A DNA stretch of 64,000 bases, from positions 1-64,000 of the forward strand of contig JADGEI010000003.1 in assembly GCA_016744455.1 (NCBI GenBank). Direction: 5' to 3'. Under the pieces are notes generated by a model. That model had not been told where the DNA came from. It saw nothing but the letters and a program-made list of their open reading frames with translations, and searched no databases. Numbering within the stretch: position 1 is the stretch's first letter; the number at the start of each line of letters is the position of its first letter. Position numbers and translations under genes: made by a program. The DNA is from Alcanivoracaceae bacterium. GTDB taxonomy: Bacteria > Pseudomonadota > Gammaproteobacteria > Xanthomonadales > Marinicellaceae. Shown one piece after another: positions 1-64,000 of this stretch.

Positions 1-85
1 TTATGTAACCATGAGCACATTGATCATCGGGGTCATCTTTAACACCCTTTATCCAGTGCGGATCAATTAAATCGAGCGTGATCAT
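1..85 (-). CDS. 5' end of an unknown gene, probably an integron cassette ORF (partial)
   Basis: An ATG on the minus strand at 83-85 opens a frame that runs without a stop to the window edge; 28 residues are visible, beginning MITLDLIDPHW and containing DPDDQCAHG. I do not recognise the family. Its start lies only about 8 nt inside a GTTRRRY-like core site (93-99), and a broken integron integrase diverges from it. That is the usual layout of the first cassette in an integron, where cassette ORFs start very close to the recombination point. The rest of the gene and any attC site lie outside the window, so the cassette assignment is inferred from context. Confidence 0.6.
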   Translation of the reverse strand, partial: MITLDLIDPHWIKGVKDDPDDQCAHGYI

Positions 86-92
86 TATGGAC

Positions 93-99
93 ACCTAAC
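93..99 (-). other. Putative integron recombination core (attI/cassette junction)
   Basis: The minus strand reads GTTAGGT here, matching the integron core consensus GTTRRRY. Recombination occurs between G and TT, so a cassette would begin at about position 98 and its ATG (85) would follow about a dozen bases later. The site is 195 bp upstream of the integrase remnant start (295), a normal attI distance. A seven-base match alone is weak; position and orientation between a divergent integrase and an ORF make it credible. Confidence 0.5.
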
Positions 100-294
100 A
101 ACTTAATATACTTGCATTAGTGCCATATATCGCTTTATTTTTGTTAAAAAATGTATTGTTTTTCATGGTTTTAATAGTAACACAGCCTTATTTCAGATTA
201 AAGTCTTATATTTATGCACTTATATGCGTAATTTTCGTGATATATTTGCACTTGTGCATTTATATACGCAAATAACAGGGTAAAAGTGCATTTT
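100..294. promoter_or_regulatory. Probable attI / promoter region of a decayed integron with direct repeats
   Basis: This 195 bp AT-rich gap separates the divergent cassette ORF and integrase remnant. It holds two similar 17-mers, TGCACTTATATGCGTAA (215-231) and TGCATTTATATACGCAA (255-271), 40 bp apart, and a third partial copy, TGCATTTTATG (287-297), running into the integrase ATG. Direct repeats in this position recall the integrase-binding repeats of attI sites, but they could also be operators of the integrase promoter. I could not identify a convincing cassette promoter. Confidence 0.35.
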
Positions 295-545
295 ATGAAG
301 TTATTAGATAGAGCTAGAACTTTAATATATTTAAACAGTATGGTTTAAATACTAAAAAATCTTATGTTTCTTGGATTAAACAATTTGTTTTATTTCACAT
401 TAAAATTCATCCAGAAAACATGGGGAAGTTTGAGATTGAACAGTTTTTAACCCATTTAGTGACACAGCGCAGTGTTTCAGCATCCACTCAAAACCAAGCT
501 TATTATATTTACTTGAAATTTACTCGACAACTTTATTGGATTTAG
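295..545 (+). pseudogene. intI: Integron integrase (IntI) N-terminal remnant, frameshifted and truncated
   Basis: The frame from ATG 295 gives MKLLDRARTLIYLNS and stops at 346. A shift near 334-339 into the next frame continues with QYGLNTKKSYVSWIKQF, then FEIEQFLTHLV and SASTQNQA, ending at TAG 543-545. These are the hallmark N-terminal (SAM-like, core-binding) stretches of integron-type tyrosine recombinases. The catalytic domain with its R-H-R-Y residues is absent: only about 80 of the usual ~320 residues remain. One frameshift plus loss of the 3' three quarters makes it non-functional. It diverges from the cassette ORF at 1-85, so the cassette array to the left is probably immobile unless another integrase acts on it. 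Confidence 0.82.
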
Positions 546-615
546 TATTAATTACTATGTTTAGATATCATTTGAGTGTAAATTGTTTGTTTGCAATTTG
601 TATCCAAATTAATTC

Positions 616-1269
616 ATGAAAAAGTACTCTAGACTCCATTATCCAACTGTATTATTATTTGTTCAATATATTGTTGTCACCGTAGTGATGATGATTTTAT
701 ATGATGCTGGAAATCGCTATAACCCAAATTTAGGCCATTTTGTTTTGGATCAAAATTACCTCAGTGATTTGGGCCGCAGTGTTAGTTTTGCTGGAGTTGA
801 CAATCCTAGTTTTATTTATTACAGCCTAACTTTAGGGCTTGTAGGTGTTGGTATTTTATTATTTTTTATGCAGATTCAAAATACTATGACTCACAAAGGC
901 AAGTACTTGATCTCAATTGCCGCCTTGGCGTCGGCCGTTGGCTATATTGGCATAGCCATTTATCCAGTTAATTTAGATATCAAAACACATGTTACTTTTG
1001 GCCGTTTAGCCTTTTTTAGCTTTTTTATTACCGCAGTTATTTCACATATCTTGTTGGATAAGCGTACATACAAACTGGCCAACACCCTTTTTTACCTGTT
1101 AAACATCTTGTTGTTTTGCTATTTATTACTTATGTTTTTTGGCCCCAGTTCTAGCCAAGGTGTTTGGGCTTTACAAATCAAAACTATCTCACAAAAAACC
1201 ATGGTATATTCTCAAATACTATTGTGCTTAGGCATTTTACACAATACTGCAATTAAAACATGGGTTTAA
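616..1269 (+). CDS. DUF998-like multispanning membrane protein
   Basis: This 217-residue protein is almost entirely hydrophobic, with about six membrane segments: near residues 10-28, 68-86, 98-116, 130-147, 158-175 and 196-212. The polar stretch DQNYLSDLGR after the first segment resembles the S-D-L-G signature of DUF998 family membrane proteins. No biochemical role is established for that family and none is suggested here. No good ribosome binding site precedes the ATG. The stop codon overlaps the start of rarD by 10 bp, so the two are probably co-transcribed and translationally coupled. The family call rests on recollection of the motif and is moderate. Confidence 0.6.
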   Translation: MKKYSRLHYPTVLLFVQYIVVTVVMMILYDAGNRYNPNLGHFVLDQNYLSDLGRSVSFAGVDNPSFIYYSLTLGLVGVGILLFFMQIQNTMTHKGKYLISIAALASAVGYIGIAIYPVNLDIKTHVTFGRLAFFSFFITAVISHILLDKRTYKLANTLFYLLNILLFCYLLLMFFGPSSSQGVWALQIKTISQKTMVYSQILLCLGILHNTAIKTWV

Positions 1270-2144
1270 CGAAACAACAAAAAGGATTGGCTGCCGGGAT
1301 ATTTTGTTTTGTCTTTTGGGGCTTTGTGCCCATGTATTTTAAATTGATACAAGCGGTGCCTGCCGCAACTATTATCGCTCATCGAATTATTTGGGGAGCA
1401 TTATTTCTCGTGCTGTTTTTGCTGATACGTGAACGCCGTGCACTTTTTAAAAGCATGAAAATCACCAGCAAACAATTATTTGGTTTATTTATTAGTGGTT
1501 CATTGGTTTCTAGCAATTGGTTAATTTTTGTTTGGGCGGTCAATAACAACCAGATACTGGCCACGTCTCTTGGCTATTTTATCAATCCTTTGGTTAATAT
1601 CTTTCTTGGTGTCCTCTTTCTACACGAAAAATTAACCACACCACAAAAAATAGCCTTACTCATTGCTATTGTTGCGACCTTGTCTTATGCTTTGTATCTT
1701 GGTCAACCACCTTGGATTGCTTTATTTTTAGCTGCAACTTTTGGGCTTTATGGTTTTGTTAGAAAAAAATTAGATGTGAGGCCATTGGTTGGGCTTATGT
1801 GGGAAACGATGTTATTAATGCTACCATCATTTATCTATTTATGGGTGTATGCTGAAAATTTACCTAGTGATGTCACGACAAATAGCACAATTATATTATT
1901 AGTGCTTTCTGGGTTAGTTACCGTGCTACCTTTAATTGCTTTCAATTATGCCGCTAAACAACTGCCATTAAGCTTGATTGGTTTCTTACAATATTTAGGT
2001 CCAACAATTAGTTTTTTAACAGCTGTTTACTATTACGGTGAAGCTTTTACCATCGCCCATAAGATTGTTTTTGCTGGTATCTGGCTGGCTTTGTTAATTG
2101 TTAGTTGGAATCCGTTAAGGAGGATGTTAAAACGTAAATATTAA
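1260..2144 (+). CDS. rarD: RarD, EamA-family drug/metabolite exporter
   Basis: A 294-residue inner-membrane protein with ten predicted helices in two EamA halves. The start (KGLAAGIFCFVFWGFVPMYF, then HRIIWGALFLV) is typical of RarD, and PLIAFNYAAKQLPLSLIGFL with QYLGPTISF is the conserved second-half signature. Length matches the family (~295). RarD proteins were named from chloramphenicol sensitivity work, but their natural substrates are not firmly known. It overlaps the upstream DUF998-like gene by 10 bp and is convergent with the glyoxalase gene downstream, only 14 bp away. Membership of the RarD subfamily is secure; the substrate is not. Confidence 0.88.
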   Translation: MGLTKQQKGLAAGIFCFVFWGFVPMYFKLIQAVPAATIIAHRIIWGALFLVLFLLIRERRALFKSMKITSKQLFGLFISGSLVSSNWLIFVWAVNNNQILATSLGYFINPLVNIFLGVLFLHEKLTTPQKIALLIAIVATLSYALYLGQPPWIALFLAATFGLYGFVRKKLDVRPLVGLMWETMLLMLPSFIYLWVYAENLPSDVTTNSTIILLVLSGLVTVLPLIAFNYAAKQLPLSLIGFLQYLGPTISFLTAVYYYGEAFTIAHKIVFAGIWLALLIVSWNPLRRMLKRKY

Positions 2145-2158
2145 CCACTTTATACATC

Positions 2159-2548
2159 TTATTTACCTTGGATAAGCTCAATTTTATAACCATCGGGGTC
2201 TTCAACAAAAGCGATAATTTCATTGCTGCCTTTTAGCACTCCTGCTGGTCGAGTTATGGTTCCGCCCTTTGTATTGATTTCATCACATGCCTGATAACAA
2301 TCCTCTACACTTATCGCTATATGGCCATAACCTTCGCCTAAATTATAGTTATCTACTCCATAATTGTATGTTAATTCTATTACGGCTGTTTTTGATTCAT
2401 CTTGATAACCCAAAAATGCCAAGGTGAATTTTTCCTCTGGCCTGTCAAATGTCCGAAGAAGATTCATGCCTAATATTTCGGTATAAAATTTAATAGATTC
2501 TTGCAAATCACCGACACGTAACATTGTGTGTAGTATTCTTTTCATCAT
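2159..2548 (-). CDS. gloA: Lactoylglutathione lyase (glyoxalase I)
   Basis: A 129-residue VOC-fold enzyme very like E. coli Glo[37 protein letters not shown] and [14 protein letters not shown]. All four metal ligands are present: His in LHTM, Glu in IELTYN, His in YGHIA and Glu in YKIEL. It would convert the methylglyoxal-glutathione hemithioacetal to S-lactoylglutathione in the cytoplasm. Two ATGs are adjacent (2548, 2545); AAGAGAAA just upstream suits the second. It is the last gene of the minus-strand cluster divergent from a TetR regulator, 17 bp after the SMP-30-like gene. A paralogue lies two genes upstream. Confidence 0.93.
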
Positions 2549-2565
2549 TTTCTCTTATTGTGGCT

Positions 2566-3603
2566 CTACTGGGAAATAATCCCAATTTGTTGAATTGTTG
2601 CTTTATGTTTCAAGGTTTTTTTCTCTTCTTTGCTTGCAAGCATTAATGCTTTCAGTTTGCTATGCATGACATAAAGTTTATTTTTTCTGATAGTACCTGT
2701 TGTTAAATATACCATTCCAAAGTTATATTGATCTTTTAGCTCTGCAGATTGCCAGTTATCATTACTTGAGATTAAAAAAACTGTTTCGGTAATTTGACCA
2801 GATGCTCGGTTAGCAATAACTATTAATTCATCATTAGTTGTCAAAACCAATCCATCACCGCCGACAAATTTTTGATTTGTTTTTATGGTTGAAATACCTC
2901 TGTTATTATCTAGGGAAATTTTAAATAGCTGACCATCATCCTTTTTTACCACTATTAAATAGCCATCTGGATGATAGACGATGCCATTGAGGCCAATACC
3001 TTCTCCCAAAAATTTATTACTATAGGTAAATACTGATGCCTTACCATCAATGTCAACCTTATAAATTATTGGTGCGAAACTATCAGTAATATAAACATTT
3101 CCTTCTGAATCAAGAGTCATACCATTTGCCAAATGGTATTCATTAGGCATCAATTTCCCTAGATTTATGTATTGAATTTCTTTACCAGTAGTTAAATCAT
3201 AGATTGCGAGTGCTGCCAGTTTTTTTGGCCCTTTTGAGTAAGCACGAACACTATTACCAATATCAGAATTTACCACCAAAAGTCTATTTTGTTTAACATC
3301 GACACGTACAGCTAAGACAGAGTTAAGGCGATTATCCTGGATAAGTACTGTAGCATTTCCATCTAAGTCAACTTCATAGACCGCTCCTTCTCTAAATGAA
3401 CCTACTATAAATTTGTCAGTAATCGGGTTGTAGTCAATACCCTCTGGATACAAGGCTGGTTTACTGATAATTATTGATGGTAATCCTAATCCCCCAAGTT
3501 TTGTTTGAGAATCAGGTGTCATTATTGTAGTTTTTTCATGTAATGAACAAGCCTGTAACACGAGTAAAGACATTAAAACACATACTGTTATGTTTTCTTT
3601 CAT
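2566..3603 (-). CDS. SMP-30/gluconolactonase-like beta-propeller lipoprotein
   Basis: A 345-residue protein with a lipoprotein signal (LVLQAC, Cys at about residue 19), so it is probably membrane-anchored in the periplasm or outer membrane. The body shows repeated propeller-blade strands: LYPEGIDYNPITDKFIVGSF, GNATVLIQDNRL, LANGMTLDSEGNVYITDSF, GLNGIVYHPDGYLIVV. These are typical of SMP-30/gluconolactonase/strictosidine-synthase-like proteins, which hydrolyse lactones or esters or simply bind ligands. The start follows AGAGGATAGTACT and sits 4 bp after the preceding glyoxalase paralogue stop, indicating tight coupling. The fold is well supported; substrate and even enzymatic activity are unknown. 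Confidence 0.75.
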   Translation of the reverse strand: MKENITVCVLMSLLVLQACSLHEKTTIMTPDSQTKLGGLGLPSIIISKPALYPEGIDYNPITDKFIVGSFREGAVYEVDLDGNATVLIQDNRLNSVLAVRVDVKQNRLLVVNSDIGNSVRAYSKGPKKLAALAIYDLTTGKEIQYINLGKLMPNEYHLANGMTLDSEGNVYITDSFAPIIYKVDIDGKASVFTYSNKFLGEGIGLNGIVYHPDGYLIVVKKDDGQLFKISLDNNRGISTIKTNQKFVGGDGLVLTTNDELIVIANRASGQITETVFLISSNDNWQSAELKDQYNFGMVYLTTGTIRKNKLYVMHSKLKALMLASKEEKKTLKHKATIQQIGIISQ

Positions 3604-3607
3604 AGTA

Positions 3608-4006
3608 CTATCCTCTAGTGGCAGGCAATTGAACTAACTCTATTTTGTAACCATCTGGATCTTGGATAAAGGCTATTATTTCATTCAAACCTTTCATCAA
3701 ATGTGCCTCACTGATTATTTTTCCACCTTTCGCTTTTATCTCAACACACGCACGATCACAATCTTCTACTTCAAAAGCTACATGACCATATCCATCACCA
3801 ATATCATATTGATTCACTCCATAATTATAGGTCAGTTCAATCTGGGAGCTTTCTTCACTATTTTCAATTCCCATAAATGCCAAGGTGAATTTATTGACAG
3901 GATCATCATAGGTACTCATTAATTTCATGCCTAATATCTTTGAATAAAAATCTATCGAACGTTTTAAATTACCAACACGTATCATTGTGTATAAAATCTT
4001 TTTCAT
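3608..4006 (-). CDS. Glyoxalase I paralogue lacking the first metal-ligand His
   Basis: A 132-residue VOC-fold protein closely similar to the GloA at 2159-2548: [53 protein letters not shown]. Three of four metal ligands remain (Glu in IELTYN, His in YGHVA, Glu in KIELV). The first, His in the LHTM of GloA, is Tyr here (LYTM). In GloA homodimers the metal is bound by residues from both chains, so this change may alter metal choice, require a heterodimer with the intact paralogue, or shift the substrate. The start has a good AGAGGAAAC site. It lies between the cupin and SMP-30 genes. Activity as a true glyoxalase is uncertain. Confidence 0.8.
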   Translation of the reverse strand: MKKILYTMIRVGNLKRSIDFYSKILGMKLMSTYDDPVNKFTLAFMGIENSEESSQIELTYNYGVNQYDIGDGYGHVAFEVEDCDRACVEIKAKGGKIISEAHLMKGLNEIIAFIQDPDGYKIELVQLPATRG

Positions 4007-4108
4007 TTTTGTTTCCTCTATTTTTAAAGCAAAGTGTTGGCAATAATTTTCACCATATCGTTCATGAAATTAATGAAAACACCAAATTATCACCAACACC
4101 TTTTAATT

Positions 4109-4837
4109 CTATTGCATATTAAATGTTATGACCTTTGCTGGGTTATTCTTCGATGAATTAACAATGGATGCACTTTGACTAGCCATTGTTATATAAAAGT
4201 TTTCACCCGCTTTAATGCTTTGTTTTTTTGAACCTTTTCGGTTAATTTCAATTTCCCCTGACTCTACAAATCCTGCAATTATCATATTATTCACACTAAA
4301 GTCTTTGTGTCCTTTTGCAGCAAACATATGTTCATAAACATCAATTTGACTAATATCAGTTCTATTATTCAGTTTTAGTGTAGATAGTGCTCTACGATCT
4401 ATGAATTCTGTTGGGTCTTTTTCAAAGAGTAAAAATGGTTCTCCTTTTTGTTGAGGGCAAAAGTCTACAAATAAGCTCTCGCCAGTTGCTGATGCATTAT
4501 CAAAACGCATAATTCGTGGCCCTGAGGGTTCGTAAAAGGCCTTTCCTGTTTCCAGCATTTGTGGTTTTTCTCCTTCAACCTGGTAAACAATATCACCCTT
4601 AATCATATAACCTACACAGATTGCAGGATGTGTATGAATAGGGCCAATTTGCCATGGAAAAAAGTGGAAACTTCCCGACTCTATTTGTTCGATATGTTTA
4701 GTTGCAAACTGTGTTGACAACAGTTTATTGCTATCAACTTCGGGTACATTAAACGGTTCTTGTGCATTAATTGTATTGAATCCTGCAAGTAACATTCCAC
4801 AAATAAATGCACCGTTAATTAGTGTTTTTTTAATCAT
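4109..4837 (-). CDS. Exported cupin-domain protein
   Basis: I place the start at 4837 (MIKKTLINGAFICGML), giving 242 residues; AAGGA lies just upstream and a Sec signal peptide ending INA-QE follows at once. Further-upstream in-frame Mets (up to 4951) have no such support. The mature protein carries a cupin motif with GPIHTHPAICVGYMIKGDI and a following GKAFYEPSG, and a second weaker half (FSVNNMIIAGFVESGEIEIN, IKAGENFYITM). HTHP supplies two of the usual cupin metal-binding His residues. Such periplasmic cupins may be isomerases, dioxygenases or ligand sensors; the sequence does not decide. It is the third gene of the TetR-linked cluster, 103 bp before the glyoxalase paralogue. Confidence 0.75.
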   Translation of the reverse strand: MIKKTLINGAFICGMLLAGFNTINAQEPFNVPEVDSNKLLSTQFATKHIEQIESGSFHFFPWQIGPIHTHPAICVGYMIKGDIVYQVEGEKPQMLETGKAFYEPSGPRIMRFDNASATGESLFVDFCPQQKGEPFLLFEKDPTEFIDRRALSTLKLNNRTDISQIDVYEHMFAAKGHKDFSVNNMIIAGFVESGEIEINRKGSKKQSIKAGENFYITMASQSASIVNSSKNNPAKVITFNMQ

Positions 4838-4910
4838 AATTTTTTCCTTTAGTTTTAACTGAGCCATTCTCTTTATAAAGAATGGCATATCTCTATTTAT
4901 TGATTTAGGG

Positions 4911-5369
4911 TTATTTACAAATATTACCTTCATAACGGATAACAACTTCACCTATCGATAAGTCAATCAAACCATAGCTCTTAAATAAACCTTTAACACC
5001 TTTTAAACTTCCGTTGGTTTTATCTTCTTGCACATGGTAAGTTACATTAATCATGTATTGGCTTTCTTTGCCTTTAACTGATGTCAAGACAACATCATCT
5101 TTTGTTGCGACAAGACCACCATCTGATTGCATAAAAATATGCTCCATTGTCATAAAGATACCTGTAGGTGTCTCTTTGCTGCTGGTAATCTCGCCTCGAA
5201 CTGATGAAAATGTACCATTCATCGCTGCAATGATAGATTTTCCTCCATTTACGATATTTCCTAATGCTGAGCCTCCAACATCAATACATTGGTTTTTTGC
5301 AATACTAGCATTGCTGAAAAGCACCATCAGTAATAATGTGACTAATGTTTTATTTGTTTTTTTCATCAT
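4911..5369 (-). CDS. Secreted protein of unknown family
   Basis: Start taken at the ATG-ATG pair 5369/5366, preceded by AAGAGAAAAC; the in-frame Met at 5429 lacks a site. The 152-residue product has a clear signal peptide (KTLVTLLLMVLFSNASIA) and one Cys early (NQCIDVGG) and one at the end (EGNICK), which could form a disulfide. Between them are Gly/Thr-rich, beta-prone segments such as MNGTFSSVRGEITSS. I recognise no domain. It sits in the middle of the TetR-linked cluster between tautomerase and cupin, so it probably works in the envelope on the same compound, but nothing shows how. Confidence 0.7.
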   Translation of the reverse strand: MMKKTNKTLVTLLLMVLFSNASIAKNQCIDVGGSALGNIVNGGKSIIAAMNGTFSSVRGEITSSKETPTGIFMTMEHIFMQSDGGLVATKDDVVLTSVKGKESQYMINVTYHVQEDKTNGSLKGVKGLFKSYGLIDLSIGEVVIRYEGNICK

Positions 5370-5485
5370 GTTTTCTCTTTTGATTTTAATTGTTAATTGT
5401 TTAAAAGTTCCTGTCATATTATTGATCAATTGAAACCTTTAAACAGTTTTTCTATGACCACATACGTGGTAATTAAGTACTGTGT

Positions 5486-5902
5486 TTAACCTTTAGAAAT
5501 GACTTCTCCTAGTTCTTCATTTGTCATGGCTTTACCATCTAGATTCCAAGTTCCATCAACGGCATGAGTCACATTAAAATAAATGTTGTCTTTTGGTTGT
5601 TTTCTACCAGATAATTGGTAAATCACATCTGTAGATTCTTTGGCTACACCAAGTTGTACTTCACGATCAATAAAGGCAAATGATGGTGTCTTGAATTCTA
5701 TCCATGCGCCGGAAACATCCTCTCCACCATAAAAGGTTGTTCCTTTTGGAAGGACTTGAACCATGGCTGTAATATTCGGCGTCATAACCTTATTTCCTGT
5801 CAATCCATGCCACTTCAGCATGATATCTGTTATTTGTTTTATCGCCTGTTTTTCAGTACCTTCTGGGATGACTCCTTCTGTTAAGTGTAATGATAATGGC
5901 AT
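5486..5902 (-). CDS. Tautomerase-superfamily protein
   Basis: A 138-residue protein starting MPLSLHLTEGVIPEGTEKQA, with Pro directly after the initiator Met. This Pro becomes the N-terminal catalytic base in the 4-oxalocrotonate tautomerase superfamily. The pattern (beta strand, helix with AIKQITDIMLKW, then ITAMVQVLPKGTTFYGG) fits the superfamily, though the C-terminal half is longer than in 62-residue 4-OT enzymes. No signal peptide, so cytoplasmic. AGGAG lies 9 nt before the ATG. It is the first gene after the divergent promoter carrying three palindromes, so it heads the TetR-linked operon. The substrate is unknown; the operon company suggests reactive carbonyl or enol compounds. Confidence 0.78.
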   Translation of the reverse strand: MPLSLHLTEGVIPEGTEKQAIKQITDIMLKWHGLTGNKVMTPNITAMVQVLPKGTTFYGGEDVSGAWIEFKTPSFAFIDREVQLGVAKESTDVIYQLSGRKQPKDNIYFNVTHAVDGTWNLDGKAMTNEELGEVISKG

Positions 5903-5937
5903 AATAGTTGCTCCTAATTTTAAATTGTTATCGTAAT

Positions 5938-6011
5938 ATAACGACCGTTATATTATCTTAGAACGGACTTTATATAACGACCGTTATGTTGTCAAGTGTA
6001 ACGACCGTTAT
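5938..6011. promoter_or_regulatory. Three palindromic operators for the divergent TetR regulator
   Basis: The palindrome ATAACGACCGTTAT occurs at 5938-5951 and 5974-5987, and as GTAACGACCGTTAT at 5998-6011. Start-to-start spacings are 36 and 24 bp. The middle copy lies in the spacer of a good minus-strand promoter: -35 TTGACA (minus strand 5995-5990) and -10 TATAAA (5974-5969). The first copy lies just downstream of that promoter's start. The third lies in the -35/spacer zone of the plus-strand promoter. This is the arrangement expected for TetR repression of both its own gene and the divergent operon; the protein-DNA pairing is inferred. Confidence 0.85.
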
Positions 6012-6018
6012 TTTATGA

Positions 6019-6024
6019 TATAAT
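6019..6024 (+). promoter_or_regulatory. -10 element of the tetR promoter
   Basis: TATAAT matches the sigma-70 -10 consensus exactly. It overlaps an in-frame ATG at 6023, which therefore should not be the translation start; the next ATG at 6050 leaves room for a transcript start near 6031. No strong -35 is visible, since the operator copy at 5998-6011 occupies that zone. Confidence 0.65.
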
Positions 6025-6049
6025 GCAATTTTTATTAACTAAACACAAT

Positions 6050-6598
6050 ATGAGATACAAAGACGGACAGAAAACTGAAACGTATCAACGGATATTAACA
6101 GCTGCTGAAAGCTGTTTTAAAAAAGCTGGCTATAACGGTATTGGCGTAGATGGCTTAGCAAAAGAAGCAGGTGTCACATCTGGCGCATTCTATGGGCATT
6201 TTAAATCTAAAATAGCTGTTTTTGCCGAATCTATTGTTGCTGGACTCTCAGAAGTAAAAGAGGCTATTGAAGATTTACAAAAAAAACATAAAGAAGATTG
6301 GTGGCAATATTTTGCCACATTTTATATGACACAAAGACGTACCTGTGATTTAACGCAAAGTTGTGCCCTACAAAGCCTTACTTCTGAGGTCACGCGTGCA
6401 AATGATGATATACGTGAAATATACCAACAAGAATTACTAAAGATTGTCTTAACAGCATGTGAGAAAAATGAACTGAACAGAGATAAAGTTTGGAGCAACC
6501 TAGCGATATTGACAGGTGGTGTAACACTATCACGAGCAGTGAAAGATGATAAAATAGCCAATGAAATTGCTCAAGCAGTTTTGAATAATTTTTTATAG
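6050..6598 (+). CDS. TetR-family transcriptional repressor
   Basis: Starting at 6050 (MRYKDGQKTETYQRIL) the product has 182 residues, normal for the family. The N-terminal helix-turn-helix is clear: ILTAAESCFKKAGYNGIGVD, then LAKEAGVTSGAFYGHFKSK. The C-terminal ligand-binding and dimerisation part contains TCDLTQSCALQSLTSEV, in which two Cys flank the ligand-pocket region and could sense electrophiles or thiol-reactive compounds. The earlier ATG (6023) overlaps a perfect -10 box and is rejected. Three palindromes in the upstream gap (5938-6011) strongly suggest that it represses itself and the divergent six-gene cluster (5902 to 2159). The inducer is unknown. Confidence 0.9.
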   Translation: MRYKDGQKTETYQRILTAAESCFKKAGYNGIGVDGLAKEAGVTSGAFYGHFKSKIAVFAESIVAGLSEVKEAIEDLQKKHKEDWWQYFATFYMTQRRTCDLTQSCALQSLTSEVTRANDDIREIYQQELLKIVLTACEKNELNRDKVWSNLAILTGGVTLSRAVKDDKIANEIAQAVLNNFL

Positions 6599-6792
6599 AA
6601 TTATTTAAGCCAATCTTTGTTTATCTACACTATATACCATTGGTGTGGCACAAAGCTTGATACTTGCCGTAACTTTAATGTGTAAAAAAGAAAGTAAACA
6701 TAGCTACCGAACAAATTTCATAACTCACTCCAAAACTAATAAACCAATCTATTTTGTTTCTGAGTCAAACTAAAATCGCAAGAGTAAGTTGT

Positions 6793-8646
6793 TTAGTACC
6801 ACTGATTTCCTATTAAATGCATAAATGCCGAAATTATTAAATACAAAATTACTAATGTCATTACTATTGGAATAACCTTTTTCTTAAAAAATGGAATCAT
6901 GAATTTATTTAATAATGTATTAGACCTAAAGCCATTAGCAATAAATAATGCTGGTGTTAATAATGGTGAAAATTTCAACCTTTTAGCATTTACCCTATTT
7001 TCATCAAAAGGCGGGTGATTCCATATTTTATTGGAGTAATTCTTCATATGGTTATTTAACGATTTCCTACTGTACATTAAACTCACAAAGATAAACAACA
7101 TAAGCAAAAATATTTTCCAATGATTAACATACCCTGCGATTAAGTACTCACTAAGGTAGAGTGGATTCATTTCATCTAGCTTAACCAATAATTTCTGCAG
7201 TAAATAAATCGGCTTTATAGACGAGTTAGCCGAAAATTCAGGTGTAATACATGTTAATTTATATCCCACTATTAAAAATACCGTAAAAAATAAAATAAAA
7301 GCCAAATGTAACCATCGCTGCCACCAAACAATGTCCCACGTTTCGCTTTGAGTTTGTAAACTATCGCCATTAGCCACTTTTTTTGTCATGGACTGATAAC
7401 ATTTTTCTTGAATTTGCATGGCTTTATCACTGACATCTTGGGTCATAAACAAATTGGGGTCTAATGGTAAGTTTGCTGGTGAATAATTAGCTGAAGAGTC
7501 TTTAATACGTAGATAGGCGGATATATGAATATTGGCTTTTGATGTAACTCCAGGAATAAATTTATTGGTTAATTGTTGAATATCTCTGGGTTTGTAGCGG
7601 TAGAAAGCTGCAACACCAGATCGTGAGTTGTACATTGTTCCATTGTGATTTAATTTTTTTGAGACTTCCTCTTTTCTAGATTGACGAAAAACTAGTCCAC
7701 GTTCACTGGCTTTTTCCATCATCCACTCCAATGATACCAATGAAAGATGGTCTTTTGGATAACCTCCACCTATATTGGTATGCACACCTGAAAACCACAC
7801 CTGTTCAATCCTTTTTTTGTCATGATCACTGGTTTGATCCCATAATTCCGGTTTAAATGTATGCCTTTTTTCATCAATAGCTAAGGCATGACATGCATGT
7901 TGTACTAACGGGTTTAGTTTATGATCAACAAATGCATGATGAGCAAAAAATAAGTTATTTCGCATTTCATCTATCGGCACCCCAACTGCACTAACAGTGT
8001 CCCAAACACCAATAAATTCAACTTTTACATTTTCAAAAACACCATTCTTACTTTCAGGTGTTTCTAAATGTAAACTTTGTTTTTTAATTAATACTTTTAA
8101 ATTTTTAGTAAACTTCTTATGTTTATTTTGCAGTAGATTTTCGGTTAGGTTTCTTTTACTCTCTTGATTACTATTGGCTGATTTAACAAATATATTCTTG
8201 AGCCACGCCCAACGAATTGCGGCCTTAAATTGATTTTGTAACTTTTTAATGGCTTTATCCAGTTCCTTTTCATTATCAAATGATTTTGGGTCAAGAACGC
8301 CGAATGTACAAATTAACTCAGCCAACAAACGTATCGTATGAGAGCCTCTAGAAAAACCAAATAAATAAAGCTTGTCTCCTGGTTTATAATGCATAACAGT
8401 ATATTTATACAATTCACGGATATTTCTACTTAAACCATAGCCAAGTACCAATCCCATAATTTTTAACACCATGTTTTTATTAGTACCGACTCCATCATCA
8501 TAAAAAACAAGTTGTTTTTTATCTTTGTATTGAATATCTATGGCATCGTATATTCTCCAAACATTGGTGCTAATTCCTGCACCACCACTTTGACCTGTGC
8601 CATCAGAACAAAGAATTATATTTTTAGGCACTTTTACTTTTGACAT
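6793..8646 (-). CDS. DUF2235 alpha/beta hydrolase with C-terminal membrane segments
   Basis: A 617-residue protein. The N-terminus (KNIILCSDGTGQSGG, FYDDGVGT, LYLFGFSRGSHTIRLLAELI) is the DUF2235 uncharacterised hydrolase signature with nucleophile Ser99 in GFSRG; FIGVWDTVSAVGVP and VWFSGVHTNIGGGYP complete the core. DUF2235 includes some type VI secretion phospholipase effectors, but no secretion genes of that type lie here. The last ~190 residues hold three hydrophobic segments (around HLAFILFFTVFLIVGY, IFLLMLFIFVSLMY, VIPIVMTLVILYLIISAF), so it is probably inner-membrane anchored rather than secreted. AAGGGGAAA precedes the start. It follows the lipoprotein hydrolase gene by 79 bp on the same strand. 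Substrate unknown; lipid or ester hydrolysis is a family-based guess. Confidence 0.75.
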   Translation of the reverse strand: MSKVKVPKNIILCSDGTGQSGGAGISTNVWRIYDAIDIQYKDKKQLVFYDDGVGTNKNMVLKIMGLVLGYGLSRNIRELYKYTVMHYKPGDKLYLFGFSRGSHTIRLLAELICTFGVLDPKSFDNEKELDKAIKKLQNQFKAAIRWAWLKNIFVKSANSNQESKRNLTENLLQNKHKKFTKNLKVLIKKQSLHLETPESKNGVFENVKVEFIGVWDTVSAVGVPIDEMRNNLFFAHHAFVDHKLNPLVQHACHALAIDEKRHTFKPELWDQTSDHDKKRIEQVWFSGVHTNIGGGYPKDHLSLVSLEWMMEKASERGLVFRQSRKEEVSKKLNHNGTMYNSRSGVAAFYRYKPRDIQQLTNKFIPGVTSKANIHISAYLRIKDSSANYSPANLPLDPNLFMTQDVSDKAMQIQEKCYQSMTKKVANGDSLQTQSETWDIVWWQRWLHLAFILFFTVFLIVGYKLTCITPEFSANSSIKPIYLLQKLLVKLDEMNPLYLSEYLIAGYVNHWKIFLLMLFIFVSLMYSRKSLNNHMKNYSNKIWNHPPFDENRVNAKRLKFSPLLTPALFIANGFRSNTLLNKFMIPFFKKKVIPIVMTLVILYLIISAFMHLIGNQWY

Positions 8647-8725
8647 TGTTTTTCCCCTTTTTATTGTATTTTAGTGAAATTTTTATCCCTTACCACTGAT
8701 GCAAATCTGCACACGGGGGTAGAAA

Positions 8726-9988
8726 TTACTCTTTGGAGCTATTGTATTTGGAATTAAATATGATGTATGTACGTAACAAATCGACTAAATCATCGCAGAC
8801 AATATTACTGTGCTTATCTAAAATATCTCGATCTTTTACTTGAATTATTTGAATCGGGTTATCGGGATTAATAGTCTTGGAAGTCTGTTCAATACTGCTA
8901 TCATCCAGTAGTAATCTGTGGTTAACTTTATGATAATCTGCTAGCCATTGTTCAACATTCGAATAATCATCTTGTAAGTAAGCTTTCGCAATACTGCGGA
9001 TATTTCTTTTCCCACATCCACTACCAACTACATCTTCATTGTCCTTTAGTACGTGAGTAAAGAAAGGTTTAAAATGACCAATTGCTTTATGATCTGCTTG
9101 TTTTTGGTTGTCTTCTTTAGTGTATTTATCAAACAAAGTAGATAAATGGCGACCTGCAGGAAAGGCTAATTTGGTGGCATTATCATTATCAGCTGTCAAG
9201 ACTACCAAATAAGGAGATGCTTGCATGTCATTAAATGATTCTCGTAACTCTCTAACTCGAGCAGCCTCAAAAGCAGGGTTAAGTAACACAACTAAATCGT
9301 GAATACCCTCTTCATTAGGGTTGAGTGTTTGGGCATATTTTTGCTTGCTTAAGCGAGAAATAATAATAGGACGCATAGCTGAATAAACCAATGCTCCGCC
9401 AAAACTATGTCCAACAATGACATAGCTGCTGGAATTATTTTCACTCATTCTTTTGTGGTCAATGATTAATTGTAACTTAGTGAACACCTCATTTGCTGTT
9501 TCACCGGCATTATGGGCTGTTGACTTGCGTTCCCAAAATGAAAATTCTTTAATTCCTGGGATTTTCACCGATAAACCTCGCCATCCTATATACAAGCCTA
9601 TTACTTCTCGAGGGTTTTGACTTTGCCTTTCGACATCGGCTAAATGGCTTAGAGTTCTACGTAGTCGATTGAGATCACGATCATTATTGTCTGCGTTGTG
9701 TTTCCAACCATGCGCATAGACTAGTAACAAGACTTCAGAATTTTTATCTCGATTAAGTTCAGATATAAAGCTTTCCATTTGTTTACGGTCCTGAAACCAA
9801 CCCTTGTCGTCTATTTCGACAAAACCAAGTGTGTAATCAGAATGGTATTCAATGTATTCTTTAGAACAAGCGGGTTGTCGACCCTTTTTGGAGGCTTCAC
9901 ACACCGCATGTGGTGAATGATAAATCGTCGTTGGCGCACACGAAAATAAGCAGAATAAGCAATTTATTAATAGTAGTCGATAGTACAT
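8726..9988 (-). CDS. Lipoprotein alpha/beta hydrolase
   Basis: A 420-residue protein with a short lipoprotein signal (NCLFCLFSC, Cys17). The body has an oxyanion-type motif in LLLVYAHGWKHN and a nucleophile elbow VIVGHSFGGALVYSA (Ser195), resembling large envelope esterases of the DUF900-like alpha/beta hydrolase group. A late GHFKPFFTHVL stretch may carry the catalytic His. A very strong ribosome site (AAGGGGG) precedes the ATG by about six bases. It sits between rhombosortase and the DUF2235 hydrolase on the same strand. Anchoring in the envelope is supported by the lipobox; the substrate is unknown. Confidence 0.75.
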   Translation of the reverse strand: MYYRLLLINCLFCLFSCAPTTIYHSPHAVCEASKKGRQPACSKEYIEYHSDYTLGFVEIDDKGWFQDRKQMESFISELNRDKNSEVLLLVYAHGWKHNADNNDRDLNRLRRTLSHLADVERQSQNPREVIGLYIGWRGLSVKIPGIKEFSFWERKSTAHNAGETANEVFTKLQLIIDHKRMSENNSSSYVIVGHSFGGALVYSAMRPIIISRLSKQKYAQTLNPNEEGIHDLVVLLNPAFEAARVRELRESFNDMQASPYLVVLTADNDNATKLAFPAGRHLSTLFDKYTKEDNQKQADHKAIGHFKPFFTHVLKDNEDVVGSGCGKRNIRSIAKAYLQDDYSNVEQWLADYHKVNHRLLLDDSSIEQTSKTINPDNPIQIIQVKDRDILDKHSNIVCDDLVDLLRTYIIFNSKYNSSKE

Positions 9989-10100
9989 AATTCCCCCTTA
10001 AACAGGTTTAGAGTTATTGTGTTTTCTATAAATATTAGTGATTGTTCTTTATTATTTCTCTCACTTATTGACAATCAAAACTATCGGGGCTTTCACTATC

Positions 10101-10667
10101 TTAGCAAATTCTATGCTTTTTTTCTATTGCAATTTCTAACAACTTTATTGTAAACCCAGCTATAAAACCCAAAATATGAGCAAATATCAATGGTTGCCAA
10201 AAAATAGAATTGCTAATATGGGTTACATTTAGTGAATACAGTGAATATATTACCATAATAAAAAGCATTAGAAATGTTTGTAAATATTTACGTAAATTAT
10301 AGTTTTGTGCACAGGCAAACCCTGGCAATATATACAATAATCCTGAATATCCTGCATAGATCTTAATCGGTGATAAGTAGATATAGATGTCTATCAATGC
10401 AATTGCCAGAAGTACGGATTTTATCTTGGAGAATAAAGGTATAGAGAAAAGATAGCTCATTAAAATTAAAGCCAATAAATTACGGCCCAAATGGTGGGAA
10501 TCGAAATGCGTAAAATGTGCCGTAATCAATTGCCAAATGTGGAAATCATATTGGTTATAGATCAATACTGGGTGGGCATTCCCAAACACCAATACGAAAA
10601 TTCCACAAATAAAAGAAACGATAAAGAAAAATTTAATTTCGTCTTTTAACATAGCTAAGCAAAGCAA
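10101..10667 (-). CDS. Rhombosortase (rhomboid-family intramembrane serine protease)
   Basis: A 188-residue polytopic protein with the compact rhomboid layout: FHIWQLITAHFTHFDSHHL, then GRNLLALILM, the active-site GYSGLLYIL (Ser108) and the partner His164 in AHILGFIAG. These match rhombosortase, the subfamily that processes proteins bearing GlyGly-CTERM tails. The gene overlaps the preceding one by 35 bp, or 20 bp if the second Met (10652) is the start. That preceding gene encodes a lipoprotein ending in just such a tail, which supports the subfamily assignment strongly. The expected action is cleavage of the substrate's C-terminal membrane anchor in the inner membrane. The canonical loop residues vary, so the call rests on motif order plus context. 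Confidence 0.82.
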   Translation of the reverse strand: MLCLAMLKDEIKFFFIVSFICGIFVLVFGNAHPVLIYNQYDFHIWQLITAHFTHFDSHHLGRNLLALILMSYLFSIPLFSKIKSVLLAIALIDIYIYLSPIKIYAGYSGLLYILPGFACAQNYNLRKYLQTFLMLFIMVIYSLYSLNVTHISNSIFWQPLIFAHILGFIAGFTIKLLEIAIEKKHRIC

Positions 10668-11463
10668 TGATAAACAAAAGTGCTACAAATGGTAATGACA
10701 CCGAACCACCACCAGGATAGCCTTTGCGGTAGTTAACTTTAATTGGCTCACTTTCATCGCGGCTGCGTATGCGTTTTTCAAATTTATCCAAAGCCAAAAC
10801 TAGATTACCCTGCATCTGAATCATGGCAATTTCAAACTCATTGTTTTGTTGTTTACTAAAGGCTTGATTTCGATAAGCATCTGCAACAATTTTGGATTTA
10901 GAGCTACTGGTACCTGCTGCTCTAAATAGTAAACTGCGTGAATCTACATCAACAACAGCCAAATCCAACATGGTATTAACTTGAAAACCCGTACCAGGAA
11001 ATATATAGGCACCAACGATGGTTAAATAGCTTAGTGCCATTAAATTTTCTTTAGTATTTACAATTTGGTCATAAGAAACCAAAGCGATAATATCCAATTG
11101 ATAAAGGGTTTTAATTTGTTCTAGGCCTTTATAACCTTGTGAATTTTGTAAATAAATTTCAGGAATAACAACAATTTCATTAACATATTCTTTGCTTTTA
11201 AATCCAATTTTTATGCTTTCTAACAAGGTATTTTTCAATACTGGTGATATCACTTTTTTACGACTGTTGTCGGGAATAAAAGCCAAACCTACACGCAAAG
11301 GTAAATTTAAAATTGGATTTCTTTTATCCTCTAATGGCAACTTTCCCTCTGGATATAAAAACTTAACCAACGATGTTGTATGGGTATGGCGGTGACGGTA
11401 TTCACCAAATAAAGCACAACTGCTTAATGAAATTATGGATAAAAATAAAATGAATCGTGACAT
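10633..11463 (-). CDS. Rhombotarget-type lipoprotein with GlyGly-CTERM tail
   Basis: This 276-residue protein has signals at both ends. The N-terminus is a lipoprotein signal (LSIISLSSC, Cys16). The C-terminus (from about residue 251) is GGGSVSLPFVALLFIIAL followed by LSYVKRRN: a Gly-rich cleavage region, a hydrophobic span and a basic end, that is a GlyGly-CTERM sorting signal. The middle is a predicted alpha/beta domain of unknown role. The next gene overlaps and encodes rhombosortase, the protease for this tail. Family knowledge includes a 'rhombotarget lipoprotein' group encoded beside rhombosortase; this fits it well. Cleavage would leave the protein held only by its lipid. Confidence 0.85.
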   Translation of the reverse strand: MSRFILFLSIISLSSCALFGEYRHRHTHTTSLVKFLYPEGKLPLEDKRNPILNLPLRVGLAFIPDNSRKKVISPVLKNTLLESIKIGFKSKEYVNEIVVIPEIYLQNSQGYKGLEQIKTLYQLDIIALVSYDQIVNTKENLMALSYLTIVGAYIFPGTGFQVNTMLDLAVVDVDSRSLLFRAAGTSSSKSKIVADAYRNQAFSKQQNNEFEIAMIQMQGNLVLALDKFEKRIRSRDESEPIKVNYRKGYPGGGSVSLPFVALLFIIALLSYVKRRN

Positions 11464-11606
11464 AAAAACTCCTAAATTGAATTAGGCTTCATGTTTATTT
11501 ATTCAAACGTTCGTTTCAATAACTTCAATATGACGTATTATAGTTTCAACCTGTAGTATCAAATATCTAGACTTTTTAACGCAATAATGGTTTCATTGCA
11601 ACTAAG

Positions 11607-11843
11607 TTATGATTTGAGCACTATTATGGCTTCAGCCTTGGCCAGGTGCTGATATGTTTTTGCCAAGGCATAATGCTCACCACAAAACCACTCCAATCCT
11701 GATGGATGACCAGTGATTTTTTCATTTTTCATTCTTTGGTTATATTTTTTTTCTTTATCCGTCGTCTTAAATTTCACAAGTCCACCCTCATTGGCTGAAG
11801 CTCTAAAATCGTTATGACAAATAACACATATTGGCGGTCTCAT
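11607..11843 (-). CDS. Small Cys-rich protein, possible zinc binder
   Basis: Start placed at 11843 (MRPPICVICHNDFR), where AGGAAAAAC precedes the ATG; the in-frame Met at 11879 has no site. The 78-residue product carries CVICH near its start and FCGEH later (GHPSGLEWFCGEHYALA), giving a C-x2-C and C-x2-H arrangement that could bind one zinc ion. The C-terminus is helical (AKTYQHLAKAEAIIVLK). I recognise no named family. It stands alone, 143 bp before the rhombotarget lipoprotein gene on the same strand, and may or may not share its transcript. Confidence 0.65.
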   Translation of the reverse strand: MRPPICVICHNDFRASANEGGLVKFKTTDKEKKYNQRMKNEKITGHPSGLEWFCGEHYALAKTYQHLAKAEAIIVLKS

Positions 11844-12017
11844 TGTTTTTCCTGTTAATGTGGTATTATATTTACACACCTAATAATCTAGGGTAGGCAA
11901 CAAAGTATAAACTTTTTTATAGTTATAAAAAAATAAAGCAACAACTACAGATTTTTAATTTATGGTTTGTTAAAGATTAAAAATATGGTCTCAAACTAAT
12001 GGGGTAATACTTCGTAG

Positions 12018-13619
12018 TTATTCAAAGCCATTTTCAAAAAGCAACTCACTTCTGCCATATACGACATAACTTGAGCCAGCTGACATAACATTATTTGGGT
12101 CTGCACGCCATGCGCCAATTAACATGTCATCTTTACCGTCATCATTTATATCTCCAGCAGTGTTAACAGATATACCCGCTTCATCTCCTGCTGCAACTCC
12201 ATAATATACCATACCTTGACCTATAGTAAAATTTGAAGCATTAATCACACTCGCAAACTCACTATTACTCCCATATAATATATAACTGGCACCAAACTTA
12301 TCTTCCCCATTTACGCCTACACCAGTTGCTCCAATTATAATATCATCAAGACCATCATCATTAACGTCACCAGCAGTGCTTACTGATGACCCAAAACGAT
12401 CATCAGCAACTGTTCCATTAATTGTAAAACCATTATCACCATCCAAATCAATAGCGTTGATGACGCTGGTAAATACCTCGGTGCTACCAAATACCACATA
12501 GCTACTACCAGAATTACTACCGTTGACTCCCGCACCTGGAGCACCAACTATCAAATCATCTACCAAATCACCATTTATATCACCTAAACCACTAACTGAA
12601 CGACCAGTCTGATTATTAGCTGCAACACCATGTAAGACAAAACCATTGTTACCGTCTAAATTAATGAGGTTCATTAAACTAGAAAAACCCATATTTCCTC
12701 CAAAAACAACATATGCAGAACCAGAAAAATTTGGGCCAGTTATCTCCGTACCGACAATCACATCATTAAATCCATCAGAATTAATATCACCTGCTGACCC
12801 AACAGCAGCACCAAATCGGCTGCGAATTGTTTCACCAGAGGTCAAAGTAAATCCATTGTTTCCATCCAAGTCTGCTAAACTAAAAGTGTTAGGAAATCCG
12901 CCCACTTGATTAGTACCATAAATAATGTATGCTGCACCTGAGTTATTACCATTGGGGTTGGCCAGGCGAACACCTATAATCATATCATCAATTCCATCTC
13001 CATTTATATCTCCTGCTGTACTAACAGCATCTCCAACCCTATCTTCATCAGCTATTCCGAAAACAGCAAAACCCTCACTACCACTGATATTTACAGCATT
13101 AATTGCAGCAGGAAAACCAGTTGTACGCCCAAATAGTACATAACACGCCCCTGCATTGGTAACCGTAGTTGTATCAACTAAGCTGGCACCCATGATAATA
13201 TCATCTATGCCATCACCATTAACATCTCCAGCAAAACTAACTGAATGACCAAACCGATCATTCGAATTGATTCCATATACTGCAAAACCATTAGTGCCAT
13301 CAATGTTTATAGCGTCAATTGATGATGGGAAATTATTATTGCTACCAAATATTATATAACTTGCTCCTGTCTGCACTCCGCTGGAGTTTTTTGCTGCTGT
13401 AGCACCAATAATAATATCACTTATACCATCACCATTAACGTCGCCTGCCGTACCAATAGAATATCCAGACCCTTCAAAATCGGTATCTCCACCGTTCACA
13501 ACAAAACCATTAGTTCCGTCTAGGGTAGACAACTCTAAAGATTGTGCTTGTAAAGTCAATAAATTCATTATCACAACAAACGTAAGGAAGAATAATCTCG
13601 TATTAGCTATATACTTCAT
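12018..13619 (-). CDS. Secreted FG-GAP repeat beta-propeller with GFE tail
   Basis: A 533-residue protein with a signal peptide (FFLTFVVIMNLLTLQAQS). It contains seven FG-GAP / integrin-alpha-like repeats with Ca-binding loops such as GDVNGDGISDIIIGA, GDINGDGIDDMIIG and GDINSDGFNDVIVG, roughly 65-70 residues apart, which should close a seven-bladed propeller. The chain ends ELLFENGFE. A terminal F-x-x-GFE occurs also in the beta-helix protein at 17356-21255, suggesting a shared export or anchoring tag. No membrane anchor or GlyGly-CTERM is present. Monocistronic by appearance. Likely an extracellular adhesive or structural protein; the ligand is unknown. Confidence 0.88.
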   Translation of the reverse strand: MKYIANTRLFFLTFVVIMNLLTLQAQSLELSTLDGTNGFVVNGGDTDFEGSGYSIGTAGDVNGDGISDIIIGATAAKNSSGVQTGASYIIFGSNNNFPSSIDAINIDGTNGFAVYGINSNDRFGHSVSFAGDVNGDGIDDIIMGASLVDTTTVTNAGACYVLFGRTTGFPAAINAVNISGSEGFAVFGIADEDRVGDAVSTAGDINGDGIDDMIIGVRLANPNGNNSGAAYIIYGTNQVGGFPNTFSLADLDGNNGFTLTSGETIRSRFGAAVGSAGDINSDGFNDVIVGTEITGPNFSGSAYVVFGGNMGFSSLMNLINLDGNNGFVLHGVAANNQTGRSVSGLGDINGDLVDDLIVGAPGAGVNGSNSGSSYVVFGSTEVFTSVINAIDLDGDNGFTINGTVADDRFGSSVSTAGDVNDDGLDDIIIGATGVGVNGEDKFGASYILYGSNSEFASVINASNFTIGQGMVYYGVAAGDEAGISVNTAGDINDDGKDDMLIGAWRADPNNVMSAGSSYVVYGRSELLFENGFE

Positions 13620-14038
13620 ATTTTTTACTCATTTATAGTGCATACACTTCAATAATTGGAATAAATAGTACATAGACAATCATTCTGTAATTGTGACAGT
13701 TTCCACAGTTGTTTGTAAAACTTATAAAAAAAATAATTCCTACTATATTTTATAGACTAGGTACTAACAATAATTCATAACTTAATTCACTCCAACTACT
13801 AAAAATACTGGATGGTTTGAGTACCAAATAGGCATGTTTGTATATTGTTGATTCGTGATATCAGTTTTATTAACTCGAAGTAAATACTCAAAACATGTAC
13901 CAGAAACCTATATTGAATACTTATTCCTGAGATAACATCTCAGTAAATGTATTACTAGTTTTATTCTATGTAATTAAAAAATTAAACTGTAATGACCTAT
14001 AAAACTCATATGAAGTTAATAAAAAAAATATTTATTTA
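13620..14038. other. 419 bp gap with one hairpin and no gene
   Basis: AT-rich, with no supported ORF on either strand. The only clear structure is CTGAGAT-AAC-ATCTCAG at 13927-13943, a 7 bp perfect stem with a 3 base loop and no T-run after it. The rest must hold the promoter of the FG-GAP gene, which I could not pin down. Confidence 0.5.
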
Positions 14039-14458
14039 TTAACTTTCTAAGGAAATGTTCTTTTTTCTATTAAGCCCCTTAATTAAGTATACATTAACAT
14101 ATGCAACAGCCGAGTAATAAAGCGTTTGTATAGCTACACTAGAGAAAAATCTACCATCTAGCTTATGGCCCAATGCATATTTTACTGTTTCAAATATTGC
14201 AACACTATATAGACCTGTAATCAAAATCAATGAGATGTACAACGCTGTCCTTGGCAACATTTCTGCAAGTATCGCAATAACACCAAAAACAAATAACAAA
14301 AGAAAAAATACTGCAAATAGGTTTACAGTAAGACTAGGTGTTAAGAACATTAAAAATGGTAAAGTAACTACACCACCAAAAAAGAGTGCTTCAATTAAAA
14401 AATTAAACAAATAATCAGCTCCACTCCCTTTTATAAAACTATAACCGTATCTACGCAT
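14039..14458 (-). CDS. Small four-helix membrane protein, unknown family
   Basis: A 139-residue protein with four hydrophobic segments (near residues 19-41, 46-67, 71-90 and 108-124) and short polar ends. The N-terminal MRRYGYSFIKGSGADYLF and the charged end LIKGLNRKKNISLES suggest both termini are cytoplasmic. It might be an RDD-like or VanZ-like small membrane protein, but I see no decisive motif. The start codon is 34 bp from a copy of the dispersed ~160 bp repeat (14493-14656), which must lie in or upstream of its promoter. Confidence 0.65.
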   Translation of the reverse strand: MRRYGYSFIKGSGADYLFNFLIEALFFGGVVTLPFLMFLTPSLTVNLFAVFFLLLFVFGVIAILAEMLPRTALYISLILITGLYSVAIFETVKYALGHKLDGRFFSSVAIQTLYYSAVAYVNVYLIKGLNRKKNISLES

Positions 14459-14492
14459 AACCTACTCCACAATGTTTTCCTTATTTAAGATT

Positions 14493-14656
14493 AGAGAGTT
14501 TTGCACAACTCTGGGACAGTGGATAAAAAGAGTGATAAAAACACCAATCAAGATGAAAAATGCGTCAAATAGCCCATTATATGCAATTTTTTAACGCTAA
14601 GTGAAGTGGTGTTTATAGCAACTTTTTACACGTTTCACGAGTTATGTAAACCTCTC
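14493..14656 (+). repeat. Dispersed ~160 bp repeat, copy R1
   Basis: The sequence begins AGAGAGTTTTGCACAACTCT and proceeds through GATAAAAACACCAATCAAG and ATGCGTCAAATAG to a 3' part with TTTTTACACGTTTCAC. Copy R2 (17191-17350) matches it over nearly its whole length in the opposite orientation, and R3 (55969-56105) is a more diverged direct copy. The leading end holds a small inverted repeat, AGAGTT-N6-AACTCT. The element carries no transposase, so it is either a miniature mobile element or another dispersed extragenic repeat. Boundaries are judged by eye. Confidence 0.75.
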
Positions 14657-14847
14657 AATTATATCAATAACACTATAATTATGAAATAGGTCACTAGTCA
14701 GTTTAATGAGCAATAGAACAACTTTACTTCTTTGATGACCAATTAACCAATCGACATGAGGTGTAAGGGTAAGCGTTACCCCTTTGACTTAAGTGATACA
14801 TATGTAGCATCGTGCTAAATAAAAGTGAATATGATACAATACCCGCC
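14657..14847. promoter_or_regulatory. Upstream region of rnr with hairpin and weak promoter
   Basis: A hairpin GGGTAA-GCG-TTACCC (14769-14783) is followed by TTGACT (14784-14789) and TAGCAT (14805-14810), a possible -35/-10 with a short 15 bp spacer; TATGAT/TACAAT at 14830-14840 is another -10 candidate. No gene is seen. Promoter choice is uncertain. Confidence 0.35.
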
Positions 14848-17046
14848 ATGAAAAACAAATCAAAAAAGACAAGGAAGAACCCTTTCAATATAGCCGATCC
14901 ACATTACGCAGAGCAACTCGAAAAATACGACAACCCAATCCCAAGTCGACCTGCCTTATTGGATTATTTAACTCAACAAAAGAAAATACTCAAACTCGAA
15001 AAAATTGCCGAACTTATTGGCATACAAAATGAAGATCAATTCGAAGGATTGAGTCGCAGATTGAATGCCATGGTGCATGATGGGTCATTATTTATTAACC
15101 GAAAAAATGGTTTTGGAGTAAGAGATAAAACAGATCTCATTAAAGGGGTAGTACAAGCTCACCCTGATGGCTTTGGATTTTTAGCCTCACCAGAATTAGA
15201 AAAAGATGGTTTTATATTACCACGCGAAATGCGTAAAGTCATGGATGGTGATACAGTACTTGCCAGTATACAAGAAGGGCGTCGTAAAAATAAAGAAGAA
15301 GCCTATATTGTAGAAATTTTAGAACGGGCACACAAGACATTAGTCGGTAAATTTTCGCATAAAAAAGGCCAAGGCATTGTCGTACCAGATAATACTGCAA
15401 TTGATGATATCATCATTCCAGCAGGAAGCGAAGCCACAGCCACAGAAGGAGATTTTGTTACAGTATTAATCAATGAATATCCCAATCGCCATCGACCTGC
15501 AATTGGAGAAGTCATTGCCATTATCGGTCAAAAACTAAACTCTCGTTTGGCGATGGAACTAACTATGGCATCGGCCAATTTACCACACGAATGGCCTGAT
15601 GATTTTGATCGTGTAGTCTCCTATATACCAACCAAAGTTAACGATGAAGACCTCACAGAAGATGTTGTGGATATTCGCCATTTACCATTGGTGACCATTG
15701 ATGGTGAAGACGCACGTGATTTTGATGATGCTGTTTATGCGGAAAAAAATGATAAGGGCTGGCGATTAATTGTTGCCATTGCTGATGTATCAAAATATGT
15801 TCCACCCAATTCTGAAATTGACAAAGAAGCCTATAAACGTGGTACATCTGTTTACTTTCCTGGCAAGGTTATCCCTATGTTGCCCTTGGAGTTATCTAAC
15901 GGAATTTGTTCACTTAACCCACAGGTCGATCGCATGTGTATGGTTTGTGACATGTTGATTAACAAACAAGGTGGCATTAAAAAACACCGTTTTTACCGTG
16001 CTGTAATGCATTCTCATGCACGCATTACTTACAAACAATGTTGGAGTTATCTAGACAAAGGAAATAAGCTCAAAAACTGGCATGAAAAAGTCCCTGTGGC
16101 TTTAGATACCATGAATGAACTCTATAAAACAATGAGCATTGAAAAAGAAAGTCGTGGTGCAATCTCATTCAATTCAACTGATGTATTTATATCCATCGAC
16201 AAAGAAGGTCAAGTCTCAGGGATAACACCTTACACACGTAATGATGCACATAAATTAATTGAAGCCTTTATGATTGCAGCCAATATATGTGCCGCACAAT
16301 TTGTCGAAAAGCATAAGATCCCTGCTGCTTACCGTGTACATGACACACCACCATTACGTAAACTTACTGAGTTAAAAGACTTTTTACATTCATTAGGGAT
16401 TAAACCCAGTTTCAGTGACCCCGTTGCTCCGAAAGATTTCGAACGCATAATCAATCAAATTCAAGATCGTCCTGATGTCAACCTGATTGAGACTGTGTTA
16501 TTACGCTCCCAAGCTTTAGCAAGTTATGAAGCCGAAAATGGCGGGCACTTTGGTTTAGCCTTAGATCACTATGCACATTTTACATCTCCAATCAGGCGTT
16601 ATCCAGATTTGATGATTCATCGAGCAATCGAATACATCATTAGCAAGAACAAACCCAAACGATACATCTATTCTTCTGCTAAAGCTGAAGAAATGACAGC
16701 TCAATGTTCAACAAACGAACGTCGAGCCGAACAAGCTTCTCGTGATGTTGATGCACGTTTAAAATGTATGTATATGGAACAATTTATTGGTGAAGAAATG
16801 ACTGGCATAATATCTGGTGTGACCCATTTCGGTGTATTTGTCACGTTAGATAATATTATGGTCGATGGCCTTATTCACGTGACTTCATTACCTAATGACT
16901 ATTATCATCATGAAAAAACTCACCATAAATTAGTGGGAGAACGATCGGGTTCAGTCTTTCAATTGGCAGACAAAATCAAAATTTCTGTGGCAGCTGTTTC
17001 AATTGATGATCGGAAGATTGATTTTGAGTTTATTGAAAAATTATAG
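14848..17046 (+). CDS. rnr: Ribonuclease R
   Basis: Start chosen at 14848 (MKNKSKKTRKNPFNIADPHY), aligning with known RNase R N-termini; an in-frame ATG at 14812 lies in probable promoter sequence. The 732-residue product has the full layout: a winged-helix start (LDYLTQQKK, FEGLSRRLNAM), two cold-shock domains (VQAHPDGFGFL, GFILP), the RNB catalytic domain with VTIDGEDARDFDDAV (from about residue 282, metal-binding Asp residues intact) and RGTSVYFPGKVIPMLPLELS, the HFGLALDHYAHFTSPIRRYP motif, and a C-terminal S1 domain (about 649-732). The very basic tail of E. coli RNase R is missing. It is a processive 3'-5' exoribonuclease of structured RNA. It is flanked by inverted repeat copies R1 and R2 and separated from rlmB by 5 kb. 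Confidence 0.95.
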   Translation: MKNKSKKTRKNPFNIADPHYAEQLEKYDNPIPSRPALLDYLTQQKKILKLEKIAELIGIQNEDQFEGLSRRLNAMVHDGSLFINRKNGFGVRDKTDLIKGVVQAHPDGFGFLASPELEKDGFILPREMRKVMDGDTVLASIQEGRRKNKEEAYIVEILERAHKTLVGKFSHKKGQGIVVPDNTAIDDIIIPAGSEATATEGDFVTVLINEYPNRHRPAIGEVIAIIGQKLNSRLAMELTMASANLPHEWPDDFDRVVSYIPTKVNDEDLTEDVVDIRHLPLVTIDGEDARDFDDAVYAEKNDKGWRLIVAIADVSKYVPPNSEIDKEAYKRGTSVYFPGKVIPMLPLELSNGICSLNPQVDRMCMVCDMLINKQGGIKKHRFYRAVMHSHARITYKQCWSYLDKGNKLKNWHEKVPVALDTMNELYKTMSIEKESRGAISFNSTDVFISIDKEGQVSGITPYTRNDAHKLIEAFMIAANICAAQFVEKHKIPAAYRVHDTPPLRKLTELKDFLHSLGIKPSFSDPVAPKDFERIINQIQDRPDVNLIETVLLRSQALASYEAENGGHFGLALDHYAHFTSPIRRYPDLMIHRAIEYIISKNKPKRYIYSSAKAEEMTAQCSTNERRAEQASRDVDARLKCMYMEQFIGEEMTGIISGVTHFGVFVTLDNIMVDGLIHVTSLPNDYYHHEKTHHKLVGERSGSVFQLADKIKISVAAVSIDDRKIDFEFIEKL

Positions 17047-17190
17047 AACAGTGCGATTCAACAAACAATAATGCACTTATAAAACCCGCGGTAAAATGCC
17101 TTGGGGTTTAATAGAAGGAAAGTTACACCCCATTATGGAGTGTTCTCTGAAACCAATCAATTTTCTCAATTCTTCTGTAATGGTATTTTA
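17047..17190. other. Gap after rnr, no gene
   Basis: Between the rnr stop and repeat R2 there is no supported gene. A stretch near 17105-17145 contains GGGGTTTAATAGAAGGAAAG then TTACACCCC, a GGGGT/ACCCC inverted pair without a following T run, so a terminator for rnr is not evident. Confidence 0.4.
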
Positions 17191-17350
17191 GAGAGCTTGT
17201 ATAACTTGTGGAACGTGTAAAAAAGTTGCTAAAAACACCACTCACCGTTAAAAAAATTTCAAATAGCGCGCTATTTGACGCATTTTTTGCCTTGATTGGT
17301 GTATTTATCACTCTTTTACCCACTGTCCCAGAGTTGTGCAAAACTCTCTT
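17191..17350 (-). repeat. Dispersed ~160 bp repeat, copy R2 (inverted relative to R1)
   Basis: Read on the minus strand it starts AGAGAGTTTTGCACAACTCT and shares GGGACAGTGG, GAGTGATAAA, ACACCAATCAAG and AAATGCGTCAAATAG with R1, with indels only in the middle. It ends 5 bp before the stop codon of the beta-helix gene (17356). R1 and R2 are inverted about 2.7 kb apart with rnr between them, so recombination could flip that segment. An open frame crosses R2 on the minus strand and resembles peptide encoded by R3, but it has no start signals. Confidence 0.75.
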
Positions 17351-17355
17351 TTAAT

Positions 17356-20300
17356 TTAATCTTCAAAACCATTAGTAAATATATTCACAGCTGTTATTGA
17401 TCCAAATTCAAATGCACCTAAATCTCTATTATTTATAGAATCAAAACTTCTTTGGTCGGCTAAAGTTGCATTAACATCTCCTTGATCTATGGCATCACTA
17501 CCCACTAAAAGTGCATGGGTTTTTACACACCCGCCATCAGCTAATTTGACTATGCAAAGATTATCTTCTAAATTTGGGTTGATATTGAGGTTAGATGTAA
17601 GTGTTGTACCTGGGCAACTGTGATTGATGTCATCGGATAAATTATTGCTGCCATTGAGTGTCCCGTTGTTTTGAATTAAACAGGCATCTATTAGTGAATT
17701 GTTTATTGAACTGATGGTTCCAGTAAACGTATGAATGCCAATTCCGTTATTAACAAATGTGCTATTTGATATGTTAGTTATTATTGATTCATTGCTGATT
17801 GCATGACTATTAGTATTACCAGAAAACGTATCGTTTTCAATAGTGGTGATAATAGCTCCGGTTATATTATAGATACCCGCGCCAGCAAACACGCTGTTAT
17901 TAGTATCAAAGGTATTTCTGGCAATGGTAGTAATCGTGCCATTAGAAATATTGGCAATACCGCCGCCGCCAAAAAAGGCATTATTTAAGGTAAATTCATT
18001 GTTAACAATACTTACAATCTGACCATCATCATTTGCCAGCCCACCACCAATAAAATCGGGCACATCATTTTGCTCGAATATACTGTTGTTTATATGTGAA
18101 ACTGTGCCTTGATAATTATAAATCCCTCCACCAGTTGCCGCTCCATTTTTAGAAAACACTGAATCATTCACCGATAAACTACCCTGATTGTAAATCCCAC
18201 CTCCATAGAATTTATGTACTTGACTGTTTTGGCTAACACATCCATTGGCTATGATGATAGTGCTTAAGTCAAGTGAACCCGAATCTGCAATACGCAACAA
18301 CCTGAATCTATTAGGGTCCTCAGGTGCACTGCCCGAAAGAAAGCCGCAAGTTAAATTGGTATCGCGTGATAAACTAAAACCCATACCATTAATAATCAAC
18401 GGAGATGTGATGGCAGGAGTTCCTGTTCGACCTTTGGAAGCAATATCATGAAAGATTCCGGTATCAATGTTTTCAAATAGCTGTGAAAGTACAATGTCAT
18501 TGCCTAAGTTAATGGTGTCTGTTGTTGTATTGTTGGCATTGGCGCAGGTTATGGCTTGTCTTAAATCAGTCGCGTTGGTAACTGATTCTGTAAAAGTAGA
18601 GTTGATATTAATTTGTAACTGACTGCATTGTTGTTCAGATGTTAAAAACTCAAAAGCACCGGCATCCCTCAATCCATCTATAATGACAAAATCGCGTTGG
18701 TCTGTATTATCAGTAGTCGCATTGATGAAATTTATCGCTTCGCTAGTTGCTAGTAATGCATGCGTTTTATTGCAACTCCCATCTGCCAGTACATTTTTGC
18801 ACCCATTATCTGCTAAATCACTCACTGTGTTGGCATTTAAATTCGTCGCAATATTCACGCTACAATTATTACTCTGACTAATATTGTTAGATATATTGTT
18901 ATCACCCTGCACATCACCAAATCCCACAGACCCACAGTTTGCTCTTGTACCTATATTATTATGAAACAATGAATTATTTAATTGGCTTAATCCACTTGAT
19001 GTATAAATTGCAGCGCCTTCTGAGCTCGCTTCGTTTTTTGAAAAAGTAGTATGTTTAATGTCTTGAAATGAACCAGAGTTGAAAGCGGCACCACCATCGG
19101 TTGCCTTGTTTGTTGAAAGTGTACTGTGCAATACCAACCCAACGCTCCCCTCATTGTAGATTCCTCCACCATCAATTGATGCTTCATTATTTGAAATGGT
19201 GCTTTTTATAATATGTGAGATTTGAGATTTGTTATAAATTCCACCACCATCAACTGCTGATGTGTTACCTGTAATACTGGAATTGACAATATCTGCAATG
19301 CTGCTTGTAGAATCATTATAAATTCCACCACCCTTGGCATTGCTAACTGATATAACAGAATTATCTTTAATAATGCTATTTTCTATCAAGGTAATTGTAG
19401 CCAAAGTATTTTCTATACCACCACCGTTAAACCCTGCGATATTATTAGAAATAACCGTACTATCCAACAAAGAAATAATGGGTGTTATACCCCCACTAGC
19501 TTTTGAATTGCTGATCCCGGCACCAAAATCTGCTTGATTATTTGTTATGGTACTGTTGGTTATAGCTAACTGGCCATTACTTAAGATACCAGCACCACGT
19601 GATATTGATGAATCAGAATCAACACAACCATTTTTCAGGCTTATATTATTAAAATGGGCGATGCCAGAACTGGTGACTTTGGCAATTCTAAATTCAGTAT
19701 TAACCTCTACATTATCAATCTCACAAGGATAATTAGGGTTTCTTTGTAAAGTATGACCATTACCGATAATAGTCATTGGTGTTTTTATCAAAACTGTACC
19801 AGTAGCACCCTGACCATCGTTTGCAACATATTGTTTATCTAGGTTAATATCCGCAATTAGTTCTATATCATCAGCTGTTTGGTCATCAAGATTAGCACAA
19901 GTAATGGCCTGATTTAGTTGATATGAGTTGGATACTTCAGCAGTAAAACCCGCAACAGGATCATCATTTATCACTATGCCTACTTGGGTACATTGTTGCC
20001 CACCTGTTAAAAATTCATAGGCACCAATATCCCGACGAATATCAATGTTATTAAACCCTCTTTGGTCAATGCCAATGATTGCGACAGCAGGATTTATTGC
20101 TTGACTGCCAACTCCTAAGCCTTGGGTTTTGATACAAGTGCCATCGGCCAGTGGTGTCATACATCCATTATCCGCTAAAGGCAAGAGGTTAATTTGAGAA
20201 GATTGGCTACCTGAACAACCACCACTGCTGTTATCAGTCATACCGATATTGCTGATAAAACTGCCGCCATCATTGAAGCATTCATTTGTGCCACCACCAT

Positions 20301-21255
20301 GTTGACTAAAGAGAAAAGCTAGAATATCAACTGATCCAGTTGATGTGTTGAAAATGGCACTGCCATTATTGCTTGCGCTGTTATTTGCTAAGGTATTATT
20401 TAGAGAGTTATTTACCTTTGCATTGTCATTATAAATTGCACCGCCATCTCCATTAGATGCGTCATTATCTGAAAAAGTAGTATTTATCAAGCTCACGGTT
20501 GAGTTTTGAATACCTCCTGCCCCATCAATATTAAATACACCACCACCGTGATTACCAGCAATATTGCCTTCAAATGTACTACTAGATATATTTGTGGTGC
20601 TGGTAAAATTACTTAAGCCTGCACCGCCAAAGTTTGTCGTATTATTTTTAAAATAACTATTGACCACTGTACTTGAAGCAAAAGTGGTATCCATACCACC
20701 ACCACGAAATTCAGCAGCATTATTTGTAAATATTGAATTTCTGACACTTAAAGTGCCACCAAAATTAAGAATACCGCCACCTATCTTACTATCGGTTGTC
20801 ATCCCATCGGCACAACCATTTTTTAGAATTATATTTTGTAAATCCAAACTGCCAGGGCTTGCTATTCGTAATAAACGGAACTCGCCTGCTTCTTCTGTCA
20901 AATTCAAAGCACATTGAGATGAGTCATCACGTTCTATTGTATATCCATTTCCTTCAAGAAGTATTTGAGATGTTATCGCGGGAGTTCCTGTACGACCAAA
21001 ACTGGCATCATTTTCATAGTGATCATTTAATATGGTGTCTTCCGTTAATTCGATAATATCACCACCATTATCAGCATCGTCTCCTGTCGTACATTGCCCT
21101 ACAGCAGTATTGCTATTGGCTGATAATATAGCGTCAATTATCGAACAATTATTGTCTACAGTGATATTAGCAGCTTGTGTAAAGCCTGTTATCATAAACA
21201 ATAGAGTGCCTGTTAACTTATAGTGGGTTTTATAATTTAAATGTCTTTTTTTCAT
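17356..21255 (-). CDS. Giant secreted beta-helix protein with three anchor-Q-like modules and GFE tail
   Basis: A 1299-residue protein with a signal peptide (LTGTLLFMITGFTQA). Three homologous modules of about 400 residues follow. Each starts with an N-D-x-C-S-L/A-x-x-x-I-type segment, runs through many right-handed beta-helix turns (GGGIYN, NSTITNN, SFTNN-like steps of about 22 residues) and closes with a D-N-G-C...A-D-G-x-C-x-K-T / DQR-F / RD-x-GAYEF block. That closing block matches what is annotated as a choice-of-anchor Q domain. The chain ends NIFTNGFED. It resembles polymorphic outer-membrane / adhesin-type surface proteins. The stop codon abuts repeat copy R2. It lies, with the DUF3592 gene, between rnr and rlmB. 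Ligand and attachment mechanism are unknown. Confidence 0.85.
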   Translation of the reverse strand: MKKRHLNYKTHYKLTGTLLFMITGFTQAANITVDNNCSIIDAILSANSNTAVGQCTTGDDADNGGDIIELTEDTILNDHYENDASFGRTGTPAITSQILLEGNGYTIERDDSSQCALNLTEEAGEFRLLRIASPGSLDLQNIILKNGCADGMTTDSKIGGGILNFGGTLSVRNSIFTNNAAEFRGGGMDTTFASSTVVNSYFKNNTTNFGGAGLSNFTSTTNISSSTFEGNIAGNHGGGVFNIDGAGGIQNSTVSLINTTFSDNDASNGDGGAIYNDNAKVNNSLNNTLANNSASNNGSAIFNTSTGSVDILAFLFSQHGGGTNECFNDGGSFISNIGMTDNSSGGCSGSQSSQINLLPLADNGCMTPLADGTCIKTQGLGVGSQAINPAVAIIGIDQRGFNNIDIRRDIGAYEFLTGGQQCTQVGIVINDDPVAGFTAEVSNSYQLNQAITCANLDDQTADDIELIADINLDKQYVANDGQGATGTVLIKTPMTIIGNGHTLQRNPNYPCEIDNVEVNTEFRIAKVTSSGIAHFNNISLKNGCVDSDSSISRGAGILSNGQLAITNSTITNNQADFGAGISNSKASGGITPIISLLDSTVISNNIAGFNGGGIENTLATITLIENSIIKDNSVISVSNAKGGGIYNDSTSSIADIVNSSITGNTSAVDGGGIYNKSQISHIIKSTISNNEASIDGGGIYNEGSVGLVLHSTLSTNKATDGGAAFNSGSFQDIKHTTFSKNEASSEGAAIYTSSGLSQLNNSLFHNNIGTRANCGSVGFGDVQGDNNISNNISQSNNCSVNIATNLNANTVSDLADNGCKNVLADGSCNKTHALLATSEAINFINATTDNTDQRDFVIIDGLRDAGAFEFLTSEQQCSQLQININSTFTESVTNATDLRQAITCANANNTTTDTINLGNDIVLSQLFENIDTGIFHDIASKGRTGTPAITSPLIINGMGFSLSRDTNLTCGFLSGSAPEDPNRFRLLRIADSGSLDLSTIIIANGCVSQNSQVHKFYGGGIYNQGSLSVNDSVFSKNGAATGGGIYNYQGTVSHINNSIFEQNDVPDFIGGGLANDDGQIVSIVNNEFTLNNAFFGGGGIANISNGTITTIARNTFDTNNSVFAGAGIYNITGAIITTIENDTFSGNTNSHAISNESIITNISNSTFVNNGIGIHTFTGTISSINNSLIDACLIQNNGTLNGSNNLSDDINHSCPGTTLTSNLNINPNLEDNLCIVKLADGGCVKTHALLVGSDAIDQGDVNATLADQRSFDSINNRDLGAFEFGSITAVNIFTNGFED

Positions 21256-21387
21256 TTTTTATTCTCTTGTAAATTTGAAATCCTGCTTATTTAACTGTAT
21301 GCGAATTTAGCAAGTAAAAGCGGACAAAGAACATTAAGAAACTCGAAAATTATTTTCCAAGCCTTAAAACACCTCTGAGTAACAATT

Positions 21388-21930
21388 TTATTTCAACAGC
21401 ATCACAGCAGTTATCAAGAATGTAATGCCTGCCAATGGGGCTGTAAGATTAAAAGAATTTTGTAACCAATTTGGACGTTTTAGTTTATTTTTATCCAGTC
21501 GAATAATCCCTAACTCAAAGATTAAATTAGCCAACATTAACAACCCTGAAATAAACATCACATAAAAAACAATAGGCACGCCTTTTGTAATCACAGTATA
21601 TTCTGGGTTACTCGGATTGACATAAATGGTTAACTTTGAGCCAATAGGGTAATGCGCTACACCACGTGATTTATTCTTGTATCCATGGGTAACACGGTTG
21701 GAAAAATATTCAACACCTTGATAAGTGTAATTATAGCCAAAATGCATATGAATTGGAGGCAATCTATCTTGCATCGCCTTACCATAAGTTTTATACGACT
21801 CAGAAACTTTGGCAGATGTTGGAACATACCCATTGTCTTGAGCTTGTTTAAATGTGATGACACTAAAACTCAAAAGGCAAAAGCATATAAGCCATTTAAG
21901 TAATTTGAAATAATCTATTTTTGTTACCAT
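21388..21930 (-). CDS. DUF3592 membrane protein
   Basis: Start placed at 21930 (MVTKIDYFKLLKWL), giving 180 residues; upstream in-frame codons to 21981 lack support. Three membrane segments occur: near the N-terminus (WLICFCLLSFSVITF), after the central domain (VPIVFYVMFISGLLMLANLI) and at the end (LTAPLAGITFLITAVMLL). Between the first two is the DUF3592 extracytoplasmic domain: YNYTYQGVEYFSNRV and YPIGSKLTIYVNPSNPEYTV. The family is widespread with no defined function. It is upstream of the beta-helix gene on the same strand, 132 bp away, and divergent from rlmB. Confidence 0.82.
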   Translation of the reverse strand: MVTKIDYFKLLKWLICFCLLSFSVITFKQAQDNGYVPTSAKVSESYKTYGKAMQDRLPPIHMHFGYNYTYQGVEYFSNRVTHGYKNKSRGVAHYPIGSKLTIYVNPSNPEYTVITKGVPIVFYVMFISGLLMLANLIFELGIIRLDKNKLKRPNWLQNSFNLTAPLAGITFLITAVMLLK

Positions 21931-22106
21931 AAAGCTATAACCCTTATTCCTAAACCTGTAGTTTTTTGTTGCTCTGTCCATAAAGCTAAAAAAAAGCCAC
22001 TATCGATTTCGAAAACTGAGGTTTTGCACAAGAAAAACCATAACTAATCAATGCCTTCCATGGTAACATACAACAGCTTTCATCTGTATGACATCTGGTA
22101 GGTATA

Positions 22107-22916
22107 ATGAACAAAACACAAACCGAGTGGATTTTTGGTATCCATGCATTAAACTCTGCCATTCAGAGACATCCTGAGAACATTGTCCAAATTGTTATCG
22201 CAAATAATAGCCGTAATCCACGATTAGAAAGCAGTATAGAAACGGCACAAAAACTTGGTTTAAAAACCACATACGAACCACTACAGTATTTAAACAAACA
22301 TTGTAAGGAGCGTCATCAAGGTATTATCGCACTAATAAAAATTCCCAAATTGCCAGATGAAAGTGATTTAAAAAATGACTTAAAAAAATTAGAGACCCCT
22401 TTTATCCTTATCCTAGACAATATTGAAGACCCCAGAAACCTCGGCGCGTGTTTACGTAGTGCTGACGCTGCTGGTGTTGATATGATCATCTTTCCAAAAC
22501 ACAAATCAGCAGGGCTCACACCCGTGGCAAAAAAGACTGCGGCTGGTGCCGCCGATAGTTTAAAAATTTACCAAGTCACTAATATCGTCAAATCATTAGA
22601 AATCCTTAAAGACAATGGAGTCTGGGTAGCCGGTACTGATCTAGCTGATCAATCAAGCAGTATCTATAAAGCCGATCTAAAAGGGCCACTTGGCATTGTA
22701 CTCGGTAATGAAGGTAAAGGCATCCGACCACTGGTTCGCAAACATTGTGATTTTTTAATTCACATCCCAATGTTTGGTACAGTTCAAAGTTTAAATGTCT
22801 CAGTAGCGACAGGAATTGTTTTATTTGAAGCTGTTAGGCAAAGAAACTTACATATAAGTTCTTGTTCAAAAGACAACCCCCGCTACACCAATATTACTCA
22901 CACTAATGATCTTTAG
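22107..22916 (+). CDS. rlmB: 23S rRNA (guanosine-2'-O)-methyltransferase RlmB
   Basis: A 269-residue SPOUT methyltransferase. The N-terminal substrate-binding domain starts WIFGIHALNSAIQRHPEN and includes HQGIIALI. The trefoil-knot catalytic domain has NIEDPRNLGACLRSADAAGV, VLGNEGKGIRPLV and IPMFGTVQSLNVSVATGIVL, the three SPOUT motifs, ending in FEAVRQR. It methylates G2251 of 23S rRNA in E. coli. The start follows GGTAGGT and aligns with E. coli RlmB. In many gammaproteobacteria rlmB directly follows rnr; here 5 kb of minus-strand genes separate them, so it needs its own promoter. A short extra tail after FEAVRQR is unusual but harmless. Confidence 0.95.
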   Translation: MNKTQTEWIFGIHALNSAIQRHPENIVQIVIANNSRNPRLESSIETAQKLGLKTTYEPLQYLNKHCKERHQGIIALIKIPKLPDESDLKNDLKKLETPFILILDNIEDPRNLGACLRSADAAGVDMIIFPKHKSAGLTPVAKKTAAGAADSLKIYQVTNIVKSLEILKDNGVWVAGTDLADQSSSIYKADLKGPLGIVLGNEGKGIRPLVRKHCDFLIHIPMFGTVQSLNVSVATGIVLFEAVRQRNLHISSCSKDNPRYTNITHTNDL

Positions 22917-23144
22917 GTTTTCTTAGACCTAGTAATAGGATTGAAAACACATCGTGACTTCTCTATCGGGATTTGGTAATTAACTATATAAACCAGCCCA
23001 ACAATCAAAGAAAACTCTTTTCGCATAAAAAAATATTATCATTAGCACAATTTTTTCTAATTAACAGGAATAAATGCGACTTTGCTCACATTTTATGCTA
23101 TTTTATCATGGCAATATAAGCTGGCTGAATTATACAATAATAAA

Positions 23145-23173
23145 TTGACACAAATTGTCATCACAAATAACAA
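23145..23173 (+). promoter_or_regulatory. Sigma-70-type promoter of the subtilase gene
   Basis: TTGACA (23145-23150), a 17 bp spacer, then TAACAA (23168-23173), giving a transcript start near 23180. It lies 59 bp before the chosen ATG (23232) and inside the longer open frame that begins at 23082, which therefore is not the coding start. The spacer contains TTGTCA, making a small inverted repeat with the -35 (TTGACA-N4-TTGTCA). Confidence 0.6.
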
Positions 23174-23231
23174 GAATCAGCACATGTTGTACACACAAAC
23201 TTTCAAAAAACAATTAGAGGAGATTCAATTC

Positions 23232-25988
23232 ATGTTGAAAATGAATAAACTGGCATTGTCAGTTGTAACCGCGCTTGCGCTCACTACTTCTGCAACAGCT
23301 GCTACACTAGCGGCAAATGCTAACATAAATAATGACAATAATCCTGTTCAAGCCAATCCATTAGCACCGGGGATAATTATAAAATATAAAAGTGCTAACA
23401 AATCACAATCCATTAGGCAGTCTGAAGTAAGAGCCACAGAAATGGGCAAGGCTTATGGAATTGATATACGTTTTAAACGTAAGATGTCCGGAAATGCTGA
23501 AGTACTTACAATTGATCAAGTTTCATCTAAATCAATGGGAAAAAACAAATTAAAGGACATTGTTGCTCAGTTAAATCAAAGAACCGATGTTGAATATGCT
23601 GAAATCGATGCATGGATGATTCCCTATGCAACCCCAAATGATACCGCTTACAACACACAATGGCACTACCACGAATCGGCAGGAGGTATGCGCCTTCCGG
23701 CAGCTTGGGATACGACTACTGGCTCATCTAGCGTTACTGTTGCAGTTTTAGATACTGGTTATCGCCCTCATTCAGATCTCGCGGGAAATGTTATTGGTCA
23801 ATACGATATGATTTCGAGCTCATCTGTTGGTAATGACGGGAACGGCCGGGACTCAAACGCACAAGACCCTGGTGACTGGACAACTGCTGATCAATGTGGA
23901 ACTGGATCAAGTGCAAGTGATAGTTCATGGCATGGAACACATGTTGCAGGAACAGTAGCTGCTGTTTCAAACAATAACAACGATGTGGCAGGCGTTGCAT
24001 GGAATGTGGGCCTAGTTCCTGTTCGTGTTTTAGGCACTTGTGGTGGCTCATTATCAGATATTGCTGATGGTATTCGATGGGCTGCTGGGTTAACTGTATC
24101 AGGTGTACCTACAAACAATAATCCTGCACAAGTTATAAATATGTCACTGGGATCTTCTCAACCATCTTCTTGTAGTTCAACCTATCAAAATGCAATTAAT
24201 GCTGCATACAATGCTGGCACAACCATTGTTGTTGCAGCAGGAAATGACAACAGTTCATCTGGTTATCCACCTGCAAACTGTAATAATGTTATTTCTGTAG
24301 CAGCAACTAATCGTAATGGAGGCAGAGCCTACTATTCTAACTTCGGTTCAACCATTGATGTTGCCGCTCCTGGTGGAGACGGATGTAATCCAACCGGTGA
24401 AGGTGAGCCAACTTCATTATCTGATTGTGAAGGCAATGTCTGGAATGAAAGTAACATGATTCAATCTACTCACAATTCTGGAACATCAACACCTGCTTCT
24501 GATACCATTGGCGCATTGCAAGGGACTTCTATGGCTGCGCCTCATGTCGCTGGCCTTGCAGCATTAATGTATTCGGTTGATTTAAATGCGACACCTGCAG
24601 AAATTGAAAGCACCATGAAGTCAACGGCGAGGTCTTTTCCTAATGTAAGTTCTCATCAATGTACAACCTCAAATTGTGGTGCAGGAATAGTTGATGCTAA
24701 TGCTGCAGTTGATGCCATGGGCGGTACTACACCTCCACCAAGCAATAATACGTTAACAAACGGTGTTGCAGAAACCGGTTTATCGGGATCTACAGGAAAT
24801 GGAGTAAACTACACCATGGATGTACCATCAGGAGCAAGTAACCTAGCATTCAATTTAACTAGTATGACAGGTGATGGTGATTTATATGTTAAATTTGGCT
24901 CTGCTCCAACCACATCAAGTTATGATTGTCGTTCGTGGAATGGTGCTGGTCAAGATGAAGTATGTAATATTAGTAGTGCTCAAGTAGGTACTTATCACGT
25001 GCTAGTACATGCATATGCTGCCTATAGTGGAGCAAGCTTATTAGGTAGTTACACAACAGTATCTCCAAATATTGATCCTACGGCTGCCTTTACTTCAAAT
25101 TGTACCGATCTAAGTTGTAGTTTTGATGGCACTGGAAGTTCAGATAGTGATGGTTCAGTTGCCAGTTATTCATGGTCATTTGGTGGAAGTGGTTCTACAG
25201 CTTCGAACACTTATGGCAGTGCAGGAACATATAATGTTACCTTAACTGTTACAGACAATGACGGCGCTACAGATAGCGTGACTCATTCAGTAACAGTAAC
25301 AGAGCCACCTGTTGCAAATAATGAACTAACTAATGGCGTAGCAAAAACAGGCTTATCGGGTTCCAAAAATTCTCAACAAGAATTTACCTTAGCAGTACCT
25401 GCTGGAGCAAGTGGTTTAAGTTTTGTTATGAGTGGTGGTAGCGGTGATGCTGATTTGTATGTGAAGTTTGGTTCTGCGCCGACAACATCTAGTTATGATT
25501 GCCGTTCTTGGACATCTGGCAACAGTGAAACTTGTGACATAAGCAATGCACAAACAGGCACCTATTATGTCATGATTAATGCCTATAGTACTTTTAGTGG
25601 AGCGAGTTTAACAGGCAGCTTTACAGCAGGTGGCGGAAGTCAACAAGCCGTATTTACCAGTGAAACCAATGTAAACATTCCTGATAACAACCCAACTGGC
25701 GCAACAAGTAACATTAGTGTTAATAGAACGGGAAATGCAGGAAATGTTAAGATTACTTATAGCATTATTCATACCTATCAAGGTGATTTAACGGTGAATT
25801 TGATTGCACCAAATGGTGGTACAGCAACTCTTAGATCTCCAAGTGGTGGTGGTACCAACAACATCAATGAATCTAAAACTATTGATGCAAGTTCTTCTGA
25901 TGCCAATGGCACTTGGGGGCTTCAAGTAATTGATGGAGCTGGAGCCGATACAGGTTATATCGATTCATGGAGTATTGAGTTCTTATAA
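23232..25988 (+). CDS. Secreted S8 subtilisin-like serine protease with PPC, PKD and P domains
   Basis: Start at 23232, with GAGGAG eight to ten bases upstream and a signal peptide (MNKLALSVVTALALTTSATA) directly following; 918 residues. After an I9-type propeptide come the catalytic motifs VAVLDTGYRPHSDL (Asp174), WHGTHVAGTVAA (His234) and GTSMAAPHVAGLAAL (Ser433). Then follow a PPC domain (GDGDLYVKFGSAPTTSSYDC), a PKD domain (YSWSFGGSGSTASNTYGSAG), a second PPC with the same signature, and a C-terminal proprotein-convertase P domain (VNIPDNNPTGATSNISV, HTYQGDLTVNLIAPNGG). This is a typical type II secreted protease of marine gammaproteobacteria, and gsp genes are 5 kb away. It lacks both GlyGly-CTERM and GFE tails. 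Confidence 0.95.
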   Translation: MLKMNKLALSVVTALALTTSATAATLAANANINNDNNPVQANPLAPGIIIKYKSANKSQSIRQSEVRATEMGKAYGIDIRFKRKMSGNAEVLTIDQVSSKSMGKNKLKDIVAQLNQRTDVEYAEIDAWMIPYATPNDTAYNTQWHYHESAGGMRLPAAWDTTTGSSSVTVAVLDTGYRPHSDLAGNVIGQYDMISSSSVGNDGNGRDSNAQDPGDWTTADQCGTGSSASDSSWHGTHVAGTVAAVSNNNNDVAGVAWNVGLVPVRVLGTCGGSLSDIADGIRWAAGLTVSGVPTNNNPAQVINMSLGSSQPSSCSSTYQNAINAAYNAGTTIVVAAGNDNSSSGYPPANCNNVISVAATNRNGGRAYYSNFGSTIDVAAPGGDGCNPTGEGEPTSLSDCEGNVWNESNMIQSTHNSGTSTPASDTIGALQGTSMAAPHVAGLAALMYSVDLNATPAEIESTMKSTARSFPNVSSHQCTTSNCGAGIVDANAAVDAMGGTTPPPSNNTLTNGVAETGLSGSTGNGVNYTMDVPSGASNLAFNLTSMTGDGDLYVKFGSAPTTSSYDCRSWNGAGQDEVCNISSAQVGTYHVLVHAYAAYSGASLLGSYTTVSPNIDPTAAFTSNCTDLSCSFDGTGSSDSDGSVASYSWSFGGSGSTASNTYGSAGTYNVTLTVTDNDGATDSVTHSVTVTEPPVANNELTNGVAKTGLSGSKNSQQEFTLAVPAGASGLSFVMSGGSGDADLYVKFGSAPTTSSYDCRSWTSGNSETCDISNAQTGTYYVMINAYSTFSGASLTGSFTAGGGSQQAVFTSETNVNIPDNNPTGATSNISVNRTGNAGNVKITYSIIHTYQGDLTVNLIAPNGGTATLRSPSGGGTNNINESKTIDASSSDANGTWGLQVIDGAGADTGYIDSWSIEFL

Positions 25989-26122
25989 TTAACTTATGGG
26001 CATCTCGATGAATTAGTCTTTAGAAAAGTACGCGCAAAGTATTTTCGATGAAATTACCGAATACTTAATGTGAATAATGACAAATCATTAATGAGTTGAA
26101 GTGCCTTATTTGTAAATTGAGA

Positions 26123-26147
26123 AGCCCGAATTATTCGGGCTTTTTTT
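26123..26147. terminator. Rho-independent terminator, subtilase / ftsX
   Basis: AGCCCGAA-TTA-TTCGGGCT followed by a run of T is a textbook intrinsic terminator on the plus strand after the protease gene (stop at 25988). The ftsX stop lies only 18 bp further, convergent, so it may also serve the minus strand less efficiently. Confidence 0.9.
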
Positions 26148-26164
26148 ATGAAACTAACAATCAA

Positions 26165-27097
26165 TCATAACTGGTTCAATTTTTGACTAGATAGGGTCAA
26201 ACGTGCAGCCATCCAAGTCACTAAAATTGCAAGCAACAAGACAGTTGTTATTTGTGTAATATTTAAACCATGTAAGCTTATCTCAACACCAAAACTTTGT
26301 ACCAAGTGAGCAATATTGTCTGTTAGCCACCAGAAACTCGCCGAGAGAAATAACAAAGCGAGTAAACCAGCATAAATCCCTAAAAAAACACCCATATAAA
26401 GAAAACTACGCCGCACTTGTGCCCAACTTGCCCCAATGAGTTCTAATAGGCGTAATTCACTCTTATGGTCAGTAATTTCATTAGCAATAGTATTTCCTAA
26501 AATCACCATAACAATTAAGACAAACATCAAAACACTTATTCTTGCCATCTGCAGCAACGTATTAGTTAAAGCCTGTAATTGCGATAACCATTGCTTATCA
26601 TAGCTAACATATTCAATTTGAGGATTGATGGTTAAGTTATTAACAAACCGTTCAATTTCATCTACAGATGTTTTGGCAGTGGTTTTTATCGAAATTTGAG
26701 TGGGTAAATCATGTTTGGCAATTAAATCCATAACTTGGGTAAGTTGCACATCTTTAGTTAATTCTATTTTTAATTGAGAAGAATTGACTAAATTTGCCGA
26801 TTCAATAATGTTAGTGTCTTTGATCTCTTGCAGCAAAATACCTGCTTCTTTCATCCCTACACTGCCATCAATAAAAACAGCAATGGTTCCTTGGTTTTGC
26901 CATGTCGTTTTCAATTCATCGTAATTTAACCATAAAGTCCAAAGAAAAAGCGGAATATAAAAACACACTGCCAAAGTTAAAACCGTCATAATCGATTTTA
27001 ATGGTTGCTTCCAAGGCATCAGGAACCCTTCAGATAAAGCTCTTTTATGACCACGTACATAACACAATAACTGGCTAGGTTTTTTTGCACTATTCAT
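26165..27097 (-). CDS. ftsX: Cell division ABC transporter permease FtsX
   Basis: A 310-residue inner-membrane protein: first helix around LTLAVCFYIPLFLWTLWL, a periplasmic domain (GTIAVFIDGSVGMKEAGILL, then QIEYVSYDKQWL), and three C-terminal helices (ISVLMFVLIVMVILGNTIA, FLGIYAGLLALLFLSASF, TTVLLLAILVTWMAARL). The cytoplasmic NEITDHKSELRLLELIGAS loop before the third helix is conserved in FtsX. With FtsE it couples ATP hydrolysis to activation of septal peptidoglycan hydrolases. It overlaps ftsE by 4 bp (ATGA), a translationally coupled pair. The usual partner rpoH is not adjacent within this window. Confidence 0.95.
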   Translation of the reverse strand: MNSAKKPSQLLCYVRGHKRALSEGFLMPWKQPLKSIMTVLTLAVCFYIPLFLWTLWLNYDELKTTWQNQGTIAVFIDGSVGMKEAGILLQEIKDTNIIESANLVNSSQLKIELTKDVQLTQVMDLIAKHDLPTQISIKTTAKTSVDEIERFVNNLTINPQIEYVSYDKQWLSQLQALTNTLLQMARISVLMFVLIVMVILGNTIANEITDHKSELRLLELIGASWAQVRRSFLYMGVFLGIYAGLLALLFLSASFWWLTDNIAHLVQSFGVEISLHGLNITQITTVLLLAILVTWMAARLTLSSQKLNQL

Positions 27098-27780
27098 GGT
27101 GTATATAAACTCTTTTGTGGGCTAAAATCATCAATTAACTCACCTTTTTCTAGAACTAAAACGCGTTTTTGTAAACGTTTAATCAAAAATAAGTCATGTG
27201 AAGCAATAATAATTGTCATTCCCTGTTTATTTAATCCTTCAAAAATTTGCATCAATTCCAAAGACAAATCAGGGTCTAGATTTCCTGTCGGCTCATCTGC
27301 CAGAATAATCTCGGGCTGAGCAACAAAGGCCCTAGCAATTCCAACACGCTGTTGTTGACCACTAGAAAGTTCTTGCGGAAAAAATTTAGCTTTTTCGCCG
27401 ATACCAACTTGTGTCAATGCTGCACGGGCTTTTTTAAAACTTATCGAATCCGAGTAGCCGCGTAATTGTAGAGAAAGTGCAATATTTTCAAGTACAGTTT
27501 TATTTTCCAGCAAACGATGATCCTGAAAAATCATTCCAATATTACGACGATAGTGAGGGATTTTTCGTTTAGATAATTGAGAAATATTATCTCCTTTTAC
27601 CCGAATTTGCCCATAACTGACACCTTGCATTAACATCAACAATCTTAAAATGGTCGTCTTTCCTGCACCAGAATGACCAGTTAAAAACAACATTTCTCCA
27701 GCTTCAACATCAAAGCTGACGTCACGCAAAGCTTTTGAATCTTTGCCATAACTTTTAGAAACACGGTTAAAATTTATCAT
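27094..27780 (-). CDS. ftsE: Cell division ATP-binding protein FtsE
   Basis: Start placed at 27780 (MINFNRVSKSYGKDSKALRD), matching FtsE N-termini; the in-frame extension to 27825 is unlikely. The 228-residue ATPase has Walker A GHSGAGKTT, the Q-loop in IGMIFQDHRLL, signature LSSGQQQRVGIARAFV, Walker B EIILADEPTGNLD and the switch His in IIASHD. It forms the FtsEX complex at the division septum. It overlaps ftsX by 4 bp. Upstream lies a universal stress protein remnant rather than the usual ftsY. Confidence 0.95.
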   Translation of the reverse strand: MINFNRVSKSYGKDSKALRDVSFDVEAGEMLFLTGHSGAGKTTILRLLMLMQGVSYGQIRVKGDNISQLSKRKIPHYRRNIGMIFQDHRLLENKTVLENIALSLQLRGYSDSISFKKARAALTQVGIGEKAKFFPQELSSGQQQRVGIARAFVAQPEIILADEPTGNLDPDLSLELMQIFEGLNKQGMTIIIASHDLFLIKRLQKRVLVLEKGELIDDFSPQKSLYTP

Positions 27781-27835
27781 GTACGATAGTATAAACCACG
27801 AAACTCTTTGATAATAGAAAAGCAACTACATAGCA

Positions 27836-28010
27836 CTAATTTTTTTGCATTGGCACAATCATAACTGGAATTGTAGATTTTTTATTACTCCAGCACTAAC
27901 ACTTTCTACCAACAAATCATAAACAGCACCATGCCCATGACTAGCAATAATGACTAGCAATAATATGGATGTTTTTCTTGATTCATCAAGCAATTGGCAA
28001 ATAATGCAAA
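27836..28010 (-). pseudogene. Universal stress protein C-terminal remnant
   Basis: Minus-strand translation gives IIASHGHGAVYDLLVESVSA then GVI, the G-x2-G-x9-G-[ST] nucleotide-binding end of UspA-family proteins. Reading through a one-base loss in an A run (near 27875) continues with KSTIPVMIVPMQKN and a stop at 27836-27838. Just before the motif, the 13-mer ATTATTGCTAGTC is tandemly duplicated, which breaks the frame a second time. Nothing recognisable of the N-terminal half remains. The two lesions make it a dead gene. It fills most of the gap between ftsE and gspF. Confidence 0.68.
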
Positions 28011-28195
28011 ACCTATACTACGATGAAAAACACAATAAAATCATGAGAATTGAATAACATAAGTCCTCACTCGTTATTCTTATACTCCTAGTCGAAAATT
28101 ATCAATTTTGCAACTTCGATCTGATTTAGAATTAACCAGAAATGTGATTAAACTTGATAATTGAAAAGTTAAATTCTAACCCAATAGATTTCAGG
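28011..28195. other. Short gap upstream of the stress protein remnant
   Basis: No ORF, repeat or terminator with a T-run is visible between the Usp remnant and the gspF stop. It may contain further unrecognisable remains of the dead gene. The gspF operon therefore ends here without gspG or other pseudopilin genes. Confidence 0.4.
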
Positions 28196-29410
28196 TCAAT
28201 TAACAATCGTATTCATCTGGAAAATAGGCAATAACATGGCTAATACAATCAATAATATCATCACACCTACGATTAAAATAGCCACGGGTTGCATTATGCT
28301 AATGATAGAGGTGAGTTTGTGGTTAACGTCACGTTCTTGTGTGTCGGCAGCGCGTTCGAGCATTTCACTAAGAATACCTGATTGCTCACCGGAATTAATC
28401 AATCGTATGGTCATCGGCGGGAAATAACCATTGGTTTTAAGTGAACGACTCAAGCTAGAACCTTCGCGTACTTGGGTGGCTGTTTTTTCTACAGACTTTT
28501 TTATGGCTAAATTTTTTATCACTTTACTGGAGAGAGATAAGGCTTGAACAATCGGTACCGTTGATTTTGTCAGAATACCAAGTGTGCGGGTAAACCGGGC
28601 AGATTGAGCCAATTTGATGAAGTTCCCGATGATGGGCACTTTCAATAAAAACGCGTGCCATTTGTATTTAAACTCTTGGTTTTGTAAGGCGACTACAAAA
28701 ACAACTATTGAGACCATAAGAGTTATAAGTAAAACTAATCCGTATTTTTTTACCCATGCACTTAAGGCAACCAACACCTGTGTTATCATTGGTAGTTCAG
28801 CGTTGTTATTTTCAAACACCTGTATGACTTTCGGTACAATGTACACCATTAACCCAGAAACAACTGCAATAGAGGTGAGTATAAGAATGATTGGATAAAG
28901 TAATGCTGTCCATGATTGTTTGTTCATGTCTTGGCGTTGTTCCAAGTATTCAGCTAAACGTAAAAGCACCTCATCTAAATTACCTGATTGCTCACCAGCT
29001 TCAACACTGGTGGTTATGAGTTCGTCAAAAGCCTTAGGAAATAACTCCATTGCATAAGCCAGTGGGTGGCCTTCCATTAATTTTGCCCGCAAGGTAATTA
29101 ATATTTTCTTGCTATTTTTGTGGTCACTTTGTTCGATGGTGGTACTTAAGGCTTCATCCAAGGGTAAGCCTGCTTTTAATAAGGTAGATAACTGGCGTAT
29201 GATAATGGGTAATTCACCTGCACGTAATTGGGTTGACTGTTTTTTTCCCACATCTGTGCTGTCATAGTTATCATCAACTTTCTCAATCTGAGTTGGTATC
29301 AAGTTTTGGTCACGCAGTAGTTGACGAACATGTTTTTCAGTATCGGCTTGGATGATGCCTGTTTTATTTTTACCCTCTTGGTCCAATGAACTGTATTCGA
29401 ATGCATCCAT
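28196..29410 (-). CDS. gspF: Type II secretion inner-membrane platform protein GspF
   Basis: A 404-residue protein opening FEYSSLDQEGKNKTGIIQAD and AGELPIIIRQLSTLLKAGLP, the standard GspF/PilC start. It has two homologous cytoplasmic helical domains and three membrane spans (around WTALLYPIILILTSIAVVSG, LVLLITLMVSIVVFVVAL and IISIMQPVAILIVGVMILLI). The repeat signatures GEQSGNLDEVL and SGEQSGILSEML mark the duplicated halves. GspF forms the inner-membrane base that contacts the GspE ATPase. It is separated from gspE by 6 bp and ends the gsp cluster; no gspG-M genes follow within the window. Confidence 0.93.
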   Translation of the reverse strand: MDAFEYSSLDQEGKNKTGIIQADTEKHVRQLLRDQNLIPTQIEKVDDNYDSTDVGKKQSTQLRAGELPIIIRQLSTLLKAGLPLDEALSTTIEQSDHKNSKKILITLRAKLMEGHPLAYAMELFPKAFDELITTSVEAGEQSGNLDEVLLRLAEYLEQRQDMNKQSWTALLYPIILILTSIAVVSGLMVYIVPKVIQVFENNNAELPMITQVLVALSAWVKKYGLVLLITLMVSIVVFVVALQNQEFKYKWHAFLLKVPIIGNFIKLAQSARFTRTLGILTKSTVPIVQALSLSSKVIKNLAIKKSVEKTATQVREGSSLSRSLKTNGYFPPMTIRLINSGEQSGILSEMLERAADTQERDVNHKLTSIISIMQPVAILIVGVMILLIVLAMLLPIFQMNTIVN

Positions 29411-29416
29411 ATGTAG

Positions 29417-30871
29417 TTATGTTACTCGCAAAATTTCATCGGCAGTGGTTAAACCTTGGCACATTTTGGCAATGCCATCCTGACGAATTGAAATTGAGTT
29501 AATGCGTGCTAATTTTTCCAATTCTTGCTCACTAGCTCCTTTGTGAATCAGGGTTTTCATTTGTTCTTCTATTCTTATCAACTCGTAAATCCCCATTCGG
29601 CCGGAATAGGCTTGATGAATCTGTAAAGAATCATCGGCTTTAAAAAGTGTTTGGGGTTTTATCTTAAATAACTGACACTCTTCGTCATTGGGCTGATAAG
29701 CCACTCGTGTTTTGGGGTCTAAGACACGTACCAGCCTCTGTGCCAATACCGCTTTAACACTTGAGGCCAATAAAAATGGTGCAACACCCATATCAATCAA
29801 TCGAGTCATTGCACCAACTGCGGTATTGGTATGCAATGTTGATAACACCAAATGCCCCGTAAGACTGGCTTGTACCGCAATTTCGGCTGTTTCTAAATCA
29901 CGTATCTCACCTATCATAATAACATCTGGATCTTGACGTAGAATTGCGCGAAGGCCATTGGCAAAAGTCATATCAATTTTACTGTTTATTTGTGTCTGGC
30001 TAATACCATCAAGATAATATTCAATAGGGTCTTCTACCGTCATAATATTACGGCTACGATCATTTATGGTTTCTAAGGCGGCATATAATGTTGTCGTCTT
30101 ACCTGAACCAGTGGGGCCAGTAACCAAAACAATGCCATGTGGAAGGTTTACCAACTCTTGCATCTGTTTAAGGTTATCGTTACTCATGCCTAAATGAGTT
30201 AAATCCAATTGACCAGCTTGTTTATCCAGTAATCGCATGACAATGCGTTCACCAAACGCTCCAGGAATAGTTGAGACACGAATATCAACTGAGTGTCCAG
30301 CAATTTTGATAGAAATTCGACCATCCTGTGGCAATCGTTTCTCAGATATATCAAGCTTTGACATAATTTTGATACGGGAAGATATCAGTGGCGCGATGGC
30401 TTTAGGCGGCGCAATGACTTCACGTAATGTACCATCAACTCGGTAACGAACCGATACTGTGTTTTCATGTGGTTCAATATGAATGTCTGAAGCATTTAGT
30501 TTGACCGCATCGGATAACATGGCATTAATCAATCGAATGATTGGCGCATCGTCATTGCTCTCTAATAAATCATCAGGTTCACCTAAATCATCTGCAATTT
30601 CAGCTAAACCAGGCTGATTGTCAAAATCAATAACATCAGTTGCCAATGACTTTTGTTGTTGGTAGATTTTTTGAATAACTTTTTTGTATTCTGCCTCAGG
30701 ATAGATCGTCGCATCTACCATACCACCAACAAATCGTTGCAATTCATCAATTGTCGTCGTTGGAGCATTTTCTGATAGAGCCAATACAGCGGTATCTTCA
30801 TTCCATTTTTCGATGGTTCCACCACGTTTACGGGCAAAACCATAACTCGGTAGCTTACCTTTTTCGATCAT
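29417..30871 (-). CDS. gspE: Type II secretion ATPase GspE
   Basis: A 484-residue hexameric ATPase powering pseudopilus assembly. Present are SDIHIEPHENTVSVRYRVDG, Walker A GPTGSGKTTTLYAALE, the Asp box IMTVEDPIEYYL, Walker B DPDVIMIGEIRDLETAEIA and the His box TGHLVLSTLHTNTAV. The tetra-Cys zinc motif normally found before R-T/M-GIYEL is missing: the region reads RVLDPKTRVAYQPND and IHQAYSGRMGIYELI with no Cys pairs. The N-terminal domain is short and poorly conserved. The start overlaps gspD by 17 bp. Identity as GspE rather than PilB is supported by its neighbours gspC, gspD and gspF. Confidence 0.93.
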   Translation of the reverse strand: MIEKGKLPSYGFARKRGGTIEKWNEDTAVLALSENAPTTTIDELQRFVGGMVDATIYPEAEYKKVIQKIYQQQKSLATDVIDFDNQPGLAEIADDLGEPDDLLESNDDAPIIRLINAMLSDAVKLNASDIHIEPHENTVSVRYRVDGTLREVIAPPKAIAPLISSRIKIMSKLDISEKRLPQDGRISIKIAGHSVDIRVSTIPGAFGERIVMRLLDKQAGQLDLTHLGMSNDNLKQMQELVNLPHGIVLVTGPTGSGKTTTLYAALETINDRSRNIMTVEDPIEYYLDGISQTQINSKIDMTFANGLRAILRQDPDVIMIGEIRDLETAEIAVQASLTGHLVLSTLHTNTAVGAMTRLIDMGVAPFLLASSVKAVLAQRLVRVLDPKTRVAYQPNDEECQLFKIKPQTLFKADDSLQIHQAYSGRMGIYELIRIEEQMKTLIHKGASEQELEKLARINSISIRQDGIAKMCQGLTTADEILRVT

Positions 30872-32708
30872 AATCTTGGTTTATGTTTTCGGGTAAAATG
30901 ATGGTTCCTTTTGAAAATTCTCGTTGATTGACTTCTTCCATTTGTTGTTGGCGAATGTCGTCATACAGCTTATTTGTTACTTGGGTTTGATTACTTTCAT
31001 CTAAGATTCGTGGATGAATAAAAATCATAAGGTTACGTTTGACTCGTGTTTTTTTCTTATGCCTAAATAAGTTTCTAACCACTGGAATATCACCTAATAG
31101 CGGTACTTTTTTAATACTTTCTTCGATAGTGTCATCAATTAAACCACCTAAAACGATAACGCCATTATTTGGCACCATCACTGAAGTATTTAAAGTACGT
31201 TTGTTGGTAATCACATCAACTGTAGTGGCTGCAGCAGCTAAACTTGATACTTCTTGAGCTATATCCAATACAATTTGATTAGCCTCGTAAATATGCGGCG
31301 TAACTTTTAGCGAAATACCAATATCCTTTCGTTGAATAGTGGAAAAGGGATTCGTTGCACCATCATTTCCTCCTGTATTGGTAAATTGACCAGTCAAAAA
31401 AGGAACTTCTTGCCCAACAGATAATTCGGCTTCCTTATTGTTTAGTGTTACTATAGAAGGCGTTGATAAAATATTGTTATTGGTATTGGCTGCCAAAGCA
31501 GATAAGAGTGCTCCAATTTGAGGGTTACCATCACCATCAACATGGACATAACCAACATTTACACCATTATTGAGCGCGCCATCGGGATTAAGAATATTGC
31601 CGACAATTCCGTAATTAGTCCCACCAACCAAGCCTTCACCACCATTGAGTTGATTAAGAAGCCCTTGCCATTGGAAACCCACTTCTTTGGAATGATCTAC
31701 AGTTAACTCTACAATGATGGCCTCAACCAAAACTTGTGGTCGCCTAACATCTAACTGCTCAATGGCATTAAGTAAATTTTTAAACACTGTTGGTGGAGCA
31801 TTAATTACTAAGGAATTGGTTTCCTTATGTGCTTGTATACTGGCATTATTCCCAGTGTTTTCACCACTTTTATTAAGTTGTGATTTTTTCGCTAAGGTTT
31901 CCAACAATGGAACCAATGAAGCTGCTTCTGAATACTTTAATTTAATTACTTGAGATTGAGTGTTAGTTGCCAATGGCGTATCAAGTTGTGCTATCAATGC
32001 TTGAACTTTAAGCTTTAATGATGGATTGGTATTGATAATTACTGAGTTTGTACGTTCATCAGCAACAATCTTGGTTTTTCCGTTTAATGCTGTATTGCCA
32101 GTATCTAACAAGGATTCTACAGTTTGTGCAACTTCCGTGGCATTGGCATGATTTAATGTGATCATTTCAATGGATGAATCAGATTTTTTATCAATTTTAT
32201 TGACGATTGACATCATTTTAGTAATATTTTGTGCTCGGTCTGATATCACCAATAAATTACTGTCTTCATGAACAACAATTTTAGCCTTTTTATTTATTTG
32301 CCCTAACATGGTTTTAATATCACTAGCAGAGACAAAATTCAAGTGAACAATACGGGTAATATAATCACTTCCTTTGTTGGCACCAGATCCACCATATAAA
32401 CCACCCGCTTCTGCTTCCGGGATAATTTTTACACTATTCCCATCTTGAATGGCAGCTAACCCGTAAACACTTAACACATCTAAAAAAATGGCATAGATTT
32501 CATCCTCGGAGACAGGGCTCCCAGAAATAACGGTTACTTTACCTTCTACATCAGAATCAACAATAAAGTTCTTTTTTGTAATATCCGATACTGTTTCAAT
32601 TAACAGGCGTATATCTGCATCAGGTAGATTTAACGTGTGTAGTTTCTCCTCTTGCGCACTGGCAAAAGAAAGAATGAATAAGAAGGTAATAATTAAGACA
32701 TGTCTCAT
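30855..32708 (-). CDS. gspD: Type II secretion outer-membrane secretin GspD
   Basis: A 617-residue secretin with a signal peptide (LIITFLFILSFASAQ). The periplasmic N0 domain (LNLPDADIRLLIETVSDITK) is followed by N1-N3 repeats (RIVHLNFVSASDIKTML, IEMITLNHANATEVAQTVES, SQVIKLKYSEAASLVPLLE), then the beta-barrel secretin core with VEAIIVELTVDHSKEVGFQW, LSTPSIVTLNNKEAELSVGQ, VPFLTG and PNNGVIVLGGLIDD. It forms the outer-membrane channel. The chain ends soon after the barrel with a charged tail, so a pilotin-binding S domain is not obvious. Gene order here is gspC, hydrolase, gspD, gspE, gspF. Confidence 0.94.
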   Translation of the reverse strand: MRHVLIITFLFILSFASAQEEKLHTLNLPDADIRLLIETVSDITKKNFIVDSDVEGKVTVISGSPVSEDEIYAIFLDVLSVYGLAAIQDGNSVKIIPEAEAGGLYGGSGANKGSDYITRIVHLNFVSASDIKTMLGQINKKAKIVVHEDSNLLVISDRAQNITKMMSIVNKIDKKSDSSIEMITLNHANATEVAQTVESLLDTGNTALNGKTKIVADERTNSVIINTNPSLKLKVQALIAQLDTPLATNTQSQVIKLKYSEAASLVPLLETLAKKSQLNKSGENTGNNASIQAHKETNSLVINAPPTVFKNLLNAIEQLDVRRPQVLVEAIIVELTVDHSKEVGFQWQGLLNQLNGGEGLVGGTNYGIVGNILNPDGALNNGVNVGYVHVDGDGNPQIGALLSALAANTNNNILSTPSIVTLNNKEAELSVGQEVPFLTGQFTNTGGNDGATNPFSTIQRKDIGISLKVTPHIYEANQIVLDIAQEVSSLAAAATTVDVITNKRTLNTSVMVPNNGVIVLGGLIDDTIEESIKKVPLLGDIPVVRNLFRHKKKTRVKRNLMIFIHPRILDESNQTQVTNKLYDDIRQQQMEEVNQREFSKGTIILPENINQDYDRKR

Positions 32709-32774
32709 ACTTATGGTTTTTTTAGAAATAGTATTGTTATCAGATTCTACCCTAAAACCCTTAACATTGTTTTG

Positions 32775-33689
32775 TTAATCCAATAGAAAACTTAATATTT
32801 TAGGATTTACAATTTCAGGATGCTCATAATGAGGCAAATGACCAGACTCTTCAACAATAAATGTTTCAGTTTTTAAGGCTTTAGCTACCCTCACCGAATC
32901 TGTTAATGGAAGAGTTTTATCTTGCCTACCCCAAATCAGTAAGCTTTCCATGCCTGAATTGCCTATTTTTTCATACAAGCACAACTTATCAGGCTTTGCA
33001 AAATTTCTTAATGTCGAAAGTATGGCATTCCTAAATCCTTTGTATTGCATTTGATCTTGATATTTTACAGTCCATTCTGGAAAATCCTCAGGTTTATAAA
33101 AATCACTGGTTTGTCCTTCAGCTGCTTTAGGCATCATAAATACTGTCGCAATAAATTCACCAATAATTGGAATCCCCAGCTTATCTGAATAAAAGGGGCG
33201 GTGTGAAGGATCAACAAATATAACTTTATTAACCTTTTCAGGGTGATCAGCGGCAAATTTTGCAACAATGGCCCCGCCCATGGATAAACCTATAATATCA
33301 ACTGGCTTGTCAATTGCCAATCCTGCAAGTAAATCCATCAATTGCTTATCAAACAAGGCTTGGTCATAAATTAAATCTGGACGGTCAGAATAACCTCGTC
33401 CAAGTAAATCATAACGGATAACATGAAAACCTTGCTCAGCTAAGAAAGCATAAGTCGGCTGCCAGATATAATAAGGGACTGAAAAGCCATGCACTAAAAC
33501 CACCGTTTTATCAGCACCTTTATTGGCTTGCTGATAATGGGTAATTCCTTGTGATAACTCTATATAACTTCCATCTGTTGTTTTTCGAACCTCAACAGTT
33601 AACTGCTGTGTTTCTAGGTTGTAATAAATCGGTGCTGTTATTAAACCTATCAGAATGAGCAACACAATTGCGTAAATTATTTTTTTCAT
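32775..33689 (-). CDS. Membrane-anchored alpha/beta hydrolase inside the gsp operon
   Basis: A 304-residue protein with an N-terminal hydrophobic anchor or uncleaved signal (IIYAIVLLILIGLITAPIYY). The hydrolase core shows VVLVHGFSVPYYIW (oxyanion region), RYDLLGRGYSDRP, nucleophile elbow IIGLSMGGAIVA (Ser136), an acid near WGRQDKTLP and catalytic His284 in ESGHLPHYEHP. It is therefore probably an active esterase or lipase-like enzyme facing the periplasm. It begins 3 bp after gspC and ends 66 bp before gspD, splitting a gene pair that is normally contiguous. It may simply be a passenger, or an enzyme that travels with the secretion system. Substrate unknown. Confidence 0.85.
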   Translation of the reverse strand: MKKIIYAIVLLILIGLITAPIYYNLETQQLTVEVRKTTDGSYIELSQGITHYQQANKGADKTVVLVHGFSVPYYIWQPTYAFLAEQGFHVIRYDLLGRGYSDRPDLIYDQALFDKQLMDLLAGLAIDKPVDIIGLSMGGAIVAKFAADHPEKVNKVIFVDPSHRPFYSDKLGIPIIGEFIATVFMMPKAAEGQTSDFYKPEDFPEWTVKYQDQMQYKGFRNAILSTLRNFAKPDKLCLYEKIGNSGMESLLIWGRQDKTLPLTDSVRVAKALKTETFIVEESGHLPHYEHPEIVNPKILSFLLD

Positions 33690-33692
33690 GGC

Positions 33693-34532
33693 TTACAAAT
33701 TAGATAAATTAATCTTTACATTTTGAATTTTTCCATTTCTTTTTATTGTCACCGTAGCGTTAGGGTTTTTTTTGAGTGTTTCTTGAATACTCAACATATT
33801 TTTACTCGATACTCGGTTTCCATTGATGGCAGTGATTACATCATTCGACTTTAACCCCTGTTTGGCTAACATGTTACTTGCTGCCAAATTTGAAACGCGC
33901 AACCCTTGCACTTGGCCCGATTGATTAGTGACTAAATTAATATTACCAACGATAGATGAAATCTTATTAGGGTCAAATTTCTGTTGATCAAGTGTTTCTT
34001 GCCAATTACGCTGTTGGTTGCCATTGAGATGTTTCAAAAAAGATGGAGGTTTTTTAGTGTTGGATTTTTTTTGAGCTGTAGTCGTTACAGAAGAGTCATT
34101 CTCTGTAAGGGCTAATTTTTCATTTTTACCATTATGATTGATGATGACATGGGTTTTATAAATTTCTTTTAATGTAGCGACAGAAAAGATTTTATCTCCT
34201 ACGTGGTATTTTTCTTGAACACCTTGTGCATTAGTTATATAGGCAATTCCTGTACTCGCATCTTCATTGCTCATGGTGCCATTTAGTGTGAATTTTAAAG
34301 TTGTATTACTAGAGGCTAGAGGAATTTCATACAATTGTTGTGCTGACCCAAAAATATGGTAACGTTCTATTGAATCATTATTAGTAATGTGACTAGAGCT
34401 AGAGGTTTTAATGGAAACACCACCTGTATCAATTGTGTTATCTCTTAAAGCAAATCGTGCCCACAACCAAACAATCAAAACAATAATTATCCATTGACTT
34501 AACGTTAATAAGTGTTGTTTATAATTAACCAT
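33693..34532 (-). CDS. gspC: Type II secretion protein GspC
   Basis: A 279-residue bitopic protein: short cytoplasmic start, one membrane helix (LTLSQWIIIVLIVWLWARFA), a periplasmic HR domain (YHIFGSAQQLYEIPLASSNT, LKFTLNGTMSNEDASTGIAY) and a C-terminal PDZ domain (VQGLRVSNLAASNMLAKQGL, KSNDVITAINGNRV). GspC links the inner-membrane platform to the GspD secretin and helps select substrates. It overlaps the small lipoprotein gene upstream by 8 bp and is followed by the hydrolase after 3 bp, so it is part of one transcript. Confidence 0.9.
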   Translation of the reverse strand: MVNYKQHLLTLSQWIIIVLIVWLWARFALRDNTIDTGGVSIKTSSSSHITNNDSIERYHIFGSAQQLYEIPLASSNTTLKFTLNGTMSNEDASTGIAYITNAQGVQEKYHVGDKIFSVATLKEIYKTHVIINHNGKNEKLALTENDSSVTTTAQKKSNTKKPPSFLKHLNGNQQRNWQETLDQQKFDPNKISSIVGNINLVTNQSGQVQGLRVSNLAASNMLAKQGLKSNDVITAINGNRVSSKNMLSIQETLKKNPNATVTIKRNGKIQNVKINLSNL

Positions 34533-34776
34533 CTATTATTTTTCGTTGTTTTTCTGCAGCTTTTAGAACCTCTTTTTCCATGTCTTTTGCACGTTGAATA
34601 TTGTCTTGATAGCCTTTTAAAGCACCATTTTGTTTTGTTTTTTTTGTAGCTGTATCAGACTTGGACAAAGGAGTCAGGCCTGGTCTTGGTTTCGGCCATT
34701 GTTCTGCTTGATTTTGCGCGGTATCATCTGTGCAAGAAATCAATAGTAGCGCTGTAAAAATAAGTATAATTTTCAT
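34525..34776 (-). CDS. Small lipoprotein heading the gsp operon
   Basis: An 83-residue protein with a lipoprotein signal (ILIFTALLLISC, Cys at about residue 15). The mature part is short, Pro- and Lys-rich (WPKPRPGLTPLS), then helical and charged (ALKGYQDNIQRAKDMEKEVL). It overlaps gspC by 8 bp, so it is translated with the secretion genes. A pilotin-like role for GspD would fit the position, size and lipid anchor, but there is no sequence match I can point to. Otherwise unknown. Confidence 0.7.
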   Translation of the reverse strand: MKIILIFTALLLISCTDDTAQNQAEQWPKPRPGLTPLSKSDTATKKTKQNGALKGYQDNIQRAKDMEKEVLKAAEKQRKIIDG

Positions 34777-34944
34777 TGTTCGACTGCAATCCTCTACATA
34801 TAATTATTAAATAAAACCCAAATGACTGTTATTTATAACTTAGATAACAAATCATTAATGCAAATTTACACATTCAAATATCATCAATTGGATCATTACG
34901 TTTTACTAATGAGTAAGGCCAATAACTTTACAATGAATACCTTA

Positions 34945-36699
34945 TCAAAATTCGCTTTCATCCATTTGCATTAAATTATCTGAACCACTTAACATGGTAT
35001 TCACATGTAATTGTGCACGTGGCAAAATGCGTTTGAAATAAAATTCACATGTTTTCTTCTTTCCATTATAGAAAGATTGGCCGAATCTACCACCTTTATC
35101 TGCAGATTCATGCATTTGTGCCCAGAGAAAAGCTAATAAAACATAACCAGAATACATGAGGAAATCTACTGAAGCTGCTCCCATCTCATCCATGTTGGCC
35201 ATTGACTTCTTAGATACTTTGATAATTATCTCTTGCCATTGTTGCATATATTCCTGTAGCTCTTCGCTGTACGGATTATTAGGGTTATTTTGAATAAAAT
35301 CATTGATTTCATCAGCTAATGGCCCAAGTGAACCCTTGTTAAACTGCATAATTTTACGACCCAATAAATCCAGTGCCTGAATGCCCGTAGTACCTTCATA
35401 TAAAGTGAAAATCTTAGCATCACGATAAAGCTGCTCCATTCCATGTTCTGAAATATACCCATGACCACCAAACACTTGAATACCCAGATTTGTTACTTCC
35501 AGAGCCGTTTCTGTCATAAAAGCTTTAACAATTGGTGTCAAAATAGAGACTTTTGCATCTGCAAGTTTTCGTGTTAGGTCATCCTTAGCGTGTTTAGATA
35601 TTTCAATTTGTTGTGTAGTGAAATAGGTTAATGCCCGATTACCTTCACTTAGTGCTTTTTGGGTTAACAACATACGACGAACATCTGGATGAACGATTAT
35701 TGGATCTGCTGCCTTTTCCGGATACTTTGCTCCCGTCAACGAACGCATTTGTAAGCGATCTTTAGCGTATTCCAGTGCACCTAAATAAGAGGCGGATGAT
35801 ACAGCCATTCCCTGAATACCTGTATTTAAACGTGCACCATTCATCATGGTAAACATGATGTTTAGACCTTTATTTTCCTCACCAACTAAATAGCCCTTAG
35901 CGTCATCAAAATTCATCACACAAGTAGCTGAACCATTCAATCCCATTTTATGCTCTATACTAGCCGGCCAAGCATTATTGCGTTCGCCATCCATAAACTT
36001 AGGCACAACAAATAACGAAATTCCTTTAGTGCCTTTCGGCGCATCCGGAAGTCGAGCCAAAACCAAATGAATAATATTTTCAGTTAAACCGTGGTCACCT
36101 GAGGTAATAAATATCTTAGTTCCTGTGATTTGATAAGTATCGTCACCATTAGGCACTGCATTAGTAGTTAACATGCCTAAATCAGTACCACAGTGTGGCT
36201 CAGTTAAACACATTGTGCCAGTCCATTCACCCGTTGTTAGTTTAGGGACAAACATTTTTTCCAATTCCTCACGAGCAAAATGCTCTAATAATTCTCTTAC
36301 ACCATGAGTTAATCCTGGGTAATTTGACCAACCTGGGCAGTAATAGGTGTTGAGTTCACCAATTATCACTTGCAGCCAATAAGGCAAGCCTTGGCCATCA
36401 TATTCTGGGTTACCATCGAGACTGACCCAACCGCTTTCACAGTAATTTTTGTAAAGCTCCACAAAGCCATCTGGTGTAGTGACATGTCCGTCTTTGATAC
36501 GACAACCTTGTTCATCAGCATTACGGTTTAATGGTGCAGCAAACTCAAATAGAAACTTAGAAGCTTCATCAACAACCGTTTCAAATGTTTCAGCATCTAA
36601 ATCATCGTATTTTGGTAGATTCTGGTAGTGCTGCTCCAAGTTAAATAATTGTTCTGCAAGGAATTGTATATCTTTAATGGGTGCAGGTATCATTGGCAT
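34945..36699 (-). CDS. Acyl-CoA dehydrogenase (FadE-type, with C-terminal extension)
   Basis: A 584-residue flavoenzyme. N-terminal helical domain, then the beta domain with TGTMCLTEPHCGTDLGML and ITGTKIFITSGDHGLTENII, and the C-terminal helices with KMGLNGSATCVMNFDDAKGY, RMLLTQKALSEGNRALTYF and FGGHGYISEHGMEQLYRDAK, the last carrying FAD-binding residues; YEGTTGIQALDLLGRK is the usual closing motif. The extra ~120 residues after this correspond to the AcdA-like C-terminal domain of longer bacterial members (~590). It catalyses the first step of fatty-acyl-CoA beta-oxidation; chain-length preference cannot be read. It appears monocistronic, divergent from the TonB-like gene 134 bp upstream. 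Confidence 0.92.
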   Translation of the reverse strand: MPMIPAPIKDIQFLAEQLFNLEQHYQNLPKYDDLDAETFETVVDEASKFLFEFAAPLNRNADEQGCRIKDGHVTTPDGFVELYKNYCESGWVSLDGNPEYDGQGLPYWLQVIIGELNTYYCPGWSNYPGLTHGVRELLEHFAREELEKMFVPKLTTGEWTGTMCLTEPHCGTDLGMLTTNAVPNGDDTYQITGTKIFITSGDHGLTENIIHLVLARLPDAPKGTKGISLFVVPKFMDGERNNAWPASIEHKMGLNGSATCVMNFDDAKGYLVGEENKGLNIMFTMMNGARLNTGIQGMAVSSASYLGALEYAKDRLQMRSLTGAKYPEKAADPIIVHPDVRRMLLTQKALSEGNRALTYFTTQQIEISKHAKDDLTRKLADAKVSILTPIVKAFMTETALEVTNLGIQVFGGHGYISEHGMEQLYRDAKIFTLYEGTTGIQALDLLGRKIMQFNKGSLGPLADEINDFIQNNPNNPYSEELQEYMQQWQEIIIKVSKKSMANMDEMGAASVDFLMYSGYVLLAFLWAQMHESADKGGRFGQSFYNGKKKTCEFYFKRILPRAQLHVNTMLSGSDNLMQMDESEF

Positions 36700-36833
36700 T
36701 TCTTTATCTCTTTTTCGTAATTAAATAATGCAACAATTATATCAAACAAACGTATGAATTAGAAACATTTGAACTTTTAATGACAAGACTATGTCACAAT
36801 TAGTACAAATGAAAATAATTAGGAGAGAGAACC

Positions 36834-37463
36834 ATGAGATATTCATCATCCATGTTAGTGGCCATAGTCATATCATTTTTTGTCTTTTTAGGTATGTCTA
36901 TTTTGGTATCAACACCAAAGTTGAACAAATCAACCCAGATTGAAATGGTGAGCTTTTCAAAGGTGCAAGATATTGAGTCTACAGTGATGAAATATGATAA
37001 ACCTAAAGAGCCACCAAAACAAGAAAAAGTAAAACAACCACCTTCTGCGCCTTCTATTGATATTGTTGACAACTCAACCGATAGAGCGGCACTTGTTATT
37101 CCCATAGGCAAAGCTAAAATAATTGACGCATCAATTTCAAAATTATCATTACCTAATATAACAAACCCGGGAATTAATGGGGAAACTAGCCGAGAATTGT
37201 ATCCAATGCTAATGGTACAAGCCATTTATCCGCCAGATGCATTGCGCACTAAAACCGAGGGATGGGTAAAAGTTAAATTTATTGTTAATGAATTTGGCTT
37301 AGTTAGCCATGCGAAAGTTATTGACGCAAAACCAAGAAGAGTTTTCAATAGATCTGCACTTAAAGCCATACAAAAATCTAAATTTAAACCTTTGATTGTT
37401 GATGGTAAAAAAATGCCACAAACCGCTGTTCAGGTAATTGAATTTAAAATTAAGGAACAATAA
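36834..37463 (+). CDS. TonB-family energy transducer
   Basis: A 209-residue bitopic protein: N-terminal membrane anchor (MLVAIVISFFVFLGMSILV), a Pro/Lys-rich linker (KPKEPPKQEKVKQPPSAPS), and a C-terminal TonB domain (MLMVQAIYPPDALRTKTEGW, VKVKFIVNEFGLVSHAKVI, AIQKSKFKPLIVDGKKM). AGGAGAGAG lies before the ATG. TonB proteins transmit proton-motive force from ExbB-ExbD to outer-membrane receptors. No exbBD or receptor gene is next to it, so its partner system is elsewhere. The gene stands between the divergent acyl-CoA dehydrogenase and the convergent metX-like gene. Confidence 0.9.
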   Translation: MRYSSSMLVAIVISFFVFLGMSILVSTPKLNKSTQIEMVSFSKVQDIESTVMKYDKPKEPPKQEKVKQPPSAPSIDIVDNSTDRAALVIPIGKAKIIDASISKLSLPNITNPGINGETSRELYPMLMVQAIYPPDALRTKTEGWVKVKFIVNEFGLVSHAKVIDAKPRRVFNRSALKAIQKSKFKPLIVDGKKMPQTAVQVIEFKIKEQ

Positions 37464-37516
37464 GTAAATGGAAATAGATTTTGAGTTAAATCAAACGGTA
37501 TAAGAAGAGTCAAAAT

Positions 37517-38629
37517 TTAGCTCTGTTTAGCACTTAAAATCTGTTTCAAATATTTCCCTATAATTCTACCGTAGTTTTCTTGATCAACCAAAAAAGCATC
37601 ATGGCCTTGAATTGAATCGGTGATCTCTAGTTGTGTTTTACAGCCTGTTTCGGTTAAGAGTTTAGCAATGGTTTCTTGTTGCGAGGGTAAAAACAAAAAG
37701 TCGGTGCTCGCCCCCATCACCAAGGCTGAATCCAAATTAATATGTTGCATAGGGTTATCTGACTCATTTTGTTTGTAATCATCTGCATCAAACCAATCCA
37801 TGGCTCTTGATAAATAGATATAACTAATTGGGTCAAATTGATGGACGAATTTCTCTGCATGATGTTCCAAATAGCTTTCTACAGGAAATTCATGACCAAA
37901 AGGCTTGTGTGGTCGTTGACGTAATGAGCGTGGAAACTTTTCTTTCCATTCAGCTGCAGAACGATAAGAAAGCATGCCAATTTTTCGTGCATTTTTCATG
38001 CCTTGTCGCGGCCATTGGTCACTTGAATAATTACCGTTATTGAAATTTACATCCGTTAATATAGCTTCACGCTGCAGTGATCTAATAGCCGTACTAAAAG
38101 GTTCAGAGTGACAACCAGCAGCAATATTGATCATATGATGTGCCGCATTAGGATGTTGTAACAACAATGCTAATGAAGTCATCCCTCCCATCGAAGGGCC
38201 TATCAGGCAAGCCAATTTATCTATACCAAGAGATTGCACCACTTCATATGATGAATTAGCAATATCTTCCAAGGTTAAATCAGGAAAAGTGAATTTATAC
38301 GACTCTTTTGTTTCTGGGTTAGGAGAGCATGGCCCGGTTGATCCTTTACAACTACCTAAAGAACTGGCACAAATTATAAACCATTTAGTTGAATCAATTG
38401 GCAACCCTGGTCCCAACATATTCTCCCACCAACCTGCCGTATCATGCTTATCTTGATGATGACTTGCCACATGGGAATCTGCTGACAAACCTGTTAGTAT
38501 TAATATGGCATTGTCTTTATTGTCATTTAATTCTCCCCACGTTTCATAGGCAAGTATGGCTTCATTAAGTTCACCACCATGGCGCATCTTAAATTGATTG
38601 AGTGGATATAGATTTAAATGACTAGCCAT
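37517..38629 (-). CDS. metX: MetX-family (homo)serine O-acyltransferase
   Basis: I favour ATG 38629; a GTG at 38656 is in frame but sits in a hairpin (AGTGGG-CAAA-CCCACT, 38642-38657). With the longer form the protein has 379 residues. Alpha/beta hydrolase fold: ILILTGLSADSHVASHH (oxyanion region), SLGSCKGSTGPCSPNPET, nucleophile elbow LIGPSMGGMTSLALL, an acid near MGASTDFLFLP and His in QGHDAFLVD. The stretches IRSLQREAILTD and IYLSRAMDWFDADDY recall the Xanthomonas-type serine O-succinyltransferases of the MetX family rather than classical homoserine acetyltransferases. It therefore serves either methionine or cysteine synthesis; a biochemical test is needed to say which. Confidence 0.85.
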   Translation of the reverse strand: MASHLNLYPLNQFKMRHGGELNEAILAYETWGELNDNKDNAILILTGLSADSHVASHHQDKHDTAGWWENMLGPGLPIDSTKWFIICASSLGSCKGSTGPCSPNPETKESYKFTFPDLTLEDIANSSYEVVQSLGIDKLACLIGPSMGGMTSLALLLQHPNAAHHMINIAAGCHSEPFSTAIRSLQREAILTDVNFNNGNYSSDQWPRQGMKNARKIGMLSYRSAAEWKEKFPRSLRQRPHKPFGHEFPVESYLEHHAEKFVHQFDPISYIYLSRAMDWFDADDYKQNESDNPMQHINLDSALVMGASTDFLFLPSQQETIAKLLTETGCKTQLEITDSIQGHDAFLVDQENYGRIIGKYLKQILSAKQS

Positions 38630-38677
38630 ATTATTTGTTATAGTGGGCAAACCCACTCTTCGAAGAAAAAGTTAAAA

Positions 38678-38707
38678 TAAAAAAAGCGACATTGAAGCCG
38701 CTTTTTT
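38678..38707. terminator. Bidirectional-looking intrinsic terminator after the ABC operon
   Basis: A stem GCGAC / GCCGC (one G-T pair, six-base loop, 38686-38701) is flanked by an A run on the left (38678-38685) and a T run on the right (38702-38707). On the minus strand it ends the GntR/ABC operon 25 bp after the permease stop, before the metX-like gene. Confidence 0.8.
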
Positions 38708-38731
38708 AATAATCTACTATTCTATGATAAT

Positions 38732-39691
38732 TTAAGTTGTATTTCTATATCTTCTTACCCAAATTGACGCAACGATAAACATCGCAGCAAAAACCATACC
38801 ATAAATCACCTGTATGCTGACAAGAGATGACAGCATGTTAGCAATTAACTCTAATGGAACTGTCTCATCATCAAAATTAATATTAAAGCTTCCATGACCT
38901 TGATTGTCAATCGCACCAGAAATATAGGGGAAAGCCGAACGACCCAAATACAATAGCGGTTGTTTAAACATACTTAGGTTAGTAAATTTAAAAGAAAACA
39001 TATTTATCCAGTACCAAGCTAAAGCAATTGTTGCTGGCACAAATACTGCAAATAGAAACGGTCTTCTTTTACGAAAAGAGGAACAAAAGATCAACCATCC
39101 ATATATTGGTAATGCCCAAATCATTTGTACAAATATACCGGTAAGCATTAAACCAACCCCTTGAATTACTGGTATAGTAGTCCAAACTAATTGAATAGGA
39201 TTGAGCCCATGAAATAATAATGCTATCGAGACCAAGATCAAAATAATGACAAATAATACTGATAAGACAGCCATATATACCAATGGCACCACAAACATAG
39301 CAGTAAAAAGTTTTGATCCGACTGTTTGTACATCACTTATAGGCAGTGATTTCCAGAACATAATACTTTGATCTTTTCTGTCATTATAAAGTGAGCCTAA
39401 TATATAAAAGAACATCACAATAAATAACACAAAAGTAAACAATAATGACAATCCAATTAATTCACCACTCCAAAACATTGTCAACTGCTCTTTTGTTAAA
39501 CCAGTCAACTCATTAATGCCTTGAGCTGTAATTTCTTCTGAGCCTGTTTTACCGACAAAAAACATAGCGGTAAAATACCCTCCCACAATCAACACCAAAA
39601 ATACAATACTGATAATAATCGGTGTTTTGATAAAGGCACCACGGTGTTCCCAAAATTCTCTTTGCACTAAAGCTTTCATTGTTTTTAACAT
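38732..39691 (-). CDS. ABC-2 type transporter permease
   Basis: A 319-residue membrane protein with six or so helices; the cytoplasmic start KALVQREFWEHRGAFIKTPI and first helix (IIISIVFLVLIVGGYFTAMF), the large loop, and FYILGSLYNDRKDQSIMFWK with LPISDVQTVGSKLFTAMFVV are standard for ABC-2 permeases. It abuts the ATPase gene (stop to start without gap) and both follow a GntR regulator. Such YtrA-type GntR/ABC sets respond to envelope or antimicrobial stress in several bacteria; that role is family-based, and the cargo is unknown. Confidence 0.87.
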   Translation of the reverse strand: MLKTMKALVQREFWEHRGAFIKTPIIISIVFLVLIVGGYFTAMFFVGKTGSEEITAQGINELTGLTKEQLTMFWSGELIGLSLLFTFVLFIVMFFYILGSLYNDRKDQSIMFWKSLPISDVQTVGSKLFTAMFVVPLVYMAVLSVLFVIILILVSIALLFHGLNPIQLVWTTIPVIQGVGLMLTGIFVQMIWALPIYGWLIFCSSFRKRRPFLFAVFVPATIALAWYWINMFSFKFTNLSMFKQPLLYLGRSAFPYISGAIDNQGHGSFNINFDDETVPLELIANMLSSLVSIQVIYGMVFAAMFIVASIWVRRYRNTT

Positions 39692-40549
39692 TTATTGATC
39701 CTCCTCTTTTAACATCGCCACAAACAAATCCGCAACACCAGGGCGTTGAACTTCACCAATAGCTTCTAACTCACCGCGATTAACACCTTTAAACAACATC
39801 ACATATTTACCGAATATTTTACGTGTTTGTAATGGTTTAAATGCAAGAGCATCTTCATAATCATCTGCACTGATCATAACTTCGAAATACTCTTCACTTA
39901 AGTCTTCCATATTTGAATCCAATACGATTTTCCCATCTTTTATGAATAACAAATCGGTAAGAATGTGTTCCACTTCTTCTACTTGATGCGTAGTTATAAT
40001 GATGGTTCTTTCGTGATCAAAATAATCGTTTAGTAAATTATCATAGAAATCTTTTCGATAAATAATATCCAAACCTAAGGTTGGTTCATCTAATACTAAT
40101 AATTTTGCTTCTATCGACATTACTAAAGCTAAATGTAATTGCACAACCATACCTTTCGACATGGATTTAACCTTTTGATCTGTTCCTAATTTAGTTTTCT
40201 TTAAGAAAGCTTCCGCCTTGGTTCGTGAAAAATTAGGGTGCGTTTGCTCAACAAAATCAAGCACTTGATTAACTTTAATCCATTTTGGCAATACAGCTAC
40301 GTCTGCTATAAAACAAATGTCATGCATAAGTTTTGCGCGATCTTTATAAGGATTAACGCCCATCACTTGTAGGTCTCCATCATAGGCAGTCAAGCCCAAA
40401 ATTGATTTCAACAATGTTGTCTTTCCTGCACCATTGGGCCCAATAAGCCCTATAATTTTACCTTTACCGATATTCAGACTTATATCATCTAAGGCCTTAA
40501 ATTTACCGTAATTTTTCGATAAATTTTTAGCTGTTATTATATTTGTCAT
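39692..40549 (-). CDS. ABC transporter ATP-binding protein
   Basis: A 285-residue ATPase: Walker A GPNGAGKTTLLKSILGL, a degenerate signature MSKGMVVQLHLALVMSIEAK, Walker B LLVLDEPTLGLD and the switch His in IITTHQVEEVE. The signature SKGMVVQ replaces the typical LSGGQ, as is common in this exporter subfamily. A ~70-residue C-terminal extension follows the ATPase domain (DYEDALAFKPLQTRKIFGKY). It overlaps the GntR gene by one base and abuts the permease gene, so the three are one operon. Confidence 0.9.
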   Translation of the reverse strand: MTNIITAKNLSKNYGKFKALDDISLNIGKGKIIGLIGPNGAGKTTLLKSILGLTAYDGDLQVMGVNPYKDRAKLMHDICFIADVAVLPKWIKVNQVLDFVEQTHPNFSRTKAEAFLKKTKLGTDQKVKSMSKGMVVQLHLALVMSIEAKLLVLDEPTLGLDIIYRKDFYDNLLNDYFDHERTIIITTHQVEEVEHILTDLLFIKDGKIVLDSNMEDLSEEYFEVMISADDYEDALAFKPLQTRKIFGKYVMLFKGVNRGELEAIGEVQRPGVADLFVAMLKEEDQ

Positions 40550-40920
40550 TAATTTACCCCTTGTAGTTCTTTTAATGAATTTATTAGTATGCTTGTATCA
40601 ATTTTTAAATCAATAATTCGATGTTCGATTTCTGGCCATTCTCTATTCATAAATTTTTGTTGGTCAGAAGCCATTAATTTTTCTCGCGCTCTTTCTCTAA
40701 CAAACATGCCTAGACCTCGTTTTTTTTCTACCAAATCTTCTTCAACCAAGTATTGCCACGCTTTAGAGACAGTAATTGGATTCAATTTATAATCTGCGGC
40801 CACTTGTCTAACAGATGGCAAAGCTTCTTTTTCTTTTAAATCGCCAACCAAAATCATATTGCGAATTTGATCTTTAAGCTGTAGATAAATTGGTTCTTTG
40901 TCGTTCCACTGGAAACTCAT
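40549..40920 (-). CDS. GntR-family (YtrA-type) transcriptional regulator
   Basis: A 123-residue regulator: the N-terminal winged helix (PIYLQLKDQIRNMILVGDL, then LPSVRQVAADYKLNPITVSK and AWQYLVEEDLVEKKRGLGMF) is typical GntR. The effector domain is very short (about 40 residues), as in the YtrA subfamily whose genes sit in ABC transporter operons. It overlaps the ATPase gene by one base and probably autoregulates the operon. No clear operator was identified by eye. Confidence 0.9.
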   Translation of the reverse strand: MSFQWNDKEPIYLQLKDQIRNMILVGDLKEKEALPSVRQVAADYKLNPITVSKAWQYLVEEDLVEKKRGLGMFVRERAREKLMASDQQKFMNREWPEIEHRIIDLKIDTSILINSLKELQGVN

Positions 40921-40934
40921 AATTATTCTACCGG

Positions 40935-41147
40935 TTATATTTTGGGAATAAGAAGTTTAAAGCTGCTCGGTAACCTCTCTTTTATTTGAACTTGTATCTG
41001 TTGCTCTATTATATTTCCGTTATTATTTTTTGCTTGAGTTGAGCAAAAAACAACAATTGACATCCCCCATGAAACAAATAAAGTCGCTGCTATTGTTGTT
41101 GTAAAAAAGCCAACAATAGTTACTATTTGGTTTATTTTAGTTTTCAT
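40935..41147 (-). CDS. Small membrane protein at the head of the GntR/ABC operon
   Basis: Start taken at 41147 (MKTKINQIVTIVGF), with CCGGAA seven bases upstream; 70 residues. One or two membrane segments are formed by QIVTIVGFFTTTIAATLFVS and WGMSIVVFC. A polar tail (AKNNNGNIIEQQIQVQIKER) ends the protein. It lies 14 bp before the GntR gene on the same strand and may be an accessory subunit or a sensor for the transporter. No family recognised; that it is real rests on ribosome site and spacing. Confidence 0.55.
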   Translation of the reverse strand: MKTKINQIVTIVGFFTTTIAATLFVSWGMSIVVFCSTQAKNNNGNIIEQQIQVQIKERLPSSFKLLIPKI

Positions 41148-41289
41148 AATCATTTCCGGTTGCATTGTTATTATGTATCATAGTGTGCTACTTTAGTATA
41201 ACACCACAACAATTGCAAGAAATATTTACTCGATTTAAAAAAATATGCTAATATGTGAAATTAGAAATCAATTATTGAGGGGTAATTAC

Positions 41290-41589
41290 ATGAAACAATT
41301 AAAAACATTTGTCTTTGTTGCCATTAGTTTTACAACAATAAGTAATGCCTATGATGCTGAGGAAGCCAAAGAAATGTACCAAACAGACTGTACTAAATGT
41401 CATGATAGTTCTGTTTTTACAAGAGCACCAAAAGAACGCAAGGTCAATGACATTGAAGCGTTAAAAAAGCAAGTACACCGTTGCGTAGGTGCTACAGGCG
41501 CATCTTGGTTTGAAGAAGATGAAGAAAATGTCGTGCAGTACCTTGATAAAACTTTTTATAAATTCACCAAAGAAATCAAAAAGAAGTAA
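41290..41589 (+). CDS. Small periplasmic c-type cytochrome
   Basis: Start set at 41290, where GAGGGG precedes ATG and a signal peptide (KTFVFVAISFTTISNA) follows; 99 residues. A single heme site CTKCH (Cys34, Cys37, His38) is present. The distal Met ligand expected in class I cytochromes is not evident; the late part reads GATGASWFEEDEENVVQYLD, common in small cytochromes of unknown partner. The function is electron transfer in the periplasm. It has its own ribosome site and ends before a long hairpin (41599-41639). Confidence 0.85.
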   Translation: MKQLKTFVFVAISFTTISNAYDAEEAKEMYQTDCTKCHDSSVFTRAPKERKVNDIEALKKQVHRCVGATGASWFEEDEENVVQYLDKTFYKFTKEIKKK

Positions 41590-41598
41590 ATAAGTTAG

Positions 41599-41639
41599 AG
41601 ATTTTTTCACAACTCTGGTCTATGTGTTGTGAAAAATCT
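41599..41639. terminator. Long hairpin after the cytochrome gene, likely terminator
   Basis: AGATTTTTTCACAAC and GTTGTGAAAAATCT pair over 14 bases with one bulged T and a 12-base loop. No T-run follows, so termination efficiency is doubtful. The left arm and loop contain CACAACTCTGG, also found at the leading end of repeats R1/R2, so it may derive from that element. Confidence 0.5.
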
Positions 41640-41690
41640 TCCTATACTGCTTAGTGGTATAAACCTATATTAAACCATTACGCAAGTTTT

Positions 41691-42842
41691 TTACCCGTGC
41701 GCCACCAATAAATAGATTGCAATCATAAAAATTGCAATCATGCTCATCGTTTCCACCCAATTCACTTTGCCATCGTCTTGTACTGCTTTCCATAAAACCA
41801 ACATAGATGGAAAACCAAGCAATAGTACACTGGTGGTATGCAAGTTTATCGGTATAACACCATCATGACCTCCAAACACGGGTATTATACCTGTTTGCGT
41901 AAATGCAGCTAACATAATCATCGCAACAGGTAACACCAAAAATGGCACCTGAGTTATGGCGCCCGAAGCATTAGCCATAGCGATATTGTATTTTTTCTGA
42001 AAGTGTGCCGTTCCGATCATGACAAAGGCTCCTGCCGAGGCGAATATACTTAATATTACCGCACCAAACATTTCTGAATAACCCGCTTCTTTTAATTTTT
42101 CAACCAGAATACCAGCAAACTCTCCAACTGCATGACCACCGATAACCGAAGCAACTAAACCAGCCAAACTAAATGCAACAATAGTCATAATCGGCATTAA
42201 TTTTCCTTGTGAGTCTTCAATATTACTCTCATCACCTGAAAATCGTTTGACTAAACGAGTAACGGCAACAATTTGAATAAGTAACAAAATTGCTCCAAAG
42301 GTATAAAGGTCCGTGACGCTTAATGATGCTGTTGCAACTGACTCACTTGAAAATGAGTTCATTAACAACATAATCATACCTATACTAAAAAACACACCTG
42401 CTGCTGCTGCATATAAATCAGTGCTTAGGTTAACCAAAGGCTTAGGCAAATGCGCATCGCCATAAATATCTCGAGGTAAAGTACCGCAATAAATACCAAA
42501 TGCCGCCGCACCAACATGTAATGTCAAAACAGTGACGATAAAGCCTATGGTTGGAGAAGCCATTAATACAAAAGCCAACATGACAAGTTCTGGAATATTA
42601 CTGGATAACCCTGCCATGGTTCCAGCCACGAATGAATTCATTTTTTTGCGCTTGGCGAACCCATCAACGGCATGAATCATCATTTCAGATGAAGCAAATA
42701 CAACCACCAACCCTCCAACTCCTAACAAAACACCCTTTATCCAGCCATGTGAATGAATTACAAATGTAGCTATAGCAACTAAAATTAAACCACTAATTAA
42801 TAACCACAACCATTGTTTACTTTCATGTGAATTTCCTGACAT
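41691..42842 (-). CDS. Sodium/calcium exchanger-family (CaCA) transporter
   Basis: A 383-residue membrane protein with about eleven helices. The two alpha-repeats are recognisable: ASSEMMIHAVDGFAKRKKMN with FVAGTMAGLSSNIPELVMLA in the first half and MANASGAITQVPFLVLPVAM in the second. In CaCA proteins these carry the acidic or polar residues binding the exchanged cation; the first repeat keeps S-N-x-P-E. Ion specificity (Ca2+, Na+, H+) cannot be read here. The gene is divergent from the penicillin acylase gene, 103 bp away. Confidence 0.82.
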   Translation of the reverse strand: MSGNSHESKQWLWLLISGLILVAIATFVIHSHGWIKGVLLGVGGLVVVFASSEMMIHAVDGFAKRKKMNSFVAGTMAGLSSNIPELVMLAFVLMASPTIGFIVTVLTLHVGAAAFGIYCGTLPRDIYGDAHLPKPLVNLSTDLYAAAAGVFFSIGMIMLLMNSFSSESVATASLSVTDLYTFGAILLLIQIVAVTRLVKRFSGDESNIEDSQGKLMPIMTIVAFSLAGLVASVIGGHAVGEFAGILVEKLKEAGYSEMFGAVILSIFASAGAFVMIGTAHFQKKYNIAMANASGAITQVPFLVLPVAMIMLAAFTQTGIIPVFGGHDGVIPINLHTTSVLLLGFPSMLVLWKAVQDDGKVNWVETMSMIAIFMIAIYLLVAHG

Positions 42843-42945
42843 TTATCATACTCCCATTTAATATATTAAAAATTGTACCAAATATGAAACAAAGTTTGTG
42901 ATATAATTTTGAAGATTTTTAAATTAATTAAACTAGGGGACAAAA

Positions 42946-45858
42946 ATGAAACACAACAATTTTTCCAAGTTCTCAAAAACCCTAATCAAGACAACATTCT
43001 TGATTGGTGCTTTGGGAATATTTATCAATACAAGTGCTAGTGCTCAAGATCCAATTACAGCACCGGGCCTTATGAACCCGGCTGAAGTTCTATATCCAGA
43101 AACTTCAGTGCCAACAGTTAAAGCTTCATCCATTGCAGATATGGCCTATATGTATGGCTATTTACACGCAAAGGACCGCCTTTTCCAAATGGATTACACC
43201 CGTAGACTTGCAAATGGTACAGTTTCTGAGTTAGTTGGCCCTCCAGGACTATCAACCGATATTCAACTACGAACAATTGGATTTGCTCGTGCGGCTTTAC
43301 GTTCATATATAGCTGCATCTGAACAAACTAAAATAGTCCTTCGCTCTTACACTAATGGTGTCAATGCATGGTTAGCAACAAATTCATTACCTGTCGAGTA
43401 TGCTGGGTTAGAAATATCCACTGTTGAAAGGTGGTCACCAATTGACTCTTTAGCAATTGCCAAGCTTGTTGCCTTTCAATTATCCAATGATTTACAAGAA
43501 ATCGATTGGACTATTGCTATAGGCACCATGCAAGAAGTTGGGGCTGCTGCTGGATTTGATGGTACAGCTCTATTTTTAGAAGACCTTTATCGTTCTGCTC
43601 CACCTGATGATCGCGTTACAGTACCAGGTTTCTTAGAATCAATTGGCGGTGTTGTGCTTAATAAATCAAATAAAATAACAACAAATATTGATGTTGAATT
43701 ATTAAAAAACTTCACTCAATACTCTCAGGTTGATGTGAATTTAGCAAAAACAATTGCCAACAATTGGTCCGCTACTGAAGACCTTAATAAGCTTAGAAAT
43801 GATGGTGTTAAAGATATTGGCTCAAATGTGTGGGCAGTTTCTGGGGAACACACAGAAAGCGGCTATCCAATAGTAGCAAACGATCCACATTTAGCTTTAG
43901 ACACTCCATCAGTCTTTTATCCAGTTCATCTGTATGCAGAAAATGAAGGTGTTGTTGAATTTAATGCTGCGGGTGTTGGTTTTCCTGGAGCACCTGTCAT
44001 TGCCCAAGGGTGTAACCAAACCCTATGTTGGGGCAGTACCGTACACCCAGTTGATGAAACAGATTTTTATTTTGAAGACATAAGATCCAATCTATTTGGG
44101 TTACCTGCCTTTACTGTATTTAATGGTGTTGAAGAGCCAATTCAATATATTTTCCAAGTATATTATGCCAACCAAATTGGTGATGGTATTCAAGATAACA
44201 TTGAAAATCAGCGCGTCGGCTATGATGCAGGTGGTATCACTTATATCATCCCAAGAAGAAACCATGGACCAATATTATCAGTAGATAGTGCAAACAACCG
44301 TGCCGTCAGTATGCAATATACAGGTTTTAGTGCTACTCAAGAAGCTCAAGCATTCTTTGATATGGCGACAGCAAATGACATATTTGAATTTCGCCAAGCA
44401 TTAACTAGCTTTGATGTGGGTTCACAAAATTTTGGTGTGGCTGATATTTATGGCAATATTGCTTACTATACTGGTGTAGAAGTACCCATACGTGAAGATT
44501 TACAAACATTAAATGCACCTGATGGTGTACCTCCTATGTTTATCCGCGATGGAACAGGTACTCATATGAACGAATGGATGCCAGTGAGTAATCCGCAAGC
44601 CAACCAAGCAGAACCACATGAGATTATCCCTGAAGCAGAGATGCCTCACTGGGAAAACCCTGCTCAAGGTTGGTTTTCAAATGCTAACAACGATCCAATT
44701 GGCGTATCACTAGATAATAATGTTTTAAATCAACTACGTCCAGCTGGTGGATTGTATTACATTTCCCAAGGCGGTTATTCAACCTATCGTATGGGCAGAA
44801 TCAATCGTTTGATGGAAGATGCAATTGCTGCTGGCAAGGTTAACAGTACTGATTCTAAAAATTGGCAAGCAAACAACCAATCCATGGATGCTGAATTAAT
44901 CATGCCTCATATTATGACAGCATTTAACAATGCTGCTGGCGAAGGAGCTTGGCCAGGTATCCAACAATTCTTAGCTGACCCTCGTGTTTTAGCCACCATA
45001 GAAAAATTTGGTACATGGGATTATAGTATGCCAACAGGTATAACCGAAGGTTATGACTATGGCGACAATCCCTTTGCATTAGGCGGCCCAAGCGAAATGG
45101 AAATAAACTATTCTGTTGCTGCAACCATCTATTCTACTTGGCGCTCAATGGCTATTCAAAACACTATTGATGCAACCATGGCTGGTGTTGATGCCGCAAT
45201 TGGGCAAGATTTATTAACGCCACAGTTACCGGGTAGTAAGCAAGCATTCAATGGTTTCAAGAATTTGCTAGATAATTTCGACACTGCTCATGGTGTTGGT
45301 GCATCGGGTATAAATTTCTTTACCAACCCAGCAGCTCCTACTCCTGAAGATGCACGAGACTTTATTATATTAGCTAGCCTAAAACAAGCACTAGATCTTC
45401 TTGCAAGTGATGAATTCGCACCTGCTTTTGCTAACTCAACAAATATTATGGATTACCGTTGGGGTAAACTACACCGAATTACATTCACACATCCTTTAGG
45501 CGCTAGTTTAAGTGTACCAAATGGTTTATTTGGTTTTAGTACTGTTGCTGGCTTGGAAGGTATTCCAAGAGGCGGCGGTTACCAAGTTTTAGATGCATCA
45601 GGACATAATGTTAGAGCTAACTCGTTAAACGGTTTTATGTTTGGGAGCGGTCCAGCGCGTAGGTTTGTTGGCTTAATGACTCCTAATGGACCTGTTATCG
45701 ATCAAGTCACGCCTGGTGGACAAAGTGGTGTTATTACTACAGAAGTACAATACGTTAATCACCTATATTCATGGGTAGTAAACTCCTATTTGCCTTTGTT
45801 CTTAGATATCGACTTAATTGACGCTATTGCTGTTGCAAGGCAAACTTATGAACCTTAA
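42946..45858 (+). CDS. Penicillin acylase-family N-terminal-nucleophile amidohydrolase
   Basis: A 970-residue exported protein with a signal peptide (FLIGALGIFINTSASAQ). The alpha-chain region contains YGYLHAKDRLFQMDYTRRLA and GTVSELVG; self-processing is expected at KDIG-SNVWAVSGEH, which makes Ser293 the nucleophile of the beta chain. VANDPHLALDTPSVFYPVHL and the later GCNQTLCWGSTVH are typical beta-chain motifs. Family members cleave amide bonds of beta-lactams, acyl-homoserine lactones or other acyl amides in the periplasm. Substrate preference cannot be told; quorum quenching is one possibility. A strong terminator follows at 45887-45920. Confidence 0.92.
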   Translation: MKHNNFSKFSKTLIKTTFLIGALGIFINTSASAQDPITAPGLMNPAEVLYPETSVPTVKASSIADMAYMYGYLHAKDRLFQMDYTRRLANGTVSELVGPPGLSTDIQLRTIGFARAALRSYIAASEQTKIVLRSYTNGVNAWLATNSLPVEYAGLEISTVERWSPIDSLAIAKLVAFQLSNDLQEIDWTIAIGTMQEVGAAAGFDGTALFLEDLYRSAPPDDRVTVPGFLESIGGVVLNKSNKITTNIDVELLKNFTQYSQVDVNLAKTIANNWSATEDLNKLRNDGVKDIGSNVWAVSGEHTESGYPIVANDPHLALDTPSVFYPVHLYAENEGVVEFNAAGVGFPGAPVIAQGCNQTLCWGSTVHPVDETDFYFEDIRSNLFGLPAFTVFNGVEEPIQYIFQVYYANQIGDGIQDNIENQRVGYDAGGITYIIPRRNHGPILSVDSANNRAVSMQYTGFSATQEAQAFFDMATANDIFEFRQALTSFDVGSQNFGVADIYGNIAYYTGVEVPIREDLQTLNAPDGVPPMFIRDGTGTHMNEWMPVSNPQANQAEPHEIIPEAEMPHWENPAQGWFSNANNDPIGVSLDNNVLNQLRPAGGLYYISQGGYSTYRMGRINRLMEDAIAAGKVNSTDSKNWQANNQSMDAELIMPHIMTAFNNAAGEGAWPGIQQFLADPRVLATIEKFGTWDYSMPTGITEGYDYGDNPFALGGPSEMEINYSVAATIYSTWRSMAIQNTIDATMAGVDAAIGQDLLTPQLPGSKQAFNGFKNLLDNFDTAHGVGASGINFFTNPAAPTPEDARDFIILASLKQALDLLASDEFAPAFANSTNIMDYRWGKLHRITFTHPLGASLSVPNGLFGFSTVAGLEGIPRGGGYQVLDASGHNVRANSLNGFMFGSGPARRFVGLMTPNGPVIDQVTPGGQSGVITTEVQYVNHLYSWVVNSYLPLFLDIDLIDAIAVARQTYEP

Positions 45859-45886
45859 TACATAGAGTAAAAATACTTACACAGAT

Positions 45887-45920
45887 AAAGCCTACATATT
45901 CCCTAGAATATGTAGGCTTT
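45887..45920 (+). terminator. Rho-independent terminator after the acylase gene
   Basis: AAAGCCTACATATT and AATATGTAGGCTTT form a perfect 14 bp stem around a 6-base loop, and the T run completes an intrinsic terminator for the acylase transcript (stop at 45858). The A run on the left could let it also work for the convergent tautomerase gene. Confidence 0.9.
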
Positions 45921-45950
45921 TGTATTTTCATGGCCATTTTTCACATTTGA

Positions 45951-46142
45951 CTAAACACTTTTTGATAGCAATTTTGCATTTATTGCCCAATTTTCCTTTG
46001 CAACAATATCAATAATCACTACCGTTGTTTTCGGGTTTTTGTTTAACACTTTTTCCAATAAAGATGTTACACCTGCAACGAGGTTCGCCTTATCCTCTCT
46101 TGATACTTCCTCGTCAGTTATTTTAATATTCACATAAGGCAT
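45951..46142 (-). CDS. 4-oxalocrotonate tautomerase-family enzyme
   Basis: Start placed at 46142 so that the product begins MPYVNIKITDEEVSREDKAN: 63 residues with the catalytic Pro next to Met, the classic 4-OT size. The helix (LVAGVTSLLEKVLNKNP) and second strand (TTVVIIDIVAKENWAI) complete the beta-alpha-beta unit. Starting upstream at 46193 would bury the Pro and is rejected. It follows the MAPEG gene with a 2-base gap, so the two are translated together under the MarR operator at 46617-46648. It probably handles keto-enol isomerisation of an unsaturated or reactive compound. Confidence 0.85.
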   Translation of the reverse strand: MPYVNIKITDEEVSREDKANLVAGVTSLLEKVLNKNPKTTVVIIDIVAKENWAINAKLLSKSV

Positions 46143-46144
46143 AG

Positions 46145-46543
46145 TTAAATACCTAAAAGGACTACATAGGCTAGGTACATTTGTGCCAACCATCCAACAA
46201 AATAGGCCAATGTTCTTAAATAAGGTATACCAAAGGTATACAAGATCGCATGACTTAATCTAGCAAAGAAATAAACCAACGTTGCACCAATTGTCGCCTG
46301 AGTTGACAACTGTAAGAAGTGCACCAACAACGCCAAGGGGGCAAATAGCACGATGTTTTCCACTGCATTTTCATGTGCATACATCAATCTATTTGCCCAT
46401 TGTGTTTTCGGGCGAGAATCTCTATTCGGGTTTCTTAAAGCAGGTATCAATTTGTTTTCAACAATCCTATTTAAAATATAGGGAATCCACAATACACTGG
46501 TTAAAATTATAGTTGATACCAACCAAAATAATTCGTTTTTCAT
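46145..46543 (-). CDS. MAPEG-family membrane protein
   Basis: A 132-residue protein with four helices. The N-terminal helix, then WANRLMYAHENAVENIVLFA with PLALLVHFLQLS, then VYFFARLSHAILYTFGIPYL and RTLAYFVGWLAQMYLAYVVL match the MAPEG family, including the Glu-Asn and Arg residues used for glutathione binding. Such proteins often work as membrane glutathione transferases or peroxidases. It is the first gene of a two-gene operon with the tautomerase, downstream of the 32 bp palindrome at 46617-46648, so a MarR-type regulator probably controls it. Confidence 0.87.
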   Translation of the reverse strand: MKNELFWLVSTIILTSVLWIPYILNRIVENKLIPALRNPNRDSRPKTQWANRLMYAHENAVENIVLFAPLALLVHFLQLSTQATIGATLVYFFARLSHAILYTFGIPYLRTLAYFVGWLAQMYLAYVVLLGI

Positions 46544-46616
46544 TTTATTACTCCTTTATTTATAGAGAGTTTTCTTACTCCCAAAATTTTTAAAATTGAT
46601 TATTGTTCAATAATTC

Positions 46617-46648
46617 AACCCATTAGTTGTATGTACAACTAATGGGTT
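46617..46648. promoter_or_regulatory. 32 bp perfect palindrome, putative MarR operator of the MAPEG operon
   Basis: AACCCATTAGTTGTA-TG-TACAACTAATGGGTT is a perfect inverted repeat with two central bases. Its core GTTGTATGTACAAC (46626-46639) differs by one base from GTTGTATATACAAC at 47205-47218, in front of the marR gene. It lies 74 bp upstream of the MAPEG start. It is not a terminator for either direction: no T run follows the stem on the minus strand, and the A run beside it belongs to the next hairpin. Confidence 0.75.
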
Positions 46649-46673
46649 AAAAAAACACATATACGCTATGTGT
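46649..46673 (-). terminator. Intrinsic terminator of the marR gene
   Basis: On the minus strand ACACATA-GCGTA-TATGTGT (46673-46655) is followed by a T run (46655-46649 as A on the plus strand). It comes 93 bp after the marR stop and directly before the MAPEG operator, so it separates the two transcripts. Confidence 0.8.
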
Positions 46674-46765
46674 TAATTTATTAAAAAATTATCATTAACC
46701 TTAAGAATACCCTATAATACATGGGCACTTAAAATATCTTTTAGAGAACTTTACAAAGCCCTACT

Positions 46766-47182
46766 TTATAGGTTATTAGAGATGTCACGTGCAGATTTAA
46801 CAAATTTTTTCATCTCATTTTCCCCAATACATTTTGTCATTGATTGAAACAATCTATCTCCAATATTTTGGAGCTCACTTTCAATTGCCGTTGCTTTATT
46901 TGTAGCAAATATACGTTTATATTTGACATCATCAACACTTGTTGATTGACGCACAAGGTAACCACTTTCAACCATTTTATCTATAAATCGAGTTATAGTG
47001 GACTTTTCTAATTGTAATTCATTACCAATGTCTTTTTGTTGTAGACCTGGCTGCGATAAAACCAGCCTTAATAAATAAGCATGAGCTGGTGATAAACCCA
47101 GTGGAGCAAAAGCATCTTTCCAGATTTTATCTACAACCCTTGATAAATGATTGGTATTAAAATATAAACATCTTTCAAACAT
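46766..47182 (-). CDS. MarR-family transcriptional regulator
   Basis: A 138-residue regulator. The winged helix-turn-helix is clear: LGLSPAHAYLLRLVLSQPGL, then QKDIGNELQLEKSTITRFID, KMVESGYLVRQ and the wing (SVDDVKYKRIFATN). Flanking helices form the dimer interface. The gene is preceded by a palindrome (47205-47218) just upstream of its start, and a near-identical one sits before the MAPEG/tautomerase operon, so it probably represses itself and those detoxification genes. Cys residues near the N-terminus (MFERCLYF) and C-terminus (MTKCIGE) might sense oxidants or electrophiles; this is a guess. Confidence 0.9.
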   Translation of the reverse strand: MFERCLYFNTNHLSRVVDKIWKDAFAPLGLSPAHAYLLRLVLSQPGLQQKDIGNELQLEKSTITRFIDKMVESGYLVRQSTSVDDVKYKRIFATNKATAIESELQNIGDRLFQSMTKCIGENEMKKFVKSARDISNNL

Positions 47183-47204
47183 AGGTCCATATTAAGCCAT
47201 ATTG

Positions 47205-47218
47205 GTTGTATATACAAC
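47205..47218. promoter_or_regulatory. Palindromic operator in the marR promoter
   Basis: GTTGTATATACAAC is a perfect 14 bp palindrome 23 bp upstream of the marR start (47182) and shares its core with the palindrome at 46617-46648. It overlaps the expected promoter of marR, fitting autorepression. Confidence 0.75.
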
Positions 47219-47261
47219 TATATTGTAATAAAAGGCTTATTTTAATTAAAGTAACCCAGAG

Positions 47262-47284
47262 AGTTGTGCAATACTTTCCTGTAG
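47262..47284 (-). repeat. Possible solo end of the dispersed repeat
   Basis: Read on the minus strand this gives GTATTGCACAACTCT followed by CTGGG, close to the leading end of R1/R2 (GTTTTGCACAACTCTGGG). The rest of the element is absent. It may be a truncated copy or a short independent inverted-repeat relic; the match is only about 18 bases. Confidence 0.35.
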
Positions 47285-47345
47285 CAAGTAAATTGACCGT
47301 TTATACTATAAAACGGCACCTTCAAAACTATGGCGTATGAAATTA

Positions 47346-47777
47346 TTATTCCATACCTGGAAAAGAACTAACCTTTTTTACTTTTAAATCTGGAAAAGAA
47401 CTGACAACCTGCACCTTAAAATCTGGAAAACTATCCACTTCTTGCCATTGACCACAATTGCTCGGGAAAGAACTAACAAATTCTACATTTATATCTGGAA
47501 ATGAACTTACATATTGAATGGTTAGGTCAGGAAATGAGTCGACAAACTGGACTTTCCCATAGAGGTTAAAGCCTTTTTTGCGACAACTTGGTTTAGAAGA
47601 GTATGAGTTGGGTTTTTTATTTGCTTTTGCACTTGGACTTGATGACCCACCCATGACAGCCGCGATTTTACCAATATCGGAAAAACTTGCCGCTCTGGTT
47701 CGACTAGGTTCTATCACAATAGCCAATATCAAAGTGATTACTACAACTACAATTATTTTAATTTGTTCTGGATTCAT
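47346..47777 (-). CDS. Exported or anchored protein with six SFP beta-repeats
   Basis: A 143-residue protein. An N-terminal hydrophobic stretch (IIVVVVITLILAIVI) is a membrane anchor or signal. After a Ser/Lys-rich linker with Cys65, six SFP triplets occur at residues 81, 92, 103, 116, 127 and 138 (spacings 11, 11, 13, 11, 11). Each is embedded in a V-x-x-V-D/S-SFPD-x pattern such as VQFVDSFPDL and VQVVSSFPDL. Cys108 (SNCGQWQEV) sits in the central 13-residue step. This is a regular all-beta repeat. I recall similar SFPD-repeat proteins being labelled as '7(1) septoil knot' domain proteins, but could not check this. Function unknown. It is divergent from recG. Confidence 0.75.
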   Translation of the reverse strand: MNPEQIKIIVVVVITLILAIVIEPSRTRAASFSDIGKIAAVMGGSSSPSAKANKKPNSYSSKPSCRKKGFNLYGKVQFVDSFPDLTIQYVSSFPDINVEFVSSFPSNCGQWQEVDSFPDFKVQVVSSFPDLKVKKVSSFPGME

Positions 47778-47832
47778 ATTTATTTCCCTTCAATTTATGT
47801 TATCCTAAAAATATACATCATCACAACTGCAA

Positions 47833-49887
47833 ATGCAACTAACAGAACTAAAAGGAATAGGCGAAAAGACAGCTAAAAAATTAACATTACTAGGAATCGA
47901 ACAAGTCAATGACTTGCTTTTTCATTTGCCGCTACGTTATCAAGACAAAACTAGAATCACCTATATCTCTGATCTTTCGATAGGACAAACAGCTCTTGTT
48001 GAGGGCGAAGTTATAAAGACTTACCTAATTAATTCACGTAAGCCCATGCTAGTTTGTGAAATTGACGATGGTACTGGAACTCTTGCTTTAAAGTTTTTTA
48101 ACTTTTACCACTCTCAACGACTAAAAATGAAAACAGGTAGTAATATACGCGCATATGGCGAAGTTCGTCTCGGCAAATACACGATTGAGATACTGCATCC
48201 AGAATACCAACATTATGGTGAAAAAACTTTACCATTGGAAAGCTCGCTAACTGCTATATACCCAAAATCAGAAGGCATCAACCAAAGTACAATTCAAAAA
48301 GCATTGAACCAAGTATTATTGTTACTAGACAGAAAAGAAATCAAAGTTGAAGAGTTTTTGCCAGAACATATATTAACAGAACAGCAACTTCCAAACTTAA
48401 GCCAAGCTCTACACTATGTACATAAGCCTCCAGCCGATGCTGACACCAATGCTTTAATTGCTGGTACACATACCTATCAGAAGCGCTTAATATTAGAAGA
48501 AGTGCTAGCACATTTATTGGCTATGAAGCAGCTTAAGCAAAAAACGCAAGAGCTCTACGCTCCAGAATTACCGATTGAAAAAAAGCACATATACGAATTC
48601 TTAAAACAATTGCCATTTGAACTAACCAACGCACAACACCGAGTAATTAAAGAAATCCATCAAGACATCGCAAATAATCACCCGATGCAAAGATTAATTC
48701 AAGGTGATGTTGGTAGTGGCAAAACTGTCGTGGCTGCCATTGCCATACTAGCAGCTTTTTATCAAAATCACCAATCAGTTATGATGGCGCCAACAGAAAT
48801 TCTCGCAGAACAACACCTTAACACGTTAAAGACCTGGTATAGAAGTGATGAGATTGTATTCCTATCTGGTGCCATTAAAGGCAAAGCAAGAATAGAAGCA
48901 TTAAAACAAATCAAACACGGTGTTCGAATCATCATTGGAACACACGCTTTATTTCAGAAAGATGTTGAATTTAATGCACTAGGTCTTGTTATTATTGATG
49001 AACAACACCGTTTTGGCGTACACCAAAGACTTGCGTTACGTAGTAAAGGCCAATTTGAAGCCTTACAACCCCATATGTTAATTATGACAGCCACACCCAT
49101 CCCACGAACGTTAGCACAAACTGCATATGCCAATTTAGATATTTCAATCATTGATGAATTGCCACCCGGCAGACAAGAAACCTCAACACTCGTGATTTCC
49201 AATAGTAAATTACCACAAATTGCCGAACGCATTAAAACCAATTGCCAAAAAGGTGCGCAAGCCTATTGGGTTTGCACTCTAATTGAGGAATCAGAAGTAC
49301 TTCGAGCAAAAGCTGCTAACGATACTTTTGAAGAGTTACGCCAATGGTTTCCTGAACTACGTATTGGTTTGGTGCATGGAAGACTTAAATCCGCTGAAAA
49401 ACAATCCATTATGGAGCAATTTAAATCTCATAAATTAGATTTATTAATTGCAACAACCGTTATTGAAGTTGGTGTTGATGTCCCTAATGCGAGTTTAATG
49501 GTAATAGAAAATGCAGAAAGATTAGGTTTGTCTCAATTACATCAATTACGTGGTCGTGTTGGACGTGGTAATGCCAAGAGCCACTGTGTACTTATGTACC
49601 AGGCGCCTTTGGGTGATGTAGCAAAAAAACGATTAGACATCATGCGAAGTACTACAGATGGTTTTATCATAGCTAAAGAAGACCTTAAAATTCGCGGAGC
49701 GGGCGAATTACTCGGTAGTAAACAGAAAGGCAGTGTTCAATTTCGATTAGCTGATTACGAACGTGATAAAAACATATTCCATTCAGCACAAAAACTAGCA
49801 GCTGAGCTAATCATCAACCACCCACATATTTGTCAAAAGATTATTGACCGCTGGATTACCAGCAATGATGAAATTTCTAACGTTTGA
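47833..49887 (+). CDS. recG: ATP-dependent DNA helicase RecG
   Basis: A 684-residue superfamily 2 helicase. An N-terminal helix-hairpin region (LKGIGEKTAKKLTLLGIEQV), the wedge OB-fold (LVCEIDDGTGTLALKFFNFY), then helicase motifs: Q/I region LTNAQHRVIKEIHQDI, Walker A GDVGSGKTVVA, DEQH box VIIDEQHRFGVHQR, MTATPIPRTLA, TTVIEVGVDVPNASLMVIEN, and QLRGRVGRG; the TRG-like C-terminal LKIRGAGELLGSKQKG follows. RecG reverses stalled replication forks and processes branched DNA. Length and motifs are complete. The gene appears to stand alone between two minus-strand genes. Confidence 0.97.
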   Translation: MQLTELKGIGEKTAKKLTLLGIEQVNDLLFHLPLRYQDKTRITYISDLSIGQTALVEGEVIKTYLINSRKPMLVCEIDDGTGTLALKFFNFYHSQRLKMKTGSNIRAYGEVRLGKYTIEILHPEYQHYGEKTLPLESSLTAIYPKSEGINQSTIQKALNQVLLLLDRKEIKVEEFLPEHILTEQQLPNLSQALHYVHKPPADADTNALIAGTHTYQKRLILEEVLAHLLAMKQLKQKTQELYAPELPIEKKHIYEFLKQLPFELTNAQHRVIKEIHQDIANNHPMQRLIQGDVGSGKTVVAAIAILAAFYQNHQSVMMAPTEILAEQHLNTLKTWYRSDEIVFLSGAIKGKARIEALKQIKHGVRIIIGTHALFQKDVEFNALGLVIIDEQHRFGVHQRLALRSKGQFEALQPHMLIMTATPIPRTLAQTAYANLDISIIDELPPGRQETSTLVISNSKLPQIAERIKTNCQKGAQAYWVCTLIEESEVLRAKAANDTFEELRQWFPELRIGLVHGRLKSAEKQSIMEQFKSHKLDLLIATTVIEVGVDVPNASLMVIENAERLGLSQLHQLRGRVGRGNAKSHCVLMYQAPLGDVAKKRLDIMRSTTDGFIIAKEDLKIRGAGELLGSKQKGSVQFRLADYERDKNIFHSAQKLAAELIINHPHICQKIIDRWITSNDEISNV

Positions 49888-49932
49888 TTCCGTTATCATA
49901 ACAAAAAACCAAACCTACAAATTACTTAGAAA

Positions 49933-50625
49933 TTAAAGGAACACTAAATTATTTTTTAATGTTGGTTCAATGGCAGCCAATTGCTGACGAGTATCTGCAA
50001 TAATAGCAATTGAGCCCCTTTCCATAGCCACTAAAATCGCTTTTTCATTAGCTGTTTCAAAATCAATACGATCTTTGCTTAAAGTTGTCTTAGGCATATA
50101 GTAAATAGTCACTAATCCAGCATCTGTAGATACAACCATATGCACACCTGTACCTCCAGGAGTATGGCAGTCATGAATAAAACGGACCTCTCCTAAATCA
50201 CCATTAACTTCGGTTTCAAATTCTGCGAATACCAGTTTAATTTTATTTAATGAAATTGAATTCTCAGATAAAGGTACATTAGATTCCAAAGCTACTGACT
50301 CTATAATAAACTGCTCTATTGAACCAGGTTTTTGCAAATACCACGTTGCTGACACAATAACAAATGAAATAAGAACAGTAGCTGCTATGGCATAATTCCT
50401 AAACGAACGAGTCAACGTATGCTGTGTTGTTTGTCTTAAAACAATGGAATCTTTTAAATTATCAGGGGCCTTGATGTTCAATGCCTTTTTCAATGTTTTT
50501 TCAAATGCCATAGCCTCCTTATAAGCTTTAGCACAACGTAGGTCTTCTTTTCGAAGGCGGTGAAACTCTTCATCTTTAGTAAAAGAATCTTTTAATAATT
50601 GTTGTCTAAATTCAAAGTAGTTCAT
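49933..50625 (-). CDS. DUF3379-type membrane protein, probable anti-sigma factor
   Basis: A 230-residue protein: a cytoplasmic N-terminal part (MNYFEFRQQLLKDSFTKDEE, DLRCAKAYKEAMAFEKTLKK), one membrane span (YAIAATVLISFVIVSATWYL), then a periplasmic domain (IHDCHTPGGTGVHMVVSTDA, VTIYYMPKTTLS). This is the DUF3379 layout. It overlaps the ECF sigma gene by 4 bp and is translated right after it, the normal arrangement for an anti-sigma factor. The periplasmic CH-type motif could sense metal or redox state. Function as an anti-sigma factor is inferred from position. Confidence 0.8.
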   Translation of the reverse strand: MNYFEFRQQLLKDSFTKDEEFHRLRKEDLRCAKAYKEAMAFEKTLKKALNIKAPDNLKDSIVLRQTTQHTLTRSFRNYAIAATVLISFVIVSATWYLQKPGSIEQFIIESVALESNVPLSENSISLNKIKLVFAEFETEVNGDLGEVRFIHDCHTPGGTGVHMVVSTDAGLVTIYYMPKTTLSKDRIDFETANEKAILVAMERGSIAIIADTRQQLAAIEPTLKNNLVFL

Positions 50626-51137
50626 ATAACTTTACCTATTTTACTTTCCTTAGTTAAAACCGTTTGTAATTTAGAGCGAGCTCTAAATAATTGTGTCATC
50701 ACAGCACTCTTACTGATAGCTAATTGCTGAGCAATTTCATCACAACTAAAACCACCTACAACTTGTAACATCAATGGTTCTGAATACTTTTTATCTAGTT
50801 GCATAATAGCATCACGAACAATATCAATTTCCATTTTATCGTCAGGTCCAATTGACTTAGTCTCTTCAATATCAAAATCCAAATCATCAAGAGAACTTAT
50901 TGGTGGAACTTTGCGTTCAAATAACCGTGCAAATTCGCGCCTTAAAATTGTAAATATCCAACTCTTAGCAGCCTTCTCGTTTTTCAATGAATCCAATGCT
51001 CGCCAAGCGCGCAAATAAGTTTCTTGGACCAAATCCTTTGCTAAGGCATCATTTTTGCATAACCAAAAAGCAAAACGATATAAATCATCGCTTAAATGGC
51101 CTATTAGTGCATCAAATTTTCTTTCTTTCTGTTTCAT
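50622..51137 (-). CDS. ECF-type RNA polymerase sigma factor
   Basis: A 171-residue sigma-70 family factor with region 2 (DLYRFAFWLCKNDALAKDLV, QETYLRAWRALDSLKN, SWIFTILRREFARLFER) and region 4 (YSEPLMLQVVGGFSCDEIAQ, QLAISKSAVMTQLFRARSKL) and the usual variable linker. No region 1 or 3, so an extracytoplasmic-function type factor. It precedes the DUF3379 gene with a 4 bp overlap, suggesting a sigma/anti-sigma switch. The promoter it recognises and its targets cannot be read from this window. Confidence 0.92.
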   Translation of the reverse strand: MKQKERKFDALIGHLSDDLYRFAFWLCKNDALAKDLVQETYLRAWRALDSLKNEKAAKSWIFTILRREFARLFERKVPPISSLDDLDFDIEETKSIGPDDKMEIDIVRDAIMQLDKKYSEPLMLQVVGGFSCDEIAQQLAISKSAVMTQLFRARSKLQTVLTKESKIGKVI

Positions 51138-51169
51138 GCTTTAGTAGACCATCCATCTGTTTAAATATT

Positions 51170-52909
51170 TCAATTTAAAAAATAAATTTGAGAATAATAG
51201 GTCTGGCCATTATTTCCAATTGCCTTGATTCTTACTTTATTACTTTGAATATCCTTAGGCATTAGTGAGATTCTAAAACCATTATTTGGTAGGTTTGGAT
51301 CATTTATTTCAGGAAACTGTTTACTAATGCCTTTATTTTTTAAAGCGTTTTCAGTAATTAAATGGCTGCTGCCATCACTCAATATTTCTAAAGATTTTAT
51401 ACCTACATCGTGAAAAACAGCCCAGCCTGTTAGGGTGATTTTGTTATTTTTTTTTCTATGATTAAGATAAAATATAGGAGGTATTTCACATTTTAGTTCT
51501 GAACTATTTACTTTAAAAACATGGTATTGCTTACTCGTATTGCTAATATTTATTGATTGAATAAATTCTAGTTTGTTAAAGTTCCGACATAATTGTTGAT
51601 AGTATTCGCCTTTGCTTTGAAGTTTTAATGTGGAATTTTCTATAACAAGCAAGGCAGGGGTTTTATACTCTTGAGGTTCTTTGAGCAACATCCCCATTAT
51701 GTTCAGTTGCTTTTCACGCCCATGTTTGCGGTTTTTTTCATGCGGTAACACTTTTATTGCACTGGTATTATTTAATTCGAAGGCCAATTCAGCCGCTGTC
51801 ATAAAATAATCAACAATTAGCGCATTTATGTTTTGTTGTTGCTGAATTATATTTATATCGTGTGCTAATTGCTGCCACCCCAACGAATTATCCAATATTC
51901 TAGCCTGAAAGTTTGATTTTTCCTGTTTGTTTAAAGCCAAAAAGAATAATACACATATGGTTACTGCAAAACCAGTAACAATTGCCCAGTTTTTCAATCG
52001 AGAGCTACTTATAATAGTTAATACTGGAACATAGGAAATAATTAACCAATGTACATTCGTCCTAAGGCCATCAACAAATAAACTCATGACCACATAAAAT
52101 ACCCAATGGATTAAAGCTGTCATAACTATCCAATTAGTAAATCGATTTTGACTGAATACCACAACATTCTTAAACCAAATCAGTAAAACAAGAGGTGTAA
52201 TAACAATAACCTGCGAAAATAAAAAGTTAATATTAGAAAGCTGGAATTGCCATGGATGGCGTTCGGAAAATTGAAAATTCAACAAAGGAAAGTCATGTAC
52301 TATATTAAAAAACAAAATGGGCAACAACCCTAACAAAGCGATTGGAAGTGTAATTAACAAGGCTGGTTTAATTATTCTTATATGAGAATAATAAAAGCCA
52401 ATAAAGGCAATACCTGCAAAAAACAACCATATCCACATACGTACATGCACATTAATACTTAAGGCTATTAAGACACCAAGTAAAGCCCAGTCTAACTTCC
52501 TATTATTTTTAGTTGCTTTAAATAAAAAATAAATGCTCCATAGAACAAAAAACAACAACCATATATCAGGTAAAGCCATCGTTGCGATAACTGCAGCAAT
52601 TGGTACACTTAAAATAAGGCTTAGATTTTGCCAAATTTGTTGCCTATTTAGTGTATGTATTACCCATAAAATACTAAGGAAACCTGTAAATGATATAACT
52701 CTTACTGCAAAGTAATTATTGCCAAAAACTTCAGTGCCAAGCCTTATCATCCATGCAGTCCACCCTGGCAACTCAGCATAAGACCATGCGAGATTCTGTC
52801 CTTCTAACCAATAAAAAGCTTCATCACCAAATAATTGCAATTGAAACACTAGCCACACTAACAAAGTCAATATAGCAAAACTGATGCATTTACATACGTG
52901 GATTAGCAC
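51170..52909 (-). CDS. GT39-like membrane glycosyltransferase with C-terminal domain
   Basis: A 579-residue protein with about nine or ten membrane helices in the first ~340 residues. The first periplasmic loop carries GDEAFYWLEGQNLAWSYAEL and PGWTAWMIRLGTEVFGNNYF, the D-E-A-x-Y motif typical of GT39/ArnT/PMT-type glycosyltransferases using polyprenyl-phosphate sugars. The last ~240 residues are soluble and beta-rich (ITLTGWAVFHDVGIKSLEIL), not part of the classical enzyme. It overlaps the transglycosylase gene upstream by 7 bp and is probably co-transcribed. The acceptor (lipid A, protein or glycan) is unknown. Confidence 0.82.
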   Translation of the reverse strand: MLIHVCKCISFAILTLLVWLVFQLQLFGDEAFYWLEGQNLAWSYAELPGWTAWMIRLGTEVFGNNYFAVRVISFTGFLSILWVIHTLNRQQIWQNLSLILSVPIAAVIATMALPDIWLLFFVLWSIYFLFKATKNNRKLDWALLGVLIALSINVHVRMWIWLFFAGIAFIGFYYSHIRIIKPALLITLPIALLGLLPILFFNIVHDFPLLNFQFSERHPWQFQLSNINFLFSQVIVITPLVLLIWFKNVVVFSQNRFTNWIVMTALIHWVFYVVMSLFVDGLRTNVHWLIISYVPVLTIISSSRLKNWAIVTGFAVTICVLFFLALNKQEKSNFQARILDNSLGWQQLAHDINIIQQQQNINALIVDYFMTAAELAFELNNTSAIKVLPHEKNRKHGREKQLNIMGMLLKEPQEYKTPALLVIENSTLKLQSKGEYYQQLCRNFNKLEFIQSINISNTSKQYHVFKVNSSELKCEIPPIFYLNHRKKNNKITLTGWAVFHDVGIKSLEILSDGSSHLITENALKNKGISKQFPEINDPNLPNNGFRISLMPKDIQSNKVRIKAIGNNGQTYYSQIYFLN

Positions 52910-54216
52910 TGGGGGATTTTTAGGTATTTTCCTGCACGTATTAAATAATTAGGGGCTTTAAGTTTATTTAATCTGGCAATTTCTTTACGAGTTGTGCACC
53001 TAAATTTGCGCGCAATTTTGCCTAATGAATCACCACGCTTGATGCGATAACTAAACAAACCTTGTCGTGCTTTAAAATCTGCCTCATGTAATGATTGTGC
53101 AAGTTGCATTAACTCCTGGTTTTTACAATTGAACTCGAAAGTCTCTGCTAAGATAGCGGGAATTTGTATCTCTGTAAAAGGTTTAAATGAAGAGTCTGCT
53201 TTAATACCTGAATTAATGTTTCTCAACACCCTAAACCAGCCTTCTCTATTTTTTTCTTGACCTAAACACATGGATATTTCACTCAAAGAGGATTTAGTTG
53301 GCAACTTTACTGTCAACAAGGATGAGTTTACTTGCTCAAGTTTTACATTGAATTTTTCAGGGTTTTGGAAAATCAACATAGCCGCAATAACAACAGGTAC
53401 ATAGTGTCGAGTTTCTCGCGGCAACTCATAATAGAAATTTTTATCCCAAATGGATTTGTTTTTGTATTTTGTATTTAATCGGCGAAAACGGTTTTCGCCT
53501 GAATTATACGCCGCCAATATTTTACTAACATCACTATTATACAATTGGCTTTGCTCATCTATGTATTTTGCTGCTGCAAGTGCTGATTCTTTCGGATTGA
53601 AACGTAAATCATAAGCACCTTGTTTACCACTAAGTCCTAGCCTCTTAGCTGTAGCTGGCATCAATTGAAATAAACCACCTGCTCCAACCCTTGAACGTGA
53701 ATGTACTTTACCACCACTTTCTTGTGACATGATAGCCAAAACTAACGCCTCATCAATTTTGTAGTGATCAAATGCTGAAATAATATCCTTACGTAAAAAT
53801 TGATAATAGTGCCAAGTATTAATTAATTGAGGCCTTTTCCAAGTTAACCATTCGTTTAATGCACCTCTAACTAATTCATTTTTCATGTAATTACTAGACA
53901 GGTTAATATTCGTTAACAGTTTTGATTCTTGCATAGTGACATTTTTTGGCAGTTTACTTATAAGACTTTCATCAGTTATTACTGCGTCATCACGGGTAAC
54001 AAAACTATTTTCTAACAACCAGTTAGGTAACAATACCTCTAGTTCTGCCTTACATGACGTATCTTTATAGCAACCCTCTAAAGACACCACCACGTCATCT
54101 GCTACAGATTTTTTGATTTTTGTTGTATTATCAACCACTTGTATTTTCTTACTATTTGGGCCCTGACAGGCAATAAGTATAGTAATGGCATAAATTGTAA
54201 GTAATATATTTTTCAT
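52903..54216 (-). CDS. MltD-like lytic transglycosylase lipoprotein with LysM
   Basis: A 437-residue lipoprotein (ITILIAC, Cys17). The SLT domain has the catalytic Glu166 in VLAIMSQESGGKVHSRSRVG, with GAGGLFQLMPATAKRLGLSG, LRFNPKESALAAAKYIDEQ and ILAAYNSGENRFRRLN as in MltD/Slt family members. A second conserved block ETRHYVPVVIAAMLIFQNP follows. One LysM domain ends the chain (YRIKRGDSLGKIARKFRCTT, LNKLKAPNYLIRAGKYLKIP). It cleaves peptidoglycan between MurNAc and GlcNAc to form 1,6-anhydro ends, acting at the outer membrane. E. coli MltD has two LysM repeats; here one is recognisable. It overlaps the glycosyltransferase gene. Confidence 0.92.
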   Translation of the reverse strand: MKNILLTIYAITILIACQGPNSKKIQVVDNTTKIKKSVADDVVVSLEGCYKDTSCKAELEVLLPNWLLENSFVTRDDAVITDESLISKLPKNVTMQESKLLTNINLSSNYMKNELVRGALNEWLTWKRPQLINTWHYYQFLRKDIISAFDHYKIDEALVLAIMSQESGGKVHSRSRVGAGGLFQLMPATAKRLGLSGKQGAYDLRFNPKESALAAAKYIDEQSQLYNSDVSKILAAYNSGENRFRRLNTKYKNKSIWDKNFYYELPRETRHYVPVVIAAMLIFQNPEKFNVKLEQVNSSLLTVKLPTKSSLSEISMCLGQEKNREGWFRVLRNINSGIKADSSFKPFTEIQIPAILAETFEFNCKNQELMQLAQSLHEADFKARQGLFSYRIKRGDSLGKIARKFRCTTRKEIARLNKLKAPNYLIRAGKYLKIPQC

Positions 54217-54285
54217 AATGGCTTTGCAGATTTGGTACTATTTGTGTATCATAATCACCTAAAAAGCTATATTGGGTGATTAAAT

Positions 54286-54726
54286 ATGAGTATTTTGGCT
54301 TCAATCAAAAAATTAATGAGATTATCTGTTATCTCATCAGAATTAACAAGCCAAGAGTCAGAACAATTACAAATAGCTGTTTCGACTTTAATGATTGAAA
54401 TGATTCGTGCTGATTTTATTGAACTACAAAAAGAAAAAAAAATCATGCATGAAGTCCTTTCTGCAAGTATGAATTTATCTGAAGAAAAAGTAGATGAATT
54501 AGTTAAGAATGCTGAAATCCACAGTGATTTCACTATTTCTTTACAATCTCATACGGAAGTCATTAATAATTTTTTATCAGTTGACGAAAAGAAAACTATA
54601 ATTAAGAACTTATGGGTATTAGCAAACATAGATAATGACTTGCATAAACTTGAGTTTAACATGCTAAAGAAGGTCTCTACTCTTCTTGGCTTTAATAAAG
54701 CTCAATTAACACAAATTTGTAAATAA
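54286..54726 (+). CDS. TerB-family protein
   Basis: A 146-residue all-helical cytoplasmic protein. The pattern SEQLQIAVSTLMIEMIRADF, EKKIMHEVLSASMNLSEEKV and KTIIKNLWVLANIDNDLHKL, EFNMLKKVSTLLGFNKAQL is the TerB fold with acidic Asp residues that coordinate metal in known members. TerB-like proteins are widespread and their cellular role is not settled. It is followed by pilU after 13 bp on the same strand and so may be co-transcribed. A hairpin (AATCACC...GGTGATT, 54255-54282) occupies the 5' region just before the ATG. Confidence 0.82.
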   Translation: MSILASIKKLMRLSVISSELTSQESEQLQIAVSTLMIEMIRADFIELQKEKKIMHEVLSASMNLSEEKVDELVKNAEIHSDFTISLQSHTEVINNFLSVDEKKTIIKNLWVLANIDNDLHKLEFNMLKKVSTLLGFNKAQLTQICK

Positions 54727-54739
54727 ATACGGTACTATT

Positions 54740-55867
54740 ATGGATTTAACACACTTTCTTAAAATAATGAAAGAAAAAAACGGCTCCGATATGTTTCTAA
54801 GTACAGGTGCCCCAATTAACATTAAAGTAGAAGGTACATTACAACCACTTGGCAGTACTGCATTGCCTAATGGCCTCGTAAAAAAGATTGCTTACTCAAT
54901 TATGGATGAAGGCCAAGTACCAGAGTTTGAAAAAGAAAATGAAATGAATTTGGCCATTTCACTAGCAGGTGTTGGTCGTTTTCGTGTAAACGTATTTAAA
55001 CAAAGAAATGAAATTGGTATGGTTATCCGTACCATTGAAACAGAAATCCCTTCTGCTAAAGAATTACGAATGCCTGAATTACTCAATGAACTAATTCTAG
55101 ACAAACGTGGATTGATTTTAGTTGCTGGTGCTACCGGTTCAGGAAAGTCCACTACCATGGCATCGATGATAAATCACCGTAACGAACAAATGACAGGCCA
55201 TATTCTTACAGTAGAGGACCCAATCGAATTTATGCACAGGCATAAAAAATCAATTGTCAACCAACGTGAAGTAGGATCAGACACTCATAGTTATGCAAAT
55301 GCTTTAAAAAGTGCGTTACGTGAAGCTCCTGATGTTATTCTAATTGGAGAGATTAGGGATAGAAACACAATGGAAGCAGCTATTGCATTTGCAGAAACAG
55401 GTCATTTATGCTTAGCAACTATACATGCCAATAATTCTGATCAAGCGATTGAAAGGGTGTTAAACTTTTTTCCAAGTGACACTCACAAAAATGTATTATT
55501 AAATTTAGCCTTAAATATAAAAGCCATTATTTCACAAAGGTTAGTTAAGGACCACCAAGGTTTAAGGCTACCTTCGTGTGAAATTCTAATTAACACCCCA
55601 ATGATTCGTGAAATGATACGGCGTGGCGAAGTTAACAAACTTAAAGAGGCTATGGAGTCTTCATTGGATGATGGCAATAGGACTTTTGATACAGATCTTT
55701 ACAACTTATACAAAAACGGCACAATAAGTTTAGAGGAAGCCATTCAAAATGCTGATTCACCACAAGGACTAAAAGTAAAAATCAGCCTCAATGAAGGAAG
55801 CACTGGCGATGATGACTTGAGCAATGGTATGGAAGGCATTAATTCTGGGGAGGATAGTTTTTTCTAA
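54740..55867 (+). CDS. pilU: Type IV pilus accessory ATPase PilU-like
   Basis: A 375-residue PilT-class ATPase. It has MDLTHFLKIMKEKNGSDMFL with STGAPINIKVEG at the start, Walker A GATGSGKSTTMASMI, Asp box LTVEDPIEFMH, Walker B APDVILIGEIRDRNTMEAAI, and AFAETGHLCLATIHANNSDQ. The sequence R-E-A-P-D-V-I-L-I-G-E-I-R-D-R-x-T-M-E and the C-terminal acidic tail fit PilU more than PilT. PilU works with PilT for pilus retraction; PilT itself is not in the window. It follows terB closely. Confidence 0.9.
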   Translation: MDLTHFLKIMKEKNGSDMFLSTGAPINIKVEGTLQPLGSTALPNGLVKKIAYSIMDEGQVPEFEKENEMNLAISLAGVGRFRVNVFKQRNEIGMVIRTIETEIPSAKELRMPELLNELILDKRGLILVAGATGSGKSTTMASMINHRNEQMTGHILTVEDPIEFMHRHKKSIVNQREVGSDTHSYANALKSALREAPDVILIGEIRDRNTMEAAIAFAETGHLCLATIHANNSDQAIERVLNFFPSDTHKNVLLNLALNIKAIISQRLVKDHQGLRLPSCEILINTPMIREMIRRGEVNKLKEAMESSLDDGNRTFDTDLYNLYKNGTISLEEAIQNADSPQGLKVKISLNEGSTGDDDLSNGMEGINSGEDSFF

Positions 55868-55968
55868 GCATTCCAAAAACGACTTTTAGACATATTGAAT
55901 AGATATATGTATAATAATCTTTCTATTTTTTGAAAGAACATAGCATGCTAACACAAATAAAGCTGATT

Positions 55969-56105
55969 AGAAGAATTTGCCCAATTCTGGGGCTGTGGAC
56001 AAAAAAAACGATAAATACATCAATCAAGCTATATAACTTATTATTCGCAAATTTTTTAACCTTTAAAAGTGCTTTTAACAATTTATTTACTCGCCCCACT
56101 GGATT
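55969..56105 (+). repeat. Dispersed repeat, diverged copy R3
   Basis: Direct-orientation relative of R1: AGAAGAATTTGCCCAATTCTGG aligns to AGAGAGTTTTGCACAACTCT plus GG, and GGCTGTGGACAAAAAAAACG with ATAAATACATCAATCAAG aligns to the GACAGTGG...GATAAAAACACCAATCAAG block. Downstream matches are looser (CGCAAATTTTTTAACC vs TGCAATTTTTTAACG). It is embedded in the open frame upstream of the oligopeptide-binding protein coding region and supplies the apparent N-terminal extension of that frame. Confidence 0.6.
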
Positions 56106-57915
56106 GTTAAAATGCACAATTATTATTTGCACATTTTCAATATTAATATCTTGCGCGAATAATCAAGAATCAGATGAAAACCAAGTTAAGCAATCTGAAA
56201 ACGAAAACAGCCGTTATCCAGGGGAAAAAGTCTATTACCACTCCATGGATGGCACACCAACCACACTTGACCCAGTTCGTGCCGCAGTTGTTTACTCAAA
56301 TTTTCTTGTTTTGAACATTTTTGATACATTGTATTCCTATAAATACTTAGAACGTCCTTATCAGTTGAAACCCAACTTAGCAATTTCAATGCCTGAGGTT
56401 AGCGAAGATGGTTTAACCTACACCATTACCATGAAACAAGGGGTTAAATTTCAAGACAACCCCGCCTTTATTAATACTAAAGGCCGTGAGGTTCATGCAA
56501 GTGATTTTGTCTACTCCTTAAAACGACACTTTGATAAAAAATTTAAATCTCAAGGTGCATGGTTATTTGCTGGTCGAATTGTCGGGCTCGATGATTGGAA
56601 AAAGCAAGGTTCTGATTATTCAAAAACAATTGAGGGCCTACAGGCGCTCGACGATTACACCATACAAATCAAACTAGTTGAACCTTACCCACAATTAATT
56701 TATACCCTTGCCATGGGTTATTCTGCCGTTGTTCCTCATGAAGCTGTAGAACATTATGGTGATGAGTTTGGCTCCAATCCAACAGGTTCTGGGCCTTTCT
56801 CTCTCAAGTCATTTAATCAAGAAAAAGCAATCCTAATCACAAATCCTAACTTTAGGAAAGAACCACTAGACTTAATTTTTGAAGGCTATGATGATAACAA
56901 ACATGGTTTTACTGGTATTAAAACCTTAGCTGGCAAATCACCACCATTTATTGATGTGATGGAAGTTCATTTTATCAAAGAGACCTCTGCAAGGTGGAAT
57001 TCATTCTCTAAAGGCAATGAAATTCAATACACAACTGTACCTAAAGAACAATCTAGTACGGTGATAATGACCAAGAAACCTTTAAAACTCTATCCACAGA
57101 TTACCGACAATTACCACCATATGTTTATGGTTGAAGCTGGTTTTGTATATTCTGGCTTTGACATGCAGAACCCAGTTTTTGGCAACAATGGCGATCCAAA
57201 ACATGATAAAAAAAATAAGGCTCTACGTTGTGCAATTCGTAAGGCTCATAATTGGGATCAACTAAATCGTGCATTTTACTTTAATCTAGGCACGGTTTTT
57301 CCAGGAGCTATCCCTCCTTCGGTTTCTGAATTTGACTCAAAAGCTAATCAAGAATCTATTACACTTGATATCGAAGGAGCTAAAAAATTACTGGCTGATG
57401 CTGGGTGGAATGCTGACAATTTACCCATATTGGAATACCACGTTACTGGAAGAGTTGACACCAGAATGACTTATGAACAATTCAGAGGTTTTCTAAAGAA
57501 GGCCGGCTACCCAGTTAACAAGATAAAGTATAACCCCTATCCTAGTTTCGGATCCTTCAATAAAGCCTTAAAAAATGGAAAAACACCCTTCTTTTCATTG
57601 GCATGGGGCTTAGATTATCCTGACGCAGAAAACACATTACAATTGTTTTACGGTCCGAATAAATCTCCAGGGTCAAATAGTTTTAATTACATAAACCCAG
57701 AATTTGATAATTTATTTGAAAAAGCCAAAATATTACAACCTTCTCCAGAACGCACTCAACTCTACCAACAACTTAACAATATGGTCATCGATGACTGTGT
57801 AGTACTCTCAGGTTTATCCAGAAATAGAATATATTTATGGCACCATGATGTCATTATGTTCCCTGATAGAGAGATTCTTGGTGGCTTTTTTACTCGTTAT
57901 GTTGATGTGAAATAA
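56104..57915 (+). CDS. ABC transporter oligopeptide-type substrate-binding lipoprotein
   Basis: I place the start at the TTG at 56104, which gives MLKCTIIICTFSILISCANN: a lipoprotein signal with Cys17; 603 residues. The open frame extends upstream to 55930, but that part coincides with repeat R3 and encodes no signal peptide, so it is doubtful. The mature protein is a family 5 (OppA/DppA-like) binding protein: GTPTTLDPVRAAVVYSNFLV, ISMPEVSEDGLTYTITMKQG, GREVHASDFVYSLKRHFD, GSNPTGSGPFSLKSFNQEK. It binds peptides or similar solutes in the periplasm and hands them to the permeases encoded next (14 bp away). Confidence 0.85.
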   Translation: MLKCTIIICTFSILISCANNQESDENQVKQSENENSRYPGEKVYYHSMDGTPTTLDPVRAAVVYSNFLVLNIFDTLYSYKYLERPYQLKPNLAISMPEVSEDGLTYTITMKQGVKFQDNPAFINTKGREVHASDFVYSLKRHFDKKFKSQGAWLFAGRIVGLDDWKKQGSDYSKTIEGLQALDDYTIQIKLVEPYPQLIYTLAMGYSAVVPHEAVEHYGDEFGSNPTGSGPFSLKSFNQEKAILITNPNFRKEPLDLIFEGYDDNKHGFTGIKTLAGKSPPFIDVMEVHFIKETSARWNSFSKGNEIQYTTVPKEQSSTVIMTKKPLKLYPQITDNYHHMFMVEAGFVYSGFDMQNPVFGNNGDPKHDKKNKALRCAIRKAHNWDQLNRAFYFNLGTVFPGAIPPSVSEFDSKANQESITLDIEGAKKLLADAGWNADNLPILEYHVTGRVDTRMTYEQFRGFLKKAGYPVNKIKYNPYPSFGSFNKALKNGKTPFFSLAWGLDYPDAENTLQLFYGPNKSPGSNSFNYINPEFDNLFEKAKILQPSPERTQLYQQLNNMVIDDCVVLSGLSRNRIYLWHHDVIMFPDREILGGFFTRYVDVK

Positions 57916-57929
57916 AGGAGGTTATTAAA

Positions 57930-58901
57930 TTGGATATTCTTAAATTTGCATTACGTAAACTAGCTGGTGGCGTCCCCTTAATCTTAGGAGTAACTTTTAT
58001 ATCATTCTTACTTATGATATATTTTGGTCCTGATTTAACTTGGGATAAATTAGGAAAAAACCCAACAGCTTTAGAAATCCAAGAAGTAAGGCACGAACTG
58101 GGCTATGACCAACCGTTTTTACAACGTTATGGAACCTACCTTAAAGAACTTGTCACCTTTGATTTTGGAAACTCCCAAGTAGTCGATAAAAAAGTATCAA
58201 CTATCTTAAAAGAAACCATGCCAGTTTCTCTACATTTAATCATTCCGGGTTTTATTCTTGGCAATGTTATTGCTATTGCCTTGGCGCTTTTTGCTGCCTA
58301 TCATCGAGGTTCTTGGATTGACAAACTAATCATGACAGGCTCTGTTATTGGCATGAGTATTTCCTTTTTAATTGTTATCATATTTTTCCAACTTTTATTC
58401 TGCTCTTCTTATGGACTAGATATGTTTCCTGTACGAGGGTGGGAGGTTTATGATTCAGAAGATAATATAATATGGTACCAGTATTTAAGGTATGTCACAG
58501 TCCCAACACTAGCAACAGTTTTTGTTGCTCTTGGTTATAACACTCGCTTTTACCGTGCTGTATTGGTCGAAGAAATGACAAAAGATCATGTGCGAACTGC
58601 TAAAGCTTTTGGCCATACACCCACTTCATTATTATTTAAAGGAGTGTTAAAAAATGCCATGGTGCCTATTATCACTCGAATCATGTTTTCTATCCCTTTA
58701 GTTGTTGTTAGCGGCAGCTTACTCATTGAAAGCTACTTTGGTATTCCTGGAGTTGGAAAAGTGACCTTTGATGCCATCATTGCTGGCGATCAAAACATTT
58801 TAAAAGCCATTGTTGGTTTGACAGCAGTTTTATTTGTTGTTGTACTCTTATTAACCGATATACTATACCGTGTATTTGACCCACGTGTGGAGTTGAAATA
58901 A
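57930..58901 (+). CDS. ABC transporter permease, OppB/DppB-like
   Basis: Translation begins at TTG 57930, with an almost perfect AAAGGAGG eight bases upstream, which decides the start. The 323-residue protein has six helices and the binding-protein-dependent transport signature near the end: EEMTKDHVRTAKAFGHTPTS, LLFKGVLKNAMVPIITRIMF. The SGSLLIESYFGIPGVGKV stretch is typical of DppB/OppB. It overlaps the second permease gene by one base (TAATG). No ATPase gene (oppD/oppF) follows within the window. Confidence 0.92.
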   Translation: MDILKFALRKLAGGVPLILGVTFISFLLMIYFGPDLTWDKLGKNPTALEIQEVRHELGYDQPFLQRYGTYLKELVTFDFGNSQVVDKKVSTILKETMPVSLHLIIPGFILGNVIAIALALFAAYHRGSWIDKLIMTGSVIGMSISFLIVIIFFQLLFCSSYGLDMFPVRGWEVYDSEDNIIWYQYLRYVTVPTLATVFVALGYNTRFYRAVLVEEMTKDHVRTAKAFGHTPTSLLFKGVLKNAMVPIITRIMFSIPLVVVSGSLLIESYFGIPGVGKVTFDAIIAGDQNILKAIVGLTAVLFVVVLLLTDILYRVFDPRVELK

Positions 58902-59785
58902 TGACCGAAATTACACATAACACAACTATGATGGAAAAAGGTGATTCTCTTTGGGACAAAGCATGGTATAAGTTTAAACATGACAATATGGGGAAAACTG
59001 GTGCTTTCATCGTTTTCATTTATCTTATAGTCGCCTTAGGGGTCTGGTTTGGATTTTGGGGAGGCACATGGAGTGATACTTCAGACCAGTTATGGCAAGG
59101 CCCCTCAATGCAAAATTGGTTTGGCACCAATGTTATTGGACAAGATGTATTTACCCGTGCAATTTACAGCACCAAAGTAGCCTTTGAAGTTGGTTTTATA
59201 GTGGCTCTTTTGTCAACAGCACTTGGTGCTGTTTTGGGTGCTATTTCAGGTTATTTTAGTGGGTCATGGATTGACTCTGTTATATTATGGCTTATGGGTG
59301 TACTCGATTCGATTCCATTTTATCTTTTTGTCGCAGCTGTGGCGTTTGCCCTTAAAGATAACCCTTTTGCCATGCATATAGCCATGATTTCTACCTTCTG
59401 GACCATAACTTCAAGAGTAGTTCGCGGTGAAGTCATCAAACTCAAAGGTCAAGAGTTTGTAGAAGCAGCTCATGCCATTGGTGTTAGTCAGAATAAAATT
59501 ATCTTTAAACACATCATGCCAAATACTTCACACATATTATTAGTACAGTCTACTATAGCTTTTGTTGCCGCAATTAAATCTGAAGTAATACTTAGTTTCC
59601 TAGGTCTCGGTGTAAAAGATGGAGTGAGTTGGGGGCTAATGATTTCTGAATCAACACAAGATGTTTTAGCAGGCCACTTCAATAACTTTGCCTCTTCATC
59701 TGCCTTTTTGTTTATATTAGTTATTGCTTTTAATATGTTTTCAGATTCTATGCAAGATGCACTTGATCCTAAAAAGGTAGGTTAA
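58901..59785 (+). CDS. ABC transporter permease, OppC/DppC-like
   Basis: A 294-residue permease beginning with a cytoplasmic N-terminus and first helix (GAFIVFIYLIVALGVWFGFW), then GTNVIGQDVFTRAIYSTKVA, and the EAA loop KLKGQEFVEAAHAIGVSQNK with IIFKHIMPNTSHILLVQSTI. SEVILSFLGLGVKDGVSWGL and ESTQDVLAGHF are characteristic of OppC/DppC. It overlaps oppB-like by one base and the lipoprotein gene by one base. It forms the heterodimeric channel with the OppB-like protein. Confidence 0.92.
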   Translation: MTEITHNTTMMEKGDSLWDKAWYKFKHDNMGKTGAFIVFIYLIVALGVWFGFWGGTWSDTSDQLWQGPSMQNWFGTNVIGQDVFTRAIYSTKVAFEVGFIVALLSTALGAVLGAISGYFSGSWIDSVILWLMGVLDSIPFYLFVAAVAFALKDNPFAMHIAMISTFWTITSRVVRGEVIKLKGQEFVEAAHAIGVSQNKIIFKHIMPNTSHILLVQSTIAFVAAIKSEVILSFLGLGVKDGVSWGLMISESTQDVLAGHFNNFASSSAFLFILVIAFNMFSDSMQDALDPKKVG

Positions 59786-60234
59786 TGATGATAAAAAATT
59801 CTAATGCACTATTAATACCTCTCTCTATCGCTCTAATTTCATGTGGAACACCCACCACTAGAGTTCATGAAAAACAAAGAACTCCTAGTTCAATTAAAAT
59901 TAGTCATTTTAACATACACGATAATACCACTAACCTACGCTTTGATTATCGATCAAATAGGAAAAAAATATTAAAAAACATTAACTGTTATATTAGTATT
60001 AATGAAGGCTTAACTGTTCAAATATCAGAGCACTTAACTATGCAACTTGGTATTTTTTCCACAGAAATTTTGAAATTTGATACTGTTACGACCAAAAACT
60101 CAATGCAAGTTAACAACCCTTTAACACTTAATTATGTGCTGGAATGTAAATTAAAATACGACAAGGGTGTTGAATTTATAAATACAAACTCCACCTTACA
60201 CAGGATTCCAGGTAGTCAAACTGAATATCGTTAA
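59785..60234 (+). CDS. Lipoprotein of unknown family at the end of the peptide transport operon
   Basis: A 149-residue protein with a lipoprotein signal (LLIPLSIALISC, Cys at about residue 20). The mature part is a beta-rich domain (IKISHFNIHDNTTNLRFDYR, KNINCYISINEGLTVQISEH, NPLTLNYVLECKLKYD) with two Cys that could pair. It overlaps the OppC-like gene by one base, so it is co-translated with the transporter. No domain is recognised. It may assist the transporter in the periplasm, or be a passenger. Confidence 0.7.
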   Translation: MMIKNSNALLIPLSIALISCGTPTTRVHEKQRTPSSIKISHFNIHDNTTNLRFDYRSNRKKILKNINCYISINEGLTVQISEHLTMQLGIFSTEILKFDTVTTKNSMQVNNPLTLNYVLECKLKYDKGVEFINTNSTLHRIPGSQTEYR

Positions 60235-60271
60235 TTACTGAAATACCACACTAGCTGCCTTCATTAATAAC

Positions 60272-60563
60272 TTAAGTGTTTAGTATTCCATCACCAGTGT
60301 TATCAAACTGAACAGTAAATTCTGTCGATCCAACTGTAGTATTGCTAACAGTAGTAGAGTATTGTCCATTCCCATCTGTATTTCCTGATGCTGTATTGAT
60401 ACTAGCATTCATATTGATAGTTTCAAAAACAACCGCAACACCTACAGCAGAATCTCCTTTAGAATCTAATTATGTAACTCGAATTGTCCGCACTATCTGC
60501 TATCAAGATATCCCCATTTGAATCTGTCACCTCTATTAAAGCACCTAAATTATTTAAACTAAC
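60272..60563 (-). pseudogene. Decayed 3' extension of the Calx-beta protein with a Big_1-like domain
   Basis: Directly after the TAA of the next gene, the same frame continues as VSLNNLGALIEVTDSNGDIL and IADSADNSSYII to a stop. Another frame then carries DSKGDSAVGVAVVFETINMN, ASGNTDGNGQYSTTV and GSTEFTVQFDNTGDGILNT before its stop at 60272-60274. This is the pattern of a bacterial Ig-like (Big_1) domain. One in-frame stop and one frameshift separate it from the upstream Calx-beta repeats, so the gene once encoded a longer product. Confidence 0.65.
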
Positions 60564-63116
60564 TTAATCATCATTTAGAATAGTACCAGTTCCAACACCT
60601 GTTGAAATTGTTACTCCAGATAATGAAGGTGCTCCTAAATTAATAGTAAACATTTCATCAAGCTCAACGCTTGAATCTCCAATGATAAATACTGTAATTG
60701 CATGAAAGCTGTTGCTCATATTAGTATTTGCCGCTGAAATAACCAAAGGCATTCCATTAAAATTATAGTCACTAGGATCTGTATTAACATCCATTAATGT
60801 AAGAGGTATGGTTACATCTGTTTCTACTTGACCAGTTGCTGTCACAATAAAACCTAATGATGTAGGTCCAGAATTACCTTCATCTACTGGTGCAGGATTG
60901 TTAATGCTTAATGTAATACTATCATTATTTACTATAGTATAAGAATTAGTGTTATTTATTGTCAAGTCCTCATTGGCATCACCAATTGTCAAGTCGCCAG
61001 TAGTGCTTATTATTTTAAAATCAATAACTTGATCCAATTCAACTACAGCATCATCTTCAATTGACAAATTAATATCAAATTCAGTTACCGAATTATAAGT
61101 ACCCATAGGTATTGTTGTTGTGGCGAATGTATAATCATTTGGGCTCGTTGCAGTTGAAGTGTTTTCGATATTGATATTTACATCAACATCTGAATTTAGT
61201 GTGCCTTTAACAAGTAGTTTGGGAACGACGCCAGAGTTTTCAGGGAGGCTTAAGTCAGATGAAAACTCCACAAGTGCTGCAAGATAATGAACCGAATTAG
61301 TTGATGAACCAGCTTCATTAAAATTTCCAGCAATATCAGTTGTTGCTCCTGTTGCTATTGAAGGTTGAATAGTGTCATCATGAGTCATACCTGTTACCGT
61401 AAATGACCATGTAATATTATCGTTGGTTGAAAAAGAAGTGATTGACCCAGTCGCTGTGCCATTCAATATTATATCACTTTCTTCAAAAGATAACGGGGCT
61501 ATAATTTCGCTAAACTCCACTTCAAATTGAGCCGAGTTATCAAATGTTGTAGGGTTTTGAGAACCTGCCCTTCCAAATGTAACTATCAAAGGATCCAATA
61601 AATCAACAAATACATTTATTGCTACTTCAGGACCAGGATTTCCAACATCATCAATACACGCAGCAAAAAATTGTTTCGCACCACCAGAGTTCCAGGTTAG
61701 TTGACTTGTAAAATTCAAGCCCATTAATGTGGATACGATAGGCTCATTTATCAAATCACTTCCAGTTGAGGATCTATACCCTATCAATCCACCTAAAGCA
61801 CCATTACCACAAACGCCCATGATCGTTGAGTTATTTGACAAACTTGTGAGAGTTGGGCCTGCTGAAAAAGGAGGTGTAAAAGTAGGGGGATCAATAGGAG
61901 CTGTTAAATCAAGAGTAAAATCTGGAATAATGAGCTCAAGTGATTCATTTGACGAGTTATCTGATACTGTAAATTTACACCCGGAATATACTCCCTCAGG
62001 TAACACTTCAAACGTAATTGTATTGTTTCCTGCAGATATTGATGTACCCGAAGTTATGCTACTACCATTACAGTTAGTAAAGTTTATTGTTCCATCTTCA
62101 TTCGAATTAAATACATAATCAGGTGTGTCATCATTTGCAGGAGTAACTACAGCTGTCACCTCCGTTATTAATGGTGCCGTGTTATCATCAGTAGTAATAA
62201 AATCATGTTTGACCACATTGTTACCAAATATGTTTTCAGTTGAATTTGTATTAAATGCAGCTGCTAGTATTTTAACTGTCTCATTTGGGCCTAAATTGGG
62301 TCGTACAACCGTTCTAGTAACTGTAATAGTAATGAATTCTGATGGTCCAATCAATGCACCGTTTAGCCGTATAGATCCAGTTGGGGAAATAATGGTGCCA
62401 CAATCTGTAGCAAAGCTATCATCACAACTAACACTATCCCCATCAAAATGAGAGGGAACACCTACCGCACTATTGTTTAAATTTTGACTATATTCAACCA
62501 AATCAACCGAAAGGTCATCACCCATCATATCAGGATTTGTATTGGTGACTTTGTATTTGTAAACCAATGTTCCTGGGCCAAATGTTTGACCTTGTGAAAA
62601 GTCGTCACCATTTTCTTTTGTTAACTCTAACAATAAATAATTGGCATTGGCATTGGAATTAAATACTTCAAAACCATCAGTAAAGACATTATCAGATGTA
62701 TTCACGCCTAAAACATTAATTTCGGTTGCACATTGAATACTTGAATCGGTTTTTATGCTTATATGGCGAGTTGAAACATCATAAATGAATGAACTGATTC
62801 CATTCATTCCTACCATTGATTCTGTAAGGTTAAATGAGTTACCATCGAATGCTTCTAGCGCTAAAGATTGATTAGTATCATTAATACTTGTACACACAAT
62901 TGGTTCACCTACATCAAATGAAATGTAGTTTTTACCAGATACAGGGTCATAATCATACATAACATCCATGCTATTAGGTAGAAGTGGTAAATCACCTGAA
63001 TCATCAATAGAAACATCTAATGCATGAGCTTCTAATAGAATGAGTTGTAGTATGAATAAAGCAAAAAACACTTTGGTTTTGCCATGCAGAAAATGGAAAT
63101 AGTTAGAAATCTTCAT
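60564..63116 (-). CDS. Secreted Calx-beta surface protein with internal GFE motif (probably shortened)
   Basis: An 850-residue exported protein (signal: VFFALFILQLILLEAHA). The first 150 residues end in VFTDGFE (145-150), the motif that closes other proteins here. Next comes a DUF11-like beta domain (LVYKYKVTNTNPDMMGDDLS, TITVTRTVVRPNLGPNETVK), Ig-like modules (TTFDNSAQFEVEFSEIIAPL, with a V/I-D-x-G-x-x-NE-type end) and two Calx-beta domains (PENSGVVPKLLVKGTL; PVDEGNSGPTSLGFIVTATG) closing with GTGTILNDD. Calx-beta domains bind calcium in adhesion proteins. The stop is followed by recognisable remains of another domain (60272-60563), so the present C-terminus is likely secondary. Confidence 0.8.
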   Translation of the reverse strand: MKISNYFHFLHGKTKVFFALFILQLILLEAHALDVSIDDSGDLPLLPNSMDVMYDYDPVSGKNYISFDVGEPIVCTSINDTNQSLALEAFDGNSFNLTESMVGMNGISSFIYDVSTRHISIKTDSSIQCATEINVLGVNTSDNVFTDGFEVFNSNANANYLLLELTKENGDDFSQGQTFGPGTLVYKYKVTNTNPDMMGDDLSVDLVEYSQNLNNSAVGVPSHFDGDSVSCDDSFATDCGTIISPTGSIRLNGALIGPSEFITITVTRTVVRPNLGPNETVKILAAAFNTNSTENIFGNNVVKHDFITTDDNTAPLITEVTAVVTPANDDTPDYVFNSNEDGTINFTNCNGSSITSGTSISAGNNTITFEVLPEGVYSGCKFTVSDNSSNESLELIIPDFTLDLTAPIDPPTFTPPFSAGPTLTSLSNNSTIMGVCGNGALGGLIGYRSSTGSDLINEPIVSTLMGLNFTSQLTWNSGGAKQFFAACIDDVGNPGPEVAINVFVDLLDPLIVTFGRAGSQNPTTFDNSAQFEVEFSEIIAPLSFEESDIILNGTATGSITSFSTNDNITWSFTVTGMTHDDTIQPSIATGATTDIAGNFNEAGSSTNSVHYLAALVEFSSDLSLPENSGVVPKLLVKGTLNSDVDVNINIENTSTATSPNDYTFATTTIPMGTYNSVTEFDINLSIEDDAVVELDQVIDFKIISTTGDLTIGDANEDLTINNTNSYTIVNNDSITLSINNPAPVDEGNSGPTSLGFIVTATGQVETDVTIPLTLMDVNTDPSDYNFNGMPLVISAANTNMSNSFHAITVFIIGDSSVELDEMFTINLGAPSLSGVTISTGVGTGTILNDD

Positions 63117-63224
63117 AAATTATTGTCTTGGTAGTTGATTTTTACGTTTTGACGCATTTTAACGTCTTTTTTATTTTACTGTGTTAAAACTTTGTTAGAA
63201 TGGGTTAATTAATATTAAATAACT

Positions 63225-63728
63225 GTGAAAAACATGAAAAAACTAATAATTTTACTATTTATGTCTTCTTCATCAATATTATTTGCCGACACTATTTTTG
63301 ACAATATGGATGAAGAAACCACCGTAAGTACTGGAATTTACAAACTTTCTTCTCAAGAAAAAAAACAGCTCATTACATGGCTTAATGACTCAAGAGAAAA
63401 AACTAGAGATCAAATAAAGCAAGAAGTTATAGAAGAAGTTTCTGCTGAAGCTATCAAGAAAGACAAAAAAAGATTTATGGGTTTTCGTCGGGAAGAGTCT
63501 CAAAGAGAGGAAATCCAAACCACTTATATTGGAGAGTTTAAAGGCTGGAGAGGTAAACAAATTTTTAAACTTGCAAATGGGCAAATATGGAGACAAGCTG
63601 AAAATTCTACATTCTATATACCAAAAAAAATGAATCCCGAAATCACCATAAAACCCAAATCTATGGGTACATGGCAACTGTATGTTAAAGGGTTTGGTCG
63701 CGGAGTCAAAGTAAAAAGAATCAAATAG
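63225..63728 (+). CDS. Periplasmic protein of unknown function
   Basis: A 167-residue protein with a signal peptide (LIILLFMSSSSILFA). A charged, helical central part (KKQLITWLNDSREKTRDQIK, QEVIEEVSAEAIKKDKKRFM) may be a coiled coil. The C-terminal ~60 residues form a beta-rich module: TYIGEFKGWRGKQIFKLANG, QIWRQAENSTFYIPKK, GTWQLYVKGFGRGVKVKRIK. That module recurs in small periplasmic proteins of many gammaproteobacteria, and I know of no assigned role. It is divergent from the Calx-beta gene and convergent with the rubredoxin gene. Confidence 0.75.
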   Translation: MKNMKKLIILLFMSSSSILFADTIFDNMDEETTVSTGIYKLSSQEKKQLITWLNDSREKTRDQIKQEVIEEVSAEAIKKDKKRFMGFRREESQREEIQTTYIGEFKGWRGKQIFKLANGQIWRQAENSTFYIPKKMNPEITIKPKSMGTWQLYVKGFGRGVKVKRIK

Positions 63729-63791
63729 TCATTGACTGAATAGCATCTGTTAAATTTAAGCATGTTAACAAATAAGCATGCTTGAATTTAG

Positions 63792-63968
63792 TTAATCCTC
63801 TAGCAATTCAAAATCTTCTTTACCAACACCACAGTCTGGACACTCCCAATCTTCAGGAACATCTTCCCATTTAGTACCTGGAGCAATTCCATCATCTTCC
63901 CACCCTTCGGCTTCATCATAAATAAGGCCACAGACTACACATATATATTGTTTAAAATCTTCTTTCAT
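63792..63968 (-). CDS. Rubredoxin
   Basis: A 58-residue protein read from ATG 63968 to TAA 63792. It has both Cys-x2-Cys knuckles ([15 protein letters not shown] and [15 protein letters not shown]), and between them the conserved [15 protein letters not shown]. The four Cys bind one iron, and the protein carries single electrons, for instance to an alkane hydroxylase or to oxygen- and peroxide-reducing enzymes. No partner reductase gene is in the window. The start codon is close to the right window edge, so its promoter is mostly outside. Confidence 0.95.
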
Positions 63969-64000
63969 TTATTTGTACTTTTATTTTGAAATCCATAGAT

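Follow-up and report, generated by a model that had tools for sequence, protein, structure and literature searches.

A six-repeat protein encoded next to recG in a gammaproteobacterium: an almost certain member of the Q9PR55 family of knotted proteins, predicted to be exported and membrane tethered

The SFP gene and its genomic neighborhood

The window, i.e., the whole stretch of 64,000 nucleotides analyzed here (contig JADGEI010000003.1, positions 1 to 64,000), carries on its minus strand, at positions 47346 to 47777 (stop codon included), the gene of a predicted tethered protein of 143 amino acid residues with six SFP repeats. This is a real, well-formed gene, and its homologs in four congeners share both its start and its architecture. 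An AAGGG sequence at 47786 to 47790 on the same strand, 8 nt 5′ of the ATG codon, was noticed by inspection and could serve as the ribosome-binding site. The neighboring recG gene (47833 to 49887, plus strand) is transcribed divergently across a 55-bp gap. An earlier sequence-only reading of this locus had given the correct coordinates and no strand, which is added here.

The same divergent recG gene is found next to the SFP gene in all five carriers within the genus, with a variable gene on the other side. Among the six congeners without the SFP gene, recG is present in four, each time with different upstream genes. In one of the genomes without an SFP match (G007), a thioesterase gene ends ∼14 bp before recG, whereas in another congener (G010) the thioesterase gene and recG flank the SFP gene, so the recG locus exists both with and without it. 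The loci L171 (without the SFP gene) and L173 (with it), bounded by the same thioesterase gene and recG, form a natural congeneric pair. No neighboring gene is conserved across phyla, and the SFP gene is therefore tied to no particular pathway. The most frequent neighbor cluster, seen at 12 of 97 loci, was considered as a functional clue and rejected: the four members read are diverse response regulators, which belong to a large superfamily. The other neighbor clusters are mostly confined to one genus or one phage group.

The tRNA and Rfam scans of the window gave no matches. Elsewhere in the window, an open reading frame (ORF) at 17356 to 21255 (minus strand) encodes a 1,299-residue protein without a Pfam match at an E value of 1e-5; it is built of three long units that resemble one another and are rich in GGGI and F..N motifs, and by eye it looks like a beta-helical surface protein. 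The plus strand encodes a subtilase with PKD, PPC, and P domains (23082 to 25988) and, past MAPEG and MarR genes, a leader-bearing protein of the penicillin amidase family (42946 to 45858).

Architecture of the encoded protein

The SFP triplets start at residues 81, 92, 103, 116, 127, and 138, the positions listed in the sequence-only reading. In 100,000 shuffles of each, no more than three triplets were obtained for the whole protein and no more than four for residues 61 to 143, against the six observed. Their symmetric 11-11-13-11-11 spacing, which spans a repeat core of residues 81 to 140 (47358 to 47537, minus strand), also stands as described, but its center does not fall on Cys108: the midpoint is 110.5, between Gln110 and Trp111. 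Twenty of 33 residues are identical between the segments 75 to 107 and 110 to 142, and the six repeats can be read as two sets of three. Its only Cys residues are Cys65 and Cys108, and Trp111 is its sole Trp. The Cys108 codon (47454 to 47456, minus strand) lies in the central insert, directly ahead of the invariant Trp111. Cys65 (codon at 47583 to 47585, minus strand), with which Cys108 is jointly conserved, had gone unmentioned in the earlier reading.

Ahead of the six-repeat domain (residues 65 to 143; 47349 to 47585, minus strand) lie a hydrophobic, signal-anchor-like predicted helix (residues 6 to 22; 47712 to 47762, minus strand) and a fast-evolving linker rich in Ser, Lys, and Ala (residues 23 to 64; 47586 to 47711, minus strand), in which the AlphaFold2 confidence (pLDDT) falls below 50 at residues 23 to 56 and 58 to 61. 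The helix extends over residues 3 to 21 in the model, and mean hydropathy reaches 2.75 over residues 6 to 24, so that the word “anchored” in the sequence-only reading was apt as a prediction. The charges flanking the helix (Lys7 before it, Arg26 and Arg28 after it) are ambiguous, and the predicted orientation therefore rests on the relatives of the protein. Among 98 family ORFs, 90 have a hydrophobic stretch ahead of the domain by a criterion of hydropathy only (14 residues with a mean of at least 1.8), and in 36 of these 90 it lies more than 20 residues from the domain; the other eight, read by eye, have short hydrophobic leaders below this cutoff. Some long ORFs at G+C-rich loci (e.g., L079 and L081, among the matches listed) were taken as artifactual upstream frame extensions and not as domain fusions. 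The form with an anchor and a linker is found in the genus of the window and in several Marinicella relatives, while other Marinicella have a short leader; secreted and tethered forms thus both occur within one bacterial family. Judging from these features, the window protein is very likely exported and held at the membrane.

Relationship to Q9PR55 and fold of the domain

A phmmer search of the PDB matched residues 76 to 141 of the window protein to residues 27 to 83 of the Ureaplasma protein Q9PR55 (UU089.1; PDB entries 8iwa, 8iwb, 8iwc, 8jrm, and 8w68) with an E value of 5.9e-10, and a profile of 42 rows matched the same protein with an E value of 6.7e-16; the only other matches listed in the PDB sequence search had E values of 0.87 and 0.93. 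The AlphaFold2 model, built from the window protein and 41 relatives, has a mean pLDDT of 74.7, with values of 93, 94, 92, 89, 94, 94, 91, and 79 in successive ten-residue blocks of the domain from residue 71 on, and contains strands at residues 74 to 78, 85 to 89, 96 to 100, 110 to 113, 120 to 124, and 131 to 135. In this model, the domain is neither a plain solenoid nor disordered. In a Foldseek search of the PDB, it matched Q9PR55 with a probability of 1.00, a best E value of 1.1e-5, and a TM score (by target length) of 0.63; four chains of Q9PR55 were found at E values of ≤4.4e-5 and nothing else below an E value of 4. VIA-align superimposed residues 67 to 142 of the model on residues 13 to 84 of the Q9PR55 chain with a Z score of 7.5 and an rmsd of 2.9 Å over 66 aligned residues. 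A fold search of a viral library listed 27 matches, none of them at an E value of ≤0.001 (best, 0.41).

According to PMC9278004, Q9PR55 is predicted to form a 7_1 knot with a knotted core of residues 27 to 83, and its homolog P73136 (112 residues, 48% identity to Q9PR55), assigned there to the same family, is predicted to form a 5_1 knot. The 7_1 architecture has been confirmed by crystallography, according to PMC13352647. The window protein is almost certainly a member of this family, to which the protein with the tightest known knot belongs. The two proteins share homologous repeats with SFP or SFPD motifs; Q9PR55, at 89 residues, differs in a center that is shorter in the alignment, and features found in addition in the window protein are a membrane helix with a linker, a regular set of six repeats, and the conserved Cys pair. 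The homology to Q9PR55 and the likeness of the model to its crystal and NMR structures lend good support to knotting, which the sequence-only reading had guessed, and the window protein is very probably knotted. An rmsd of ∼3 Å and a TM score of 0.63 would leave room for a crossing number other than that of Q9PR55.

No family of Pfam (at E values of up to 1) or NCBIfam matched the window protein, and thus neither database gave it the label “7(1) septoil knot” that had been suggested for such sequences. We take this label to belong to Pfam family PF19647, here named DUF6150. Among the hits in open-licence PMC literature, the term “septoil knot” occurred solely in a paper on soft-matter rings. 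Pfam searches with 11 relatives gave only weak, scattered matches (best E value of 0.0017, in two of the 11), which were disregarded.

Members of PF19647 resemble the SFP proteins in their small size, apparent export, six repeats, and G-x-W center but have a repeat period of ∼13 instead of 11 and lack the SFP motif. Five PF19647 loci (L155 to L159) look like a 13-residue-period version of the six-repeat, G-x-W-centered plan, and L160 appears intermediate by eye. PF19647 has no match in the genome of the window at the curated cutoff. It does co-occur with the SFP gene in six of 36 genomes holding the latter (the set drawn from 36 of the 80 genome loci), which shows that they are distinct genes. 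An alignment of the SFP and PF19647 profiles kept the repeat register over 65 columns with a score of 15.4 (P = 0.037), compared to ≤10.7 in all 11 scrambled controls (one reversed and ten shuffled), but the hhalign P values of 0.0034, 0.44, and 0.037, depending on the alignment, are not convincing as homology, and AlphaFold2 modeled a DUF6150 relative with low confidence (pLDDT of 42.6), too low for a fold search. A fold shared by DUF6150 and the SFP domain is plausible.

Conserved Cys pair and constraint on the domain

The homolog search returned a wide family in which Cys65 and Cys108 occur together in most members. The alignment comprises 98 rows, namely, 97 distinct relatives and the window protein, and omits L001 to L022 and L028 (the window itself, near duplicates of later loci, and a fragment) as well as rows scoring below 90 bits. 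The core from Ser81 to Pro140 is 60 residues long in all 98 rows. SFP is present at all six sites in 40 rows, at five sites in 28, and at fewer in 30, and conservation reaches 1.00 at Val79, Asp84, Trp111, Asp119, and Phe139. Both Cys65 and Cys108 are found in 85 rows, neither in 12, and a single one in one row. The 13 rows without the full pair correspond to three changes on the tree, which points to few independent events rather than 13. These figures supersede a first regular-expression count over 80 sequences (73 with both residues, 3 with the first only, 3 with neither, and 1 unscored); in L093, L111, and L123, which were mismatches of that count, the Cys sits elsewhere.

Between the window gene and those of the four congeners, dN is 0.066 to 0.075 for the domain and 0.39 to 0.58 for residues 1 to 64, with dS mostly saturated, and the computation supports purifying selection acting on the domain. 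The joint conservation makes a disulfide between Cys65 and Cys108 likely, although it is at present a putative bond. The constant core length, the joint Cys pattern, and the hydrophobic N termini together suggest an exported and probably disulfide-stapled domain.

Phyletic distribution

A scan of 84,980 species genomes yielded 389 stretches that fit the pattern; 341 of them encode relatives, and the 80 best of these 341 were retained. Groups named in the record titles include Gammaproteobacteria (Marinicella), Campylobacterota (Sulfurovum), Bacteroidota, Cyanobacteriota, Myxococcota, Leptospiraceae, Ignavibacteriota, Alphaproteobacteria, and Acidobacteriota, with many of the records being metagenome bins, in which binning errors are possible. 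The SFP gene was found in 27 of 61 close relatives, 5 of 11 congeners, and 7 of 397 genomes of the phylum (the window's own genome being included in each of these counts), as well as in 35 of 250 genomes of the order. The family is thus a wide but patchy, accessory trait. In the tree, built from 79 columns and 98 rows and weakly resolved elsewhere, the group of four that includes the window protein joins two Sulfurovum bins (support, 99/82), and all of these fall inside otherwise gammaproteobacterial rows (support, 99/96). Such a placement of Sulfurovum suggests either transfer between phyla or misbinned contigs.

Copies on phages and plasmids

With the alignment as a query, relatives were found to be encoded on 17 viral contigs; a single-sequence query of the viral collection gave 17 stretches that fit the pattern, none of them confirmed, and the collection of annotated phages gave no match to the window protein. 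Residues 61 to 142 of the latter matched positions 21 to 102 of the 103-position profile of phrog_6462 (E value of 1.1e-24), a phage family of unknown function that was also matched by each of the 14 viral records tried (14 of the 17 viral loci). Both contain the domain, and the window copy is set apart by its membrane anchor and linker. Nine of the 17 viral contigs (L110 and L113 to L120) share a gene order in which the domain starts 69 to 72 bp after a small gene, and in L110 the SFP copy is surrounded by baseplate genes. On the annotated Leptospira weilii plasmid NZ_CP092209.1 (10767 to 11081; L179), the copy is part of a Mu-like baseplate operon; only 3 bp separate it from the gene before it, and it has a 4-bp overlap with the baseplate J gene. 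Copies of this type carry a leader peptide inside the baseplate operon, where an exported protein is unexpected. The divergent copy at 5887 to 6237 of L121 has Mu-like baseplate genes on both sides, one of them hub-like, and is oriented opposite to them; its central Cys is shifted and its first Cys is missing. In L122, the copy is opposite to an Rz-like spanin gene that adjoins an endolysin gene.

Leader peptides are present on the phage copies among the matches listed, and these copies are read as accessory cargo. The tight packing in the Leptospira-type elements leaves open that the copy could belong to the late program there. In open-licence PMC literature, including the accessible parts of PMC9278004, PMC13352647, and PMC11223836, nothing was found on the function, the tethered form, the Cys pair, or the prophage copies of this family.

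Proposed role and alternative explanations

Considered as a whole, the data are probably best explained by an exported, membrane-tethered protein of the Q9PR55 family that may serve as a non-enzymatic module of the cell envelope. Its N-terminal helix would act as a signal anchor and place the domain in the periplasm, and the fast-evolving, flexible linker would hold the domain off the inner membrane. The domain itself, modeled as six short beta-strands with three in each of two similar halves, is homologous to the solved knotted fold, and a disulfide formed in the periplasm between Cys65 and Cys108 would close a covalent loop of 44 residues across the initial half of this entangled core. Such a domain might function, more speculatively, as a very stable binding or shielding module and not as an enzyme. 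The near-invariant positions are repeat residues and not an isolated polar set, which argues for the non-enzymatic reading, and a binding or shielding role in the envelope is put forward tentatively. It is more doubtful, if conceivable, that in the mainstream of the family the Cys65-Cys108 loop, closed over the first three repeats, locks the entangled core, with the last three repeats winding through or around it and untying from the N-terminal side being blocked after export. The gene is an accessory one, which some close relatives have and others lack and which prophages carry in some cases.

The prophage copies could also be given the leading part. The protein would then be a prophage-derived exported factor that alters the envelope, e.g., by blocking the entry of other phages, and the chromosomal copies would be retained cargo. 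The 17 viral contigs, the copies in baseplate operons (Leptospira weilii), the opposite-strand copies in L121 and L122, and the leaders are consistent with such an origin, which is nevertheless unlikely, as most relatives lie outside viral contigs, no phage genes are among the examined neighbors of the window copy, and the annotated phages gave no match to the window protein. A structural part or chaperone of a Mu-like tail baseplate, which later became a stable scaffold in bacteria, is far less probable. The signal-peptide-like leaders on the phage copies would be unexpected for virion parts, and the copy in L121 is on the opposite strand, even though, in this second Mu-like element, it adjoins a hub-like baseplate gene and the Leptospira-type operons are tightly packed.

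Two further alternatives concern the domain itself. A simple beta-solenoid or prism without a knot, with no more than local resemblance to Q9PR55, would agree with the moderate TM score (0.63) and rmsd (∼3 Å), and PMC9278004 describes differing knot types within the family. Since the sequence homology spans the knotted core, the PDB fold search gave no other confident fold, and knots are generally kept among homologs (according to PMC9278004), this alternative appears highly improbable. Many inhibitors are found among proteins that are small, stable, exported, and disulfide paired. Accordingly, the domain could be a periplasmic inhibitor or ligand binder directed at one particular small molecule or protein instead of acting as a general shield, a reading that agrees with the occurrence of secreted and tethered forms within one bacterial family. 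No partner gene is conserved, however, and the variable positions are scattered over the repeats, so a dedicated target of this kind seems a rather unlikely explanation. A tethered, non-enzymatic envelope module of the Q9PR55 family is the preferred reading.

Implications

The role of protein knots has yet to be explained, and studies of the most complex knot concern one mycoplasma protein. If the Cys65-Cys108 loop does lock the core as outlined above, the knot would be a selected, covalently locked trait of a mobile envelope protein that crosses phyla and is also carried on Mu-like prophages. The family supplies many natural versions of the domain, with or without the Cys pair and in secreted or tethered form, around a core of constant length. 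Congeneric strains that either have or lack the gene at one and the same locus would allow a comparison bearing on the purpose of a deep knot, its export, and its folding outside the cytoplasm.
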